Positions 1-64,000 of a stretch of 64,000 bases of DNA are shown here, piece after piece. The DNA comes from Alcaligenaceae bacterium. GTDB taxonomy: Bacteria; Pseudomonadota; Gammaproteobacteria; Burkholderiales; Burkholderiaceae_B. The position numbers and the translations under genes were made by a program. The first letter of the stretch is position 1; the number at the start of each line of letters is the position of its first letter. Location: positions 273,849 through 337,848 of the forward strand of contig JAUNUJ010000001.1 of the NCBI GenBank assembly GCA_030538235.1, in the 5' to 3' direction. A model generated the notes under the pieces. That model saw only the letters and a program-made list of their open reading frames with translations, was not told where the DNA came from and made no database searches.

Positions 1-487
1 CGCGGGTGTCACGACGACTGTCATCGCGTCTTTCATACCTATCGCGACGCTCACCACTCTCAGGTCTTGGACCACGGCCTTCACCGCCACGAGCATCGAA
101 TCTATCACGACGTTCACTGCTATCAGGACGGTCATTATCGCGGTTGCGAGGATTCCAAGCTTCCGAAGGAACATTCGGTCTGCTACGCTGTGGTCTGGTG
201 GCATCCTTTTCGGCAGCTTGTTTTGCTAAACGTTGCTCCGTCATCCCTGTTTTAGAAAGTCGATAGGAGAGATTTTTATCCTCTTTTAACTTATCTAGAC
301 TAACACCGGTGCGCGCCAAGGTGCGTGCAGAAATCTTGCCTTGACCGTGTTCATAAGCTGATTGCTCAAGACGGCGAGCACGCGGGCCTGTGCGTTGGCG
401 AGCGGCTTTACGTGCCGCTGTGCCGCTTTTTTTTGCGTCAGGATTGATTTTTAAAGTGGCTCTTTTGGAAGAATCTTGTTCAGACAT
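1..487 (-). CDS. Basic low-complexity protein, N-terminal part (truncated by window edge)
   Basis: The minus-strand reading frame opens with ATG at 487 (MSEQDSSKRATLKINPDAKK) and runs open to base 1, so only about 162 N-terminal residues are visible. The first 90 residues are Lys/Arg/Ala rich. The rest is a disordered tract full of Arg, Asp and Gly with repeated ERRDRF / ERRDRY units. It starts 17 bp beyond the hemJ stop and is probably the last visible member of the leuS-lptE-holA-proA-hemJ run. Such Arg-rich tails are common on betaproteobacterial RNA-modifying enzymes (SpoU/TrmH methyltransferases, RluB-type pseudouridine synthases) and RNA helicases, but the catalytic part lies outside the window, so no function is assigned. 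Two plus-strand open frames here are antisense shadows of the repetitive Arg codons. Confidence 0.7.
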   Translation of the reverse strand, partial: MSEQDSSKRATLKINPDAKKSGTAARKAARQRTGPRARRLEQSAYEHGQGKISARTLARTGVSLDKLKEDKNLSYRLSKTGMTEQRLAKQAAEKDATRPQRSRPNVPSEAWNPRNRDNDRPDSSERRDRFDARGGEGRGPRPESGERRDRYERRDDSRRDTR

Positions 488-504
488 AATTTTCTTATCT
501 TAAA

Positions 505-924
505 TTAGATAGGTTTGAAAATAACTAAATAAACAATAATAAGCATCAAGAGCACCGGGATTTCATTGTACCAACGGTAAAAAACATGCTCCCTAGTATT
601 GTTTTCATTTTCAAAGCGTTTGTAGATCACATAGCAAGAAAAGTGGTAGACAAAGACAAAAAACACAAAGAGTAATTTGATATGTAACCAGCCATGATTC
701 AAGCCGATGATAGTAATAAGCAGGGTCCCGAAAATCAGGTTAGCGACAGCAATAATGGTCATAAAACGCAATAGTCGTTTAGCCATACCGAGAAGCAGGG
801 CGTAGCTTTCAGAGCCGCGCTCTTGACGAGCTAGGTTCACATAAATACGCGGCAAATAAAATAAACCGGCAAACCAAGACGAAAATAAAACGATATGCAA
901 AACCTTGTACCACAGATAACTCAT
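505..924 (-). CDS. hemJ: Protoporphyrinogen IX oxidase, HemJ/CopD-like family
   Basis: A 139-residue integral membrane protein with four hydrophobic segments. It matches HemJ (UPF0093), the oxygen-independent enzyme that oxidises protoporphyrinogen IX to protoporphyrin IX late in heme synthesis. Family marks are visible: W-x-K-x-x-H with His10, the WFAGLFYLPR motif (residues 17-26, Arg26), WLHIKL with Lys83, and the C-terminal RWYNEIPVLL block followed by a final helix ending FKP. Length is typical (about 140-150). It lies 37 bp downstream of proA in the same direction, an arrangement I associate with Burkholderiales. Such genes are often labelled CopD family; the YLPR and NEIPV motifs favour HemJ. 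Confidence 0.85.
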   Translation of the reverse strand: MSYLWYKVLHIVLFSSWFAGLFYLPRIYVNLARQERGSESYALLLGMAKRLLRFMTIIAVANLIFGTLLITIIGLNHGWLHIKLLFVFFVFVYHFSCYVIYKRFENENNTREHVFYRWYNEIPVLLMLIIVYLVIFKPI

Positions 925-961
925 TAGTCGATCCTTTTTATGCTGTGCGTTAATTTAGAGA

Positions 962-2278
962 TTAGCCGCGCTTCTGACCGTAGCCATTTAGCACCCATTT
1001 GTAGGTGGTAAGCCCCTCAAGACCGACCGGACCGCGGGCATGAAGACGGTTGGTAGAAATGCCGATTTCTGCTCCCAGACCATATTCAAAACCATCGGCA
1101 AAAACAGTCGGTAGATTCACGTAAACTGAGCTGGAGTCCACCCCTAGTTGGAATTGTTCAGCGCGTTCGATATTATCGCTAATAATCGATTCGGTGTGAC
1201 CTGAACTGTACTGAGTAATATGTTCAATCGCCTGATCGATTGAATCGACCACGCGAATGGCAATAATTGGACCGAGGAACTCAGTCTCCCAATCCTCTTC
1301 GCTAGCGTCTTTAATCGCTGCCTGCTCATTGGACTGAAGCCCTGCCGCTTCAAGAATGGCCTTGGTTTTAGGACAAACGCGCATTTCGTCACCATGTGCT
1401 TGGAAGCGTCTGCCAATCTCCGGTAGAACCTTGTCGGCAATGCTCTGATCCACCAACAGCGTCTCTAGTGCACCACAAATTCCATAGCGATGTGTTTTGG
1501 CATGAAAGGCCATATCTATCGCCATGTCTTGATTAGCAAATTCATCTAGGTACATATGACAGTTACCGTCGAGGTGCATAATCATGGGTACGCGAGCCTC
1601 TTCTGCAAGACGAGTGAGCAGTGATTTACCACCACGAGGGATAATCACATCGACGAATTCAGTCAGACGGATTAACTCACCAACCGCAGCACGGTCTGTG
1701 GTTTCAATCACTTGTACCGCATACTCAGGCAGGTCATTACTTAGGAGACTTTCTGAAATTAACTTGGCAAAAGCTTGGTTTGAATAAAAAGCTTCACTGC
1801 CACCGCGTAAAATACAGGCATTGCCAGATTTAAGGCAGAGTGCTGCAGCATCAACCGTGACATTAGGACGTGATTCATAAATAATTCCGATCACACCGAT
1901 AGGTACACGCATCTGCGCTATTTTCATGCCATTCGGACGAACCGTTGTCGCGGATAGTGAACCGACCGGATTCGGCATGGCGGCAATTTGACGTAAACCG
2001 CTTTGCATAATATCCAGGTATTTGTCGCTTAGGGTCAAGCGATCCAATAAAGGCGCATCAAGATTATTTTCTTTGGCTTTTGCCAAGTCTTTGGCATTTT
2101 CATTCAATAAAAACTCTTTATTACTATGAATTAAATCGGCCAAAGTTAACAAAGCTGCCGATTTTTGTTGATCGTTGATGCGCATTAGGCGACGCGATGC
2201 TTGGCGTGCTTGTGAGCCTAATTGACGCAAATAATCCTGTACGGACAAGTTGGATGAAAGAGTAGACTGTGTGTTCAT
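962..2278 (-). CDS. proA: Gamma-glutamyl phosphate reductase
   Basis: ProA reduces L-glutamyl-5-phosphate to glutamate-5-semialdehyde with NADPH, the second step of proline synthesis in the cytoplasm. The 438-residue protein has the aldehyde-dehydrogenase-superfamily layout: NAD(P)-binding region with [13 protein letters not shown] (128-140), the IPRGGKSL phosphate loop (213-220), [12 protein letters not shown] (about 234-245) and the catalytic cysteine in [12 protein letters not shown] (Cys268). It is about 20 residues longer than E. coli ProA, the excess being an N-terminal Ser/Gln-rich extension. It follows holA by 52 bp. proB is not in the window. Confidence 0.95.
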
Positions 2279-2330
2279 GACGATATTAAATAGTAAAAAT
2301 TTAAATAATTAAGTTTTAAAGGGCTTAAAG

Positions 2331-3365
2331 TCACAGCGCTTGGGGGTTAACTACTTTTAGACTTAGACGTAATAATTCTTGCCAAGGGTCATTTAGACGA
2401 CCATCGACCGGGATGCCCTTTAGGATACGATCCACCTCATGCGCATGTTGAATAAGACCCATAAGTTGCACTAGGTTGAGGCGTTCGAGGGCTTTTAAAA
2501 TAAGCTCCGATTTCGGCGCTCGTATATACATGGAGCGCATTTGTGCCGAGAGGTTTAGTCCCTTATGACGCGCCACAGCCAAATTGTATAGATGACGTAT
2601 ATCAATCATCATAAAACCGAGAATGGGGGGTAGTGCCTCGCCCTCGGCTTCTAGGCCTTCAAGAATTCTGCGCGTGCGTTTGGCATCGCCTTCGAGCATT
2701 GCCGTGCTTAGTGACATCACATCGTAGCGTGCAACATCTTGAATAGATTGTTGGATGGCATTGAAGCTGATTTCCCCTTCGGGGTACATTAGTCCTAATT
2801 TTAGAATCTCTTGATGCGCGGCGAATAAATTACCCTCGACTTGGTCAACTATCCAACTCAACGTCTCGCCGTCAACAGTTTGTTTTTGAGCCTTTAATCG
2901 CTGTTTAATCCAAGCTGGTAATTGTTCGCGTTGGATAATTGCTAATTCGTGCACCTGCGAGATGGCTGATAGTTTTTGCCACCATTTGGCCTTTGCAGTT
3001 TGGAAATCCAGCTTTGGGAGGCTAATAATAACAACCGTATCGACCAATAATCCTTGTTCGGCTTGCTCCGCTAAGCGGAGCAAGGCATCACCGCCTTTAC
3101 GTCCCGGTTTGCCGGTCGGAATAACTAATTCCAGTATTTTGCGCTCAGCAAATAAAGACATGCTTTGCGTGAATTCCTCAATTACGCCCCAATCATCCGT
3201 GGCACTTAAACTAAGCGAACTGCGCTCGGTGTAATCATGCTGTTGAGCCCATTGTCTCAGCTTATCCACTGCTTCAATTCTCAATAAGAGCTCGTCACCG
3301 ACTACGCAATAGAGTGGTGCAGGTTCTTGCTCGAAGCGAATGGTCGTGAGATTAAACTTGGCCAT
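2331..3365 (-). CDS. holA: DNA polymerase III delta subunit
   Basis: The delta subunit is part of the clamp loader and opens the beta sliding clamp. The 344-residue length is typical. The N terminus (RFEQEPAPLYCVVGDELLL) and central FAERKILEL / KPGRKGGDALL blocks match HolA; like other delta subunits it lacks a Walker A motif. Its ATG shares one base with the lptE stop (TAATG at 3363-3367), showing translational coupling. The order leuS-lptE-holA is conserved through beta- and gammaproteobacteria; proA rather than nadD following is the betaproteobacterial version. Confidence 0.93.
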   Translation of the reverse strand: MAKFNLTTIRFEQEPAPLYCVVGDELLLRIEAVDKLRQWAQQHDYTERSSLSLSATDDWGVIEEFTQSMSLFAERKILELVIPTGKPGRKGGDALLRLAEQAEQGLLVDTVVIISLPKLDFQTAKAKWWQKLSAISQVHELAIIQREQLPAWIKQRLKAQKQTVDGETLSWIVDQVEGNLFAAHQEILKLGLMYPEGEISFNAIQQSIQDVARYDVMSLSTAMLEGDAKRTRRILEGLEAEGEALPPILGFMMIDIRHLYNLAVARHKGLNLSAQMRSMYIRAPKSELILKALERLNLVQLMGLIQHAHEVDRILKGIPVDGRLNDPWQELLRLSLKVVNPQAL

Positions 3366-3937
3366 TAATTTCCGTGTAGTTGCTGATAGCGATGAATTAC
3401 CTCATCTGCGGTAATGCGCTGCAAAATAGAGGCGGCGATATTACGCTCCATATCGGCATAAAGTTGTTGCATTTCCGCGGCTTTGGCTGAGGCTTCGTTT
3501 TCATCATAAGGCAATAAACGCAAATTCGAAAGGGTAGTTGGTTCCAATAAGGTGTTGCCTGCGTTATCGACTAGGGTAAAGCTGATATAGAGACCTAATT
3601 CGTATTCCTCTACCTTGCCGTCGACGTTTAAAGACATTTCTTTGCGGGTGCGACGATTGTTCAATTGTAGCAGGCGTACTTCCGCCTCTTGTGCCGTATC
3701 AACGATTCGAGTATGTGGCGAGTTGGCTCTGATACCTCGAATAATCTGTGCCCCGAAGGAGCTTTGGCTACTGATGTTAGTGTATAAGCTATCAAATGGC
3801 AGGGATGAGGCACCGCGTAACTTAAAGCCGCAGGCTGTCAGACTGGCAATTAGAAGCATGAGCACTAAAAACCAAGCATACTGTTGCAGCTTTAGGCGCG
3901 GCAACAAAGAGTCAGAAGTTAACACCTTATTAGTCAT
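3365..3937 (-). CDS. lptE: LPS assembly lipoprotein LptE
   Basis: LptE is the outer-membrane lipoprotein that plugs the LptD barrel and helps insert lipopolysaccharide. The 190-residue protein has a late signal peptide (hydrophobic residues about 21-32) ending in the lipobox LTAC with Cys36, followed by GFKLRG, the sequence expected right after the lipidated cysteine in LptE. The rest shows the RNA-free alpha/beta layout and ends with an IAASILQRI helix common to the family. It starts 5 bp downstream of leuS and overlaps holA by one base. Confidence 0.9.
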   Translation of the reverse strand: MTNKVLTSDSLLPRLKLQQYAWFLVLMLLIASLTACGFKLRGASSLPFDSLYTNISSQSSFGAQIIRGIRANSPHTRIVDTAQEAEVRLLQLNNRRTRKEMSLNVDGKVEEYELGLYISFTLVDNAGNTLLEPTTLSNLRLLPYDENEASAKAAEMQQLYADMERNIAASILQRITADEVIHRYQQLHGN

Positions 3938-3942
3938 GATTT

Positions 3943-6606
3943 TTATCCAACCACATTAACCAGACGACCTGGAACCACAATTACTCGCTTAATCGGACGA
4001 CCCTCTAGGAAGCGCTCAACCGCTGAGTGTTCACGTGCAGAGGCTTCAATATACTCTTTAGTGGCGTCATTTGGAATCATAATCGAACCGCGTAACTTAC
4101 CATTGATTTGCAGCATTAATTCGACTTCATCAGCCACTAACGCAGCCTCATCGACCGTTGGCCAAGCCGCATCTAGTAAATCGCCATAGGCTTCGTCCAG
4201 ACCGAGTTGACGCCAGATATGCCAAGTAATATGCGGTACCACCGGGTAAAGCATACGCAACATAATAGAAACTGATTCACGGATCACGTGATGCTTCAGT
4301 TCGCCCTCGGGTAGTTTGGCCGCCTCAAGCACATTTAATAGCTTCATATTGGCCGACACAACCGTATTGTATTGAATACGGCTATAGTCGTAATCCGCTT
4401 GTTTCAAGAGTGCGTGAGTTTCAAGACGTAAGTCTCTGATGGCCTTGTCCAGATTGTCCTCGGCAGACCAGTCGAAATTATCTTGACCTTGACGAATATC
4501 TGCTTGATGCTTAAAGCAATAATTCCACAGACGACGCAAGAAGCGATTCGAGCCGTCGACACCACTGCCGGACCATTCGAGTGTTTGCTCCGGCGGACTG
4601 GTAAACATCACAAATAAACGCGCCGTATCGGCACCCATGTTGTCGATTAGCTGTTGAGGATCGATACCGTTGTTTTTGGATTTGGACATGGTACCAATAC
4701 CTTCGTACTGGATTTCGGAGCCGTCACTCTTAAGCTTGGCACCAATGATATTGCCTTTGGCATCGGTGATATTTTCCACTTCGCTTGGGGCGAAATACTC
4801 CAGACCGCCAAGGGCATTGCGACGTGAATAGATGTGATTCAGCACCATACCCTGACACAGCAGTTTCACAAAGGGCTCATTGTAATTTAAGAGTCCCATA
4901 TCACGCATGGCTTTGGTCCAGAAGCGAGCATAGAGCAAGTGCATAACGGCATGTTCAATACCGCCAATGTACTGATCCATCGGCATCCAGTAGTTATTGC
5001 GCTCATCGACCATAGCGTCGTTATTGTTGGCAGAAGCGTAGCGCATAAAGTACCAAGAAGAATCCACAAAGGTATCCATGGTATCAGTCTCACGACGCGC
5101 ATCGGCGCCGCAAGAAGGGCACGTGACATGGAGGAATTCTTCACATTTGTTTAGTGGATTGCCACTACCGTCTGGAATCAAATGCTCAGGCAAAACCACC
5201 GGCAGATCCTTTTCGGGAACCGGCACCGGACCACAACTTGGGCAGTGAATAATCGGAATGGGTGTACCCCAGTAACGTTGACGGGAAATACCCCAGTCGC
5301 GAATACGCCAGGTAACTTTTTTCTCACCCAGTTGCTTCTGAACCATAAAATCAGCAATTTGCTCGATCGCTTCGGCAATGCTGAGACCATCATAGTCGCC
5401 GGAATTGATGAGCTGACCGCCTTCTTTGTCGGTGTACCAGTCTTGCCATTCGGTGTTTGAATACTCGCAGCCATCAATATCAATGACCTGGATAATCGGC
5501 AACTCGTACTTGAGAGCAAAGGCAAAGTCACGTTCGTCATGACCAGGTACTGCCATCACCGCACCATCACCATAACTCATTAAGACATAGTTACCGACCC
5601 AGACATCAATCTCTGCGCCGGTAATCGGATGAGTAACTGTCAGACCGGTAGGAATACCTTCTTTTTCTTTGGTGGCCAGATCTGCTTCGCTGGTACCGCC
5701 TTTGATTGCTTCTTGGATAAAGGCAGCTACTTTGTCATCGCGACGTGCGGCTTCGGTAGCAATCGGGTGTTCCGGTGCAACGGCACAGAAGGTCACACCC
5801 ATAATGGTATCGGCACGGGTGGTAAAGACGTACATACGACCATCTTGTATCAGCTGATTATCCGCATCACGAATATCATGGGTAAAGGCAAAGCGTACGC
5901 CCTCGCTGCGACCAATCCAGTTTTCCTGCATTAAACGCACTCGTTCAGGCCAACCCTCTAAGTGATTTTTGGTGTAATCCAGTAATTCCTCAGCGTAATC
6001 GGTAATTCTCAAGTAGTAACCGGGAATCTCACGCTTTTCTACCAAAGCACCGGAGCGCCAACCGCGACCGTCAATAACTTGTTCATTGGCCAATACGGTC
6101 TGATCAACCGGGTCCCAATTAACAACCTGGGTTTTGCGGTAGGCAATGCCTTTATCTAACATTTTTAGAAATAACCACTGGTTCCAGCGATAATAGTCGG
6201 GATCGCAAGCACACATTTCGCGTGACCAATCGATGGCCAACCCCATGGCTTGCATTTGCTTTTTCATATAAGCAATGTTGTCGTAAGTCCATTTTGCCGG
6301 AGGTACATTGGAATTGATTGCGGCGTTTTCTGCCGGCATTCCAAAGGCATCCCAACCCATTGGCATCAAGACGTTATAACCGCGCATTCTGAGTTGGCGC
6401 GCCATCACGTCATTGATCGTGTAGTTTCTCACATGACCCATATGTAATTTACCGCTAGGGTAGGGCAGCATGGAGCAGGCGTAGTATTTTGGTTTTTCCT
6501 CGCCGGCGGCGTTTTTGGCGCCTTCTACAACACGATATACATCTTGTTCTTGCCAAATGTTATGTGCTTCTTTTTCAACAGCAGAAGCATGGTATTGTTC
6601 TTGCAT
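3943..6606 (-). CDS. leuS: Leucyl-tRNA synthetase
   Basis: A class I aminoacyl-tRNA synthetase that charges tRNA-Leu. The 887-residue protein carries the HIGH-type motif HMGH at 55-58 within [15 protein letters not shown], a complete editing domain ([27 protein letters not shown]), the zinc-like CPSCG pairs and the KMSKS-type loop as [14 protein letters not shown]. The first Lys of KMSKS is Thr here, which I recall being the usual form in Betaproteobacteria. It is the first gene of the minus-strand run leuS-lptE-holA-proA-hemJ, whose promoter should lie in the AT-rich 6607-6700 stretch. Confidence 0.97.
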
Positions 6607-6801
6607 AGATAGACTTCTAAAGATAATAGTGATAAAAATTAGAGTTTCTTAGAATAAAAAAGCGATTATGATTTATAGTTGCTTTGCTATAGTTGCTTTT
6701 CTAAAGCGCTTTTTAATCTTAATAATAAACACTCCATTATAACCCTGATTGCCCTTAAATCGAGTCTTAAGCAGGGGCTAGTACAATCATTGTAGCAAGC
6801 T

Positions 6802-7233
6802 ATGAATACCCATCGTACCCATAAAATTTATTTGTTTTCTATGTTTGCCCTTGCTGCTGCGACGCTTAGTGCATGCAAAACCACGCCGATGTACACCGAA
6901 GGCGATGTGCATTTTGAAGCAACGTGTGTGCAGGGCGATAGTAGGATCTGTGAACAGGGCTTACGTGATGCTTGTGCAGAATATGATGGCGAGGTCGTAG
7001 AGCTTAAGGTGCGTCGCGAGCGATATATTAGTGAAGAACTAAAAGCGGAGTTACGAGCTAAGGGGGTAAATGCCCAATCGGTTCATTTGATTTGTCGCCC
7101 TCCGCCAAAAGCCCAGGATGAAATCGCGCGCCAAGGTAGTAATCATCCCGATAATTCAGCCGCTGCACAAAGAGATAATCTCAGTCAACCGATAAATTTG
7201 GATCCAAATGCTGAGCCTAAGCCAGAAGGCTAA
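6802..7233 (+). CDS. Small secreted lipoprotein of unknown function
   Basis: The 143-residue product has a signal peptide (residues 1-24) with lipobox LSAC and lipidation at Cys25. The mature part has a compact region with four cysteines (TCVQGDSRICEQGLRDAC and LICRPPP) that could form two disulfides, then a disordered Asn/Gln/Pro-rich C terminus. I do not recognise the family. It stands alone, divergent from leuS and convergent with the LOG-family gene. Upstream (6674-6699) the 12-mer TATAGTTGCTTT occurs twice with a 14-bp period, possibly part of its promoter region. Confidence 0.75.
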   Translation: MNTHRTHKIYLFSMFALAAATLSACKTTPMYTEGDVHFEATCVQGDSRICEQGLRDACAEYDGEVVELKVRRERYISEELKAELRAKGVNAQSVHLICRPPPKAQDEIARQGSNHPDNSAAAQRDNLSQPINLDPNAEPKPEG

Positions 7234-7347
7234 GCCTCACAACAAGCAGCGCATAAGCTCATGACACCCCTAAGCGCTTTACAAATAACCGCAAAGCGTT
7301 TGAATAGGACGATTGAGTCTCTTTCGTAGCCTAAAACAATGCGTAAT

Positions 7348-8115
7348 TTATCTTAAGCCAAAGCAATCTGCGCTTAGGCAATACTCATCGTATTTTTCCT
7401 TGATGTAATTGACAATTTTCTGTGGCTCATCCTCAATAATAAAGAGATCTAAATCGGAGGCGGAAATATAACCACAGCCCAATAGCTGCTCCTTGATCCA
7501 GTTAACTAAACCACCCCAGAACTCGCTACCGACAAAAACGATAGGTGCACGGTGAGCTTTACCGGTTTGAATCAACGTGAGGGTTTCAAAAACCTCATCC
7601 ATGGTGCCAAAACCGCCCGGCATCATGATATAAGCTGAGCTACTCATAAAAAAGGTGGTTTTGCGTGAGACGAAGTATTTGAAATAGAGACTTTCTGATT
7701 GGTAGGCATTGTCGTGCTGTTCATGCGGTAATTTGATATTTAAACCCACACTATGACCACCGGCTTCAAAACTGCCTTTATTGGCGGCTTCCATCACGCC
7801 GGGGCCGCCACCCGAAATAATACTGAAACCGGCCTGAGCGAGTAATTTACTGATTTCTATTGTTTTGTTATAGTAAAAAGAGTCTCGGGGGGTACGGGCG
7901 CTCCCAAAGATACTAACCGCCTTATTTAGGTGGATTAAGTGTTGCGCAGCGGTGGCAAGCTCCTGAGAGATTTCAGAAACCTGACCCTTGATGGTGTCAG
8001 CCTTTGATGCTTCTACTTGCTTCATTTCTTGACGACTGATGAATTTAGCGTTTTCAGTATTCTCTTCTACTGTAAGATCTGAATTTACAGTTAATTTTTC
8101 TTTACTGGTGGACAT
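7348..8115 (-). CDS. LOG-family nucleotide phosphoribohydrolase (TIGR00730)
   Basis: LOG proteins release free base from nucleoside 5-monophosphates (cytokinin riboside phosphate or AMP/CMP-type substrates). The two signature motifs are present: SGGGPGVMEA at 101-110 and PGGFGTMDE at 166-174, with the Arg151-Lys152 pair between them. At 255 residues it is longer than plant-type LOGs because of about 60 polar N-terminal residues before the Rossmann core (AVSIFGSARTP). The start codon shown (8115) overlaps the divergent polA start in the tetramer CATG; an internal ATG at codon 31 (8025) is the obvious alternative and would leave room for promoters. Substrate is not deducible from sequence. Confidence 0.88.
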   Translation of the reverse strand: MSTSKEKLTVNSDLTVEENTENAKFISRQEMKQVEASKADTIKGQVSEISQELATAAQHLIHLNKAVSIFGSARTPRDSFYYNKTIEISKLLAQAGFSIISGGGPGVMEAANKGSFEAGGHSVGLNIKLPHEQHDNAYQSESLYFKYFVSRKTTFFMSSSAYIMMPGGFGTMDEVFETLTLIQTGKAHRAPIVFVGSEFWGGLVNWIKEQLLGCGYISASDLDLFIIEDEPQKIVNYIKEKYDEYCLSADCFGLR

Positions 8116-10849
8116 GAAAAAAACCTTATTACTTGTTGATGGCTCAAGTTATTTATATCGTGCATTTTTCGCTATGCCAAATTTGAGAAATGCCTTGGGT
8201 GAACCCACCGGCGCTCTTTATGGCGTAATGAATATGATGCGCAAGATAAACCAGGATTATAAACCCGATTATATGGCTTGTGTATTTGATGCAAAGGGTA
8301 AGACCTTTAGAGACGATATCTACAAAGAGTATAAAGCCAATCGTCCGCCAATGCCTGATGATTTACGTTCGCAGATAAAACCCATCCACGATGCAATCCG
8401 CGCGATGGGTTGGACAGTCATTGCTCTTGAGGGGGTCGAGGCCGATGATGTTATCGCAACCTTAGCTAAAAAAGCCACTGAAAATGGCATTGATTCGATC
8501 ATTTCGACCAGCGATAAGGACATGGCTCAATTAGTTCATGAGGGTGTCACTCTGATTGATACCATGAGCAACCATGTGGTGGACATCCCTGGGGTCAAAG
8601 AGCGCTACGGCGTTCATCCTGAGCAGATAATTGATTATCTGATGCTGATGGGTGATACCTCGGATAATATTCCCGGGGTACCTAAAGTCGGACCTAAAAC
8701 CGCGGCCAAGTGGCTTGAAGAATACGGTTCACTGGATAATCTTATTGCTCATGCCGATAGCATTAAGGGGGTCGCAGGTCAAAATTTGCGCGACTTTATT
8801 CCAAATTTTGAGATGACCCGTCGCTTAGTGACGATTAAGGATGACTGTGACTTACCGGAAGAAATTGACTCCCCTGATGATTTACGCCCCCTGAAACAAG
8901 ACAAAGACGCATTAATTGATATTTTTCAAACTTACGGTTTCCGCACCTGGTTGCGTGAGTTGAGCGGTGATCCGGATGCCATTCCGGAGCAAGACGCCAG
9001 GATTGAGGTCGATGTCATTCCCGAAGCGCCACCCAAGATTGACTATCTGACCGTGACCACCGAGCAGCAGTTAAGTGATTTAATTAAGACGCTAGATGAA
9101 GCTGAAATCGTTGCGCTAGATACAGAGACCGACGGTCTCTACTCAATGGGGGCGCGCTTAGTAGGTTTATCGATGTCAGTTAAGCCCGGTCAGGCTTGGT
9201 ATGTGCCGGTGGGCCATCAGGGCTCAATGCTTGAAGAGCAACCGCAACAGCTTGAAAAGCAACTGGTGTTAGAGAAATTACGACCTTGGCTAGAAAATCA
9301 GGATGCCAAAAAAGTACTGCAAAACGCTAAATTTGATACCCATGTGCTGGCTAATGAAGGCGTCACCCTTAGAGGTATTGAGCATGACACCATGTTGATG
9401 GCTTATGTTCTTGACTCCTCGAAGCGTGTCGGCATGGAGGAGTTGATGCAGCGTTATCTGGGTCGTCATGGCATTAGTTATGAGGAGATTTGCGGCAAGG
9501 GTGCATCGGCCATAACCTTCGATCGGGTGCCTATCGATAAGGCCGCCGAATACGCTTGTGAAGATGCTGACGTGACGCTGCAATTATTCCAAGTGATGTT
9601 CCCTTTAATTGAAGCCGAAGAGGGTTTTAATCGAATTTATCAATTAGAGATGCAAGTCTCTCCAGTATTGACGACGATTGAGCGTAATGGGGTCAAGCTG
9701 GATGAAAAGTCGCTGCTTGAACAAAGTCGTGTGTTTGCCGAGCGTCTCGATGAGTTGGAAAAAGAAGCGCATGACATTGTCGGTGAAGCATTTAATCTCA
9801 ATTCGCCGCGTCAATTAGGCGTTATTTTATTTGAGAAAATGGCTTTGCCGGTGGTAAAGAAAACCCCCAAGGGGGCGCCTTCAACTGATGAGGAAACACT
9901 AAATCGTTTGGCCGAAGATTATCCGCTGCCTAAATTGATTTTGGAGCACCGTAGCTTAGCCAAGCTGAAATCGACTTATACCGATAAATTGCCCACCATG
10001 ATTTGGCCTGCAACCGGACGAGTGCATACCAGTTACTCCCAAGCTTCGGTGGTGACAGGGCGTTTAGCGTCATCCGAGCCTAATCTGCAAAACATCCCGG
10101 TAAGAACCGAAGAGGGGCGTCGCATCCGTCGTGCCTTTGTGGCAGAGCCGGGTCATGTGATTATGGCGGCTGACTATTCGCAGATTGAATTGCGCGTGAT
10201 GGCACACATTTCAGGCGATGCCGGCTTACGCAAAGCTTTTGCAGAGGGCAAAGACATTCACCGCAGTACCGCCGCTGAGATTTTCTCTGTCGATAAGCTT
10301 GAAGACGTCACTGCTGAGCAACGACATTCGGCTAAAGCGATTAACTTCGGTTTGATTTATGGCATGGGGGTCTTTGGACTTGCCAATACATTGGATATTA
10401 CCCGTGATGCGGCCAAGCTTTATATCGATCGTTATTTTGCGCGTTATCCAGGGGTCGCCGATTATATGGATCGCATTAAAAAAGAAGCAACTGATAATGG
10501 TTTCGTAGAAACCGCCTTCGGTCGTCGTTTATGGTTCACGGAGATTCAAGGGGCCAAGGGGCCGCGTCGAGCCAATGCTGAACGTCAAGCGATTAATGCA
10601 CCGATGCAGGGGACTGCAGCCGATCTGATTAAAATGGCCATGGTGTCGGTACAACGTTTTATTGAAGAAAATAAACTTAAAGCTCGTATGATTATGCAGG
10701 TGCATGATGAACTGGTGCTAGAAGTGCCAGCAGAAGAAAAGGAGCTGTTACGCCAAGCTTTGCCGGAACTCATGAGTCAGGTGGCTGAGCTTAGTGTGCC
10801 GTTAATTGCGGAAGTAGCCGTTGGTGAGAATTGGCGTGATGCGGAGTAA
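8114..10849 (+). CDS. polA: DNA polymerase I
   Basis: Pol I fills repair gaps and removes RNA primers. The start is placed at the ATG at 8114 because MKKTLLLVDGSSYLYRAFF aligns with known PolA N termini; the frame is open 25 codons further upstream but that part lies inside the divergent gene. The 911 residues hold the 5-3 exonuclease/FEN domain (1 to about 290, with EADDVIATLAKK and SDKDMAQLV), an intact 3-5 exonuclease (D336-x-E338 in ALDTETDGL, QNAKFDTHVL, YACEDAD) and the family A polymerase (ADYSQIELRV motif A, KAINFGLIYG O helix, QVHDELVLE motif C). Proofreading therefore looks active. A strong terminator follows at 10871. Confidence 0.97.
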   Translation: MKKTLLLVDGSSYLYRAFFAMPNLRNALGEPTGALYGVMNMMRKINQDYKPDYMACVFDAKGKTFRDDIYKEYKANRPPMPDDLRSQIKPIHDAIRAMGWTVIALEGVEADDVIATLAKKATENGIDSIISTSDKDMAQLVHEGVTLIDTMSNHVVDIPGVKERYGVHPEQIIDYLMLMGDTSDNIPGVPKVGPKTAAKWLEEYGSLDNLIAHADSIKGVAGQNLRDFIPNFEMTRRLVTIKDDCDLPEEIDSPDDLRPLKQDKDALIDIFQTYGFRTWLRELSGDPDAIPEQDARIEVDVIPEAPPKIDYLTVTTEQQLSDLIKTLDEAEIVALDTETDGLYSMGARLVGLSMSVKPGQAWYVPVGHQGSMLEEQPQQLEKQLVLEKLRPWLENQDAKKVLQNAKFDTHVLANEGVTLRGIEHDTMLMAYVLDSSKRVGMEELMQRYLGRHGISYEEICGKGASAITFDRVPIDKAAEYACEDADVTLQLFQVMFPLIEAEEGFNRIYQLEMQVSPVLTTIERNGVKLDEKSLLEQSRVFAERLDELEKEAHDIVGEAFNLNSPRQLGVILFEKMALPVVKKTPKGAPSTDEETLNRLAEDYPLPKLILEHRSLAKLKSTYTDKLPTMIWPATGRVHTSYSQASVVTGRLASSEPNLQNIPVRTEEGRRIRRAFVAEPGHVIMAADYSQIELRVMAHISGDAGLRKAFAEGKDIHRSTAAEIFSVDKLEDVTAEQRHSAKAINFGLIYGMGVFGLANTLDITRDAAKLYIDRYFARYPGVADYMDRIKKEATDNGFVETAFGRRLWFTEIQGAKGPRRANAERQAINAPMQGTAADLIKMAMVSVQRFIEENKLKARMIMQVHDELVLEVPAEEKELLRQALPELMSQVAELSVPLIAEVAVGENWRDAE

Positions 10850-10870
10850 GCTGCATTAGCTAAGTAGCAA

Positions 10871-10910
10871 AAAGCACCGTTTAAAATGATTTAAACGGTG
10901 CTTTTGTTTT
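10871..10910. terminator. Bidirectional intrinsic terminator between polA and htpX
   Basis: A perfect 15-bp stem (10871-10885 with 10890-10904) closes a 4-base loop. It is followed by a T-rich tract on the plus strand and preceded by an A run that supplies a T tract on the minus strand, so it can end both polA and the convergent htpX transcript. Confidence 0.92.
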
Positions 10911-10936
10911 TGTATTAGTCGATAAATAATCAGTCT

Positions 10937-11809
10937 TTATTTAGTTAAAGCCTGAATACGAACTTCCAAAGGTGGGTGGGTGGCAAATAAATTAGCCATT
11001 TTTGAGCGATTGGAAATACCTAAGGCCTGAATGTTTTTAGGTAATTCGCCTTCTTGCAGTTGTTGCAAGCGCTGAAGTGCCTTAATCATAGAGCTAGGGG
11101 TGCCCATCAGTTGAGAGGCACCGGAATCTGCTCTGAACTCGCGTTGGCGAGAGAACCAAGCCACAATCATTGAGGCAATCACACCGAAAACAATTTCCAA
11201 GACAATCACAGTAATAAAGTAACCGGGACCCGTACCATCACGGTCATTTTTAAAGACGGCACGGTCGACGAAATAACCGACCGCACGTGCGAGGAAAATA
11301 ACAAAGGTATTGACCACGCCTTGGATTAGGGTCATGGTCACCATATCGCCATTGGCCACGTGAGCAATTTCATGACCTAAAACAGCGGCTACTTCCTCTT
11401 CGTTCATGCTTTGTAATAGACCGGTGGAAACAGCAACGAGGGCGTTATTTTTAAAGGCGCCGGTAGCAAAGGCATTTGGTGCGCCATCATAAATTGCTAC
11501 CTCGGGCATGCCGATACCGGCACGCTGAGCAAACTGAGACACTGTCTCAACTAGCCAAGCTTCCTGTCGATTAGCTGGGTTATTAGGATCAATCACTCGT
11601 GCACGAGTGCTCATCTTGGCCATGGGCTTACTAATTAATAAAGAAATAATTGAACCAGTAAAACCGACAATTAGGGCAAAGATCAAGAGAGCAGTGTAAT
11701 CAATACCTTGCTCAGTCAGCCAACGATTTAAGCCGAAGATACTGGTGGTAATTGATAACACCAAAATAATCGCTAGGTTGGTTGCTAAAAATAAAACAAT
11801 TCGCATCAT
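10937..11809 (-). CDS. htpX: Membrane zinc metalloprotease HtpX
   Basis: HtpX is an inner-membrane M48 protease for quality control of membrane proteins. The 290-residue protein has two N-terminal transmembrane helices (about 5-25 and 40-60), the zinc motif HEIAH (146-150, in [14 protein letters not shown]), two further hydrophobic segments and the downstream Glu in [12 protein letters not shown]. The tandem Met start ([11 protein letters not shown]) and length match E. coli HtpX (293). It is a single gene convergent with polA. Confidence 0.95.
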
Positions 11810-11939
11810 ATGATTTCCATTTTTAATTTGCTCGACAAGAGATAAAATAGTTTATAAATTTTATGCGGTTAATAGTAACAATATCAAGTGTTAAATGTTA
11901 TCCAAATGTCAGCTTTCAAGAGTTTTTAAGGGTTTTTAT

Positions 11940-12827
11940 ATGCATTCTCTCTGGATGTTACTAGCAGCGTTGATGTTTGCCATGATGGGTGCCGGTGTTA
12001 AGTTTCTCGGAGAGTTAGAGGTGCCGTTAGCGTTGACCATTATTGCTCGTGGTCTGCCTTCAGTCGCGTTGATATTTGTCTGGGCCGTGCTAACAAAGCA
12101 TTCACTGAGACCTAAAAGTTTTAAGCTGCATTTTTTACGCAATCTTTTTGGGGTTTCTGCCCTAACCCTCGTCTTTTACTGTTATTCCGTCTTGCCATTG
12201 GCGACAGCCACCACGTTAAATTATACCTCGTCTTTATTTATAGGCTTGTGGGTATTTATCAAGGGGGTAGAGGGTAAAAGGGATTGGTTCCGTTTCTTTG
12301 CTTGTTTGCTAGGTTTTGCCGGCGTTATGTTGGTTTTGAGACCCAGTATTGGAGAGGATCAGTTGTTGGCTGTGCTGATGGGTTTGGGTTCCGGAATTTG
12401 TGCTGCGGTGGCGATGATGCAACTTCGCTCATTAGGGCAATTGGGTGAATCGACATGGTTGACTGTATTTTATTTCTCAGTGGTTGTGACTATCGCTGGT
12501 TTGATTGCATTTGATCACAACGAAATTCATGCCGTGTCAGTGCAGGCCTGGACCGCTCTGATGGTGGTCGGTCTTTGCGGTATGGTGGGTCAACTCTGTG
12601 TGACTAAAGCCTATGGTGCCGGTTCGCCGATTTTGTCGGCGGTTCTACAATACATGACCATTGTCTTTGCTGTCTTTCTGGGTATTTTGTTTTGGGAAGA
12701 TGTGCCGGACTTATGGGTTTGGATCGGTATCGTCGGAGTGATTGCGGCGGGAGCATTATCAGCTTGGGCAACTATGCTCAATGCACGCAAAGCGATGGAT
12801 GCGCAAAACTTGGCCGACAGTAATTAG
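11940..12827 (+). CDS. EamA/DMT-family transporter
   Basis: A predicted ten-helix inner-membrane carrier of the drug/metabolite transporter superfamily, 295 residues. Two EamA repeats are visible, the first opening LWMLLAALMFAMMGAGVKFL and the second around GLGSGICAAVAMMQLRSLG. The ATG at 11940 is chosen over an in-frame ATG at 11895 because an AAGGG Shine-Dalgarno lies about 8 bases upstream and the hydrophobic family N terminus starts here. Substrate is unknown; relatives export amino acids or metabolites. It is a single gene upstream of the sulfurtransferase. Confidence 0.85.
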   Translation: MHSLWMLLAALMFAMMGAGVKFLGELEVPLALTIIARGLPSVALIFVWAVLTKHSLRPKSFKLHFLRNLFGVSALTLVFYCYSVLPLATATTLNYTSSLFIGLWVFIKGVEGKRDWFRFFACLLGFAGVMLVLRPSIGEDQLLAVLMGLGSGICAAVAMMQLRSLGQLGESTWLTVFYFSVVVTIAGLIAFDHNEIHAVSVQAWTALMVVGLCGMVGQLCVTKAYGAGSPILSAVLQYMTIVFAVFLGILFWEDVPDLWVWIGIVGVIAAGALSAWATMLNARKAMDAQNLADSN

Positions 12828-12922
12828 ACTTAAGAGGGGTGGTTTGACTTTGTTTTGAGTTAATTTTGTCTATACTGACAAGATAGATTCAAGACTAAAA
12901 TAACCCAGTGGAGGAGACAGTC

Positions 12923-13786
12923 ATGTATCCATTAATCTCAGCAATTGGTTTAAAAGAGTTTCTTCAAAAACGTAGTGCAGACAGTAAAATCCATCTCATT
13001 GATGTGCGCCATAGTTTGCAAGATCCGGACCTAGGTCGTCGCTCGTATTTAGAGGGACATTTACCCGGTGCCGTGTTTTTTAACGTGGACCAAGACCTGT
13101 CTACCACACCGACCGGCACCAATGGTCGTCACCCCTTGCCCGAGCGCAGCAATTTTACCGCTTTACTAAGCAGTCGCGGCATGCAAGCAAGTGATCACTA
13201 CATTATTTACGATGAGCTTAACAGTATGTTTGCCGCTCGTTTATGGTGGATGCTGCGTTGGGTGGGTTGCGCAAATGTCCAGGTGCTAAATGGCGGTTTA
13301 GCGGCTTGGGTAGCTGTCGGCGGTGAGTTGGAGGCAGGTGACGTGCCTTTTGGTGCGGCAATTGAGTGGCAGGATTCGCCACGCTTAGATGGGGGGCGGG
13401 TAAATGTCGATGAGGTCGAGGTTAATATTCGCCTAAAAGACTTCCTCGTGATTGATGCGCGCTCGGCTGAGCGTTTTACGGGCGAGGAAAAGCAAATGGA
13501 TCCGGTAGCTGGTCATATCCCCGGTGCGGTGAATCGACCGTTTACTGAGAATCTTGATGACAGCTGTCAGTTTAAATCTTCCGATGTGTTGCGCCGTGAA
13601 TTTAATGACTTGTTAGGGGTTCGACCGTCAAGCGAAGTAGTTGCTCAGTGCGGCTCAGGTATCAGTGCTTGTCATAATCTGTTAGCGATGGAGATCGCAG
13701 GCCTCAAGGGCGCCAAGCTGTATGCCGGTTCTTGGAGCGAATGGATTAGCGATCCGAATCGACCAGTTGCGACCGGCAGTCAATAA
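12923..13786 (+). CDS. Two-domain rhodanese, 3-mercaptopyruvate/thiosulfate sulfurtransferase
   Basis: The enzyme moves sulfane sulfur from 3-mercaptopyruvate or thiosulfate to an acceptor through a cysteine persulfide. The 287-residue protein has an inactive N-terminal rhodanese domain (about 1-135) and an active C-terminal one with loop CGSGISA and Cys243; CGSG-type loops are typical of mercaptopyruvate sulfurtransferases (SseA-like) rather than thiosulfate rhodaneses. The ATG at 12923 is preferred to a GTG at 12908 because the GGAGGAG Shine-Dalgarno (12910-12916) sits ideally before it and would otherwise be inside the coding region. A TATACT hexamer at 12871-12876 may be the -10 element. 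Confidence 0.9.
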   Translation: MYPLISAIGLKEFLQKRSADSKIHLIDVRHSLQDPDLGRRSYLEGHLPGAVFFNVDQDLSTTPTGTNGRHPLPERSNFTALLSSRGMQASDHYIIYDELNSMFAARLWWMLRWVGCANVQVLNGGLAAWVAVGGELEAGDVPFGAAIEWQDSPRLDGGRVNVDEVEVNIRLKDFLVIDARSAERFTGEEKQMDPVAGHIPGAVNRPFTENLDDSCQFKSSDVLRREFNDLLGVRPSSEVVAQCGSGISACHNLLAMEIAGLKGAKLYAGSWSEWISDPNRPVATGSQ

Positions 13787-13814
13787 ATTACTTATTGTTG
13801 AGTTATAAATTAAT

Positions 13815-13849
13815 AGAGCCCAAGTCAATCAAACTGACTTGGGCTCTTT
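13815..13849. terminator. Bidirectional hairpin terminator
   Basis: A perfect 13-bp stem (13815-13827 with 13835-13847, 7-base loop) lies between the convergent sulfurtransferase and Rieske genes. The T tract is short on both strands, but the position and stem strength support a terminator serving both. Confidence 0.8.
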
Positions 13850-13872
13850 GCTTGGTGCTAGGATTAATGAGC

Positions 13873-15024
13873 TTAGCTAAGCTGCATCATACGCTTGTAC
13901 CATTGATGGAAGTGCAGCATGCCGTCTTCCATAGGTGATTGATAAGGCCCGGACTCTTGAGATCCGCGTTTAACTAGAGCTAAGCGGCCGGCATCCATGC
14001 GTTCAGCAATTTCATCGTCTTCAATGGCAGTTTCCATATAAGCCGCTTTTTGTGCCTCAATAAAATCCCGTTCAAAGGCCCGAATTTCTTCTGGGTAGTA
14101 GAATTCAACCAGATTCACGGTCTTTTGTGGATTAACCGGATAGAGGGTTGAGAGCACTAAAACGTGCGGATAGAGTTCTATCATTTGTGTTGGAAAGTAC
14201 GTTACCCAGACCGCACCGAAATCAGGCGCTTCACCGCCGCGGAATTTTAATAGCTCATCATGCCAGCGTTGATAAGTAGCTGAACCCGGATTCGCTAGGG
14301 CTTGATGTACACCCACACGCTGTGAGCTAAAGTATTCGCCGTAGTCCCAACGCAAGTTCGAACAGGTTACAAACTGACCTAAGCCGGGATGAAAGGGCTC
14401 GACGTGATAGTCTTCCAGATAGACCTCAATAAAGGTTTTCCAATTGTAGTTGCACTCATGGATTTCCATATGGTCGAATTCAAACTCGGTAAAATCAAAT
14501 TCCTCTAAAGCGAGGAGGGCGGCCATATCAGCACCCGGATCACGTGGGCCTTCATAAATCATGCCATTGATATTTTTAAAATCAAAACGACTGAGGTTTT
14601 TGCATGCGGGTTGTTCATTAAAGTGGGGGGCGCCGAGTAATTGACCTTCCTTGTCGTAGGTCCAGCGATGTAAGGGGCAGACGATATTGCCACCGGTGTT
14701 TTTTAAGTTACCGCGGTTATTATTCGGATCCGTGACATTGCCCGCTTGGCCTCCCAGCATAATGGCTTGACGGTGACGGCAGACATTGGACAGTAACTCA
14801 AGCTTATCGCCGTTGCGGACCAGCACACGTGCTGCATTGTCTTGGGTTAAAGTGAACCAGTCTCCGTTTTCTGGCACGTAGGATTGATTGGCAATATAAA
14901 TAGCGCTATTTTTAAAGATAAGCTCTTGCTCTTTGGCAAAGACCTCATCGTCAAAATAATAATTTACAGGTATATCTGCTTCTGCGATAAGCTGTTGAGA
15001 AGCTTGTTTGATTTTGTCGTTCAT
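13873..15024 (-). CDS. Rieske non-heme iron oxygenase, alpha-subunit type
   Basis: Terminal oxygenases of this class bind a Rieske 2Fe-2S cluster and a mononuclear iron and hydroxylate aromatic or quaternary ammonium compounds using an external reductase. The 383-residue protein has Rieske ligands Cys82-x-His84 and Cys116-x2-His119 (VCRHR and VCPLHRW) and the iron site in LEDYHVEPFH (His207, His212). The gap between the two Rieske pairs is 31 residues, about twice the usual 15-17, filled by a Gly/Asn-rich insert. No reductase or ferredoxin gene is adjacent, so electrons must come from elsewhere. Substrate unknown. Single gene, divergent from xseB. Confidence 0.85.
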   Translation of the reverse strand: MNDKIKQASQQLIAEADIPVNYYFDDEVFAKEQELIFKNSAIYIANQSYVPENGDWFTLTQDNAARVLVRNGDKLELLSNVCRHRQAIMLGGQAGNVTDPNNNRGNLKNTGGNIVCPLHRWTYDKEGQLLGAPHFNEQPACKNLSRFDFKNINGMIYEGPRDPGADMAALLALEEFDFTEFEFDHMEIHECNYNWKTFIEVYLEDYHVEPFHPGLGQFVTCSNLRWDYGEYFSSQRVGVHQALANPGSATYQRWHDELLKFRGGEAPDFGAVWVTYFPTQMIELYPHVLVLSTLYPVNPQKTVNLVEFYYPEEIRAFERDFIEAQKAAYMETAIEDDEIAERMDAGRLALVKRGSQESGPYQSPMEDGMLHFHQWYKRMMQLS

Positions 15025-15179
15025 ACGAACCCCCCGAATGATATGAAAATTAAGAAAACCAACTCACCAAGGGTCATGAGTTAGTAACCGGCTTTGTAAT
15101 AAAAGCAAAAATAAGACCATGAATTATAAAGTCTTTTGCTATTCTAAGCTATTGTTCATTGATGATTTATTGAAAATTA

Positions 15180-15208
15180 GCGACAAAAATCACGGATTTT
15201 CGTACAAT
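15180..15208 (+). promoter_or_regulatory. Possible promoter for xseB-ispA-dxs
   Basis: GCGACA (15180-15185, four of six matches to the -35 consensus) is 17 bases from TACAAT (15203-15208, five of six to the -10). The position, 30 bp before the xseB start, fits, but a chance match in AT-rich DNA is possible. Confidence 0.4.
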
Positions 15209-15238
15209 GTTGGATTATTCAAATTTTAGGAGGCTGGG

Positions 15239-15499
15239 GTGTCTGAGGACAAATCAGTTTTAGATGCTGAGCAGCAGGAATTACCCGAGCAGTTCGAAGA
15301 GGCGATGAAGGAATTACAGACCATCGTTCAATCGATGGAGAATCAAGTGTTGTCGCTAGACGATGCACTAAAGGCTTATCAACGCGGTATGTTATTGAGT
15401 CGCGTTTGTCAGGAAAAACTCGAAGAAGCGCAATTGCAAGTAAACGTCCTACAAGAAAATCTGCTTAAGCCTTTAGCTCAGGATGACGAGGTTAATTAG
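15239..15499 (+). CDS. xseB: Exodeoxyribonuclease VII small subunit
   Basis: XseB is the small helical partner of XseA in the exonuclease that degrades single-stranded DNA. The 86-residue sequence shows the family core EQFEEAMKELQTIVQ and SLDDALKAYQRGMLLSRVCQEKLEEA. The start is GTG at 15239, 5 bases after a perfect AGGAGG (15228-15233). Its TAG is followed at once by the ispA ATG. The order xseB-ispA-dxs is conserved in proteobacteria. Confidence 0.93.
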   Translation: MSEDKSVLDAEQQELPEQFEEAMKELQTIVQSMENQVLSLDDALKAYQRGMLLSRVCQEKLEEAQLQVNVLQENLLKPLAQDDEVN

Positions 15500-16417
15500 A
15501 TGACTCAGGAATTGTCCTTTGATCATTGGCTAGGCTCCCATGTAGTGCCTACGCTTGAAACGGCCTTAGAACAGGCCCTGACAGTGGCCGATGAAGTTCC
15601 CTATCTTGCCGGTTTGCATGAGGCGATGCGTTACGCCTGTTTGGGCGGTGGCAAGCGCATCCGCGCTGCTTTGGTCTTGGCTGCCGGTGAGGTGGCGCAC
15701 CCTAGTGAGCAGGTTGAGCAGTCTAAAAAGGCATTGGTGGCAGCGGCTACCGCGGTCGAGCTGATTCATGCCTATTCATTGGTGCACGATGATATGCCTT
15801 GTATGGACGATGACGAGTTGCGTCGCGGTAAACCGACCGTGCATATTCAATATGGTGAGGCAAATGCCTTATTAGTGGGTGATGCTTTACAAAGCTTAGC
15901 TTTTGAGACCATTGCCAATATGCCAGTGGCTCCAGCTTTAGTGGTTAAAGCCATGCAGCAATTAGCTGTGGCTTCCGGTAGTCGCGGCATGGTCGGCGGT
16001 CAATACATGGATTTGGCGTCAGTGGATCAACAGATTACCAAATCACGACTGAAATTGATGCACCAGTTGAAAACCGGCGCTCTGATCCAAGCAAGTGTGT
16101 TGCTAGGTTCTATTACAGTAGCGACCAATTATGATGATCATTTGGCTCTTAAAACCTATGCCGAAAAATTGGGTTTAGCCTATCAGGTCGTTGATGATAT
16201 TTTAGATGCCACAGTAGATACTAGCATCTTGGGTAAAACAGCAGGCAAGGATGAGCAGGACAATAAGCCGACTTATGTCAGTGTCTTGGGTCTTGATGAG
16301 GCTAGGGATTATGCCGAAACATTGCACCATCAAGCCATGGAGGCTATTCAGCCCTTAGGTCCGCGTGCTGAGCGCTTGAGAGCTTTGGCTGATCTGATTA
16401 TTCGTCGCCAAAGTTAG
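15500..16417 (+). CDS. ispA: Farnesyl diphosphate synthase
   Basis: IspA condenses dimethylallyl and isopentenyl diphosphates to geranyl and farnesyl diphosphate, precursors of quinone side chains and undecaprenyl carrier. The 305-residue trans-prenyltransferase has the first Asp-rich motif as [18 protein letters not shown] and the second as [11 protein letters not shown], plus [15 protein letters not shown] near the N terminus. It abuts xseB with no gap and precedes dxs, so the operon supplies both precursor synthesis and chain building. Confidence 0.95.
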
Positions 16418-16425
16418 GGGTTGTG

Positions 16426-18312
16426 ATGAAGAAATTGTTAAGTAAAATTGAATCCCCGGATGATTTAAAAAAACTTAGTCGGTGTCAATTGCCGGAGCTT
16501 GCTCAAGAACTACGTCAATATATTCTAGAGTCGGTGGCCAAAACAGGCGGTCATTTATCGTCCAATTTAGGCACGGTAGAACTGACCGTGGCCTTGCATT
16601 ATCTATTTAATACGCCGGACGATCGTCTGATTTGGGATGTGGGTCATCAAGCCTATGCACACAAGGTGTTGACCGGTCGTCGTGAGGATTTGCCATTTAT
16701 TCGTCGTCAAGATCATATCTCTGGTTTTCCGAAGCGTTCAGAGTCACCTTATGATGCCTTCGGCACCGCGCATTCATCGACCTCGATTTCTGCAGCGCTA
16801 GGGATGGCGGTGGCGGCACGCAATCAGGGACTTAAAAATCGTCATCATATTGCGGTGATTGGTGATGGCGCGATGACTGCCGGTATGGTGTTTGAAGCGA
16901 TGAATAATGCCGGCGACACCAGTGGCATTAATTTGTTGGTGGTGCTAAATGACAATGATATGTCGATATCACCCCCGGTGGGCGCTTTAAATAAATACTT
17001 TAGTCGTTTGCTCTCCACCGGTTTGCCACTATACAAAGAAGCCAGCGATATGAGCAAAGTGGTGCTCGAGCAATTGCCTGAGCCAATGGCCGAATTTGCC
17101 CGTCGCGTCAAAGGTCATGTTAAAGACCAAGCAAAGAGCTTTATGGGCGCCAATACCTTATTTGAGGAGTTTGGCTTTAACTATATTGGTCCCATTGATG
17201 GGCATGATCTCGATGCCTTGTTGCCGGTGTTGAACAATGTCAGACGTTTGGGCGGTTTGCAGTTTGTTCATGTGATTACTAAAAAGGGCCAAGGATATGG
17301 CTTGGCTGAAGAGGATCCGGTGCTTTATCACGGTCCTGGCAAATTTAATCCCTCAGAAGGTATTAAGTCTACGGGTGTTGCCTCTAAACAGACCTTTACA
17401 CAGGTGTTTGGTGATTGGCTTTGCGATATGGGCGCGATCGATAACAAGCTCATCGGCATTACTCCGGCCATGCGTGAGGGTAGTGGTTTAGTCGAATTTG
17501 AAAAGCGTTTTCCCGAACGCTATTTTGATGTAGGCATTGCTGAACAGCATGCGGTGACTTTTGCCGGTGGTTTAGCCTGTGAGGGTTTAAAACCGGTGGT
17601 AGCTATTTACTCGACCTTCTTGCAAAGAGCTTATGATCAATTAATTCATGATGTGGCCTTGCAAAATCTCGATGTGACTTTTGCTTTGGACCGTGCTGGC
17701 TTGGTGGGTGCCGATGGCGCGACGCATGCTGGCAATTATGATATTGCTTATTTGCGTTGTATTCCTAATATGGTGGTTTCTGTACCATCTGATGAGCAAG
17801 AATGTAGACTTTTACTAAGTAGCTGTTATCAGCACAAAGGCCCATCGTCGGTACGTTATCCGCGTGGTGCCGGAGTCGGTACAGAAACTTCTGCTGATTT
17901 GGAGACTGTGCCTATTGGTAAAGCAGTGCAACGTCGTCAGGGTTCGAAAATCGCTATTTTGGCTTTTGGTCCTTTGCTGCACGAAGCTCAACAGCTTGCT
18001 GATAAGTATGATCTCAGTCTAATCGATATGCGTTTTGTGAAACCGCTCGATGAGGCGATGGTTTTGGAACTGGCTAAAACGCATCAAGGCTTTGTAACCC
18101 TTGAAGAGGGTTGCTTGATGGGGGGCGCCGGTAGCGCCGTGATAGAGTTTCTTAATCAGCATGATATAAATTTATCGGTCTTGCAATTAGGCTATCCGGA
18201 CCTATTTATAGACCATGGCGACCAAAATGCCTTACGTGCGGAGCTAAAACTTGATGCCAATGGCATTGAACAATCAGTGGAACAACGCTTTGCTGAGCTT
18301 TTGAAGACGTAG
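16426..18312 (+). CDS. dxs: 1-deoxy-D-xylulose-5-phosphate synthase
   Basis: Dxs makes DXP from pyruvate and glyceraldehyde-3-phosphate using thiamine diphosphate, the first step of the MEP isoprenoid pathway. The 628-residue protein shows [21 protein letters not shown], the TPP motif [18 protein letters not shown], the pyrimidine-binding [15 protein letters not shown] and [18 protein letters not shown] at 16426 is preferred to the GTG immediately before it because AGGGG (16416-16420) is then 5 bases away. It follows ispA by 8 bp. Confidence 0.96.
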
Positions 18313-18357
18313 CGCACATTCTTAGTAGTCGCTTAAATCTTATTGTGTAGGAATTAA

Positions 18358-19161
18358 ATGAAATTAACTGAATCAAAAACGCCTGTGATGCCCGACGTTC
18401 AGGGTAGTGCAGATCTGCGTAGTATACAGATCGATCGGGTTGGCGTGCGTCAGCTTAAGCACCCCTTGTCGGTTAAAAATGGCCAAGGCGCTGTCTTAGG
18501 AACAGTCGGTGTGTGGGATACGGCGGTGTTGTTGCCGGCCTCAGAAAAAGGCACTCATATGTCACGCTTTATGGGCTTAATCGATGAGTATCATGCTTTG
18601 GGCATGGATGCTGAATTATTCAAACAAATGGCGACTGCCATGTTACCCCTATTAAATGCCGAAGAGGGTGAGATTCGTGTGAGATTCCCGTATTTCATCA
18701 CTAAAAAAGCGCCGGTTAGCGGGGTGGCCAGCATGATGGACTACGAGGTGACTTGGACCGCAATTGCCGACCATAACGGCGTGCGTTTTTTAACCGAAGT
18801 GGTCGTGCCAGTGATGAGTTTATGCCCATGTTCTAAGGCTATTTCTGACTATGGAGCCCATAACCAACGTTCACATGTGACGGTAACGCTTGAAAGCACT
18901 GAAGATTACGTGTTGGATGATTTTATTCGGGCGATTGAAGAGCAGGGCTCTAGTCAATTATGGGCTTTATTAAAACGTCCTGACGAAAAGTACGTCACAG
19001 AATCTTCTTACGATAATCCAAAGTTTGTTGAGGATTTAATCCGTGATGTTGCTCTTCGTGTGAAGCAATGGCCAGGTATGGTTTCCTATCGTGTAGAAGT
19101 GGAAAATTTTGAATCGATTCATAATCACTCAGCCTACGCGGTCTTAGAGGGCAGAGCTTAA
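18358..19161 (+). CDS. folE2: GTP cyclohydrolase IB
   Basis: FolE2 converts GTP to 7,8-dihydroneopterin triphosphate, the first step of tetrahydrofolate synthesis; it differs from FolE in not strictly needing zinc, so it works under zinc limitation. The 267-residue protein contains SLCPCSKAISDYGAHNQRSH with the catalytic cysteine and histidine, and a conserved MDYEVTW region. Placement directly after dxs is characteristic of Burkholderiales. No zinc-regulator (Zur) box is obvious upstream, so it may be the only type present. A terminator follows. Confidence 0.94.
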   Translation: MKLTESKTPVMPDVQGSADLRSIQIDRVGVRQLKHPLSVKNGQGAVLGTVGVWDTAVLLPASEKGTHMSRFMGLIDEYHALGMDAELFKQMATAMLPLLNAEEGEIRVRFPYFITKKAPVSGVASMMDYEVTWTAIADHNGVRFLTEVVVPVMSLCPCSKAISDYGAHNQRSHVTVTLESTEDYVLDDFIRAIEEQGSSQLWALLKRPDEKYVTESSYDNPKFVEDLIRDVALRVKQWPGMVSYRVEVENFESIHNHSAYAVLEGRA

Positions 19162-19199
19162 GTAGTTTCTCTTTGAGATTTTGCTCAAAAAGCGACAAG

Positions 19200-19238
19200 A
19201 ATCAAGCGTTTATCCAAGATGGCGCTTGATTTTTTTTC
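19200..19238 (+). terminator. Intrinsic terminator after folE2
   Basis: A 9-bp stem AATCAAGCG/CGCTTGATT (19200-19208 with 19223-19231) is followed by a run of eight T. It ends the xseB-ispA-dxs-folE2 operon. Confidence 0.88.
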
Positions 19239-19393
19239 ATTTAATCTATATAATAATCGGTTTCTTGCTCGATCTTTTAGATATGCTGTGACTAAATTTA
19301 ATATTAAAACAGCATCGTCGGAGGCGGGCTTTTTATGTAGGGCTCTGTTGGTATGCATATGCGGGGCTTTACTAAATATCCATAGGAGTTAAT

Positions 19394-19831
19394 ATGCGTC
19401 ACTATGAAGTAGTGTTTATCGTGCATCCTGATCAAAGCGAGCAGGTGCCGGCCATGGTTGAGCGTTATCAAGCCATGATTACTGAAAAGGGTGGTCAAAT
19501 CCACCGTCTAGAGGACTGGGGTCGTCGCCAATTGGCTTACCCAATCCAAAAACTAGTTAAAGCACATTATATTTGTATGAATATCGAGTGCGATCAAGAC
19601 GTTTTAGATGAGTTAGAGCATTCTTTCCGCTATAACGATGCGATTCTTCGTAACTTAATCATCAAAACTGACAAGGCTGTTACTGAGCCATCTATCATGA
19701 TGAAATCAGTTGAGCGCGACGAAGCGCGTAAATCAGCTCCTTCAGATGACAACACGGCAAGACAAAGACAAGAGCGTGATGACATCGAAGATGAGATGGA
19801 AGACGACGAAGAGGAAGTAACTGAGGATTAA
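19394..19831 (+). CDS. rpsF: 30S ribosomal protein S6
   Basis: S6 pairs with S18 on the platform of the small subunit. The 145-residue product starts [17 protein letters not shown] and contains [17 protein letters not shown], the standard S6 core. The C-terminal 25 residues are highly acidic ([14 protein letters not shown]), a tail common in S6. A GGAG Shine-Dalgarno lies 8 bases upstream. The 160-bp leader (19239-19393) may contain an S6:S18 autoregulatory RNA element, but I could not make out its conserved loop with confidence. Confidence 0.96.
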
Positions 19832-19872
19832 TTTCCGGTTACTATCGGTTTGCCTTTAGCAAAAGCCGCTTT

Positions 19873-20184
19873 ATGAATAGGGTTCAACTACGGGTTATCT
19901 TAAGTGAAGTTCACGCATTAAGATACACACCGGCTGGTATCAGTGTTTTAGACTTGGTATTGGCACATCAATCAGAGGTTGTAGAGGCGGGTCATCCGCG
20001 ACAACTGGACTTCGAATTTGAAGCGAGAGCGATTGGTGAGATAGCAGAGGCTCTAAGCACCGTTGAGTTAGGCAGTTTTTTGGACATTGAGGGTTTTTTA
20101 ACCACCACTCGCAAAAACTCCCGCAGAGTATTACTACATATTCAGCGCTTTACTCGACAAGCAAGCAATCCGATCATCGTTTAA
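19873..20184 (+). CDS. priB: Primosomal replication protein N
   Basis: PriB is a dimeric OB-fold protein that helps PriA reload DnaB at stalled forks. The 103-residue sequence ([52 protein letters not shown]) matches betaproteobacterial PriB. It is located between rpsF and rpsR, as in most beta- and gammaproteobacteria, so it is co-expressed with ribosomal proteins. Confidence 0.93.
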
Positions 20185-20234
20185 TTTTAAAGAATTTAGG
20201 GATTGATTTCCCAACCATATTAAAGGTAATTATC

Positions 20235-20510
20235 ATGGCACAAGCAAGACGAGGAAAAGAGAGAAGAAGTCGTTTTCCACAGCAAAATCCATTATTTAAG
20301 CGTCGTAGATTCTGCCGCTTCACGGTAGCAGAAGTAGAAGAAATCGATTACAAAGACATCGATACACTACGCGATTTCATTACTGAGACTGGCAAAATTA
20401 TTCCAGCTCGTTTAACCGGTACAAAAGCACACTACCAGCGTCAGTTGAACACAGCGATCAAGCGTGCACGCTTTTTAGCTTTGTTACCATTTACTGACGG
20501 TCATAAATAA
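20235..20510 (+). CDS. rpsR: 30S ribosomal protein S18
   Basis: The 91-residue basic protein has the S18 signature [16 protein letters not shown] followed by [19 protein letters not shown] and ending [10 protein letters not shown]. It sits 51 bp after priB and 14 bp before rplI in the conserved rpsF-priB-rpsR-rplI operon. Confidence 0.97.
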
Positions 20511-20524
20511 TCAGGGGTGGTAAC

Positions 20525-20977
20525 ATGCAAGTAATTTTATTAGAAACAATCGGTAAATTAGGTGAGTTAGGCGATGTTGTTCGTGTACGCAACGGCTACG
20601 CTCGTAACTATTTAATCCCTCAAGGTAAAGCTCAGCGTGCTACTGATGCTGCAATCAAGGAATTTGAAGCGCGTCGTGCCGAGCTTGAAAAAGCTCAGGC
20701 GGAGCGTTTAGCTTCAGCTCAAGCATTAGCTAACAAGCTAGCAGATTATAAATTGGACATTTCTCAAAAAGCGGGTGTCGATGGTCGTTTATTCGGTTCA
20801 GTAACCAATATCGATATCGCTCGTTTACTACAGGAAGCCGGTTTTGATGTAGAAAGAAGTCAAGTACGTATGCCTGAAGGTGCTTTAAAAGCAGTTGGTG
20901 AATACCCGGTTTCTTTACATCTGTATGCAGATATTGATGCTGACATCACTGTTAACGTGATTGGTGAGATGGCATAA
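20525..20977 (+). CDS. rplI: 50S ribosomal protein L9
   Basis: L9 bridges the large subunit surface near the L1 stalk. The 150-residue product starts [20 protein letters not shown] and has the conserved [14 protein letters not shown] rRNA-binding block, a long connecting helix (about 45-75) and the C-terminal domain. It is the last ribosomal gene before a strong terminator. Confidence 0.97.
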
Positions 20978-21014
20978 GTGTTAGTCTAATTTAAAATTAA
21001 ACTAGTCTGTAGAA

Positions 21015-21055
21015 AAATAGCAGTAGCGATATAATCGTTACTGCTATTTGTTTTT
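21015..21055 (+). terminator. Intrinsic terminator after rplI
   Basis: A 16-bp stem with one G-T wobble (21015-21030 with 21034-21049) and 3-base loop is followed by GTTTTT. It separates the ribosomal operon from dnaB, which starts 28 bp further on and therefore needs its own promoter or read-through. Confidence 0.92.
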
Positions 21056-21082
21056 AAACACCGATTTTAATCAGCAAAGAAT

Positions 21083-22663
21083 ATGTCAAATCAAGATGAT
21101 CATCCTTTTGTAGAAACCGCGGAAAGTCATGGCGATACGCCGGCTCATGATTTCCATGAGGCTATTTTTCCGGAGGATCCTTACGAGGGTTTGCCAGATA
21201 TGCCTCCCATGGCTTTGCCCCATGAGTCCTCGCATACGCAGCCGACACCTTTGGCTAGCGATTTAATCAGCATGAGTACTCAGATAGAGCATGAGCTGGA
21301 TAATTTGCGTCTGCCACCGCATTCGATCGAGGCCGAGCAGTCAGTGTTGGGGGGGTTATTACTTAATAATCTAGCCAATGAGCAGGTCGGTGATGTGCTC
21401 ACCGAAGAGGATTTTTATCGTCATCATCATCGTATTATTTGGCGTCATATTCAAAATCTGATCAGCATGGATCGCCCGGCTGACGTTTTGACGGTTTACG
21501 ATGCTTTAAAACTCGAAGGCACAGACAAGGATGTCGGGGGTTTAGTTTATTTAAACTCCTTAGCGCAAAACACTCCCTCGGTTTCCAATATTCGCACGTA
21601 TGCGGAAATTGTCCGTGAGCGGGCGATCTTGCGTCGTTTATTAACTGCCTCCGATGAGATTGGGACGGCTGCCTTAAACCCTCAGGGGCGTTCTGCACGT
21701 GAAATTCTTGATGAATCAGAAGCTAAGATTTATCGTATTTCTGAAGATAGTAATAAGAAAAACACCGACTTTGTGGCTATCAGTGATGCCATGCTGGAGG
21801 TGATCAATAACCTCACTGAGTTATCGCAACGTGGTGATGACTCCGAGGTGACCGGCACCCCTACCGGTTTTATTGATTTGGATGCTAAAACCGCAGGCCT
21901 TCATGGGGGTGATTTGACTATTGTGGCAGGGCGTCCGGCCATGGGTAAGACCTCTTTCTCGATGAATATCGTAGAGCATGTGGCCTTGGTTGAAAAGAAA
22001 CCGGTACTGGTATTCTCTATGGAAATGGGCGCTGCTCAGTTAGCTCACCGTATGTTAGGCTCTGTCGGTAAGATCGACCAACAACGTATGCGTAAGGGTA
22101 CCCTGAATAATGAAGACTGGGTTAAGGTGACCCGTGCTGTTGACCGTTTGCAGCATGCGCAAATTTTTATTGATGAAACCCCCGGTCTTAATCCCATTGA
22201 CTTACGTGCTCGTGCGCGTCGTTTAAGTCGTAAGCATGGGGGTCTAGGCCTAATCGTAGTGGACTATTTGCAGTTAATGTCAGGGAGCGGTTTTAACCGT
22301 AGTGAAAACCGTGCCACTGAGATTTCAGAAATTAGCCGTTCCTTAAAGGGTTTGGCCCGTGAGTTGAATTGTCCCTTGATTGCGCTTTCGCAGCTCAACC
22401 GTAGCTTGGAGAGTCGACCCAATAAGCGTCCGATTATGTCAGACTTGCGAGAGTCCGGCGCTATTGAGCAGGATGCTGACGTGATTATCTTTATTTATCG
22501 TGATGAGGTCTATAACGAAAACTCACCGGACAAAGGTATCGCAGAAATTATTATCGGTAAACAACGTAATGGTCCCATTGGTACGGTGCGCTTAACATTT
22601 GTTGGTGAGCATACCAAGTTTATGAATTACACCGGCGCCAGTCCAGCCTTTATTAGTGAGTAA
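21083..22663 (+). CDS. dnaB: Replicative DNA helicase DnaB
   Basis: DnaB is the hexameric fork helicase. The 526-residue protein has the N-terminal DnaB domain starting near residue 75 (LRLPPHSIEAEQSVLGGLLL), Walker A GRPAMGKT at 283-290, the DEAD-like Walker B region LIVVDYLQLMSG, and the LSQLNRSLESRPNKRP / SDLRESGAIEQDAD arginine-finger region. About 70 residues of acidic, Pro/His-rich sequence precede the family core, so it is longer than the usual 450-470. An internal Met64 (21272) would remove most of this extension but lacks a Shine-Dalgarno. No intein is present. Confidence 0.94.
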   Translation: MSNQDDHPFVETAESHGDTPAHDFHEAIFPEDPYEGLPDMPPMALPHESSHTQPTPLASDLISMSTQIEHELDNLRLPPHSIEAEQSVLGGLLLNNLANEQVGDVLTEEDFYRHHHRIIWRHIQNLISMDRPADVLTVYDALKLEGTDKDVGGLVYLNSLAQNTPSVSNIRTYAEIVRERAILRRLLTASDEIGTAALNPQGRSAREILDESEAKIYRISEDSNKKNTDFVAISDAMLEVINNLTELSQRGDDSEVTGTPTGFIDLDAKTAGLHGGDLTIVAGRPAMGKTSFSMNIVEHVALVEKKPVLVFSMEMGAAQLAHRMLGSVGKIDQQRMRKGTLNNEDWVKVTRAVDRLQHAQIFIDETPGLNPIDLRARARRLSRKHGGLGLIVVDYLQLMSGSGFNRSENRATEISEISRSLKGLARELNCPLIALSQLNRSLESRPNKRPIMSDLRESGAIEQDADVIIFIYRDEVYNENSPDKGIAEIIIGKQRNGPIGTVRLTFVGEHTKFMNYTGASPAFISE

Positions 22664-22688
22664 AAGGGTTGCTTGACAGGATGAGCGG

Positions 22689-22720
22689 GCTGAGTGCTTT
22701 AAAGCGACTCAGCACTTTTT
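22689..22720 (+). terminator. Probable terminator after dnaB
   Basis: GCTGAGT (22689-22695) pairs with ACTCAGC (22707-22713); the loop itself contains GCTTT/AAAGC. A T5 run follows at 22716-22720. It lies between convergent dnaB and the flavoprotein gene. Confidence 0.7.
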
Positions 22721-22740
22721 GCTCCTATGATGTTGCTTAC

Positions 22741-23880
22741 TTATCTAAAGCGCGCCGGACTAATCACTTCAGGCTTCACGCCTTCTTCGATTAACTTTTC
22801 GCTGAGCGGTTTATTTAGAAGTAAACAAGCAACGAGCTCAGATACCCCGGGCGCAGATTGTATGCCATAGCCGCCTTGGCCAGCTAACCAGAAAAAACCA
22901 TCATGTAGAGGGTCATGCCCAATCACCAGATCCTTGTCAGGAGAAAATGTGCGTAAACCGGCCCAAGTATGGCTTGGACGAGGAATTTTTAAGGTGGTAT
23001 TTTCTTCAATATGATAAATGCCGCTGGCGATATCCAACTCTTCGGCTACCACATCATGGGCTTCGGTGGGGTCGGCATTTGAGGGTGAGCCTAAAAATTG
23101 ACCGGCATCCGGTTTAAAGTAATAGTTTTCCATCAGGTCTACCACCATCACCAGATTTTTTAAATCAATTTCAGTGGGGGCCTCAAAAGTAAAGGCGCTG
23201 CGACGACAAGGGCTAAAGCCAATCGCCTTGATCCCGCAACGCTCGGCAACAATATCCACCCAAGCACCGGCCGCATTGACCAAGGTTCGTGCTAAGAGGC
23301 TATCTCCCTGACTGGTCTTAATATGCCAGATGCCATCAATTCGTTCGGCTGACTCCAAGGTAGTAGAGTGACGAAACTCCGCACCTTGAGCGCGAGCGCC
23401 GCTTAAGAAGCTCAATAACATCACATTGACATCAATATCTTCGGCATGCTCCTCATAAATACCACCGACAACCTTGTCAGGGCGCATAAAAGGCACCAGC
23501 TGCATAACTTGGTCTTTATCTAATAGTTGGACATTGTCCGGCGAGTAACCACGAAGCTCCTCGTAGAATTCAAGTAAACGAGTTTTGTCTTCGGGTGCTG
23601 CTACATAAATGCAACCGCGTGGTGTTAATAAAGGCGTCGCTGAAAAAGATGAGCTGACTGCCTGATCAAAAAACGGTCGACTAGCGCGGGTCAGGGCCAG
23701 TACCTGCTCAGTACCATAGGTTTCCATGTACATGGCCGCCGAACGGCCGGTAGTGTGATAGGCCGGTTGTGATTCCCGTTCTAGAATCAAAACTGAACAG
23801 TGAGGGGCGAGCCGATAGGCAGCAGAAATTCCCGCCATGCCGCCACCGACAATCACAATGTCGTAAATTTTATTGCTCAT
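22741..23880 (-). CDS. FAD-dependent oxidoreductase, D-arginine dehydrogenase-like
   Basis: A member of the DAO family that oxidatively deaminates D-amino acids or related amines. The 379-residue protein begins with the FAD motif VGGGMAGISAAYRL (11-24) and ERESQPAYHTTGRSAA. It resembles Pseudomonas aeruginosa D-arginine dehydrogenase (DauA) along its length, notably KPDAGQFLGSPSNADP, EAHDV, HTWAGLRTF and the C-terminal WLAGQGGYGIQSAP. As I recall the DauA sequence, its active-site His48 is Met50 here while Tyr53 is kept as Tyr55, so the substrate may differ. No DauB partner is adjacent. A soluble or membrane-associated cytoplasmic location is likely. Confidence 0.82.
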   Translation of the reverse strand: MSNKIYDIVIVGGGMAGISAAYRLAPHCSVLILERESQPAYHTTGRSAAMYMETYGTEQVLALTRASRPFFDQAVSSSFSATPLLTPRGCIYVAAPEDKTRLLEFYEELRGYSPDNVQLLDKDQVMQLVPFMRPDKVVGGIYEEHAEDIDVNVMLLSFLSGARAQGAEFRHSTTLESAERIDGIWHIKTSQGDSLLARTLVNAAGAWVDIVAERCGIKAIGFSPCRRSAFTFEAPTEIDLKNLVMVVDLMENYYFKPDAGQFLGSPSNADPTEAHDVVAEELDIASGIYHIEENTTLKIPRPSHTWAGLRTFSPDKDLVIGHDPLHDGFFWLAGQGGYGIQSAPGVSELVACLLLNKPLSEKLIEEGVKPEVISPARFR

Positions 23881-24076
23881 AGATTACTCATTTTGAATCA
23901 TAAAAAATGAAAAAAGAACAGGCTTCAGGTGCTATTTAAGCAGTGACTCTAGATGGCTGAAAGCTGATAAACTCGATTATAACGTAGTGGGGCATAAACT
24001 ATTTTTTTATCCGATTGTTATTCAGGGGCTTTAGCTGAGGCTTTTGAGTTTAAATCACTCGACACCATAAAAATAA

Positions 24077-25396
24077 TTAACGCACTCGCGGAATATCTAG
24101 CCATCGAGTCGTATAAGCAGGAGAGAGGTAACGACGCTGCATCATCCACTGAGCGTCTTGACTGAGACCTTGGCTGGCAAAGCGGATGCTGCCGGGTTGT
24201 TGGAGGTTTAATTGATCGATGGTCTGCATCAAGTAGCGGCCACGCATATTATGCATTTCGTCATCAAACAGCTGAGTCTGATACTGTTGCATAGTATAAA
24301 AATCACTAAGCATCACACCAGCCTTGTTGTAGTAATAATCATCGCGCCAAATTCGCTTTAATAAGTGCAATGCCAAGGTATTGAGCTCGCGGGTGTCATT
24401 GCTGGGTAGTAATAAATCGCCGCTGGCACTATTGTAGTAATACTTATCGTCTTGTTTGAAGCGATTGGTCTGTATAAACACACTGAGCTGCTTGGCTTGC
24501 TGCGCTTCCAGTCTGAGTTTGGTTGCGGCTAGGGCAGTGTATTCGCTAACCGCTTGCTCCATCTCATGAAGTTTGCTGATACTGCGACCAAAGGTGCGGC
24601 TGCTGATAATCTGCTTTTTGCTTTGTATGTCCTCCAGTGCTAGACAAGACTCGCCGTTGAGCTCGCGAACAGTGCGCTCTAACAGCACGGAGAATTGCTG
24701 TCGCGCTAACTCGGGGTCAAGACTAGCGAGCTCCCAAGCGGTTTTAATGCCAAGCTGATTCAAACGTTGGGAGAGACGCCTGCCAATACCCCAGATATCC
24801 TCAATCGGGGTGATTTTAAGTAATTTTTCACGTCGATGACTCTCTAGCAAGGTAACTACTCCGCCACTGGCCGGATACTTTTTAGCGGCATGATTAGCGA
24901 GTTTAGATAGAGTTTTAGTGGGTGCAATACCTACTCCGATTTGAATGCCTATCCACCTATCGATACGCGCCTGAATCAGCTGACCATAGCAGTGAAAATC
25001 GTCAATGTCACGCAGCTTGGATAGATTAGAAAGATCTAGAAAGGCTTCGTCAATGGAGTAAATCTCAATCTCAGGAGCCATCTCGGCGAGGAGGGACATG
25101 ACCCGTCGACTAATATCCGCATAAAGACTGTAGTTGGAAGAGAAAAAACTCACTCGGTGTTGTTTGATAAAGCGTTTGATTTTAAAAAAAGGTGCCCCCA
25201 TAGGAATACCAAGATCCTTAGCCTCTTTGGAGCGAGCAACGACACAGCCGTCGTTATTGGATAGAACGACTACCGGGCGATGACGTAGGTCCGGTCTGAA
25301 TAGCTTTTCGCAACTGGCGTAAAAACTATTGCAATCAATTAAGGCAAAGACACTGCCGGAGGTGGCGATGCTTAGGTTAGTGGTGGGCTTAGACAT
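24077..25396 (-). CDS. umuC: DNA polymerase V catalytic subunit UmuC
   Basis: UmuC is a Y-family polymerase that copies past DNA lesions during the SOS response. The protein (439 residues from the ATG at 25396) has ALIDCNSFYASCEKLFRPDL with the first metal Asp, the VVVLSNNDGCVVARS motif, and YSIDEAFLDLS with the catalytic Asp-Glu. The ATG at 25396 overlaps the umuD stop by 8 bases; the frame is open to an ATG at 25423, also inside umuD. Either way about 15-25 residues precede the usual UmuC N terminus. It is co-transcribed with umuD under a LexA box. Confidence 0.93.
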   Translation of the reverse strand: MSKPTTNLSIATSGSVFALIDCNSFYASCEKLFRPDLRHRPVVVLSNNDGCVVARSKEAKDLGIPMGAPFFKIKRFIKQHRVSFFSSNYSLYADISRRVMSLLAEMAPEIEIYSIDEAFLDLSNLSKLRDIDDFHCYGQLIQARIDRWIGIQIGVGIAPTKTLSKLANHAAKKYPASGGVVTLLESHRREKLLKITPIEDIWGIGRRLSQRLNQLGIKTAWELASLDPELARQQFSVLLERTVRELNGESCLALEDIQSKKQIISSRTFGRSISKLHEMEQAVSEYTALAATKLRLEAQQAKQLSVFIQTNRFKQDDKYYYNSASGDLLLPSNDTRELNTLALHLLKRIWRDDYYYNKAGVMLSDFYTMQQYQTQLFDDEMHNMRGRYLMQTIDQLNLQQPGSIRFASQGLSQDAQWMMQRRYLSPAYTTRWLDIPRVR

Positions 25397-25841
25397 GGCC
25401 ACGGCGTAAGGCGTGCAAAACATAAGTCACCACCCCGAAAATTTCTAGCGCCTCAGTATCCCGGAGGATGATGGGTTGATAATGGCGGTTGCGCGGAAAG
25501 AGCCCAGGCTTGGGGCGTAGGCGTAGCTCCTTAACAGTGAGCTCGCCATACAGAGAGGCAATCACAATATCCCCATGAGCTGCACTCAAGGAGCGGTCGA
25601 CGACCAAAATATCACCGCTATGGATAGCGGCCTCAATCATGGAGTCACCCTCACAGCGCACAAAATAAGTGGCTTCAGGGTGGTTGATGCAGAGCTCGTT
25701 GAGATCCAGGCTCTGCTCTATATAGTCTTGAGCAGGAGAGGGGAAACCGGCAGGCACCCGCTCTAGAAATAGGGGGAGGTGCTTGCTGACAGTCACCAAC
25801 AGCTCAGAGCTCAGACTCTGTCCAAGTAAACTAAGCTTCAT
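25389..25841 (-). CDS. umuD: SOS mutagenesis protein UmuD (S24 peptidase)
   Basis: UmuD cleaves itself on RecA filaments, and the processed form activates UmuC. From ATG at 25841 the protein has 150 residues. The cleavage site is Ala31-Gly32 in VPAGFPSPAQDY (E. coli has Cys-Gly). The nucleophile Ser67 is in EGDSMIE and the general base Lys104 in LTVKELRL. An in-frame GTG three codons upstream is not needed. The gene is preceded by a consensus LexA site 40 bp upstream and overlaps umuC. Confidence 0.93.
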   Translation of the reverse strand: MKLSLLGQSLSSELLVTVSKHLPLFLERVPAGFPSPAQDYIEQSLDLNELCINHPEATYFVRCEGDSMIEAAIHSGDILVVDRSLSAAHGDIVIASLYGELTVKELRLRPKPGLFPRNRHYQPIILRDTEALEIFGVVTYVLHALRRGHV

Positions 25842-25880
25842 AACAATCACTTTAAAAGGATAGACTTATTAAATTAAATG

Positions 25881-25896
25881 CTGTATAAATATACAG
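25881..25896. promoter_or_regulatory. LexA (SOS) box
   Basis: CTGTATAAATATACAG is a near-perfect match to the proteobacterial LexA consensus CTGT-N8-ACAG with AT-rich centre. It overlaps the -10 element of the umuDC promoter, so LexA binding would block transcription until DNA damage. Confidence 0.93.
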
Positions 25897-25917
25897 TATA
25901 AATGATATGAATTGCAA
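25888..25917 (-). promoter_or_regulatory. umuDC promoter
   Basis: On the minus strand TTGCAA (25912-25917) is separated by 18 bases from TATATT (25888-25893). The -10 lies within the LexA box, the classic arrangement for an SOS promoter. Confidence 0.7.
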
Positions 25918-26111
25918 TTATTAGTCATGTTCTTGACATATCACAGTATTAAACTACGCGAGTGATTGACCAAGCTATGGCTGCTCAGTTACCATTAAGA
26001 CAGAGAAAAAATCTCTTCTAAGTTATTGTTATATTATAACTTTTCAAATTTATTTGATACTTTATATCTAAAGTGTCATCGTCTCAAATCTACCACTAAG
26101 GAGTAGAATTT

Positions 26112-27206
26112 ATGGCTATGATGAAAGCTGCAGTATTTATTGAACCCGGTCGCATTGAGTTAGTTGATAAGCCAATCCCTGATGTTGGTCCTAATGACGC
26201 TTTACTTCGCATCACCACGACAACTATTTGCGGTACTGACGTTCATATTCTAAAGGGTGAGTACCCGGTCAAAAAGGGCTTAACTATTGGTCACGAGCCG
26301 GTGGGTATCATTGAAAAATTAGGTAGCAATGTTCAGGGTTACGAAGAAGGTCAGCGCGTGATCGCCGGTGCAATTTGCCCGACCTTTACATCTTATCCTT
26401 CGCAAGATGGTTTTCCTTCTCAGGACGGTGCATGGATTACAGAAGATGGCACATGTTCTTGTCACGGCTATAAAGCCACTGCCGGTTGGCGCTTCGGTAA
26501 CTGGATTGATGGTACTCAAGCCGAGTACGTATTAGTTCCTGATGCTCAAGCTAACTTGGCTCCGGTACCTGATAATCTGACTGACGAACAGGTTTTAATG
26601 TGTCCTGATATTATGTCTACTGGTTTCGTGGGCGCGGAAAATGCCAATATTAAAATCGGTGACTTCGTGGCAGTATTTGCTCAGGGTCCTATCGGTTTAT
26701 GTGCAACCGCCGGTGCACGTTTACGCGGTGCTAGCATGATTATCGCAATTGATGGTAACAACGAGCGTTTAGAAGTCTCTAAAAAGATGGGTGCTCACGT
26801 AACACTCAACTTCCGTGAAGTCGATGTGGTTGACGAGATCATGAAACTCACTAACGGTCGCGGTGTAGACTCCAGTATTGAGTGCTTGGGCTTACAGTCC
26901 ACTTGGGAGCAGGCTTTACGTGTGTTGAAGCCGGGCGGTACTTTATCTAGCTTAGGTGTGTACTCCGAAGATGTGGTTATTCCTATCAATGCTTTCGCTG
27001 CTGGTTTAGGTGATCACACGATTAAGACAGCATTATGTCCTGGCGGTAAGGAACGCATGCGTCGTCTATTAAATGTGATTGAGTCGGGTGGTGTGGATTT
27101 AGAAGCCTTAGTCACTCACACTCGTCCACTGGATGACATCGTTGCTGCTTATGAGATGTTCATGAACCAGGAAGACGGAGTATTAAAGATTGCTATTAAG
27201 CCTTAA
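26112..27206 (+). CDS. Zinc-dependent medium-chain alcohol dehydrogenase
   Basis: The 364-residue enzyme belongs to the NAD(P)-dependent MDR family, close in layout to secondary-alcohol dehydrogenases. Catalytic zinc ligands are visible: Cys40 in TICGTD, His61-Glu62 in GHEPVG, and the CPDIMSTGF Asp. The four-cysteine structural zinc lobe is absent; instead there is a Tyr/Ser/Gln-rich insert ending with a CSC. The nucleotide fold starts VFAQGPIGLCATAGARLRGA. An AAGGAG Shine-Dalgarno (26098-26103) sets the start. It stands alone between two regulated genes. Substrate could be isopropanol, ethanol or a similar alcohol/ketone; the sequence does not decide. Confidence 0.9.
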   Translation: MAMMKAAVFIEPGRIELVDKPIPDVGPNDALLRITTTTICGTDVHILKGEYPVKKGLTIGHEPVGIIEKLGSNVQGYEEGQRVIAGAICPTFTSYPSQDGFPSQDGAWITEDGTCSCHGYKATAGWRFGNWIDGTQAEYVLVPDAQANLAPVPDNLTDEQVLMCPDIMSTGFVGAENANIKIGDFVAVFAQGPIGLCATAGARLRGASMIIAIDGNNERLEVSKKMGAHVTLNFREVDVVDEIMKLTNGRGVDSSIECLGLQSTWEQALRVLKPGGTLSSLGVYSEDVVIPINAFAAGLGDHTIKTALCPGGKERMRRLLNVIESGGVDLEALVTHTRPLDDIVAAYEMFMNQEDGVLKIAIKP

Positions 27207-27232
27207 TTGACTTAATCAGTACTCCATCAATA

Positions 27233-27266
27233 GCCAAAGGCCTGCACAAATGTGCAGGCCTTTGGC
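27233..27266. terminator. Strong hairpin between convergent genes
   Basis: A perfect 16-bp GC-containing stem (27233-27248 with 27251-27266) lies between adh and the convergent PBP7-type gene. T tracts are weak on both sides, but the stem and position suggest a bidirectional terminator. Confidence 0.75.
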
Positions 27267-27285
27267 ATGGTTTAACTGATTTAAA

Positions 27286-28185
27286 TTAGAATAAGCTAGG
27301 GTAGTCGTTTTGTACTACATGGCGTACACGAACGGCATCTGCAAAGCGGGTTAATCTGCCATCAGCATTTAATAGCACCACAGCAACCGGACGTTTCTCA
27401 AACTCGGTAATCATCACTAAGCTCTGACCAGATTCGCGGATATAACCGGTTTTGGAAATATGAATAGACCAGTCATCATTGCGAATTAAGCGGTTGGTAT
27501 TGCGGTACTTTTCTGTGCGACCGTTGCTAGTGATAACACTGTAGTCATCGCTGGTAGAAAAGCGTTTAATTGTATTGTCTTTACCAACAGCGCGTAGTAG
27601 GCGTACTAAATCGTTTGGCGTTGAGACATTCATCGGTGATAAGCCGGTTGGTTCAACAAAGCGACTACGAGTCATGCCGAGTTGACGAGCAACTGAGTTC
27701 ATCTCATTAACAAAAGCGGTCATACCACCGGGGTAGGTGCGACCTAGGGCATGGGCAGCACGGTTTTCAGAAGACATCAATGAGAGTAAAAGCATCTCGC
27801 GACGGCTCAGTGTGGTACCTACGCTTAAGCGAGAACCGGAGTTTTTAACGCGGTCGATGTCATCAGCAGTAATCGTGATTTTTTCATCTAGCGACAGGCC
27901 GGAGCGTGTAATCACTAAAGCGGATAGCAACTTGCTGATTGAAGCAATAGGGCGAATTACGTCAGCATTTTTTGAATACAGCACTTGATTGTCATTAAGA
28001 CCGACAACAAGAGCAATCTCAGAGTTAAGAATCGCACCGCCATTGTCCACTTGACCGATAATCGGTGCAGACTCGATGCCGCTAATAGTTTGAGCCATCG
28101 TGCTGGTGCCGGCGAAACCGCAGCAGAGCGCAAATAGAGCTGCGCTCGCACGCTTGAAGATCGGAGATTTGTGCAAAGTCAACAT
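27286..28185 (-). CDS. pbpG: D-alanyl-D-alanine endopeptidase, PBP7/8 type
   Basis: A periplasmic low-molecular-weight penicillin-binding protein that cuts peptidoglycan cross-bridges. The 299-residue protein has a signal peptide (about 1-31, cleavage after TMA) and the three serine-peptidase motifs: SISK (Ser82, Lys85), SEN (139-141) and KTG (245-247). Length and the order ASISKLLSALV ... SSENRAAHALGRTYPGG match PbpG rather than carboxypeptidases DacA/C, as there is no C-terminal amphipathic anchor. Single gene. Confidence 0.9.
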   Translation of the reverse strand: MLTLHKSPIFKRASAALFALCCGFAGTSTMAQTISGIESAPIIGQVDNGGAILNSEIALVVGLNDNQVLYSKNADVIRPIASISKLLSALVITRSGLSLDEKITITADDIDRVKNSGSRLSVGTTLSRREMLLLSLMSSENRAAHALGRTYPGGMTAFVNEMNSVARQLGMTRSRFVEPTGLSPMNVSTPNDLVRLLRAVGKDNTIKRFSTSDDYSVITSNGRTEKYRNTNRLIRNDDWSIHISKTGYIRESGQSLVMITEFEKRPVAVVLLNADGRLTRFADAVRVRHVVQNDYPSLF

Positions 28186-28561
28186 AATATATTTATTAAA
28201 GTGTGTTGTTGAGAGAAAGGTTTTATCTATTATACATATAGGCTTATTAAATGTCTTTATTTATTAACAACTTAGAAGCTATTCTTAAGGGTTTTTATAG
28301 GTCATGTTTAAACTGTCTAAGTAGTTGAAATTTAAGTCAAAATAAGGAAATTATGGCTTTTTGTCTACGAAGTATAACGTCTAAATCATCGTCATTTAAC
28401 ATTCTTTTACAAAATAAATTGTAAAAAGAGAAACGTACAGTAAAAGGTGAAAAAAGGCTAAAATACGGTTAATCATTTTTTAAAAGATTTTCTTAAGATT
28501 TAATTCGGTCTTTAGAAGCTCTTTTTATATCCTTTTAATATCCTTGTATTAGGTAAATCAC
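28186..28561. other. AT-rich intergenic region with candidate operator upstream of purL
   Basis: This 376-bp region holds promoters for the divergent pbpG and purL. The clearest structure is an inverted repeat TTTTACAA-N6-TTGTAAAA at 28405-28426, about 136 bp before the purL start, which looks like a dimeric repressor site but does not match the PurR consensus. A TAAAAT hexamer near 28460 could be a -10 element. No open reading frame or RNA gene was recognised. Confidence 0.5.
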
Positions 28562-31500
28562 GTGTCATCTTATTTGATTGTCCCCGGTGCCGTTGCACTG
28601 CCAGAATCGACTAAAGCTCGTCTTAAAGAGCAAGTAAAAGCCTTAGACTTAGCTATTGATAAAATTTTTACGCGTTTCGAGTATTACGTGTATAGCCAAG
28701 AGCCATTAACAACAGAACAACAAGCTGCGGTGACTGAGCTACTGACGCGCGACACCAAGGTATTGGAAGCACAGATTTCCAAGCATGATGTTGAGTTGCG
28801 CATCTTGCCACGCCTAGGCACTATCTCCCCTTGGGCTTCTAAAGCGACTGATATCGCGCGTAACTGTGGCATTGAAGGCATTCTACGCATTGAGCGTGGC
28901 ACCTATATGGTGATTACTCCCGAAAAGAGTTTTTGGTCCGGTAGCGATATGAAGCCGGAGAAACTGCAGCAATTCATCAAGTTAATTCACGATCGCATGA
29001 CTGAAAATGTGGTGATTGGTGATGACTTTGACCCGCAGGCATTATTCTTGGAATTAGAGCCTAAGCCTTTGCGTACCGTGGCCATTTTAGAAGAGGGTGC
29101 AGCGGCCCTTGAAAAAGTCAACGTAGATTGGGGTTTAGCTTTATCTGACGATGAGGTAGAGTATCTTGTCGACTCGTTTGTTAAGCTTCAACGCAATCCG
29201 ACCGATGTGGAGTTGATGATGTTCGCTCAAGCAAATAGTGAGCATTGTCGCCACAAGATTTTCAACGCCTCATGGACGGTTGATGGTGAGGCCAAGGATA
29301 AAACCTTATTCGGCATGATTCGTGATACGCATAAACATAATCCGCGCGGCACAGTCGTGGCTTATGCGGATAATGCAGCGATCATGGAAGGGGCAGAGTC
29401 CACACGTTTCTTTGCGCCGAAACGTGCTGACGGCAGCTTTATTTATCAACCTAAAAAGCGCTTAACTCACACCTTAATGAAGGTCGAGACACATAACCAC
29501 CCGACTGCGATTTCACCTTTTCCGGGTGCCGCTACCGGTGCCGGTGGTGAGATTAGGGATGAGGGCGCAACCGGTCGTGGCGCCAATCCCAAGGCCGGTT
29601 TAACCGGTTATACCGTCGCCAATTTGCAGCTGAAAGACTTAAAAGAGCCGTGGGAAGAGGACTCTCATGGTAAGCCGAGTCGCATCGCGTCTGCGTTGGA
29701 TATCATGATTGAGGGGCCACTGGGTGGTGCCGCCTTTAATAACGAATTCGGTCGCCCGAATATCTTGGGTTATTTCCGTACTTATGAACAGACCGTGGCT
29801 GGTCGTCGTTGGGGTTACCAAAAGCCCATCATGATTGCCGGTGGTTTGGGTAGTATTGACGCGGAGCTTTGTTTTAAAGATCCAATCCCTGATGGCGCTT
29901 TATTGATTCAGTTAGGTGGCCCGGGCATGCGCATCGGTATGGGGGGTGGTGCCGCGTCAAGTATGGCCGCTGGTACCAATACCGAAGCCTTAGACTTTGA
30001 CTCAGTACAACGTGGCAACCCGGAAATTGAACGTCGTGCCCAAGAAGTGATTAATGCCTGCTGGCAAATGCTTGAAAATAACCCAATCATTGCGATTCAT
30101 GACGTCGGCGCGGGCGGTTTATCTAACGCTTTCCCTGAATTGGTTAATGACGCTAATCGTGGCGCGACCTTTGATTTAGAGCGTGTGAATCTCGAAGAAA
30201 GTGGCATGTCTGCGGCTGAGGTTTGGAGTAACGAATCTCAAGAGCGCTATGTTATGGCGATTGCCCCTGAGAGTTTAGCGTTATTTGATGAGATCGCTCG
30301 TCGCGAACGTTGTCCTTATGCGGTTATTGGTATTGCGACTGAAGAGCGTACGCTACGTGTGGTCGAGGGTGAAGGGCTGCCGGGCGAAGAGGGTAGCACC
30401 AGTTTAGAGCCCGCTAAGCAGTTACGTCCTGTCGATGTGCCTATCGATGTGATTTTAGGTAAACCGCCTAAGATGCAGCGCGATGTTCAGAGTGAAACAC
30501 TTGAGGTTGAAGCTATTGATGTGGTCGGTCAGGATCTACGTGAGCTTGGCTTACATGTGATGCGTCATCCGACCGTCGCTAGCAAATCCTTTATCATCAC
30601 CATTGGTGACCGTAACGTCGGTGGGTTAACCGCCCGCGATCAATTGGTCGGTCCATGGCAGATTCCAGTAGCTGATTGTGCGGTGACTTTGGCTGATTAT
30701 GAAAACTTCCATGGTGAAGCCATGTCCATGGGTGAGCGTACACCGCTTGCTATTGTGGATAGTGCGGCCGCTAGCCGTATGGCAATTGCCGAGTCTATTA
30801 CTAATATCGCCGCTGCTGATATTAAACAGCTTGATGGGCTTAAGTTATCCGCTAACTGGATGGCTGCCTGCGGGACCCCAGGCCAAGATGCTGCGTTGTA
30901 TGAGGCGGTTCAAGCGGCTAGTGAGTTTTGTCAGGCTTTAGATATTTCAATTCCGGTGGGCAAGGACTCAATGTCTATGCGCACGGCGTGGACTGAAACC
31001 GTTGCCGATAATTCTGAAGAAAGTATCGATAAGGAAGTGGTTGCACCGGTATCCTTAATTGTGACTGCTTTTGCACAAGTTGCCGATGTACGTAAAACCT
31101 TAACCCCTCAGTTAGTCACTGATCAAGGTCCTACCGCCTTGATCCTGATTGATTTAGGCGAGGGTAAGCAGCGTTTAGGCGGTTCTGTATTAGCGCATAC
31201 TATCAATCAGTTTGGTAACGAAGTGCCTGATATTGACGATGCGGAAAAACTGCGTACTTTCTTTGCCGTGATCCGTAGTCTGGCAGATGAGGGTTCTATT
31301 TTGGCTTACCACGACCGTTCCGATGGCGGTCTATTTGCAACCGTCGCGGAGATGGCCTTTGCTGGTCATACCGGGGTGTCTATCAATGTTGATATGTTAA
31401 CCTTCGATGGTGCGGTACAGGACTGGGGTGATTATAAAATCCGCCCTGAGCAGGTTAAAGTCCAACGCGACGAGAGCACTATTAAAGCCTTATTCAATGA

Positions 31501-32623
31501 GGAATTAGGTGCAGTGATTCAGGTTCGTGCAGAGGATCGCGATCAGGTGTTGCAGGTGCTGCGTGAGGTTGGCTTATCACTCTGCAGCCATGCCATTGGT
31601 ACCTTAAATGACAAAGACACCATTGAAGTGTTCCGCGATGGTGGCGTTGTCTTAGAGTACCCGCGCGCTGAATTAGGTGCGGCTTGGAGCGAAGTGGGTT
31701 ATGAAATCGCTAAGTTACGTGAAAATCCTATCACGGCTCAGGCTGAATTTGATCGTTGGAAGGATACTAGCGATGTGGGCCTAAATGCTAAAGTTGATTT
31801 TGACCCTCAAGAAGATATCGCCATGCCTTATTACAACAAGGCACGTCCGACAATCGCTATTGTGCGCGAACAGGGCTCTAATAGCCAGGTTGAAATGGCT
31901 TGGGCTTTCCATAAGGCCGGCTTTACCGTCTATGATGTGCATATGACGGATCTTTTAGAAGAGCGTATTAAGCTAGCAGACTTACAGGGTCTAGTGGCCG
32001 CCGGTGGCTTCAGTTACGGTGATGTGCTGGGAGCCGGTGAGGGGTGGTCTAAGACGATTCGCTACAATCCGCAATTACTTGATCAGTTTAGCGAGTTCTT
32101 TAGCCGTGACGATGTCTTTGCCTTAGGGGTATGTAATGGCTGCCAGATGATGGCGAGCCTAAGTGATATTATCCCAGGCGCAGAGGATTGGCCGCGCTTT
32201 ACCAGAAACCAGTCGGCACGCCACGAAGCGCGCTTGGTGATGGCTGAAGTGAGCGACAGTAAGTCGATTTTCTTTCATGATATGGCTGGTATGCAGGCGC
32301 CAATCGTGATTTCACATGGTGAGGGCTTTGCTAACTTTTCTAAGCAAGGCGATTCTGATAATGTGATTTCAGCGTTACGCTATGTAAATAATAGCGGTGT
32401 GATTAGTGAGGCTTATCCATTTAATCCAAATGGCAGTATAAATGGCATCGCCGCTGTAACCACGGAAGACGGTCGCTTTACCATCATGATGCCGCACCCG
32501 GAGCGTGTAATTCGCAAGGCCATGATGTCTTGGGCACCTAATTCTTGGGGTGCGAAGGACAGTGGGGGTGAGCAAACGCCTTGGATGCGTATGTTCATGA
32601 ATGCTAGAGTGTTTATCGATTAA
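28562..32623 (+). CDS. purL: Phosphoribosylformylglycinamidine synthase (large single-chain form)
   Basis: PurL converts FGAR, glutamine and ATP to FGAM in purine synthesis. The 1353-residue protein is the fused proteobacterial type: N-terminal PurS-like domain, linker, FGAM synthetase halves (KVETHNHPTAISPFPGAATG, GGLGSIDAELCFKDP, AGGLSNAFPELVNDANRG, IPVGKDSMSMR) and a C-terminal class I glutaminase with nucleophile Cys in LGVCNGCQMM and the His/Glu pair in MPHPERV. So its glutaminase is intact, in contrast to GuaA downstream. The start codon is GTG at 28562. A tandem hairpin and terminator follow. Confidence 0.96.
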   Translation: MSSYLIVPGAVALPESTKARLKEQVKALDLAIDKIFTRFEYYVYSQEPLTTEQQAAVTELLTRDTKVLEAQISKHDVELRILPRLGTISPWASKATDIARNCGIEGILRIERGTYMVITPEKSFWSGSDMKPEKLQQFIKLIHDRMTENVVIGDDFDPQALFLELEPKPLRTVAILEEGAAALEKVNVDWGLALSDDEVEYLVDSFVKLQRNPTDVELMMFAQANSEHCRHKIFNASWTVDGEAKDKTLFGMIRDTHKHNPRGTVVAYADNAAIMEGAESTRFFAPKRADGSFIYQPKKRLTHTLMKVETHNHPTAISPFPGAATGAGGEIRDEGATGRGANPKAGLTGYTVANLQLKDLKEPWEEDSHGKPSRIASALDIMIEGPLGGAAFNNEFGRPNILGYFRTYEQTVAGRRWGYQKPIMIAGGLGSIDAELCFKDPIPDGALLIQLGGPGMRIGMGGGAASSMAAGTNTEALDFDSVQRGNPEIERRAQEVINACWQMLENNPIIAIHDVGAGGLSNAFPELVNDANRGATFDLERVNLEESGMSAAEVWSNESQERYVMAIAPESLALFDEIARRERCPYAVIGIATEERTLRVVEGEGLPGEEGSTSLEPAKQLRPVDVPIDVILGKPPKMQRDVQSETLEVEAIDVVGQDLRELGLHVMRHPTVASKSFIITIGDRNVGGLTARDQLVGPWQIPVADCAVTLADYENFHGEAMSMGERTPLAIVDSAAASRMAIAESITNIAAADIKQLDGLKLSANWMAACGTPGQDAALYEAVQAASEFCQALDISIPVGKDSMSMRTAWTETVADNSEESIDKEVVAPVSLIVTAFAQVADVRKTLTPQLVTDQGPTALILIDLGEGKQRLGGSVLAHTINQFGNEVPDIDDAEKLRTFFAVIRSLADEGSILAYHDRSDGGLFATVAEMAFAGHTGVSINVDMLTFDGAVQDWGDYKIRPEQVKVQRDESTIKALFNEELGAVIQVRAEDRDQVLQVLREVGLSLCSHAIGTLNDKDTIEVFRDGGVVLEYPRAELGAAWSEVGYEIAKLRENPITAQAEFDRWKDTSDVGLNAKVDFDPQEDIAMPYYNKARPTIAIVREQGSNSQVEMAWAFHKAGFTVYDVHMTDLLEERIKLADLQGLVAAGGFSYGDVLGAGEGWSKTIRYNPQLLDQFSEFFSRDDVFALGVCNGCQMMASLSDIIPGAEDWPRFTRNQSARHEARLVMAEVSDSKSIFFHDMAGMQAPIVISHGEGFANFSKQGDSDNVISALRYVNNSGVISEAYPFNPNGSINGIAAVTTEDGRFTIMMPHPERVIRKAMMSWAPNSWGAKDSGGEQTPWMRMFMNARVFID

Positions 32624-32657
32624 CAGATCATTTAAGCTAAATAAACAAGGCATAAAA

Positions 32658-32678
32658 ATACCGCTTTCATCGCGGTAT
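32658..32678 (+). repeat. Small hairpin preceding the purL terminator
   Basis: ATACCGC and GCGGTAT (32658-32664, 32672-32678) form a 7-bp stem with a 7-base loop just before the terminator; it may stabilise the mRNA 3 end. Confidence 0.5.
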
Positions 32679-32686
32679 GACGACTT

Positions 32687-32726
32687 AAGCCAAACCTCGG
32701 TAAAATTTACCGGGGTTTGGCTTTTT
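32687..32726 (+). terminator. Intrinsic terminator after purL
   Basis: An 18-bp stem with one wobble (32687-32704 with 32706-32723) runs directly into a T5 run at 32722-32726. Confidence 0.9.
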
Positions 32727-32752
32727 ATTAAATTTTATAGGCAGAAAAGTAG

Positions 32753-34243
<1,491 letters not shown>

Positions 34244-34271
34244 TCTTGTTCTTTTAAAGTAGTAAATCATT

Positions 34272-35867
34272 ATGCATCAAAAGATCCTAATTCTTGACTT
34301 CGGTTCACAAGTCACCCAAATGATCGCTCGTCGCGTCCGCGACGCCGGCGTGTTTAGTGAAGTTTTTCCCGCTGATGTGGATGAAGCTTTTTTACGTGAT
34401 CAAATTAATAATCACGGTGTTAAGGGAATCATCCTATCCGGCGCAAATCCGGACAGCAGTTCCGTTGCTCCGCGTATGGAACTCTCACCATTTGTGTTTT
34501 TAGCCGATGTGCCTGTCCTAGGTATTGGCTATGGTATGCATATGATGGCACAGCACTTAGGTGGTGAGGTTGCCGCTACAAAAGAGCAAGACTTTGCTCA
34601 AGCACATGTGGCAGTAAAGGGTAATAGTCCTTTATTTGCGACTTTGTCTGACGGCAAAACAGCCGAGGGTCTAAACCAGTTAGATGTCTGGATGAGCCAC
34701 GGTAGTCAGGTTTGTGATTTACCGGCCGGTTTTATGGTTATCGGTACCTCTAAAACTTGCCCGATTGCCGCGATGTCTGATGAGGTTCGTCTCTTTTACG
34801 GTATTCAGTTCCACCCTGAGGTAACTAATACCAAGCAGGGCGAAGCGTTATTGCGTCGCTTTGTATTGGATATTTGTGAATGCGATGGTGACTGGACCAT
34901 GGCCGCCTATGCCGAGGAAATGATCGATCGTATCCGCGAAGAAGTGGGTGATGACCAAGTTATCCTTGCGCTATCGGGGGGCGTGGATTCTTCTGTTGCC
35001 GCGGTGTTAATCCACCGTGCTATCGGTTCACAGCTTACTTGTGTGTTTGTTGATCACGGCTTGTTACGTCTCTTTGAGGGTAAGCAAGTGATGGATTTGA
35101 TGCATGAGCATTTGGGTCTGAATATTATTCATGTCAATGCCGTCGATCGTTTTATGACTGAACTCGAAGGCGTCACTGATCCTGAGCAAAAGCGCAAGAT
35201 CATCGGTCGTGAATTTGTGGAAATCTTCCAAGAAGAAGCGGCTAATCTGAGCAATGCTAAATGGCTCGCTCAAGGTACGATTTATCCGGATGTGATCGAG
35301 TCAGCTGCTAGCAAGCATGGTGGTGTTGCAGTGAAATCTCACCATAACGTCGGTGGTTTGCCAGATACTTTAAGCATGAAGCTTTTAGAGCCTTTACGTG
35401 AGTTATTCAAAGATGAGGTTCGTAAGCTTGGTGTCGCGCTCGGTTTACCTGAGAAAATGGTCTATCGTCATCCATTCCCAGGTCCGGGTCTTGGTGTGCG
35501 TATTCTAGGTGAGGTCAAACAAGACTATGCGGATATTTTACGTCGTGCTGATGCAATCTTTATCGAGGAATTGCGTAATGCCATTGACGCCGAAACAGGT
35601 AAAAACTGGTACGACTTAACATCTCAGGCTTTTGCGGTATTTTTACCGGTGAAGTCTGTGGGTGTCAATGAAGGTAGTCGTGTCTATGAGTACGTCGTGT
35701 CTTTACGTGCGGTGCAGACTAATGATTTTATGCATGCTCGTTGGGCGCCGTTACCTTATGAGTTATTAGGTCATATTTCTGACCGTATTATCAATGAGGT
35801 TCGTGGTATCAGTCGTGTGGTTTATGATGTATCTGGAAAACCACCGGCAACGATTGAGTGGGAATAG
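34272..35867 (+). CDS. guaA: GMP synthase with a degenerate glutaminase site
   Basis: GuaA aminates XMP to GMP. The 531-residue protein has the usual two parts. The C-terminal ATP-pyrophosphatase is intact: P-loop [10 protein letters not shown] (232-241), [23 protein letters not shown] and the C-terminal KPPATIEWE. The N-terminal class I amidotransferase (1 to about 200) is not. The nucleophile position equivalent to E. coli Cys86 is Gly86 (codon GGC at 34527-34529, in [10 protein letters not shown]), the oxyanion SGGP is SGAN (56-59), and the Gln after GM is His90. His181 and Glu183 of the triad remain. It should therefore use free ammonia rather than glutamine. Length and register are unchanged, so this is not a frameshift. 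A second guaA elsewhere cannot be excluded. Confidence 0.93.
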
Positions 35868-36207
35868 TTGAAGACCTATTCAGGGTACGTCAAATCTATT
35901 CAAAATGACCGCTAAGCCAGTAAATACAACACTTCTAATAATTCAAGGCTATTCAAGGTTATCCACAGTAAACCACTTTTTTATCGGTATAAGTGACGGT
36001 AAATTGAAAACAAATACACCTGTTTTTGCTTTACCGTCTTTTTTGTGACCTTAAAAGGCCCTATACCACACCAGCTGACCAATCATTAAAGGTAAATTTA
36101 TTTACGCTGGCGGATTTAATTTCCTAAATTTAAAGGTCCTCTTTAACAAGCTTAGTTAGCACCGTCGATCTTAGTAATTTGATTGACAGCGCAAGACAGT
36201 TTACGCA
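35868..36207. other. Intergenic region after guaA
   Basis: About 340 bp without a gene between guaA and the convergent LysR gene. It holds a terminator (35995-36044), several short CTATTCAA-type repeats around 35880-35960 and one DnaA-box-like TTATCCACA (35959-35967). The 3 end of guaA is a common integration site in other bacteria, but no integrase or duplicated end was seen here. Confidence 0.5.
35995..36044 (+). terminator. Intrinsic terminator downstream of guaA
   Basis: GACGGTAAA (35995-36003) pairs with TTTACCGTC (36030-36038); an inner AAAACA/TGTTTT pairing extends the stem, and T6 follows. Confidence 0.85.
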
Positions 36208-37101
36208 TCACCCCATATCCGAGTGCTCTTTAGCTAACTCAAAGAAAGCCTTCACGTAGTCCAATTGCGTATCTGTTTTTCTTGAACCAATAAAAATCTG
36301 TTTTGCAATGCCATTTTCCCCCAAGGTGATGGGAACCAGGGGCAGTGTTTCTTCATATTCTTCGATCAACCAGCGCGGTAGAGCTGTGACACCACGATTG
36401 CTAGCCACCATATGTAATAGAATATCAGTGGTTTCAATGGTTTTATGTTGCCGAGGCAAAATACCGGCAGGCAGTAGAAACTGACTGAAAATATCCAGTC
36501 GCTCAATATCCACTGGGTAGGTAATTAAAATTTCCGTTGCGAGTTGTTCCGGTGTGATATAGCGCTCCTTGGCAAGCTGGTGATTCTTCGAGACAACCAA
36601 AACCTGCTCGTAGTCGAAAACGGCTTCAAATGTCAGACCTGAACTAAAAAAAGGGTCAGGTGTCACCAGTAAATCAATTTCAAAATTAAATAAACCGCCA
36701 ATACCGCCGAATTTAAACTTTTGTTTAACATCGAGATCCACATCAGGCCAAGCGCTTAGATAAGGTGACACGATTTTCAGTAACCATTGATAGCAGGGGT
36801 GACATTCCATACCGATACGCAAGGAGCCACGCTTGCCATGGGCGTATTGTTGTAGCCTGTCTTCGGCTAATTCTAATTGCGGTAGTACGCGATTTGCGAC
36901 AGCCAATAGGTGTTGACCGGCTTGGGTGAGTTGGAGTCGACGTTTGTCGCGGCGCCAGATTTCGGTGCCTAGCTGTTGTTCTAGCTTCTTCATGCTATGA
37001 CTGAGCGCCGATTGAGTGACATGCAGTTCATTGGCTGCGGCTGTTAAAGAGCCTTGTTTTTCAACTTGCTGAATAATGGATAAATGGATACGTTCAATCA
37101 T
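36208..37101 (-). CDS. LysR-family regulator, MetR-like
   Basis: A 297-residue LysR regulator with the N-terminal winged helix (GSLTAAANELHVTQSALSH) and a C-terminal effector domain. It resembles MetR, the homocysteine-responsive activator of methionine synthesis: MECHPCYQWL, SGLTFEAVFDYEQVLV, EILITYPVDIERLDIF and VASNRGVTALPRW have clear counterparts there. It is divergent from mesX-mesD, a methionine synthase pair, which fits the MetR habit of regulating a neighbouring synthase. A MetR-like half-palindrome lies just before its own start, so autoregulation is likely. Confidence 0.88.
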   Translation of the reverse strand: MIERIHLSIIQQVEKQGSLTAAANELHVTQSALSHSMKKLEQQLGTEIWRRDKRRLQLTQAGQHLLAVANRVLPQLELAEDRLQQYAHGKRGSLRIGMECHPCYQWLLKIVSPYLSAWPDVDLDVKQKFKFGGIGGLFNFEIDLLVTPDPFFSSGLTFEAVFDYEQVLVVSKNHQLAKERYITPEQLATEILITYPVDIERLDIFSQFLLPAGILPRQHKTIETTDILLHMVASNRGVTALPRWLIEEYEETLPLVPITLGENGIAKQIFIGSRKTDTQLDYVKAFFELAKEHSDMG

Positions 37102-37107
37102 TTCATA

Positions 37108-37120
37108 TGAGTAAAATTCA
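37108..37120. promoter_or_regulatory. Candidate MetR-binding site
   Basis: TGAGTAAAATTCA differs by one base from the MetR consensus TGAA-N5-TTCA. A related half site (TGAAGTAAAATGG on the minus strand) lies near 37138-37152. Both are in the 129-bp divergent region between the MetR-like gene and mesX. Confidence 0.5.
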
Positions 37121-37230
37121 TGGATATGTTAAATAATACCATTTTACTTCATGTTTTGTTCTGCCTAAAATAACAAACATATTTAAAGTATTTAGCGCTT
37201 GAGGTTAAAGCATATTTGGATTTGAAAACA

Positions 37231-38208
37231 ATGACTAAAGAGTTTGTATTTGAGATTAAACGTATTCGTTTTGATGAGGATTATCATCCATCAGAAGACA
37301 CACGAATCACGACGAATTTTGCTAATTTGGCAAGAGGCGAAAAACGCCAAGAGAATTTACGTAATACGTTAAAGCTCATCAATAATCGTTTTAATAGCCT
37401 AGCGGATTGGGATAATCCTGAAGGCGATCGTTATACTGTTGAGCTTGATATTATTTCAGTTGATCTTGATGTGGAGGGTCAAGGAAATTTCTTTCCGGTG
37501 ATTGAAGTATTAAAAACTAACGTTATTGATCATTTAAATAACACGCGTTTTGATGGTGTTGTTGGCAATAATTTTTCTTCTTATGTGAGGGATTATGATT
37601 TTAGTGTGTTATTGCCTGAGCATAATAAAAACAAAAAAGACTTCACACTCCCTGAAGCCTATGGTGAATTGCATGGAAAATTGTTTAAGGCCTTTTTGAA
37701 TTCAAATGTTTATAAAGAAAACTTTAGTAAATTACCGGTGATTTGTCTCAGCGTATCAAGCAGCAAAACTTATTATCGCACGGGCAATGAGCATCCTATT
37801 CTGGGTGTTGAGTATCAGCAGGATGAGTTTTCTTTGACCGATCAGTATTTTGAAAAAATGGGTTTGGGTGTGCGCTATTTTATGCCTAAAAATAGTGTTG
37901 CCCCATTGGCATTTTACTTTGCCGGTGATTTGCTTAGTGATTATTCAAATCTTGAATTAATTAGCACCATCAGTACGATGGAGGCTTTTCAAAAGATTTA
38001 TCGTCCCGAAATTTATAATGCAAATGTTATAGCAGGCAAAGTCTATCAACCGCGTTTAGAAAATCAAGATCACTCCTTAACTCAAATTATCTATGACCGA
38101 GATGAGCGAAGCGAGTTAGCCATAGCTCAGGGTCGATTTACCGAAACACATTTTATTAAACCGTATAAGTCCATTCTTGAGCAATGGCTTGTCAGTCACG
38201 CAATTTAA
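37231..38208 (+). CDS. mesX: MesX, DUF1852 partner of folate-independent methionine synthase
   Basis: The 325-residue protein matches DUF1852 (FEIKRIRFDEDYHPSEDTRI, TTNFANLARGEKRQENLRN, RYTVELDIISVD). This family, named MesX, is required together with MesD for an oxygen-dependent, folate-independent methionine synthase in aerobic bacteria such as Acinetobacter. Its biochemical role is not settled. The ATG at 37231 is chosen over an in-frame TTG at 37216 because known members start at this point (M-T/S-K-E-F). No signal peptide or membrane helix; cytoplasmic. It is 19 bp upstream of mesD and divergent from the MetR-like regulator. Confidence 0.85.
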   Translation: MTKEFVFEIKRIRFDEDYHPSEDTRITTNFANLARGEKRQENLRNTLKLINNRFNSLADWDNPEGDRYTVELDIISVDLDVEGQGNFFPVIEVLKTNVIDHLNNTRFDGVVGNNFSSYVRDYDFSVLLPEHNKNKKDFTLPEAYGELHGKLFKAFLNSNVYKENFSKLPVICLSVSSSKTYYRTGNEHPILGVEYQQDEFSLTDQYFEKMGLGVRYFMPKNSVAPLAFYFAGDLLSDYSNLELISTISTMEAFQKIYRPEIYNANVIAGKVYQPRLENQDHSLTQIIYDRDERSELAIAQGRFTETHFIKPYKSILEQWLVSHAI

Positions 38209-38227
38209 TTATCAAAACTGGAACATT

Positions 38228-39256
38228 ATGTTGAAAAAATTACTACCGACCTCTACCGCTGGCAGCTTGCCTAAACCATCTTGGCTTGCTGAACCGGAGC
38301 AGCTTTGGTCACCATGGAAGCTAGCGGGTGAGAGTTTAGTCGAAGCTAAAAAAGACGCTTTGTTAGTGGCGCTAAAAGAACAAGAAAGCGCGGGCATTGA
38401 TATTATCAGTGATGGCGAGCAAACGCGGCAGCATTTCGTGACTACCTTTATTGAACATTTGGCAGGTGTTGACTTTGAAAAGCGTGAGACGGTAAGGATT
38501 CGAGATCGCTATGATGCGAGTGTGCCGACGTTGTTTGACGAGGTCGCCCGTATTAAGCCGGTTTTTGTTGAAGACGCAAAGTTTTTACGCCAACACACGG
38601 ATCGTCCGATCAAGTGGGCGCTACCCGGGCCCATGACCATGATTGATACTTTGTATGATGCGCATTACAAAAGTCGAGAAAAACTCGCCTGGGAATTCGC
38701 GACTATTTTGAATCAAGAAGCCAAGGAATTGGAAGCGGCCGGTGTTGATATCATTCAGTTTGACGAGCCGGCATTTAACGTCTTCTTTGATGATGTAAAT
38801 GATTGGGGCATTGCTGCCTTAGAGCGTGCTATTGAAGGCTTAAACTGTGAGACCGCGGTGCATATTTGCTATGGCTACGGGATTAAAGCCAACACAGACT
38901 GGAAAAAGACCTTAGGTTCGGAGTGGCGCCAATACGAGGAGTTTTTCCCGAAATTACAGCAATCTAAAATCGATATGATTTCTTTAGAGTGCCATAATTC
39001 TCACGTCCCAATCAGTTTACTTGAACTGATTCGAGGAAAAAAAGTGATGGTGGGTGCGATTGATGTGGCGACTAATCGCATTGAAACAGCCGATGAAGTG
39101 GCTGATACCCTAAGAAAAGCACTGCAATATGTGGATGCGGATAAGCTTTATCCTTGTACTAATTGTGGCATGGCACCCTTGACACGTGCTGTGGCTAATG
39201 GAAAATTAAAGGCCTTAAGTGCTGGTGCAGAGATTGTTCGTCGCGAATTATCGTGA
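38228..39256 (+). CDS. mesD: MesD-type core methionine synthase
   Basis: A 342-residue protein equal to the C-terminal catalytic half of MetE only; it lacks the N-terminal half that helps bind methyl-tetrahydrofolate polyglutamate. Zinc ligands that bind homocysteine are visible: His212 and Cys214 (VHICYGYG), Glu254 (ISLECHNS) and Cys310/Cys313 (PCTNCGM). With mesX next door it fits MesD, which methylates homocysteine from a methyl donor that, to my knowledge, has not been identified. The ATG at 38228 is used; the frame is open upstream into mesX but the family sequence LLPTSTAGSLPKP starts here. A terminator follows. Confidence 0.87.
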   Translation: MLKKLLPTSTAGSLPKPSWLAEPEQLWSPWKLAGESLVEAKKDALLVALKEQESAGIDIISDGEQTRQHFVTTFIEHLAGVDFEKRETVRIRDRYDASVPTLFDEVARIKPVFVEDAKFLRQHTDRPIKWALPGPMTMIDTLYDAHYKSREKLAWEFATILNQEAKELEAAGVDIIQFDEPAFNVFFDDVNDWGIAALERAIEGLNCETAVHICYGYGIKANTDWKKTLGSEWRQYEEFFPKLQQSKIDMISLECHNSHVPISLLELIRGKKVMVGAIDVATNRIETADEVADTLRKALQYVDADKLYPCTNCGMAPLTRAVANGKLKALSAGAEIVRRELS

Positions 39257-39644
39257 TGATTGATGTGATGATTAATATCGGATAAAGCACCAGACAGTCT
39301 GATTGAAAATATTGAGTTTAAGAGGAGCCCGTTTTAATAGCGGGCTTTTTTCATTTGTGCAACGAGTGATTTACTGCGAATTTTTACTTTAAACGCTTAG
39401 TCGTTGTGATTTTTTCCTTAATTAATTCATATCTTTATAACTTCAGATTATATTAGTTTGTTCTTAAAATATTATTGTTTTTTTTAAATCTACAATAAAT
39501 CAAAAGCTTAGCAGCTAATTGAATCAATAAAAATCCATCATATATGATTCAGCTATAAGTAAAGAGTTTTTTATTCGTTCTAAAACGTCAAAAACATAAC
39601 TAAGATAGTTCCTAGTTCAAAATTTATATTATTAGGAATTATTC
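39257..39644. other. Intergenic region before the AhpD-like/ABC operon
   Basis: After the mesD terminator this very AT-rich 388-bp stretch carries an inverted repeat (TGAATCA 39520-39526, TGATTCA 39545-39551, flanked by AGCT on both sides), a candidate operator. Near the start codon TTCCTA (39609-39614) can pair with TAGGAA (39633-39638), covering the ribosome binding site of the AhpD-like gene. No gene was recognised. Confidence 0.45.
39326..39351 (+). terminator. Intrinsic terminator after mesD
   Basis: AGCCCG (39326-39331) pairs with CGGGCT (39341-39346) across a 9-base loop and is followed by a run of T. Confidence 0.85.
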
Positions 39645-40187
39645 ATGAGTCGTTTAACTATTCACACCATCGAATCTGCACCGTCTGAAGCACAGGAGCG
39701 TGTTAAAACAGCTCAGAAAAACAATGGTTTCTTACCGAATCTGATTGGTGTTTTGGCCGGCGCCCCGGGCGCTTTAGAGATGTATCAGGAAGTCGGTGCC
39801 ATCAATGCTCGTTCTTCCTTAACGGCAGCGGAGCGTGAAGTGGTGCAAATCACTGCTGCAGCAATCAATCGTTGCGCCTTTTGCGTCGCTGGACACACGG
39901 CCATTAGTACCAAGCAAAAATTATTCGTCGACGACGATCTGCAGGCGCTACGTGAGAGCACGCCGTTAACTGATGCGAAGTTTAATGCCTTAGCTGTTTT
40001 TACCCAAGGGGTAATGCAACACAAGGGAGCCGTCAGTGATGAAGCGCTGAAAGCGTTTTTTGACAGTGGCTATGATGAGCAGCAAGCGCTGGAAGTGGTT
40101 TTGGGGGTGGCTTTGGCGACCTTATGCAATTACAGCAATAACTTAGCTCAAACATCGATTAACCCTGAGTTGGAGCCTTACGCATGA
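39645..40187 (+). CDS. AhpD/carboxymuconolactone-decarboxylase-family protein
   Basis: A 180-residue helical protein with the AhpD-type redox motif Cys77-x2-Cys80-x3-His84 (NRCAFCVAGH) preceded by AEREVVQITAA. Members act as peroxidase-like thiol oxidoreductases (AhpD) or unknown enzymes. Its TGA overlaps the ATG of the following acyl-CoA-dehydrogenase-like gene by four bases (ATGA), so the two are translationally coupled. It is the first gene of a five-gene operon ending in an ABC importer. The cysteine pair suggests a protective or reducing role for the flavoprotein, which is inference. Confidence 0.85.
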   Translation: MSRLTIHTIESAPSEAQERVKTAQKNNGFLPNLIGVLAGAPGALEMYQEVGAINARSSLTAAEREVVQITAAAINRCAFCVAGHTAISTKQKLFVDDDLQALRESTPLTDAKFNALAVFTQGVMQHKGAVSDEALKAFFDSGYDEQQALEVVLGVALATLCNYSNNLAQTSINPELEPYA

Positions 40188-41287
40188 GCTTTTCTTTGAT
40201 TTTAGAAACAATTCGTGCGCACGCTGAAGAAAACTTGGCACCTTTGGCTCGTCAAATTGATGAAGAGGGTTTCTATCCCGAAAAGTATCTACGCGAGCTC
40301 GGTACCCTTGGTGGCTTTGCTGCTTTAGCGTCCGCAAATGCATCTAGCGAGCAAGAAGCTTTGGCTGCGCAAATTAACTACTTACGCGCTGTGGGTCAAT
40401 CGTGTGGGGCAACTGCCTTTACTGCCTGGTGCCAAGCGACTTGTGCCTGGTATCTCTATCAAAGCAAGAATCCTTTAGTTAAGGAGCGTTATTTCTCCCA
40501 GGTTTCAAGCGGTGAGCTATTAGCTGGCACCGGCATGTCGAATACAGTTAAACATTTATCCGGCATTGAGAAAAATAATCTCAAAGCCAAACGCACTGAT
40601 ACGGGTTATGTGATTTCAGGTGCTCTGCCTTGGGTTTCCAATTTAGCTAAAGATCACTTAATCGCAGTCACCGCTCAAACGGAGGAGGGGGGCTATTTGA
40701 TGTTTATGGTCTCATGCGCGGAAGTCGGGATACGTTTGCAGTCTTGCCCTGAGTTTTGTGCCCTAGAGGGCACCGGTACCTTCAATGTGTCTTTTAGCGA
40801 GGTAGCGATTAGTGAGTCTAATATCTTGGCGGAACCTGATGAGTTTGAGTCTTATATTAAGAACATCAAACCGGGATTTATCTTGTTGCAAATCGGCATG
40901 GCTATGGGAATCATTGATGGCAGTCTTAGTATCATTGAGCGCAGTAATAATATCGCCAATGCCTATCTGGGGGATGTCGCATCCTTAAAAGAACGGCTTA
41001 ATCGACTCAGCAATCATGTCCGCAAACTAGCCATTTCAGCTCAGCAGGGTGCGATGCCTATGCTGCCGGTCTTGTATGCACGGGTTGAAGCCTCGGAATT
41101 GGCTCTAGCATCGGCCCAGTCAGCCGCATTGCATTCTGGTGCGCGCGGTTATTTAAAGCATCATGCTGTTTTTCGTCGTCAACGTGAAGCTATGTTTGTC
41201 GCCATCGTTACGCCGTCCTTAAGACATTTGCGTCGTGAGATTGCTTTACTGGAACATGCTGAGATAGCAGAGGAAGCGGTGGCCTGA
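40184..41287 (+). CDS. Acyl-CoA-dehydrogenase-fold flavoprotein
   Basis: A 367-residue member of the acyl-CoA dehydrogenase superfamily: N-terminal helical domain (1 to about 110), beta domain with LLAGTGMSNTVKHLSG, and C-terminal helices. Several relatives coupled to nitrate/sulfonate-type ABC transporters are not dehydrogenases but FMNH2-dependent monooxygenases (DszC/SfnC type) acting on organosulfur compounds. I cannot tell from sequence which applies; the classical catalytic Glu is not evident to me. It overlaps the AhpD-like gene upstream and the ATPase gene downstream (TGATG at 41285-41289). Confidence 0.8.
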   Translation: MSFSLILETIRAHAEENLAPLARQIDEEGFYPEKYLRELGTLGGFAALASANASSEQEALAAQINYLRAVGQSCGATAFTAWCQATCAWYLYQSKNPLVKERYFSQVSSGELLAGTGMSNTVKHLSGIEKNNLKAKRTDTGYVISGALPWVSNLAKDHLIAVTAQTEEGGYLMFMVSCAEVGIRLQSCPEFCALEGTGTFNVSFSEVAISESNILAEPDEFESYIKNIKPGFILLQIGMAMGIIDGSLSIIERSNNIANAYLGDVASLKERLNRLSNHVRKLAISAQQGAMPMLPVLYARVEASELALASAQSAALHSGARGYLKHHAVFRRQREAMFVAIVTPSLRHLRREIALLEHAEIAEEAVA

Positions 41288-42111
41288 TGACTCAGACGAA
41301 CAATTCAGTGATACTGCAAGCACGTCAGGTGCATTTGCGTTATGAGCAGCGCTCTGTGATTGAAAATTTAAATTTAACAATTTATAACAATGAGATTGTT
41401 ATTTTATTGGGTCCAAGCGGCGTAGGTAAATCCTCATTATTACGGGTATTAGCTGGTTTGCAGGCTAAGCAGGGTGGTGATGTTAGGCTTTTTGGCGAGA
41501 GCTTAGATCGACCGCATCCCAAGGCGGCTTTTGTTTTTCAGCAGGCAGCTTTATTGCCTTGGCTTAATCTGCAAGATAATATAGCTTTTGGTTTAAATTT
41601 CAAACATCAGCCGAAACTGAATAAAGCCATGATCCAACAACGAGTTAACAAAGCCTTAGCCGAAGTGGGTTTAAGTCATGCCGCTAAACTCTATCCTGCG
41701 GCGCTATCGGGTGGTATGGCACAGCGCGCAGCCTTGGCGAGAGCCTTAGCGCGCGAGCCTGAGCTTTTGTTATTAGATGAACCGTTAGGTGCGCTAGACC
41801 CAAACACTCGCCAACAAATGCAACAGCTTTTGCGCGAGACTTTTAAAGCCCATCAGACCGCTGCCGTGATGGTCACGCATGATATTGATGAGGCCATCGC
41901 CTTGGGCGATCGAATTGTTCTTCTAGGTGCTCAGCCGGCAAGGGTTGTTGCCGAATGGCAATTAGATAAGGATTTATCCCTAACTAACGATAAGCAGAAT
42001 ACCTTGCGTCAAGAAATTTTTCACGCCATGCAGAGCGCGTGTCTAGCAGTACCTGCTACAAGCACCGAGCTTAAGTCAAGATCGTGCAGTGAATTAGCAC
42101 TTGCTATCTGA
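41287..42111 (+). CDS. ABC transporter ATP-binding protein, nitrate/sulfonate/taurine type
   Basis: The 274-residue ATPase has Walker A GPSGVGKSS (42-50), Q-loop FVFQQAALLPWLN, signature LSGGMAQRAALARAL, Walker B LLLLDEPLGALD and H-loop VTHDIDEA. The PWLN variant after the Q-loop is typical of SsuB/TauB/NrtD. With the following substrate-binding and permease genes it forms a complete importer. Its start shares one base with the upstream stop. Confidence 0.92.
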   Translation: MTQTNNSVILQARQVHLRYEQRSVIENLNLTIYNNEIVILLGPSGVGKSSLLRVLAGLQAKQGGDVRLFGESLDRPHPKAAFVFQQAALLPWLNLQDNIAFGLNFKHQPKLNKAMIQQRVNKALAEVGLSHAAKLYPAALSGGMAQRAALARALAREPELLLLDEPLGALDPNTRQQMQQLLRETFKAHQTAAVMVTHDIDEAIALGDRIVLLGAQPARVVAEWQLDKDLSLTNDKQNTLRQEIFHAMQSACLAVPATSTELKSRSCSELALAI

Positions 42112-42197
42112 GTAGTCGATTTAAGCCTAAGTCAACATTTATTTAACCTCGTACCTCGTTTATTACCTTTTATATTGTTTAAAAGGAAGGAATTCTT

Positions 42198-43364
42198 ATG
42201 TCTTCTCGTCGTGAGTTTTTAACATTATGCTCTTTATTTACAGCAGCAGGCGCTTTGCCTTTATTACAAAAAGCAGCCTTTGCCAATGCCGATCCTAAGG
42301 CGCCATTAAAGATTGGTTATTTACCAATAACCGATGCCACACCTTTATTAGTCGCTCATGCCAATGGCTACTTTGAAGAAGCGGGTGTGCAGGCCGAAAA
42401 ACCGATAATGTTTCGCAGCTGGGCCCAGTTGATAGAAGCTTTTTTAGCGGGTCAGGTCAATATTATTCATCTGTTATCACCGATGACTTTGTGGGCACGT
42501 TTTGGTAGTGATGCGCCGGTAAAAAATGTGATGTGGAATCATTTATCGGGTTCCGCCATTACGGTGTCCAATGAGATTGAGAAAGTAGAAGACTTAGGGG
42601 GCAAAACGCTGGCTATTCCTTTTTGGTATTCCATTCATAATGTTTTGTTGCAGCTTTTGTTACGTGAACATGGTCTCAAGATAACAGAGGATAATCCCGG
42701 AGCAGATGAAGTGAAATTAGTGGTGATGGCACCGGCCGATATGGTTGCGGCCTTAGCAGCCAAACGTATTGCCGGCTTTACCGTCGCTGAGCCATTTAAT
42801 GCAGCCGCTGAGTTAAACGGGGTGGGGCGTATCTTGCGCTTTAGTGGGGATATCTGGCGCGAACATGCGTGCTGCGTGACCTTAATGCGTGACGAAGATA
42901 TCTTGCAGCGACCTGAGTGGGTACAGAAAACTGTCAATGCCTTGGTACGTGCGCAAGCTTGGGTGCTGGATAATCGAGCAGAAAGCGCTAAGTTAATGTC
43001 TCGTCGCGCCAAAAATGGCTATACCCCACATGAAGAAGCAACGCTTTTAAAAGTCTTATCGCCAGCTTCTGAAGATGAGCAACAATACATTGCCCGTGGT
43101 GCCATTAAGCATCCTGAATGGCGTCAACAGCGCATTGATTTTCAACCATACCCCTATGAATCGTATTATGTGGAATTAATTAAGATGTTGCAGGCAAGTT
43201 ATATTGCCGGTAATCATGATTTCTTGCAGACATTGGATCCAGTAAAGGCTGCGGCTGAATTAGTCGACAGTAGTTTTGTCCGTAACGCATTAGAATCACC
43301 AGAGTTACGAGCACGATTTAAGATTCCGGCTGATTTTAAACGAGAGGAGCAGATTGCTGTTTAA
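42198..43364 (+). CDS. ABC transporter substrate-binding protein, NrtA/SsuA type
   Basis: A 388-residue periplasmic binding protein of the NMT1/NrtA superfamily. The N terminus SSRREFLTLCSLF carries a twin-arginine motif followed by a hydrophobic stretch and AFANA cleavage site, so it is probably exported folded by Tat. The mature part starts APLKIGYLPITDATPLLVAHANGYFEEAG, as in nitrate, bicarbonate and alkanesulfonate binders. Length (388) is nearer NrtA/CmpA than SsuA/TauA. Ligand is unknown; a sulfonate or a methylated sulfur compound would suit the gene neighbours. Confidence 0.88.
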   Translation: MSSRREFLTLCSLFTAAGALPLLQKAAFANADPKAPLKIGYLPITDATPLLVAHANGYFEEAGVQAEKPIMFRSWAQLIEAFLAGQVNIIHLLSPMTLWARFGSDAPVKNVMWNHLSGSAITVSNEIEKVEDLGGKTLAIPFWYSIHNVLLQLLLREHGLKITEDNPGADEVKLVVMAPADMVAALAAKRIAGFTVAEPFNAAAELNGVGRILRFSGDIWREHACCVTLMRDEDILQRPEWVQKTVNALVRAQAWVLDNRAESAKLMSRRAKNGYTPHEEATLLKVLSPASEDEQQYIARGAIKHPEWRQQRIDFQPYPYESYYVELIKMLQASYIAGNHDFLQTLDPVKAAAELVDSSFVRNALESPELRARFKIPADFKREEQIAV

Positions 43365-44127
43365 TATGTTTAAAAAAATTCAGTCTGTTTCTTATTCAGC
43401 TATTGGTCTTTTGGTGCTGATAACTTTTTGGCAACTCACACTGTATTTTTTAAAAGACTCAGTACCAATCGCAGCCAGTCTAGCGCCGCTGCCTGCAGCC
43501 TATGGCCTTTGGGATTTACTCAGTAGTGGAGAGATTTACCCACACATTGTTTCAAGTCTACTGCGTGTTGCTGTTGGCTTGGCTGTTGCCTTGTTGATTG
43601 GTGTGCCGGTGGGTCTTTGTTTAGGCTTAAATAAACGGATTGAGATGCTCACAGGCCTGAGTTTTCAGCTGCTCAGAATGGTTTCGCCCCTAGCTTGGAT
43701 GCCAATAGCGGTGATGATTTTTGGAGTGGGAAATGCACCAGTATTCTTCTTACTGGCAATGGCTGCAGTCTGGCCGATTATGCTCAATACCACAGTAGGC
43801 GTGCGTCAAATTCCGCCTTCATTCATGGCATTGGGCAATTCTTTATCAGCGACACCTTGGGAAATGCTGAGCAAGATCGTATTGCCGGCAATTCTCGCTT
43901 CGATTCTGACCGGGGTTCGACTCGCGGTCGGCGTGCTCTGGATTGTCTTAGTACCCGCTGAAATGCTTGGAGTTAATGAAGGCTTAGGCTATTTTATTTT
44001 AGATACACGCGATCGTTTGGCTTATAGCGAATTAACCGCAGCGATTGTGATCATTAGTCTGCTTGGTTGGTGCTTGGACTACCTGGCTCGGCGTTTAATG
44101 ACATTGGCGACCAAAAGCAGTTCTTAG
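43354..44127 (+). CDS. ABC transporter permease, SsuC/TauC type
   Basis: The 257-residue inner-membrane permease has about six helices and the EAA-like loop (ALGNSLSATPWEMLSKIVLPAILAS, in pieces). The start is uncertain. TTG at 43354 lies 4 bases after AGGAG (43345-43349) and overlaps the binding-protein gene by 11 bases. The ATG at 43366 is the alternative but is 16 bases from that Shine-Dalgarno. It completes the importer formed with the two preceding genes and ends the operon. Confidence 0.88.
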   Translation: MLFNMFKKIQSVSYSAIGLLVLITFWQLTLYFLKDSVPIAASLAPLPAAYGLWDLLSSGEIYPHIVSSLLRVAVGLAVALLIGVPVGLCLGLNKRIEMLTGLSFQLLRMVSPLAWMPIAVMIFGVGNAPVFFLLAMAAVWPIMLNTTVGVRQIPPSFMALGNSLSATPWEMLSKIVLPAILASILTGVRLAVGVLWIVLVPAEMLGVNEGLGYFILDTRDRLAYSELTAAIVIISLLGWCLDYLARRLMTLATKSSS

Positions 44128-44164
44128 ATAGTAAAAAACTCTCTTTCCGTGGAGGGTAAAAATC

Positions 44165-44199
44165 AGTCATTGTTTGTATGTTGATCTGGGACAATGACT
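44165..44199. repeat. Inverted repeat after the ABC operon
   Basis: AGTCATTGT (44165-44173) and ACAATGACT (44191-44199) are perfect 9-bp arms. T residues follow only on the minus strand, where no gene is present, so its role as a terminator for the permease is doubtful. Confidence 0.45.
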
Positions 44200-44267
44200 A
44201 AGCGTTTAATTCTTAACACTTGTTTTTTGTACGGGTTTCCTGTTGGCATATTTGATATCATAATGTG

Positions 44268-44312
44268 CGCTCAGCTAACTTCAAACCCAGTTGGGATTTG
44301 AAATGCTGAGCG
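44268..44312. repeat. Nested hairpin in the leader of the transglutaminase operon
   Basis: CGCTCAGC (44268-44275) pairs with GCTGAGCG (44305-44312). Inside, TTCAAA/TTTGAA (44280-44285, 44297-44302) and CCC/GGG also pair around an AGTT loop, giving a long interrupted stem 70 bp before the start codon. No T tract follows. It could be a regulatory RNA structure or protein site. Confidence 0.55.
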
Positions 44313-44382
44313 GCCGGGATATCGTCTTAAGATCCTAGCCGATTGATACCAAGTTTTGGTTAACACACATAAGGATATATCT

Positions 44383-45486
44383 ATGACATCCAACATGAAA
44401 AGACGTGACTTTTTTAAAGTCGGCGCCGCGAGTGGCGCTATTTTATTGCCTAATTTAGGTTTCGCTGCCGTAGGCAAAAGTAACGAAACACCTGTCAGTC
44501 GAATTAATAACAAAGAACGCACTTTTGAAGTCACCTTAACTCATAATATTCAAGAAGCAGGTAAGGTCACTAAACTTTGGGTGCCTCTACCACTCAACAG
44601 CGATTATCAGCAACTAAAAAGCCTAATTAACAATAGCGGTACTTACGATGAGCTGATTCAAAGTGATTTTGAGTTCCCGACATTATTCGCGCAATTCAGT
44701 GAAAATCCAGCGTCCATAACCACTGGCTTCACGATCACAACACAAGAGCGTAATACGGACTTTTCTAAAGTTAATTACGATGAAAGCGAAGTATTAACTC
44801 CTGAGCTTTTAGAGTACTTAAAACCGACTCGACACATTCAAATCGATGGTGTAGTAAAAGAAAAAGCAGAAGAAATCACCAAGGGCATTAATGGCGATTT
44901 AGAGCGTGCCAAAGCCATCTACACTTGGGTTTCCAATAACATGACCCGTGACGAGAGTGTGACTGGTTGCGGTGTGGGTGATGCGAAAGCCATCTTAGAA
45001 TCCGGCGAACTTTACGGTAAATGTACCGATATCAGTTCAGTCTTTGTGGCACTTTGCCGAAGTGTGGGTATTCCGTGCCGTGAGGTGTTCGGTATCCGCG
45101 TTGGTGAAAGTCGATTCAGTCCGGCCATGGGTAGTGGCAAGGACGGGGTAGCAAATATCAGCGGCTCTCAACATTGTCGAGCTGAGTTCTATCTCAAGGG
45201 CTATGGCTGGATTCCATGCGATCCGGGTGATGTGACTAAAGTCCGTTTAGCAGAAAATCTGAGCAATGACGATAGCAAGATCATCCAAGTCCGTGATTAC
45301 TTATTCGGTAATTGGGAAATGTGCTGGATTGGCTATAACTGGGGTCGTGACTTTGCTTTAAAACCAATGCCTTATGAACACCCATTGAATAACTTTGGTT
45401 ATCCATACGCTGAAGTGGATGATAACGTGCAAGATTACTACTCTCCTAAAGAGTTTGCATATGAGTACAAGTCAGTGGAACTCTAA
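44383..45486 (+). CDS. Tat-exported transglutaminase-like protein
   Basis: A 367-residue protein with a twin-arginine signal (KRRDFFKVGAASGAILLP) and a transglutaminase/papain-fold core. The Cys-His-Asp triad is visible as Cys214 (YGKCTDISSVFVALCR), His264 (SQHCRAEFYLKGYGW) and Asp280 (CDPGD). Members act as cysteine proteases or amidases on exported substrates. The ATG at 44383 has AGGA 8 bases upstream and is preferred to one nine codons earlier. Its last 26 bases overlap a MerT-like gene, so its expression is tied to a metal transport pair; the reason is not known. Confidence 0.85.
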   Translation: MTSNMKRRDFFKVGAASGAILLPNLGFAAVGKSNETPVSRINNKERTFEVTLTHNIQEAGKVTKLWVPLPLNSDYQQLKSLINNSGTYDELIQSDFEFPTLFAQFSENPASITTGFTITTQERNTDFSKVNYDESEVLTPELLEYLKPTRHIQIDGVVKEKAEEITKGINGDLERAKAIYTWVSNNMTRDESVTGCGVGDAKAILESGELYGKCTDISSVFVALCRSVGIPCREVFGIRVGESRFSPAMGSGKDGVANISGSQHCRAEFYLKGYGWIPCDPGDVTKVRLAENLSNDDSKIIQVRDYLFGNWEMCWIGYNWGRDFALKPMPYEHPLNNFGYPYAEVDDNVQDYYSPKEFAYEYKSVEL

Positions 45487-45865
45487 TCAGCAGAGCGAAA
45501 TTAGTCAACTCAATAATCAAGAACAAGGCCCCCAAACAACCTCCAAAATCTGGTTGTTAGGGGCTTTCAGTAGTGCGGTAGCGGCAACGCTGTGTTGTTT
45601 GCCCGCGTTACTGTTCCTATTATTTGGTTCGTCTTTTGGTTTATTGTCTCTTGTCGGCCCACTGGAAAAGTTTCGAATTTTACTAAGTGTTTTAGCCTTA
45701 CTTTGTTTTGCTGCTTTCATTTGGGCCCATTTTTTTAGACAACGCTGCGGTTTAAATAGAGGGCTTAGAGGACGTCGTTTGGCCTTAGTGGTCTTGGTTT
45801 TTTTCGGGCTAATTTTGCTATTGTTTTATCCGGAACTATTAGGAGCGTTTTATCGTTATGAGTAA
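45461..45865 (+). CDS. MerT-like membrane transport protein
   Basis: The 134-residue protein has a polar N-terminal tail then three hydrophobic segments (about 30-63, 70-90, 107-125). The first contains a Cys45-Cys46 pair in SSAVAATLCCLPALLFLLFG, the hallmark of MerT, the mercuric ion transporter that receives Hg(II) from MerP. A third cysteine (Cys96, RQRCGLNRG) lies in the following loop where MerT has a second thiol pair. The start is put at 45461, within the end of the transglutaminase gene. merR and merA are not nearby, so it may move another soft metal. Confidence 0.75.
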   Translation: MSTSQWNSNQQSEISQLNNQEQGPQTTSKIWLLGAFSSAVAATLCCLPALLFLLFGSSFGLLSLVGPLEKFRILLSVLALLCFAAFIWAHFFRQRCGLNRGLRGRRLALVVLVFFGLILLLFYPELLGAFYRYE

Positions 45866-46124
45866 GTTTCTACTCGCTATTTTAGCGGCACTTAGCATCA
45901 ATGGAGCAGAGCAAAGTCATGTGATTCAAGTTGAGGGTATGCATTGTCCACTTTGCACCGCCATGGTTAGAAAGGCCTTATTAAAAGTTGAGGGGGTGAC
46001 GACTGTTAAGGCTAGCTTAAAAGATAAAATGGCACGCGTGCAAGCTCATGAAGAAGTGACTAAAGAGAGTCTGTTGGAGGCCATAGCGACCACCGGCTAC
46101 GAAGGCGTTTTTATTGAGGAGTAA
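45858..46124 (+). CDS. MerP-like heavy-metal-binding protein
   Basis: An 88-residue protein with a hydrophobic N-terminal signal (about 1-17, SINGA) and a single HMA domain with the metal motif GMHCPLC (Cys30, Cys33) followed by MVRKALLKVEGVTTVKASL. This is the periplasmic binding partner expected for the MerT-like protein, whose gene it overlaps by 8 bases. The short signal has only one Lys and may stay as an anchor. A terminator follows. Confidence 0.85.
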   Translation: MSKFLLAILAALSINGAEQSHVIQVEGMHCPLCTAMVRKALLKVEGVTTVKASLKDKMARVQAHEEVTKESLLEAIATTGYEGVFIEE

Positions 46125-46152
46125 GTCAGATATAAACAACTGACTTAACATT

Positions 46153-46189
46153 AAGCTGAATTTTGCCCTGAGGTGAGTTCAGCTTTTTT
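46153..46189 (+). terminator. Intrinsic terminator after merP-like gene
   Basis: AAGCTGAA (46153-46160) pairs with TTCAGCTT (46178-46185), followed by T6. It closes the transglutaminase-merT-merP operon. Confidence 0.85.
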
Positions 46190-46199
46190 GTTTATTGGA

Positions 46200-46898
46200 T
46201 TACTCATCAAGGTGGTAGGTCGTAAACTCATCAAGTTCAACGCGAGAGGTATGGAAGCTGTTAACAATGTGAGCAGTATCTTCATAACCCAGTGCGATTC
46301 CACAGACGATTTTTTTATCTTCAGGATAGGCTAAATGCTTGCGGACAATGCTCGGGTAATTAATCAAAGCGCCTTGAGGACATGTGCCCAGTCCGAGTGC
46401 TTGTGCAGCAATTAGAATATTTTGTACAAACATGCCGGTATCTAACCAGCTACCTAATTCCATCTCCTTATCAATCAAGACAAAGAGAACCACAGGTGCA
46501 CCAAAAAAATTGAAATTTTGAGCGTGCTGGATTTTCATTGCCGCTCTGTCACCCTTTGCTATCCCTAGCGTAGCGTATAGACCCCAACCGTTTTCACGGC
46601 GACGAGCCAGATATGGGTCACGCCACTTTTCAGGGTAATAAGTGTATTCCGGCTCTTCGATCAGGTCATTCATAAAAGCTGCAGTCAATTCGGCGGCCAG
46701 TTCATCACGTTTTCTGCCACTGACCACATGAACTTGCCAGGGCTGAATATTACTGCCGCTGGGAGCGCGAGCTGAGCTTTTAATAATCGTCTTGATGTCT
46801 TCTAATGACACCTCTTTAGCTAAAAAATGGCGCACGCTTTTCCGCTCCAACATGGTTTGTAGAACGGGGTTTGTGGCGATATCAGTCGTCTTATCCAT
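46200..46898 (-). CDS. Nitroreductase-family FMN enzyme
   Basis: A 232-residue dimeric-type flavoprotein of the nitroreductase superfamily, near the NfnB/PnbA nitrobenzoate reductase group. FMN-binding marks are RKSVRHF (19-25), ARAPSGSNIQPWQVHV (the phosphate-contacting ASGSN loop) and the C-terminal ALGYEDT. It probably reduces nitroaromatics or quinones with NAD(P)H; physiological substrate unknown. Single gene, convergent with the merP-like gene. Confidence 0.88.
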   Translation of the reverse strand: MDKTTDIATNPVLQTMLERKSVRHFLAKEVSLEDIKTIIKSSARAPSGSNIQPWQVHVVSGRKRDELAAELTAAFMNDLIEEPEYTYYPEKWRDPYLARRRENGWGLYATLGIAKGDRAAMKIQHAQNFNFFGAPVVLFVLIDKEMELGSWLDTGMFVQNILIAAQALGLGTCPQGALINYPSIVRKHLAYPEDKKIVCGIALGYEDTAHIVNSFHTSRVELDEFTTYHLDE

Positions 46899-47073
46899 AA
46901 GGTCTTATTGGTCTCATTGACGTTGTGATGGTTATCTGCTTTATAGCATATCACTGCAAGCGTCATTGAGGTTTTGCTTAATGGACTATTTGCTTTGTTA
47001 ATTGTAGGAATAAAAAAGAGGAGGTCGGTTTAAATCTAGCTTGAGTGCTTTGGAGCAAGGGAGAGAAAGGGAT

Positions 47074-47127
47074 GACAGTCAATCAGGCCGGGGAGAACAC
47101 CGTGAAGTGTCAACCTAACTGACTGTC
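47074..47127. repeat. Two-tier hairpin downstream of the heme-protein gene
   Basis: GACAGTCA (47074-47081) pairs with TGACTGTC (47120-47127), enclosing a second small stem ACAC/GTGT (47097-47100, 47107-47110). It lies just after the stop of the minus-strand heme-protein gene and may act as its 3 end despite lacking a T tract. Confidence 0.5.
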
Positions 47128-47134
47128 TTAGGGG

Positions 47135-47365
47135 TTACTTTTTCCAATAGTTATTGGCCGCTGCAATGGTCTGGAAATTAATCGCAATCACTTGGGAGGC
47201 CGCAGTTAGAGCATCGGCATCATTAGCATATTCGGCACGCAGTTTATGCAATACTTCGGGATCCGGTTGGGTGGATTTAACACCACGACGGCTAAGCGTG
47301 ATGGCGAGTTCAAAACCTTCTTGTGGGGTTTCGGTAATAAGAGTTGTAAGCCACTGTTCGGACAT
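47135..47365 (-). CDS. Hexameric tyrosine-coordinated heme protein
   Basis: The 76-residue sequence matches HTHP, first described from Silicibacter pomeroyi, where a ring of six subunits binds heme through a tyrosine and shows peroxidase/catalase-like activity. Matching blocks are TPQEGFELA, KSTQPDPEVL, the heme-ligand Tyr46 in RAEYANDADAL and the C-terminal NFQTIAAANNYW. Length is that of the known protein. An AGGAGA Shine-Dalgarno 7 bases upstream supports the start. No signal peptide. Palindromes upstream at 47421-47436 and 47458-47484 may control it. Biological role unknown, perhaps oxidant defence. Confidence 0.88.
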   Translation of the reverse strand: MSEQWLTTLITETPQEGFELAITLSRRGVKSTQPDPEVLHKLRAEYANDADALTAASQVIAINFQTIAAANNYWKK

Positions 47366-47420
47366 AGAGATTTCTCCTGTGATGTTTTTAAGCGCTTAAA
47401 GAAAACCTTAGCATAAGAGC

Positions 47421-47436
47421 TTAGATTTTAATCTAA
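47421..47436. repeat. Small palindrome upstream of the heme-protein gene
   Basis: TTAGAT-TTTA-ATCTAA is a perfect 6-bp inverted repeat 56 bp before the start codon, in promoter position; a possible operator. Confidence 0.45.
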
Positions 47437-47457
47437 TTCCCTTAAAAGTTGAAGGAG

Positions 47458-47484
47458 TATTAATGCATATAAAATGCATTAATA
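47458..47484. repeat. Perfect 11-bp palindrome, candidate operator
   Basis: TATTAATGCAT and ATGCATTAATA flank a 5-base centre. The site is 93 bp upstream of the heme-protein gene and lies downstream of the lipoprotein gene end. Its length and symmetry suit a dimeric repressor, but I cannot name the family. Confidence 0.55.
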
Positions 47485-47525
47485 AGATTATGTCATTGAC
47501 TCTTTTGAATTGCGGTTAATTAAGA

Positions 47526-47554
47526 CAAAAAAAGCAACTGTTTCAAACAGTTGC
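47526..47554 (-). terminator. Intrinsic terminator of the repeat lipoprotein gene
   Basis: AGCAACTGTTT (47532-47542) and AAACAGTTGCT (47544-47554) form the stem; on the minus strand it is followed by a T7 run (A7 at 47526-47532). Confidence 0.88.
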
Positions 47555-47586
47555 TCTAGAATTTAAAGCAAAAAAGCGGGTTGAAT

Positions 47587-47928
47587 TTAACGTCGATTTC
47601 TATCTCGAGAATCTCGATAATAGCCATCTCGATAGTATCTATCTCTATCACTTCTTCTGGCCTTGGCTCTAGCCTCATAGTATTTTTTATTGTCTTTGCG
47701 AATTTCTTTTAAGACTTTAGCTCTTTCTTCGTAATATTTTGCATTATCTTTACGAATTTCCTTAATGGCCTTTTCTCTGGCTTTTGCCCGATCTTTGTAG
47801 TATTTACTATCATACTTAGCGCCATAAATCGGTCGATCATAAGGATCCCAATAGGCATAATCTCTGCTGTGGACACAGCCACTTAAGACTAAGACGGAAA
47901 GACCAACCATTAAAATAATAGCTCTCAT
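47587..47928 (-). CDS. Repeat-containing lipoprotein of unknown function
   Basis: A 113-residue protein with signal peptide and lipobox LSGC (Cys18). The mature part is strongly basic and contains three tandem units of about 18-22 residues of the form KYY-x-x-RAK-...-KEIRKDN (roughly 42-62, 63-80 and 81-91), predicted to be helical or coiled. The C terminus is Arg/Asp/Tyr rich (RDRYYRDGYYRD). I do not recognise a family. It has its own terminator and stands alone upstream of the HTHP gene. Confidence 0.75.
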   Translation of the reverse strand: MRAIILMVGLSVLVLSGCVHSRDYAYWDPYDRPIYGAKYDSKYYKDRAKAREKAIKEIRKDNAKYYEERAKVLKEIRKDNKKYYEARAKARRSDRDRYYRDGYYRDSRDRNRR

Positions 47929-48146
47929 CGCTCGCCTCCATAATGTTGTTGCGTGCAGCCATCATAATGTTTTTTGAGATGTATGTCTGTTAGCTTTGTA
48001 AGCAAAATTAGCTGACTAGTCCGACTTATTTGAGTTGAGACCGTTGCGCTTTGACGATTGCCTGCCTAATACCGCAGTCTCAATCTTGTGTTGGATTTGA
48101 CTTGGAGCTGCGATATTAGGTTTTTTAGGGGAATCAGTGCACGACG

Positions 48147-49670
48147 TTAAGCACGCGTGATCATCACTGTCTTGATCGTGTTATTTTCAAACTCGGTGAC
48201 TTTGAAGTGGACCCCTTGATAATCCAAGGTGGTTCCGACTTCCACTTCACCCTGGCGTTTGTCAAGAATCAAACCGGCAACACTACTATAGGCGGAATTT
48301 TCTTCAAGCAGATCGATTCCTGAGACCAGTTCAAGCTGATAGAGATCTAGACCGCCAGAGGCTTTCCAGGTGCTTTCATCGATTTGAATCAAATCAGGTA
48401 ATTCGTCGGCATCAGGGAACTCACCGGCAATTGCTTCAAAGACATCATGTGGTGAGATTAAGCCTTGGATATTGCCATATTCGTCATTGACCAGAACCAG
48501 TGAACCTTTTGAGTTTCGTAAGGTTTTTATCGCATCAATCACTTTCATTTTTTCAAAAATGAAAATAGGGCGTTGTTGTTGCATCAAGGCTTCAAGTGCT
48601 TCCTGATTGTCGAGCAATTCTAAGATGTCTTTAGCATGTAAGACGCTGATTACTTCATCTAGGCTACCACGACAAAGTGGAAATAAACTGTGCGGTACGG
48701 ACATAATTTGTTCACGAATTTTTTCCGGACTTTCATTGATGTTAATCCAAGAGATTTCACCGCGAGGAGTCATAATCGTTGCCACTGAGCGTTCCGCCAG
48801 GGTCAGGACACCGCCGATCATATATCGCTCTTCGTCGCCGAAGGCTTCTTGCGCTGCTGCGTGACGGTCAGGATCTGCCACGGTTACTGATTTGCCACCC
48901 ATTAAACGTAAAATGGAATCGGCTGTACGATGACGTAATGGGACTTTGGATTCATGTTTTCTAGTGTTGTGCTGAGCGACTTGATTGAAGGCTTCAATTA
49001 AAATCGCAATACCGATACCGGCATAGATATAGCCTTTGGGGATATGGAAACCGAAACCTTCCGCTATCAAACTGATCCCAATCAAGAGTAAGAAGCTTAA
49101 GCACAGAATAATCACGGTGGGGTGACGATTCACAAAATTGGTCAGTGGCTTTGATGCAATTAACATAACAAGCATCGCGATAATCATCGCCACCATCATC
49201 ACATAGATATTGTCCACCATCCCGATCGCCGTAATTACTGAATCGAGTGAGAACACGGCATCTAAAATAACAATCTGCGTGACAACCGCAATAAAACTGG
49301 CATAGACAACATTTGTGGTGACTTGAACTTCGGCTTGACCCTCCATGCGTTCGTGTAATTCACTAACCGCCTTATAAAGTAGGAATAGGCCACCAAAGAG
49401 CAAGATTAAATCGCGACCTGAGAAGGTCCAAGCAAAAACTGTAATAAGTGGTTTGGTCAAGGTCACAAGCCAGGCGATGGTAAATAACAAGCCCAGACGC
49501 ATTAAGAGGGCTAGAGAAAGACCTAAAACGCGTGCTTTGTCACGTTGATGAGGGGGGAGTTTGTCTGCCAGAATGGCAATAAAGACTAGGTTATCGATAC
49601 CTAGGACGATTTCTAAAATAATTAGGGTAAGTAAACCTGCCCAAATACCGGGGTCTAACAAAAATTCCAT
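48147..49670 (-). CDS. TerC-family membrane protein with CBS and CorC domains
   Basis: A 507-residue protein of the YoaE/YegH group: N-terminal TerC domain with seven or so helices (about 1-235; [20 protein letters not shown] and [17 protein letters not shown] hold the conserved acidic residues), then a CBS pair (about 290-410; [34 protein letters not shown]) and a C-terminal CorC/HlyC domain (about 425-505). TerC proteins are linked to manganese or other metal export and to protection of secreted metalloproteins. The SD GAGAGGA lies inside a hairpin and the leader contains a terminator (see leader entry), so it is probably metal-regulated. Confidence 0.9.
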
Positions 49671-49913
49671 TAGATCATCCTCTCAAAAAACATAAGAGAG
49701 GGACTGCTTTTTATTGAATGTTCCGCAGGCGAGGGGTCCATATAAATTTAACCTTTTTCAAAATAAATAAAAATCGCTTAAGTCTAATTTTTAAATTGAA
49801 CTTAAGCGAAGCGTTTAAGGGTGAATTGCCCTAATAGCCGGATGTTCTTTGAGGCTGAAATTCGGATCGGAATAACAGCTGCTGAAAGCTCCATGGCATA
49901 GATTGCGATTATA
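49671..49913 (-). promoter_or_regulatory. Structured leader of the TerC-family gene, candidate riboswitch
   Basis: On the minus strand a TATAAT (49908-49913) is followed by about 230 nt of leader. It contains small stems (AGCC/GGCT, GGG/CCC), a Rho-independent terminator (49760-49809) and a stem that pairs the Shine-Dalgarno GAGAGG (plus-strand 49679-49684) with CCTCTC (49696-49701). The 5 part of the terminator can alternatively pair with an upstream CTTAAACG segment. TerC genes are often controlled by the manganese-sensing yybP-ykoY riboswitch, but I could not find its conserved loops here. Confidence 0.55.
49760..49809 (-). terminator. Terminator inside the TerC leader
   Basis: TCGCTTAAGT (49774-49783) and ACTTAAGCGA (49800-49809) form a perfect 10-bp stem; on the minus strand it runs into a T-rich tract (49760-49773), about 100 nt before the start codon. 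This is an attenuator position. Confidence 0.8.
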
Positions 49914-50105
49914 GCGTTGAAAATGTTTTTTTCGCTGTAATTTTATTAATTTTATTTGCAAAAAAATCACACCACTAGCGTGTTTTATTGGGTTTTTTTA
50001 TAGATAAAATTGTCTAGCTCATCCTCTGAGTACTTTTTTTAAGTTTTCATCTTAAAATATGGACTTTTAGCTTTAATTATTGATTAGATAGTAGAGAAGG
50101 GATCG

Positions 50106-51233
50106 ATGCTCACTTGGCAGCAATGGAAAGTAATTAATCGCGATAAAATTCAACATATAGTTGGTTATGAAGAGCGTTTTGTGGATGAAATTCTAAGTCA
50201 AATACCTGATATTGAACCTGCTGACGTGATTGCTCAATACCATTTCAAAGACAATAATCAGGGTAATCGTTATATCGATTTTATGATTAAAAACGACGAC
50301 AAGGGCTATCGTCTGCCTATTGAGTTGGACGGTTACGACAAAATTAATAATAAAGGGTATGAGCGGTTTAATGATTTTCTTGAGCGCCAAAATGATCTGA
50401 TTCAATTATTTGGCATTGTTTTACGCTACACCAATAAAAAGGCCTTTTTAGAGCAACAAAAAGTCATTTCTGAAATTAGGCGTGCGCTCAGTACTCAGGC
50501 ACAAGAACAAATTACTGAGCAATCAAAGCAAGAGCAGGTGAGTCTATTAATTGCTGAATATGAAGTTAAACTAGCGGCTTTTGAAGAGGAGTTGCAACAA
50601 AGTAGCGCTAGCAAATCAACACTTCCTGACGTCGAATTAAAACGCGCTAAAGAGGAGCTGGCTTTGTTTAAACAGGATCATATTGAGGAGTTAAAACAGC
50701 TGCAAACTGAAATTAACACCATGAAAGCGCAGCAGTTGCAGCAATTTGATTCAGTTAAAAAAGAAGTGAAGAAACAATTTTATATAGTTTTGGCAGCGAT
50801 CACGGTGTTGCTAGTTGTGGCGGTCGTGATTTTGAATGGTCGTACTGATAAAGAGGCTTTGCCATTATCTGCGGCTAATCAGGTGGTACAGACAAAGACA
50901 GGTAGTACCTCTAAATCGTCTCCGCCAGAGGTAGGATCTGAGGCGCCGTTGCAACGTGCCATTAAAGCCGCTGAGGCGCGTCATCATATCGGTGAAAACC
51001 GCACTGTTTGTGGTCAGGTGGTAAATATCCATGCGTTTTCTCAAGGTCTTTACCTGAACTTGGATAAAGCCTATCCTAGTGCACCATTAACCGTGGTGGT
51101 GTGGGACAAAAATACCTCGTTATTGCAAAAAGCGAGAACCTTTGAGAAAAAGGAATTGTGTGTTTGGGGTGTGATTCGTCAATTTAATGGGCAGCTACAA
51201 ATCAATTTAAACTCAGAAAAGCAGTTGCGCTAA
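50106..51233 (+). CDS. Membrane protein with nuclease-like fold and OB fold
   Basis: A 375-residue protein with an unusual layout. Residues 1-115 look like a Vsr/DUF559-type PD-(D/E)xK fold: YIDFMI (Asp58), LPIELDG (Glu73, Asp75), then RQNDLIQLFGIVLRYT. Residues 120-222 form a Gln/Glu/Lys-rich coiled coil. A single membrane helix spans about 225-244; the Lys cluster before it (KKEVKKQF) puts the N terminus in the cytoplasm. After a Ser/Pro/Thr linker, residues 290-375 resemble a small OB fold (ENRTVCGQVVNI, LYLNLDKAYPSAPLTVVVW, ELCVWGVI) with Cys302 and Cys352, predicted periplasmic. No function is assigned. Single gene. Confidence 0.8.
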   Translation: MLTWQQWKVINRDKIQHIVGYEERFVDEILSQIPDIEPADVIAQYHFKDNNQGNRYIDFMIKNDDKGYRLPIELDGYDKINNKGYERFNDFLERQNDLIQLFGIVLRYTNKKAFLEQQKVISEIRRALSTQAQEQITEQSKQEQVSLLIAEYEVKLAAFEEELQQSSASKSTLPDVELKRAKEELALFKQDHIEELKQLQTEINTMKAQQLQQFDSVKKEVKKQFYIVLAAITVLLVVAVVILNGRTDKEALPLSAANQVVQTKTGSTSKSSPPEVGSEAPLQRAIKAAEARHHIGENRTVCGQVVNIHAFSQGLYLNLDKAYPSAPLTVVVWDKNTSLLQKARTFEKKELCVWGVIRQFNGQLQINLNSEKQLR

Positions 51234-51251
51234 TTTCAGTACCATGACTAA

Positions 51252-51632
51252 TTAATTAGCCAATGTCATTTGATACGTGAAGATGCCGAGTAGGGTAAAG
51301 AGCAGTGAACCAATCACATGAATGGCGATGCTTAAGAGGGCATATTCATACTTGCCACTTTGTAACAGCGCGACCACTTCAATTGAAAAAGCTGAAAAGG
51401 TCGTCAAAGCCCCACAAAAACCGGTAATCATAAATAATTTGTAGTTATAGCTAAGCGCGCTATTTGCTAAAAAAGACACCACAAAACCGATAATAAAACC
51501 GCCGAATAAGTTCACCATCACGGTGCCGAGAGCGATATTGGAAAAGTAATGATTAAATTGCAGACTAATGCCCCAACGTAACCAGGCCCCTAACATAGCA
51601 CCGAGACCAACAGAAATAAAAGATAGATACAT
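51252..51632 (-). CDS. crcB: Fluoride channel Fluc/CrcB
   Basis: CrcB (Fluc) is a dual-topology dimeric fluoride channel that lowers toxic cytoplasmic fluoride. The 126-residue, four-helix protein has GAMLGAWLRWG (11-21), GTVMVNLFGGFIIG and GFCGALTTFSAFSIE, the conserved motifs lining the pore. A fluoride riboswitch is not visible upstream; a small hairpin (51640-51657) partly covers the Shine-Dalgarno instead. Single gene. Confidence 0.94.
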   Translation of the reverse strand: MYLSFISVGLGAMLGAWLRWGISLQFNHYFSNIALGTVMVNLFGGFIIGFVVSFLANSALSYNYKLFMITGFCGALTTFSAFSIEVVALLQSGKYEYALLSIAIHVIGSLLFTLLGIFTYQMTLAN

Positions 51633-51959
51633 AATTTTCCTCTGCCATCAATCAGAGAAAAGCAAATAAATAATAATTAGTTCAATAATACCGTATCGGA
51701 ACATTTGATTTTATTAAATTCATTGACTTGAATAAGTCAACCGTTAATTTTAAAAACAACATTCGACTGTCATCGCCTTATTACTAGTCACTTTAGCGTC
51801 GAATTAATTAGATTTTACTAAACATTTGACATTAGTCATAATGAATAACCCTAGGGTGATATAGACTATTTGAACAATCTATTACAAATGGAAATATATC
51901 TTTCCCAGTAACGGTAATAGTACCTATCTAGCATACTCTGCCGAAACGGAGGGTTATTA
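51633..51959. promoter_or_regulatory. Regulatory region between crcB and ttrB
   Basis: A 327-bp AT-rich divergent region. Two symmetric sites are seen: TTGACTT-N4-AAGTCAA (51723-51740) and TTGAC-ATTA-GTCAT (about 51826-51839). The second has the 5-4-5 spacing of FNR/CRP-type boxes but with C/G in place of T/A next to the centre. FNR or the TtrRS system controls ttr operons in other bacteria. A strong GGAGGG Shine-Dalgarno (51948-51953) precedes ttrB. Confidence 0.5.
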
Positions 51960-52727
51960 ATGAGTAAGCACACACAGCAAGAACAATTGCAGGCCGGCAA
52001 GCGAGGTTTTTTGAAACAAATGCTTGGGCTTAGCGCAGCAGCGACGGTGATTCCTATCGTCCCTGCTGAAGCCAAAATTAATCAGCAACCACCTCGGCGT
52101 CCCGGTATTGAGGGGAAGCGTTTTGCGATGTTTGTTGATTTACGTAAATGTATTGGTTGTCAAGCCTGTACGGTTGGCTGCTCCATGGAGAATCAACCAC
52201 CTATCGGGCAATTCCGCACCACCGTATTGCAATACGAAGTAGAAAAGTACGACGATGGCTTACCGGCCATGTTCAATTTACCGCGTCTCTGCAATCACTG
52301 TGATAATCCTCCCTGTGTTCCGGTTTGTCCGGTTCAAGCAACTTTCCAACGTGAAGACGGTATTGTGTTAGTTGACAGTGAACGCTGTGTAGGTTGTGGT
52401 TACTGTGTACAAGCCTGTCCTTATGATGCGCGTTTTATTAATAAAGAAACTCAAACCGCGGATAAGTGCACTTTCTGCGAACACCGACTTGAAGTGGGAT
52501 TGTTACCCGCCTGCGTGGAAACCTGTGTGGGTGGTGCTCGTTTAATAGGTGATTTGAACGATCCGGATAGTCAGATTAATCGTTTGCTGGAAGAAAATCG
52601 TGGTGAGGTAAAGGTCTTGAAGCCGGATATGGCGACATCGCCTCGTGTTTTCTACGTTGGACTGCCTGACGAATTTGTCGATGGCGTTGATGGTCAGGCT
52701 AGCGTGCGTCTAGTTGCTGACGCCTAG
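51960..52727 (+). CDS. ttrB: Tetrathionate reductase iron-sulfur subunit
   Basis: TtrB passes electrons from TtrC to the catalytic TtrA. The 255-residue protein has an N-terminal Tat-like signal (GKRGFLKQMLGLSAAATVIPIVP; one Arg preceded by Lys) and sixteen cysteines in four 4Fe-4S groups: 64/67/70/74, 111/114/119/123, 143/146/149/153 and 170/173/185/189. It resembles Salmonella TtrB closely, for example LPRLCNHCDNPPCVPVCPVQ, CVQACPYDARFIN and ETQTADKCTFC. First gene of ttrBCA, the same order as in Salmonella, but without adjacent ttrRS. Confidence 0.93.
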   Translation: MSKHTQQEQLQAGKRGFLKQMLGLSAAATVIPIVPAEAKINQQPPRRPGIEGKRFAMFVDLRKCIGCQACTVGCSMENQPPIGQFRTTVLQYEVEKYDDGLPAMFNLPRLCNHCDNPPCVPVCPVQATFQREDGIVLVDSERCVGCGYCVQACPYDARFINKETQTADKCTFCEHRLEVGLLPACVETCVGGARLIGDLNDPDSQINRLLEENRGEVKVLKPDMATSPRVFYVGLPDEFVDGVDGQASVRLVADA

Positions 52728-52737
52728 AGAGGGAATT

Positions 52738-53796
52738 ATGGATATTATTGAAATTTTGACGCCTCACTATGATGCGGCTTGGTTGCCATGGGCGGTGCAG
52801 TACTTTTTCTTAATCGGGATGGCGGCGACGGCAGCGATTACGGCGGCGATATTATCGTTTTCTGCTGAGGGTTCTGATTCTCGTCGTTTATTGCCATCGG
52901 CAGTGACAGTGTTATTGGTTTGCGGTATTGCAGCACCGATTGCCTTATTAGCTGACTTACACCAACCGGGTCGTTTCTGGCATTTTTATGCTCACTTTAC
53001 CCCTTGGTCGTGGATGTCGATTGGTGCGGTGTTAATTCCGATTTTTATTACCTTAGTAATTCTTTTTAGCTTGTTTTGGTGGATGCGCAAAGACGGTGCC
53101 ATGCGCTTAATCGGTGTGTTGATGATTTTTTCAGCGGCCTCTATTTTACTTTACACCGGTTCTGAAGTGATGGTGATTCGTGCTCGTCCCTTATGGAATA
53201 CGATTTTCTTACCCATTAACTTTGCTTTGACCGGTTGGTTAGCGGCCTTGGGTGCGATGTTGTTTGTGGCCCGTTGGTTGCCTGGCGGTTTAGCAACTTT
53301 CCCGAAGGCTGTATGGCGCCGTTATGCGCTCTTGGTGGTGTTGTTATTAGCGATTTGTGCAGCGGCTTGGGTGGTGACTGGAATGAGCGGCAAAGATCCA
53401 TCGTATCCTGCTGCGGTTGAGTTGTTTGCCAGCTATCCAACTTGGCGTTTAAGCTTATACGGTTCATTGGTGATGGCGGCCTGTATTGTTTTCTCGCTGG
53501 TGGTTAGCCCGCAGCGATTCTCACAGCCGTTTTATTCCTTGGTGTGCAGTGTGATTATGATGGCAGCCGCTTGGGTCTTCCGCTGGATTGTCTTGATGGG
53601 GATTCAGACTGTACCTAAATATGGTGCAGGTCTTTATCTACACCAAATGCCACTCGGCTCTGACGGTTTGCTAGGTATGATTAGTATTTTCGGTCTGTGT
53701 ATTGCTTTATTGGCAATCATTACTTGGTTCTTAGACCGTTACCCATCAAGCGCCGATTTACAGTCTAAATCTTATGCGGCAAATGCCACTCTATAA
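52738..53796 (+). CDS. ttrC: Tetrathionate reductase membrane subunit (NrfD type)
   Basis: TtrC is the polytopic quinol-oxidising anchor. The 352-residue protein has about nine hydrophobic helices and NrfD-family features (LLADLHQPGRFWHFY, LLYTGSEVMVIRARPLWNT). The ATG at 52738, 10 bp after the ttrB stop and preceded by AGAGGGA, is preferred to an in-frame codon within ttrB. It is followed 21 bp later by ttrA. Confidence 0.92.
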   Translation: MDIIEILTPHYDAAWLPWAVQYFFLIGMAATAAITAAILSFSAEGSDSRRLLPSAVTVLLVCGIAAPIALLADLHQPGRFWHFYAHFTPWSWMSIGAVLIPIFITLVILFSLFWWMRKDGAMRLIGVLMIFSAASILLYTGSEVMVIRARPLWNTIFLPINFALTGWLAALGAMLFVARWLPGGLATFPKAVWRRYALLVVLLLAICAAAWVVTGMSGKDPSYPAAVELFASYPTWRLSLYGSLVMAACIVFSLVVSPQRFSQPFYSLVCSVIMMAAAWVFRWIVLMGIQTVPKYGAGLYLHQMPLGSDGLLGMISIFGLCIALLAIITWFLDRYPSSADLQSKSYAANATL

Positions 53797-53817
53797 TATT
53801 AAACGGTAGGAAGTACA

Positions 53818-56800
53818 ATGAAAGATAAACCAGATAATAGTCGTCGTAAGCTGCTTAAGCATGGTACGGTTGCGGCGGGGGGTTTAGCCGCATTTGCAGC
53901 AGGTTATGGCCAAACAATTGGCAAAGCGGTCAAGGGGTTAACCCAAGGTTCAGCAGGCGAAACGCCTAAACACGCCGTACGCGGTAATTCTCTAACGCCA
54001 GAGTTTATGATTGACCCGGTCACCAAGGAATTAACTCAACAGCCGGGCCAGGTGGTTAGTCCATCGTCCTGCTTAGGTTGTTGGACTCAATGCGGTATCC
54101 GCGTGCGTGTTGACCAAACTAATAATGCCATTTTACGAATTTCCGGTAACCCATATCACCCCTTAGCTACCACTGCATCATCCCCAATGGATGTGCCAGT
54201 GCGCCAGGTCTACAGCACTTTAGGTCTTGAAGGCGGTTACGAAGGTCGCGCCACTTCTTGTGCTCGTGGTACCTCGATGCAGTTACAGGCACAAAGCCCA
54301 TACCGTGTGTTGGGCCCTTTAAAGCGTGTCGGTGAACGTGGTTCAGGTCAGTGGAAGCGTATCAGCTTTGAGCAGTTAGTCGAAGAGATTACGGAGGGCG
54401 GTGATCTATTCGGTGAGGGTCATGTTGATGGTCTACGCGCTATTTATGATCGCGAAACCTTAATTGACGCTGAAAACCCCGAATACGGTCCATTATCGAA
54501 CCAGTTGCTATTTACAGAGTCGGCTAACGAAGGCCGTACCGCCTTAATTCGTCGTTTTGTACAACAGTCCTTTGGTAGTGTGAACTGGGGTAATCATGGT
54601 GCCTACTGTGGTCAGTCATTCCGTGTTGGTGCCGGTATGGCCTTAGGTGATGTCAGAGCAATGCCGCATGGTAAACCTGACTGGACTAATGCCTTATTCG
54701 GTCTCTTTATCGGTGCGGCGCCTGCGCAATCGGGTAACCCGTTCCAACGTCAAGGCCGTGAGTTATCAGAAGCCCGTTCCCGTAAAGAGGATCCATTCCG
54801 CTACGTGGTGGTTTCTCCCATTTTACCGACTTCGTCCAGTTTGGCTGCAGGTTCAGGTAACCGTTGGATGGCGGTTAAACCGGCGACTGATTTAGCCTTA
54901 GTGATGGCATTAATTCGTTGGATCATTGAAAACGAAACCTATGATCATAAGTTCTTGGCGCAGCCCGGATTTGCGGCGATGGAAGCAGCAGGCGAAGCGG
55001 CTTGCTCAAACGCTACACACTTGTTGATTGATGATCCTGAACACCCGCGTTACGGTACCTTCTTACGTGGCGCTGATATGGGTTGGGAGTTACCGGAAGC
55101 ACCGGAAGGTGAAGAGAAACAGCCGGATGATGTGTATGTGGTGCAGTTGCCAGACGGTAGCTTTGCGCCGCACACAGTGGCTTCTGAAGCGCAGCTATTT
55201 GTCGTTGACAGCATTGAAGCACCGGGTTTAACCGAGGCACCGATCAAAGTTTGCACTTCGATGAGCAAAATGCGTGCTGAAGCTGAGAAGAAATCAATCC
55301 AGGAGTACAGTGAGCTTTGCGGTATTGCGGTGGCTGATATTGAGAACTTGGCTAAGGAATTCAGTAGCTTTGGTAAGCGCGCTGTGGCAGATGCTCACGG
55401 GGGTACTATGAACGGCTCCGGTTTTTACACCGCTTACGCGATTTCAATGCTAAATACCCTTGTCGGTAACTTGAACGTTAAGGGCGGTCTAGTATTAGAT
55501 GCTGGTCCATTCGGCCCATTCGGTCCGGGTCCTCGTTATGATTTCCGCTTCAAGGGTCAAGCCGCACCTAAGGGTATCGCTTTATCCCGTAGTGGTCGTC
55601 CTTATGAGCAAAGTAGTGAGTACAAGCGTAAGGTGGAAGCGGGTCAAAACCCATATCCGGCGACTGCGCCTTGGTATCCATTAGCCACCGGTGCGATTAC
55701 CTCCGAGATGTTGGCTTCTGGTATCGCGGGCTATCCGTACAAGGTGAAAGTGTGGATTAACCACATGAGTAATTACATGTATGCGATTAATGGTTTCCGT
55801 AATACCTTGGGTGACGACGTTCGTGCTCCGAAAAAATTACCTTTAATTGTGGCGGTTAACCCGTTTATTAATGAAACTTCAGCGATTGCCGACTATATCG
55901 TCCCCGACACGGTGACTTATGAAAGTTGGGGTGTGTCAGCACCTTGGGCCGACGTGATTGCCAAGTCTTCTACGATTCGTTGGCCGGTATTAGAGCCGCG
56001 TGTAGAGAAAAACGCCGAAGGTGAAGCGATTTGTTTGGAGACTTTCCTAATTGCGGTCGCTAAGCGCTTATCGATGCCTGGTTTTGGTGACAATGCCATT
56101 GGTGTGGCCAAGAGCGAAGAGCGTCATCCATTAAATACGCCGGCCGACTTCTATCTGCGCGGTATTGCTAATATCGCTTTTGCTCAGGGTCGTCCGGTAG
56201 GCGATGCAACCGATGATGATATGGTTCTGACCGGTCTGACCAAGTACAGCGAGCTAATCCAGGAAAAAGTCACTGATCAAGAATGGCGTAAAGTCGCCAT
56301 GGTGATGAGTCGCGGTGGGCGTTTTGATGAAGTAAAAGACGCTTGGGATGATACAAAGGGTCAGCTAAAAAACGCTCATAAAAACCTTCTTGCCGTTTGG
56401 GATGAGAGTTTATCAAAAACCCGTCACTCCATGACCGGTGAGCGTTTAAGCGGTTGTCCTACATGGTATCCAACGCGTTTGGCTGATGGTTCAGATATGC
56501 GTGAAGTATTTAATACAGATGAATATCCTTTCTTAATGACTTCGTACAAATCGAATTTGATGAGTTCTATGTCGATTGGCGTTGACCGTTTACGTCAGGT
56601 ACACCCGCACAATCCGATTTCCGTTAACCGCAAAGACGCGGCTAAACTCAATATCGCCAACGGCGAAAAAATTCGTTTAGTTTCACCGGGCGGAAAAATT
56701 GAGGGGGTTGCGATGATTCGTGACGGCGTACAACAGGGTGCAGTGGCGATTGAGCATGGTTATGGTCACCGTGATTTAGGTGCCCGCGAGCACTTTATTG

Positions 56801-56964
56801 ACGGTCAAAGTATGGGCAGCAATCCTGAATTAGGTGCCGGTGTTAACTTAAATGAATTAGGTTTCCGTGATATCACTCGTGGTGATCATAAAAACGTTTG
56901 GGTTGATTGGGGCTCTGGTGGTGTGGTTCGCCAGGGTTTACCGATTCGTTTAGAGAAAATTTAA
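53818..56964 (+). CDS. ttrA: Tetrathionate reductase catalytic molybdopterin subunit
   Basis: TtrA reduces tetrathionate to thiosulfate in the periplasm as a respiratory electron acceptor. The 1048-residue protein begins with a twin-arginine signal (NSRRKLLKHG) and has the proximal 4Fe-4S ligands Cys85, Cys88, Cys92 and Cys148, then Cys264 in NHGAYCGQSFRVGAG as likely molybdenum ligand, and the C-terminal cofactor-binding domain (NPISVNRKDAAKLNIANG). Length is close to Salmonella TtrA (about 1020). A related arsenate or thiosulfate substrate cannot be fully ruled out, but the ttrB-ttrC-ttrA order and TtrB identity favour tetrathionate. Tat and molybdopterin synthesis genes are elsewhere. Confidence 0.92.
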   Translation: MKDKPDNSRRKLLKHGTVAAGGLAAFAAGYGQTIGKAVKGLTQGSAGETPKHAVRGNSLTPEFMIDPVTKELTQQPGQVVSPSSCLGCWTQCGIRVRVDQTNNAILRISGNPYHPLATTASSPMDVPVRQVYSTLGLEGGYEGRATSCARGTSMQLQAQSPYRVLGPLKRVGERGSGQWKRISFEQLVEEITEGGDLFGEGHVDGLRAIYDRETLIDAENPEYGPLSNQLLFTESANEGRTALIRRFVQQSFGSVNWGNHGAYCGQSFRVGAGMALGDVRAMPHGKPDWTNALFGLFIGAAPAQSGNPFQRQGRELSEARSRKEDPFRYVVVSPILPTSSSLAAGSGNRWMAVKPATDLALVMALIRWIIENETYDHKFLAQPGFAAMEAAGEAACSNATHLLIDDPEHPRYGTFLRGADMGWELPEAPEGEEKQPDDVYVVQLPDGSFAPHTVASEAQLFVVDSIEAPGLTEAPIKVCTSMSKMRAEAEKKSIQEYSELCGIAVADIENLAKEFSSFGKRAVADAHGGTMNGSGFYTAYAISMLNTLVGNLNVKGGLVLDAGPFGPFGPGPRYDFRFKGQAAPKGIALSRSGRPYEQSSEYKRKVEAGQNPYPATAPWYPLATGAITSEMLASGIAGYPYKVKVWINHMSNYMYAINGFRNTLGDDVRAPKKLPLIVAVNPFINETSAIADYIVPDTVTYESWGVSAPWADVIAKSSTIRWPVLEPRVEKNAEGEAICLETFLIAVAKRLSMPGFGDNAIGVAKSEERHPLNTPADFYLRGIANIAFAQGRPVGDATDDDMVLTGLTKYSELIQEKVTDQEWRKVAMVMSRGGRFDEVKDAWDDTKGQLKNAHKNLLAVWDESLSKTRHSMTGERLSGCPTWYPTRLADGSDMREVFNTDEYPFLMTSYKSNLMSSMSIGVDRLRQVHPHNPISVNRKDAAKLNIANGEKIRLVSPGGKIEGVAMIRDGVQQGAVAIEHGYGHRDLGAREHFIDGQSMGSNPELGAGVNLNELGFRDITRGDHKNVWVDWGSGGVVRQGLPIRLEKI

Positions 56965-57101
56965 ACGCGCTCACAACTAACTTAGTTGATGTATATCGGT
57001 CGCCATGCGATGGGTGTACCTAACGCTTCTATGGCTTGATCTCTTTCGGGGGGTCAAGCTTTTTTATTGCCGCAATCAAATACTCATGTTTTAATAGCCT
57101 C

Positions 57102-57533
57102 GTGCTGAATTATTTAATTGTTTTTTCCACCGCCTTTGTTGCTGCGACCCTATTACCGGCTCAGTCCGAAGCTGTGCTTTTGGGCATGTTACATCTGTCT
57201 CAGCAATCGGTGTTCTTGTTGGTGTTGTTTGCGAGCCTGGGCAATGTTCTGGGCTCCGTGCTTAATTGGTATTTAGGGACTCAGATTCAACGCTTTAAGG
57301 ATCGTCCCTGGTTTCCAGTGTCAGCTGCTCGCTTGGAGCAGGCTCAAGGGTATTATCAACGCTATGGATCGTGGATTTTGTTGTTGTCTTGGTTGCCTAT
57401 TATTGGCGATCCTATCACCTTGGTCTCTGGTGTATTAAAAGAAAATTTCTATCGTTTTCTTATCTTTGTAACTATCGCTAAAGCGGGACGCTATATTATC
57501 ATCAGCTTGGCGTATTTTTATTCAATGTCCTAG
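57102..57533 (+). CDS. YqaA-like DedA-superfamily membrane protein
   Basis: A small integral membrane protein resembling E. coli YqaA of the DedA/SNARE-associated superfamily: FVAATLLPAQSEAVLLGML, FASLGNVLGSVLNWYLG and RYGSWILLLSWLPIIGDPITLVSG. DedA proteins are linked to lipid carrier recycling and envelope integrity. GTG at 57102 gives 143 residues, like YqaA (142). The frame is open upstream to a TTG at 57036; neither start has a clear Shine-Dalgarno. Followed 11 bp later by the AlkD-like gene, so the two may be co-transcribed. Confidence 0.82.
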   Translation: MLNYLIVFSTAFVAATLLPAQSEAVLLGMLHLSQQSVFLLVLFASLGNVLGSVLNWYLGTQIQRFKDRPWFPVSAARLEQAQGYYQRYGSWILLLSWLPIIGDPITLVSGVLKENFYRFLIFVTIAKAGRYIIISLAYFYSMS

Positions 57534-57544
57534 GAAGCAAAGCG

Positions 57545-58231
57545 ATGGCTTTAACAATAATTCAGAAAAAACTGTTTGAGCTGCAAGACTTGGTTTATGC
57601 GGATTTCCAAAGTAAATTAGTGCCTGCCTTGGCAAGAGAGTTATTTATTGGAGTGAGGGTGCCTGAATTGCGACGTTTGGCTAAACAACTGAGGATGCAG
57701 GAATCTCAAGCGTTTCTTCAGCGGTTGCCGCATCACTACTATGATGAAAATTTATTTCATGCCATTTTATTGTCTGAACTTAAAGATTTCGACGAGTGTC
57801 TGCAAGCGGTAGAAAACTTTTTACCCTATATCGATAATTGGGCCGTTTGCGATATCTTATCGCCCAAGATTTTTAAGACAAATAAAACCGTACTTTTACA
57901 AAAAATCCGTCTCTGGGCGACCTCAAAGCACAATTATACTCGCCGCTTTGCCATAACGATGTTGATGAGTCATTTTTTGGATGAGGATTTTAAAGTGGAA
58001 TATCTTGAGATTCCTGCTTCAATTCGTTCTGAAGAATACTATGTCAATATGGCCATTGCTTGGTTCTACGCGACCGCGCTGGCCAAACAATGGCCAGCGA
58101 CCATTGTTTACTTAGAAGATAATCGTCTGCCGACTTGGGTGCATCTTAAAACCATACAAAAGGGGCGAGAAAGCTATCGTATTAACGCTGATCAAAAGCA
58201 ATATCTTGCGACGCTTAGAAGAAAGACTTAA
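57545..58231 (+). CDS. DNA alkylation repair protein, AlkD-like
   Basis: A 228-residue protein of the HEAT-repeat DNA glycosylase family that removes bulky or cationic alkylated bases. Recognisable parts are LFIGVRVPELRRLAKQLR, ENLFHAILLSEL and DNWAVCDILSPK, where AlkD carries its conserved Trp/Asp. All-helical with repeating HEAT-like units and no membrane segment. Some homologues lack glycosylase activity, so activity is inferred. Confidence 0.85.
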   Translation: MALTIIQKKLFELQDLVYADFQSKLVPALARELFIGVRVPELRRLAKQLRMQESQAFLQRLPHHYYDENLFHAILLSELKDFDECLQAVENFLPYIDNWAVCDILSPKIFKTNKTVLLQKIRLWATSKHNYTRRFAITMLMSHFLDEDFKVEYLEIPASIRSEEYYVNMAIAWFYATALAKQWPATIVYLEDNRLPTWVHLKTIQKGRESYRINADQKQYLATLRRKT

Positions 58232-58466
58232 GGTGTTTTTATTGAATACTTAAATGGTAAATGACTTGAGATCACACTGCGTAATATGCCTTGAGGATTT
58301 GGTTGCCCCAGATGATGTGGGGCTCTCGTTTAAGTCGGCTTCTTTAGTCATGTAATTTGCCTTGAGCTGTCGAAGGCAAAGCTTTATGACATTTAACGTC
58401 AAGGGTCTTCTAGTCTGCGAAGACATCGGGATCTAGCCCGAAAGCTCTTATTAAGCTAGGGGATTC
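58232..58466. other. Intergenic stretch with several small hairpins
   Basis: Between the AlkD-like gene and the interrupted small gene lie several stems: GCCCCA/TGGGGC (58305-58323), TTTGCCTT/AAGGCAAA (58356-58380) and CGGG/CCCG near 58430-58445. None has a good T tract. The stretch has no credible coding frame and may be decayed sequence. Confidence 0.4.
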
Positions 58467-58742
58467 TTATGCTAACTTTGCTAGACTGGCCATCAATTCA
58501 GGCGTAGGCTCCAAGATGTATACTTGTGGCTGTTCATCTATTATAAGAGCCGTGCCCACGTACTCCTGGGTATCTTGATATTGCCTTATGTTGTACTGAC
58601 CTGCATACATCATACCTTGGTTATAAAAGTTCTTAGAGTAAAGACTATTACACACGAGGATAAAAGCGATCCGGTATTCGTCAAGTGCTCGATGTAGTTG
58701 CGCCTAGGTTTGTTTAGATAGTTTGTGTAAATCTTCAGTCAT
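58467..58742 (-). pseudogene. Small gene interrupted by an amber codon
   Basis: Reading the minus strand from ATG at 58742 gives MTEDLHKLSKQT, then TAG (58706-58704), and then in the same frame 78 protein-like codons to 58467 (AQLHRALDEYRIAFILVCNS, later MMYAGQYNIRQYQDTQEYVG and YILEPTPELMASLAKLA). The two sides look like one about 90-residue protein with a nonsense mutation. Alternatively a shorter product starts at Met codons at 58613/58610, which have AAGG just upstream. Family unknown, no signal peptide. The flanking 58743-58883 shows nothing further. Confidence 0.5.
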
Positions 58743-58883
58743 GTGATAAACCAGTCGAATAAAAGATCTGCATTTGCAGGTGTGCAAATGTTGATTGCAG
58801 TTGAACAATAAAAACTAAATGTTCAAGCAACTTGCGTGACATAGGGTATTTAAAACCTTCTGCAATTCATCTTAGCAAGATGT

Positions 58884-59942
58884 TTAGAGACTCCTGTCTA
58901 TTTTCTTGAAAAAATCCCAAATCATTCTAGTGGCCATGGGACCATTATTGGAATTAAAAGGGTGTTTTTCATCACCGCCTGACCAAGCGTGGGCTAGATG
59001 TTTGATCTTAATGACTTCAAGGACGCTTTGTTTATCGTCTTTGTACTCACTTTGCGTATACTCTTGAGCCGTACCGCTAAGATGTTTGGTGGTAGCAGCT
59101 TTGGTATCCAAGGGCAGATGATTAAAATACAGAAACTGTTTACTTAGGGCTGTGGTGTTATCTATATGGACCACTTCATCTTCCATGCCTTGGATAATAA
59201 TTGCCGGTAACTGCAGTGATTTGGGTTGAGCAAAGCCGCGTAAATAGGACATCAAATCTTCATCAGTATCATTAAAGGCATTTTTCATCAGAGCTAAGCC
59301 ACTCTTCATATCCTTTGATTTGCCGAGCACGGGGCCACTATGTAAAGCGACCGCACGAATTTCCTCCGGGTAGTAGGCTGCAATCACGGAAGCCATGCCG
59401 GCACCAGCCGACATGCCTGCCACAAAGACTTTTTCGGGATCCAATTCATGCATGATAATCGTGCTCTGGATAATTTTCATGATGCTATGGGCCTCGGCCA
59501 ACCCTTGTGATTCGTTTAAATCAAACCAGCGCCAACATTTGCCAATATTATGTGAGACACCTTGTTGCGGATAAACAACGACAAACCCTTCTTGCTGAGC
59601 TAGCAGGTTCATTTTTGTGCCTTCAGCAAAAACCTGCGCATTTTGAGTGCAACCATGGAGCATCACGACCAATGGCATGCCTTTAGTATTAGGTCGTTCA
59701 TCTGTCGGAGCGGGAGTGTAAATATAATAATCGAGCTTGGTGACCAGTTGCGGTTTATTAAAGGCAGGCGCAATGAAGATATGCTTTTTCCACTCGCCTC
59801 GGCTTGAGTCATCGGGTAAGGGCAGGGCCGTGTCGATGGGTTCAGACTTTGATTTACCGGAGAGTAATTGTTTAATCGTTTTAAACGCATTTTTTGATTT
59901 TTCAACAATAGTTGATAGCGTCGAACGAGCGTTATTAGTCAT
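58884..59942 (-). CDS. PHB-depolymerase-family esterase
   Basis: A 352-residue alpha/beta hydrolase of the esterase PHB depolymerase (LpqC) family. The oxyanion region MLHGCTQNAQVFAEGT (94-109), nucleophile elbow GMSAG with Ser178 and the C-terminal HAWSGG His are present. The lipase-like second motif QGMEDEVVHID includes a probable catalytic Asp. There is no signal peptide (polar, Lys-rich N terminus of about 50 residues), so it probably acts in the cytoplasm on polyhydroxyalkanoate oligomers or another ester. No PHA synthesis gene is in the window. Single gene. Confidence 0.87.
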   Translation of the reverse strand: MTNNARSTLSTIVEKSKNAFKTIKQLLSGKSKSEPIDTALPLPDDSSRGEWKKHIFIAPAFNKPQLVTKLDYYIYTPAPTDERPNTKGMPLVVMLHGCTQNAQVFAEGTKMNLLAQQEGFVVVYPQQGVSHNIGKCWRWFDLNESQGLAEAHSIMKIIQSTIIMHELDPEKVFVAGMSAGAGMASVIAAYYPEEIRAVALHSGPVLGKSKDMKSGLALMKNAFNDTDEDLMSYLRGFAQPKSLQLPAIIIQGMEDEVVHIDNTTALSKQFLYFNHLPLDTKAATTKHLSGTAQEYTQSEYKDDKQSVLEVIKIKHLAHAWSGGDEKHPFNSNNGPMATRMIWDFFKKIDRSL

Positions 59943-60144
59943 GTTTGCCTTGCGTTCAAAGTAAAAATTTTAATAGACCATTGTAACAACAGCATTCTTA
60001 CAGGAATTTTTCTTTTTCATAATTAATTGAAACTAATTCCTTCAAACCTATGGCAATTACTAATAAAAGCAGATTTTCAAGTGCATAAATTAAGTCTTTG
60101 TTAAAGTGATATTTAAGTCCAATGATGCTCATAAGGGGAAGGCC

Positions 60145-61011
60145 ATGTCAGCAACGAATTATTTCTTCAAACAAGATGAAGTGATTGATCAGCAATTCAC
60201 CGTCAAATCGTTCTTTGCCATTAATGACTATGCCCAAACTTATAGGGTACGTAATACTAATTTTGAGGCAAAAGTCTTAAAGTTGTTTTTAACAGATGCT
60301 GAGGATGAGCTCGCGGTGCTCGAGCGACTCGATAATCCCAATGTCTTAAAGCTGGATGAGGTGGGGGAGGTTACCGTAAATAACACCGCCTTCCGCTATG
60401 CCGTGCTTGACTTTGTAAATGGTGATAGTCTGTTTGACCGAACAGAGCGTAAAGAACCGCTTTCCTTTATTGGCGCCTACAACGTCTTTTTGGGTATTGT
60501 GAGTGGTTTAATTTATTTGAGACGTTTGCATCCGGTGGTTTATCACAACCGTATCCTGCCCAAAAATATTATTCTTAATCTGGCCAGTAATGCGATGACA
60601 CCGGTATTGGCTAACTTCAGTTTTAGTAGTGGCAACAACATTCAATACGCCGCGGATGAATTGTTTTTTGTGCCACCTGAAATGTTCCGCGATGAACCGC
60701 ATCCAAGCAGTGATTTATATACCGCAGGGGCTATTTATTATTATTTATTACATGGTTATGCGCCATTTTCTAAAGATATGAGTCAAGAATCGCTGCAATC
60801 CATTCCTTTTAAGGACGCCTTGCTTCAGAAAAAACAAGAGCCTGTGGATTTTCATTTAGAACTATATGATTCCACGCGCTATATTATCACTAAGGCTATG
60901 CACCCGGACCCGGCTCAACGCTATCAAGACCCGGCAGAAATTCGCAAGGATTTATATAAAGATCCTCGCGCCAGCAGTTTTAAAGAACTCTTGGCGTCTC
61001 TCAAGGTTTAA
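60145..61011 (+). CDS. Protein-kinase-fold protein lacking catalytic residues (pseudokinase)
   Basis: A 288-residue protein with a Ser/Thr-kinase-like fold. Retained: Lys43 in EAKVLK (the VAIK lysine), Asn141, PPEMF (177-181, APE motif), SDLYTAG with Asp190, and Arg259 in DPAQRYQDPAEIRKDL. Lost: the Gly-rich loop (FAINDYAQTYRV), the HRD aspartate (His134-Asn-Arg in YHNRILPKN) and the DFG aspartate (Asn157-Phe-Ser). It therefore should not phosphorylate by the usual mechanism and may be a scaffold or sensor. The ATG at 60145 follows GGGGAAGG directly. Two multi-pass membrane genes follow after a terminator. Confidence 0.8.
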   Translation: MSATNYFFKQDEVIDQQFTVKSFFAINDYAQTYRVRNTNFEAKVLKLFLTDAEDELAVLERLDNPNVLKLDEVGEVTVNNTAFRYAVLDFVNGDSLFDRTERKEPLSFIGAYNVFLGIVSGLIYLRRLHPVVYHNRILPKNIILNLASNAMTPVLANFSFSSGNNIQYAADELFFVPPEMFRDEPHPSSDLYTAGAIYYYLLHGYAPFSKDMSQESLQSIPFKDALLQKKQEPVDFHLELYDSTRYIITKAMHPDPAQRYQDPAEIRKDLYKDPRASSFKELLASLKV

Positions 61012-61037
61012 ACTATAGGTTAAATTTATCGTTTTAT

Positions 61038-61071
61038 AAGCTGTTCAATTATTTGAACAGCTTTAATTTTT
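61038..61071 (+). terminator. Terminator after the pseudokinase gene
   Basis: AAGCTGTTCAA (61038-61048) and TTGAACAGCTT (61053-61063) form an 11-bp stem with a T-rich tail. It lies immediately before the next start codon, so it could also attenuate the membrane genes. Confidence 0.82.
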
Positions 61072-61081
61072 TGAGGCTTAT

Positions 61082-61489
61082 ATGGAGCAAAAAACACAAA
61101 GTTTGGGCTTATGGCTAAGTTTGTATTGCGTAGTATCGATTATTAGTGGCGTCGGTTTATTTATTTTTGCTTTAATCGGTTTAAAAAACTTGGCGGATGC
61201 ACCTGATGGGTTAGGTTTTATTGTGTTCTTGTTTTTTATGACTGCCTTTATTAATTTCTTTTTAGTTTATCGTCTTATGGCGGTCAAGAATGTCACAACT
61301 ATCTATTTGGTTCGTGGCTTTGAGGCACTAAATATCTTTCTAACTCTTTTTGCGATATCTTTAGCCGGTCCACAGACGATAGTGTATCTCTTGATCAGAA
61401 GCGCTTGGTTACTGTATTTCTTCAAGTCTCAAAAGGTCAAGGAAATCTACTTTCATACGCCGCCGACTGCCTTAAGTCACGACGCTTAA
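61082..61489 (+). CDS. Four-helix membrane protein, single-module paralogue
   Basis: A 135-residue hydrophobic protein with four predicted helices. Landmarks are LGLWLSLYCVVS at the start, FLVYRLMAVKN between helices 2 and 3, YLVRGFEALNIFLTLF and a terminal WLLYFFKSQKV. The same landmarks occur three times in the next protein, so this is the one-copy form of the module. I do not recognise a characterised family. Start is ATG at 61082 with a GAGG upstream. It is 23 bp from the next gene and probably co-transcribed with it. Confidence 0.75.
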   Translation: MEQKTQSLGLWLSLYCVVSIISGVGLFIFALIGLKNLADAPDGLGFIVFLFFMTAFINFFLVYRLMAVKNVTTIYLVRGFEALNIFLTLFAISLAGPQTIVYLLIRSAWLLYFFKSQKVKEIYFHTPPTALSHDA

Positions 61490-61512
61490 TTTAGCCGGGG
61501 TACTGAAAATAG

Positions 61513-62724
61513 ATGACAACCCAAAAAGCACCTCTAGGATTCTGGATTAACGCCTATTGTTTTTTGACGCTGATGGGCGGTTTCTACTTAGCTGTTTCAG
61601 CCGGCTTTAATTTAGCGACAATTAGAGCGGAAAATGCTTCTGCTGCTGCTGCGGTATTGAGTTTCAATGCATTGCCATCCTTAGCACTCTTAGTGTTTGC
61701 TTTGCTGAGTATTTATCTGGTCTACCGCTTAATTGCTCGTCGCAACCGTTTGACTTTAAACTTAGTCAGAGGCTATCAACTGATCGATCTCGCAGTCTCA
61801 GTGCTACTCGTTGTTCAGTCGTTTAATGCAGACTCTTTGAGTTTCTTTGCTTTATTTGAACTCTTGACGAATCTCGCTTGGCTTATTTTCTTTTTTAGAT
61901 CAGAGCGCGTCTTGCTTAGCTATGTCGGTCCCGAGGCGATTATAAAAGCAGTTCGTCCCAAAGCCGTGCCTAGCGTGTTTCTGCTCTTATATTGTGTAGG
62001 GCTCTTAATCACTGCTTGGGTCTTTTACGTGGTGGCACTTAGCCCCGATCTAATTGCTATGGACTCCTTATCGGGTCAAGTTGTTTTTTTGTTTTTAGCT
62101 TTATTTGATCTATTTGTCTTATATCGCTTGTTCAATGTCTTTAATACCCAAACTCTGAATTGTCTCAGAATTAGAGGTGTCATCGGCGTGCTTTATGCCT
62201 TTACTTTGGTTTTTTTTGAGCCGTCACCGAGCCTGTTTTATCTGCATAGTGGTCTAATTTTCGTAACCATGGTGTTTGCTTTGTATTTTTTTGCTTCTTT
62301 AAGCTTAAATCAAATATATAGTGACAAATCTGTAAAAACAAAAGAGCTGAATATAAGCTTTGGCATATTTTTATATACTGCGCAGACGCTTGTTGGCGGC
62401 ACCGCTGCTCTTTTACTAGTGTTTGCAGATCAATGGTTATATGATGATATGCGAATGACTAGCTCAATCAAAGGGCTCTACGTCTTGATTGCGCTTTTTT
62501 CATTTTATGGCGTTTATCGTTTGTTTTATCGGCTGAATCGTCTGACACTTAATTATATCCGGATTTTTCAGCTTGCTCTAATCGCAGTCAGTGTGTATTT
62601 AGCTCATTATTTTGAGACAGGTACTGAGGAGGGGGCTTTTACGAGGTTCTTGGACTATGCGATGCTCCTAGCTTTTGCGGCCTATTTCTTTTTCTCGAAG
62701 CGGATGCGGACGCGATATCATTAG
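61513..62724 (+). CDS. Membrane protein with three copies of a four-helix module
   Basis: A 403-residue, roughly twelve-helix protein. It contains three copies of the module found once in the preceding gene: copy 1 about 1-148 (LGFWINAYCFLT, YLVYRLIARRNRLTLNLVRG, WLIFFFRSERV), copy 2 about 149-272 (VFLLLYCVG, FVLYRLFNVFNTQTLNCLRI, FALYFFASLSL) and copy 3 about 275-403 (FGIFLYTAQ, YGVYRLFYRLNRLTLNYIRI, FAAYFFFSKRM). The VYRL...N-x-LTL-x-x-R block is the best-conserved part. Function unknown; it follows the pseudokinase gene, which may be a functional link. Confidence 0.78.
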   Translation: MTTQKAPLGFWINAYCFLTLMGGFYLAVSAGFNLATIRAENASAAAAVLSFNALPSLALLVFALLSIYLVYRLIARRNRLTLNLVRGYQLIDLAVSVLLVVQSFNADSLSFFALFELLTNLAWLIFFFRSERVLLSYVGPEAIIKAVRPKAVPSVFLLLYCVGLLITAWVFYVVALSPDLIAMDSLSGQVVFLFLALFDLFVLYRLFNVFNTQTLNCLRIRGVIGVLYAFTLVFFEPSPSLFYLHSGLIFVTMVFALYFFASLSLNQIYSDKSVKTKELNISFGIFLYTAQTLVGGTAALLLVFADQWLYDDMRMTSSIKGLYVLIALFSFYGVYRLFYRLNRLTLNYIRIFQLALIAVSVYLAHYFETGTEEGAFTRFLDYAMLLAFAAYFFFSKRMRTRYH

Positions 62725-62886
62725 ATAATTTTCAGCTCTTTATGCTATATCAATTATTAAAAGCCGGGGCTTTCTGGAGATTGTGGACAGCGCTCTTAAC
62801 ATGATGCACCAATCTACTTAAAATCATCTAGGCACGGCCTTTGTTTTGAGGCACAGTAGTGAGTAGATCAATAAAAGGAGATAGTA

Positions 62887-64000
62887 ATGCGAGGATTAAC
62901 CCGACAGGACTTATTTAGACAACAAGCGTATATCAATGGTCAATGGCTTGATGCTGATAGTGGAGAAACGCTTGAGGTTAAAAACCCGGCTAATGGTGAG
63001 CTTCTTGGTACGGTACCCAAAATGTCGCAGACGGAAACACGCCGTGCCATTGAGGCAGCTGAAATAGCTCAGAAGCAATGGCGTAACAAGACCGCAAAAG
63101 AGCGTGCGATTATTTTACGTCGCTGGTTTGATTTAGTGATGCAGAATCAGGACGATTTGGCGCGCATCATGACCCTAGAGCAGGGTAAGCCATTAGCAGA
63201 AGCTAAAGGTGAGATTGCTTATGGTGCCTCTTATATTGAGTGGTACGGTGAAGAGGCTAAGCGTGCTTATGGTGAGGTCATTCCAGGTCCGGCTGCGGAT
63301 AGACGGATTGTTGTGACCAAAGAGCCGGTAGGGGTGTGTGCAGCGATTACACCGTGGAATTTTCCCTCCTCCATGATCACTCGTAAAGCCGCGGCGGCTT
63401 TAGCTGCGGGATGTTCGATTGTGGTTAAACCGGCGACCCATACGCCTTATTCTGCTTTTGCGCTTTGTGTGTTAGCTGAAGAGGCAGGCGTTCCGCTAGG
63501 TGTTTTGTCAGTGTTGACCGGGTCCTCTGCTGATATTGGTAAAGAAATGACCTCCAATCCTATTGTCCGTAAATTCAGCTTTACCGGTTCAACTGAGGTG
63601 GGTCGCCTCTTGATGTCCCAATGCGCGGATCAAATCAAGAAGATCTCTTTGGAGCTTGGGGGCAATGCGCCATTTATCGTTTTTGATGATGCTGATCTGG
63701 ATGCTGCGGTTGAGGGAGCATTAGCGTCTAAATATCGTAATGCCGGTCAGACCTGTGTTTGTGCTAATCGTATCTATGTGCAAGACGGGGTTTATGATCT
63801 TTTTGCTCAAAAGTTTGCCGAGGCTGTTAAACAGATTAAAGTGGGTGACGGTACCGTTGAGGGTGTTACTCAAGGACCTCTAATTGATGCTGCCGCTGTG
63901 GATAAAGTAAAAGAGCATATTGATGATGCCCTAGACAAAGGCGGGGCCATTCTTATTGGTGGTAAAAGTCATCGTTTAGGTGGTTTATTCTTTGAACCGA
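62887..64000 (+). CDS. gabD: NAD(P)-dependent succinate-semialdehyde dehydrogenase (truncated by window edge)
   Basis: The plus-strand frame opens with ATG at 62887, 4 bases after AAAGGAGA, and stays open to base 64000, giving 371 codons of an expected 480-490. It is an aldehyde dehydrogenase of the GabD type, oxidising succinate semialdehyde to succinate in GABA breakdown. Visible motifs are ITPWNFPSSMITRKAAAALA, VVKPATHTPYSA, FTGSTEVGRLLM, SLELGGNAPFIVFDDADLD with the catalytic Glu, and NAGQTCVCANRIYV with the catalytic Cys. The paired C-V-C after GQT is typical of GabD. A gabT aminotransferase would be expected downstream but lies outside the window. Confidence 0.9.
   Translation, partial: MRGLTRQDLFRQQAYINGQWLDADSGETLEVKNPANGELLGTVPKMSQTETRRAIEAAEIAQKQWRNKTAKERAIILRRWFDLVMQNQDDLARIMTLEQGKPLAEAKGEIAYGASYIEWYGEEAKRAYGEVIPGPAADRRIVVTKEPVGVCAAITPWNFPSSMITRKAAAALAAGCSIVVKPATHTPYSAFALCVLAEEAGVPLGVLSVLTGSSADIGKEMTSNPIVRKFSFTGSTEVGRLLMSQCADQIKKISLELGGNAPFIVFDDADLDAAVEGALASKYRNAGQTCVCANRIYVQDGVYDLFAQKFAEAVKQIKVGDGTVEGVTQGPLIDAAAVDKVKEHIDDALDKGGAILIGGKSHRLGGLFFEP

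Follow-up and report, generated by a model that had tools for sequence, protein, structure and literature searches.

Loss of the glutaminase nucleophile from GMP synthase and carbamoyl-phosphate synthase in Oligella, with free ammonia as the likely nitrogen donor

The Cys, His and Glu of the glutaminase triad are called invariant across GMP synthase sequences in a section of a 2023 review, which also describes the ATP-pyrophosphatase module as independent of the glutamine amidotransferase (GATase) domain and able to take external ammonia in vitro, and gives the Km of the E. coli enzyme for NH4+ as 103 mM (PMC10526850). According to part of another study, on the Plasmodium GMP synthase PfGMPS, the mutant C89A retained its ammonia activity, with a Km for NH4Cl of 8 mM versus 19 mM for the wild type and 2.8 mM when C113A was added, and the mutation D172A brought the Km for Gln up to 62 mM, compared with 0.36 mM before (PMC4673825). 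For carbamoyl-phosphate synthase (CPS), an excerpt of a further paper describes human CPS1 as having a glutaminase-like domain with Ser294 in place of the Cys and using external ammonia, and states that all CPS types except CPS1 use glutamine (PMC4655335). Many bacteria have a single-domain NadE, the ammonia-dependent NAD synthetase, an amidotransferase that works with free ammonia, as described in a portion of a genome survey. In Table 1 of that survey, in which components were counted and not residues, no case of a missing glutaminase component is given for GuaA (730 genomes), CarAB (600 genomes) or PurL (660 genomes) (PMC3376133). In a mainly open-access literature, with papers that name both Oligella and carbamoyl outside its coverage, we found no report of a GuaA, or of a CarA from bacteria, that naturally lacks the Cys.

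Here we describe such a GuaA from a window of 64,000 nucleotides (the whole stretch of DNA that was analysed) in the genome of an Oligella sp. of the family Alcaligenaceae (G000; 14 contigs with a total of 2.43 Mb, completeness 99.45%). Compared with the described GuaA (NF000848; E. coli 1gpm), it has the same domain order, the synthetase and dimer domains and the HPE of the triad, but it lacks the nucleophile Cys and its glutamine site has decayed. It shares a dead GATase domain with the laboratory mutants C89A and C89A/C113A of PfGMPS. In contrast to these engineered proteins, the Oligella change is natural and the decay of the glutamine site is wider. It also differs from single-domain NadE, whose glutaminase domain is absent, since the domain of Oligella GuaA is present but dead. 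The CPS small subunit CarA of Oligella exhibits a Cys loss analogous to that of animal CPS1, with the domain retained, in a bacterial CPS and known here from sequence. Unlike CPS1, Oligella has a CarA-CarB pair, the Cys is replaced by Gly or Asp, position 293 has Ala, Val, Ile or Gly instead of Gln, and the loss is joint with GuaA and partly with PurL. We consider it likely that GuaA of this Oligella is an ammonia-dependent GMP synthase with a pseudo-glutaminase, that CarA and, in one subclade, PurL have changed likewise, and that an ammonia-replete life was the cause.

GuaA and its neighbours in the window

Table 1. Position of guaA, its domains and informative codons, and of the neighbouring purL and guaB, in the window.
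Feature	Position	Strand	Description
purL	28562..32623	+	Glutaminase Cys retained (TGT at 32132-32134); identified by aligning it to E. coli purL
guaB	32783..34243	+	Upstream neighbour of guaA; ATG at 32783, mechanical ORF start at 32765; named by eye from the translation
guaA	34272..35867	+	531 aa, uninterrupted; GMP synthase of the two-domain type whose glutaminase domain is dead; no other copy found in G000
Pseudo-glutaminase (class I GATase) domain	34272..34886	+	About residues 1-205; Pfam GATase match at residues 6-200
Codon 86	34527..34529	+	GGC (Gly) replaces the nucleophile Cys; TGC in G005 and G181
Codon 90	34539..34541	+	His replaces the Gln after YGM
Codon 145	34704..34706	+	Ser; all 27 intact GuaA aligned have Asp here, which is gone in 8/8 full-length loss species
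Codons 181-183	34812..34820	+	HPE of the triad, retained
ATP-pyrophosphatase and dimerisation domains	34911..35867	+	Residues 214-531, conserved; NCBIfam guaA_Cterm match at 214-531

Scored with NF000848, the NCBIfam model for GMP synthase, the window GuaA reached 729 bits (cut-off 400). It carries ATP-pyrophosphatase, GMP_synt_C and GATase in one chain, as in a two-domain GMP synthase, and a search of the whole genome gave this one match only. A preliminary description of the window, made from the letters alone, had reported Gly at residue 86, and the codon indeed reads GGC. The description also held for His90, for Gln-Asp-Phe-Ala (QDFA) at residues 106-109 where REFG is expected, for His181 and Glu183, and for the C-terminal half. 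The Cys-His-Glu triad of a glutamine-hydrolysing GMP synthase is therefore broken by Gly86, though its His and Glu are present, and the glutamine site, for which Gln90, Asp145 and REFG are expected, reads His90, Ser145 and QDFA. The same description had set SGAN (residues 56-59) against SGGP, which was the wrong comparison, as aligned family members usually read SGSH. Its claim of further changes beyond Cys86 was real and above chance, but it missed two of them. The SHGD motif reads SHGS through the loss of Asp145, and His186 is replaced by Asn; both residues are invariant in 27 aligned intact GuaA. Judging from the motif, D172 of PfGMPS is probably the counterpart of Asp145.

The decay was quantified as the share of invariant sites that are broken. 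In the GATase domain this share was 13% for the window GuaA and 13-46% over the eight full-length loss species. As a control, each of the 27 intact GuaA (26 from the family and one from another family) was left out in turn, and at most 4.9% of the sites were broken. At the level of alignment, the change in the GuaA GATase domain thus exceeds chance. The synthetase half of the loss species had 7.5-10.8% of its invariant sites broken, versus at most 4.6% in the intact proteins; these extra breaks may be due to adaptation to ammonia or to generally faster evolution. Altered invariant sites were denser in the GATase domain (22/77) than in the synthetase (22/186).

Two observations concern the gene neighbourhood. 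In O. urethralis, purL does not adjoin guaBA, unlike in the window and in the other Oligella read. At 36208-39256 of the window, a LysR-like ORF diverges from a 330-aa ORF and a 359-aa MetE-like ORF (assigned by eye).

Spread of the Cys86 loss in Oligella and its family

Eight genomes of the genus were sampled (G000-G007). Residue 86 of GuaA is Gly in G000, G001, G002, G004, G006 and G007, encoded by GGC or GGT, Ala in G003, and Cys, encoded by TGC, in G005. The preliminary description had suggested looking for Gly86 in relatives, and 7/8 members of the genus turned out to lack the Cys. The GuaA of G003 is incomplete, with the contig ending shortly past residue 103. G005 is the most distant member (70% identical GuaA) and retains GICYGMQ and the other glutaminase motifs. 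The closest named match to the window GuaA was that of O. urethralis DSM 7531 (NZ_AQVB01000004.1), with 85% identity; this record and G002 probably represent one assembly and are not independent evidence. Several of the relatives are draft assemblies with a completeness of 83-93%, which leaves some room for a sequencing, assembly or contamination artefact. The probability of such an artefact is practically negligible, as seven species of the genus are affected, their codons differ and further changes are co-located.

Outside the genus, the canonical Cys motif was found in 240/268 genomes of the family, counted as motif matches per genome and not each confirmed to lie in guaA. The 28 genomes that lack it comprise the seven loss Oligella, two members of genus g62 (G179 and G180) and 19 others. 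A protein search of these 19 gave GuaA fragments short of the site in four (G024, G033, G243 and G266), and in the remaining ones either no match or weak matches (<=33% identity, <25 bits) resembling other amidotransferases. G179 and G180 are hence the only readable Cys86 losses outside Oligella in the family. G180 has Gly86 (GGC), G179 has Ala86 (GCC) together with Tyr at 181, and their congener G181 is intact. A stricter pattern that asks for a replaced Cys matched 6/268 genomes of the family and 1/398 genomes drawn over the phylum, the single one being G000; the latter count is a lower bound because the pattern misses G002, G003 and G179. In the same family, G031 (99% complete) gave no GuaA match, which reflects either an assembly gap or a true loss.

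The glutaminase might still be active with a different nucleophile or mechanism, and the presence of His181 and Glu183 in 6/6 full-length Oligella GuaA would agree with this. We regard it as extremely unlikely, given that 9/9 loss species have Gly or Ala at residue 86, that the glutamine-binding residues have decayed and that the triad His itself is gone in G179.

A tree of 19 species was built from GuaA and CarA without their glutaminase parts. Six Oligella loss species formed one clade (support 100) joined to G005 (75), and G179 and G180 formed another (100) joined to G181 (87), with moderate support for the deeper groupings. Because G179 and G180 lost the Cys while their relative G181 is intact, separately from Oligella, the tree indicates that the glutaminase was lost at least twice in the family. 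One or two events may lie behind the loss inside g62.

Joint loss in CarA, the change in PurL, and selection

CarA was read in 26 species. Its Cys269 (E. coli numbering) is absent in 9/26, G000 included, and these are exactly the nine species without GuaA Cys86. The replacement is Gly in eight species and Asp in G006, and the other 17 species (13 genera), G005 and G181 among them, retain the Cys. In the CarA triad, G002 has Gln and both G179 and G180 have Tyr in place of the His, and G001 has Val in place of the Glu. The glutamine-binding positions 47 and 313 differ from E. coli in 8/9 and 9/9 loss species, respectively; position 313 also differs in the intact G017 and G181. Broken invariant sites in the CarA GATase domain amounted to 9-47% in the loss species versus at most 5.0% in the 17 intact ones. 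As in CPS1, the Cys is replaced while the glutaminase-like domain is retained, and the ammonia-gate residues Cys232, Ala251 and Ala314 of CarB are present in 8/8 loss species read. Genus g62 repeats the joint loss in GuaA and CarA, with stronger decay than in Oligella.

The preliminary description had held the loss to be specific to GuaA. This was wrong, since the CarA Cys is gone in the same species and the PurL Cys is gone in four sister species, although PurL of the window does retain its glutaminase Cys, as had been stated. The PurL Cys is present in G000, G004, G005, G180 and G181. It is replaced by Ser (TCA, TCC or TCT) in G001, G003, G006 and G007, in which the Glu of the HGEG motif is lost too; the comparison was made without G002 and G179, where PurL was not located. 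The four species with Ser formed one group (98) in a seven-species tree of the PurL synthetase part and the CarA N-terminal part. In the 19-species GuaA/CarA tree, made without G003, the other three grouped at a support of 55 only. Read from these trees, the PurL change looks like a later, third loss.

Branch lengths were estimated on a fixed topology. For GuaA, the GATase/synthetase lengths came to 0.734/0.220 on the stem of Oligella, 0.817/0.397 inside the Oligella loss clade and 1.930/0.479 inside the pair G179 and G180, and the remaining tree gave 2.704/1.487. For CarA, the GATase/N-terminal lengths in the same order were 0.298/0.420, 1.036/0.805 and 1.705/1.711, with 2.013/4.860 for the remaining tree. 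The g62 stem had no excess (GuaA 0.138/0.145, CarA 0.206/0.464). The pairwise ratio of GATase to synthetase difference in GuaA was slightly raised in Oligella, with overlapping ranges (mean 1.93, 1.32-2.74, versus 1.71, 1.20-2.54, in intact pairs), and the CarA ratio was higher in Oligella (1.34 versus 0.73; 15 versus 55 pairs). Between six Oligella species, where computable, dN/dS was 0.06-0.15 for the GuaA GATase domain, 0.04-0.14 for the CarA GATase domain and 0.02-0.05 for the GuaA synthetase, and the value for the CarA GATase domain did not clearly exceed the one for the N-terminal part of CarA. With dS near saturation, pairwise dN/dS has limited value here, so more weight was given to the invariant-site breaks and branch lengths. 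The full copies of GuaA, CarA and PurL that were read have no internal stops. Together with a dN/dS well below one, these open copies suggest that the fold of the dead domains is still under selection.

The three enzymes could be dispensable, with purines and carbamoyl phosphate obtained by uptake or other routes and the genes simply decaying. A class I profile search of the seven loss Oligella turned up nothing HisH-like, which suggests that this lineage has been losing biosynthetic genes. We nevertheless judge dispensability unlikely, in view of the uninterrupted reading frames, the low dN/dS (read with its near-saturated dS) and the concentration of changed invariant sites in the GATase domain. 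The shared loss, the decay of the glutamine site and the conserved synthetase half support what the preliminary description had proposed, namely that glutamine hydrolysis has been lost over the long term and that selection acts on the synthetase half. By their gene content, the loss Oligella are possible histidine auxotrophs; G005 has a 243-aa HisH candidate (C5:147333-147941).

Ammonia as donor and the proposed mechanism

Free ammonia, a separate amidotransferase subunit or a second guaA had been named beforehand as possible donors for the window enzyme. Neither a second guaA nor a spare class I subunit was found in G000, and of the three, free ammonia is the simplest and likely donor. The PF00117 profile matched four proteins of this genome, namely GuaA, CarA and, as judged by their size and motif, a PyrG and one TrpG/PabA, and none of them is spare, as a two-subunit GMP synthase would need; the PurL glutaminase falls outside the profile. 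TrpG/PabA (GVCLGHQ) and PyrG (GICLGMQ) retain the Cys where read, each in 7/8 genomes of the genus, and the Cys is also retained in TrpG/PabA and PyrG of G180 and in PyrG of G179.

With these active motifs at hand, a separate glutaminase could in principle pass ammonia in trans to GuaA and CarB, as in the two-subunit archaeal GMP synthases, and the search for a spare enzyme covered class I (PF00117) and not class II or unrelated glutaminases. Such a supply is quite unlikely, as all four PF00117 matches in G000 are assigned and the pseudo-domain is still fused to the synthetase.

Ammonia supply does not explain everything, because PyrG and TrpG/PabA keep their Cys. Cyanate reacts with the glutaminase Cys of CPS. 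The loss may then have been selected by a poison of the reactive Cys, such as cyanate from urea or a glutamine antimetabolite, and not by plentiful ammonia, which would be compatible with the use of ammonia by the enzymes. Part of one report places Oligella in urine among other sites (PMC11178559). The retained Cys of PyrG and TrpG/PabA speaks against this cause as well, and we hold it to be very unlikely.

At sequence level, the loss of the nucleophile, the decay of the glutamine site, the lack of a spare class I match in G000, the conservation of the synthetase halves and the joint loss in two lineages are established. From these we infer the use of ammonia, the niche as cause and a role of the retained domain. 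In the ammonia-dependent enzyme that we propose, the N-terminal pseudo-glutaminase would be retained for folding, for domain contact and possibly for ammonia passage. The C-terminal half would adenylate XMP and then aminate it with free NH3, and CarB, as well as PurL in the subclade, would draw on free ammonia likewise. Such a reaction is plausible in chemical terms, given the autonomy of the ATP-pyrophosphatase module and the lowered Km of PfGMPS C89A for NH4Cl. High internal ammonia would be needed, because known GMP synthases bind ammonia poorly. In an ammonia-replete life, the splitting of glutamine at GuaA, CarA and PurL would have brought no benefit.

A broader reading has, in our estimate, about an even chance. 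Nucleotide synthesis would have moved stepwise, and twice in one family, from glutamine to free ammonia, with GuaA and CarA silenced together and PurL later in one subclade. The dead domains would have stayed in place and been remodelled into subunits that admit ammonia or serve in regulation, as bacterial counterparts of CPS1 for purines and pyrimidines. The clade offers natural intermediates with none, two or three enzymes silenced. These make it testable how channelled ammonia chemistry is given up, what role the retained domain has and how much free ammonia nucleotide synthesis needs. Homology-based names such as 'glutamine-hydrolyzing' mislead for the Oligella enzymes.

Other nitrogen genes were also searched. 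Amt gave no match in the eight genomes of the genus. Its loss was rejected as a correlate of glutaminase loss, since Amt is also absent from the intact G005 and G181 and from genera g5, g15 and g23, whose GuaA is intact too; the loss species G180 carries a partial Amt match. By tblastn, E. coli glnA, gltB, purF, glmS, asnB, asnA and nadE had no match in four contigs of G000 (1.079 of 2.428 Mb, with 56% outside the search), and a gdhA homologue was present in the same contigs. Urease was rejected as a common ammonia source, as it was found in G001 only. This genome has two urease alpha matches (C52 and C33), the other seven Oligella having none, and may be O. ureolytica.
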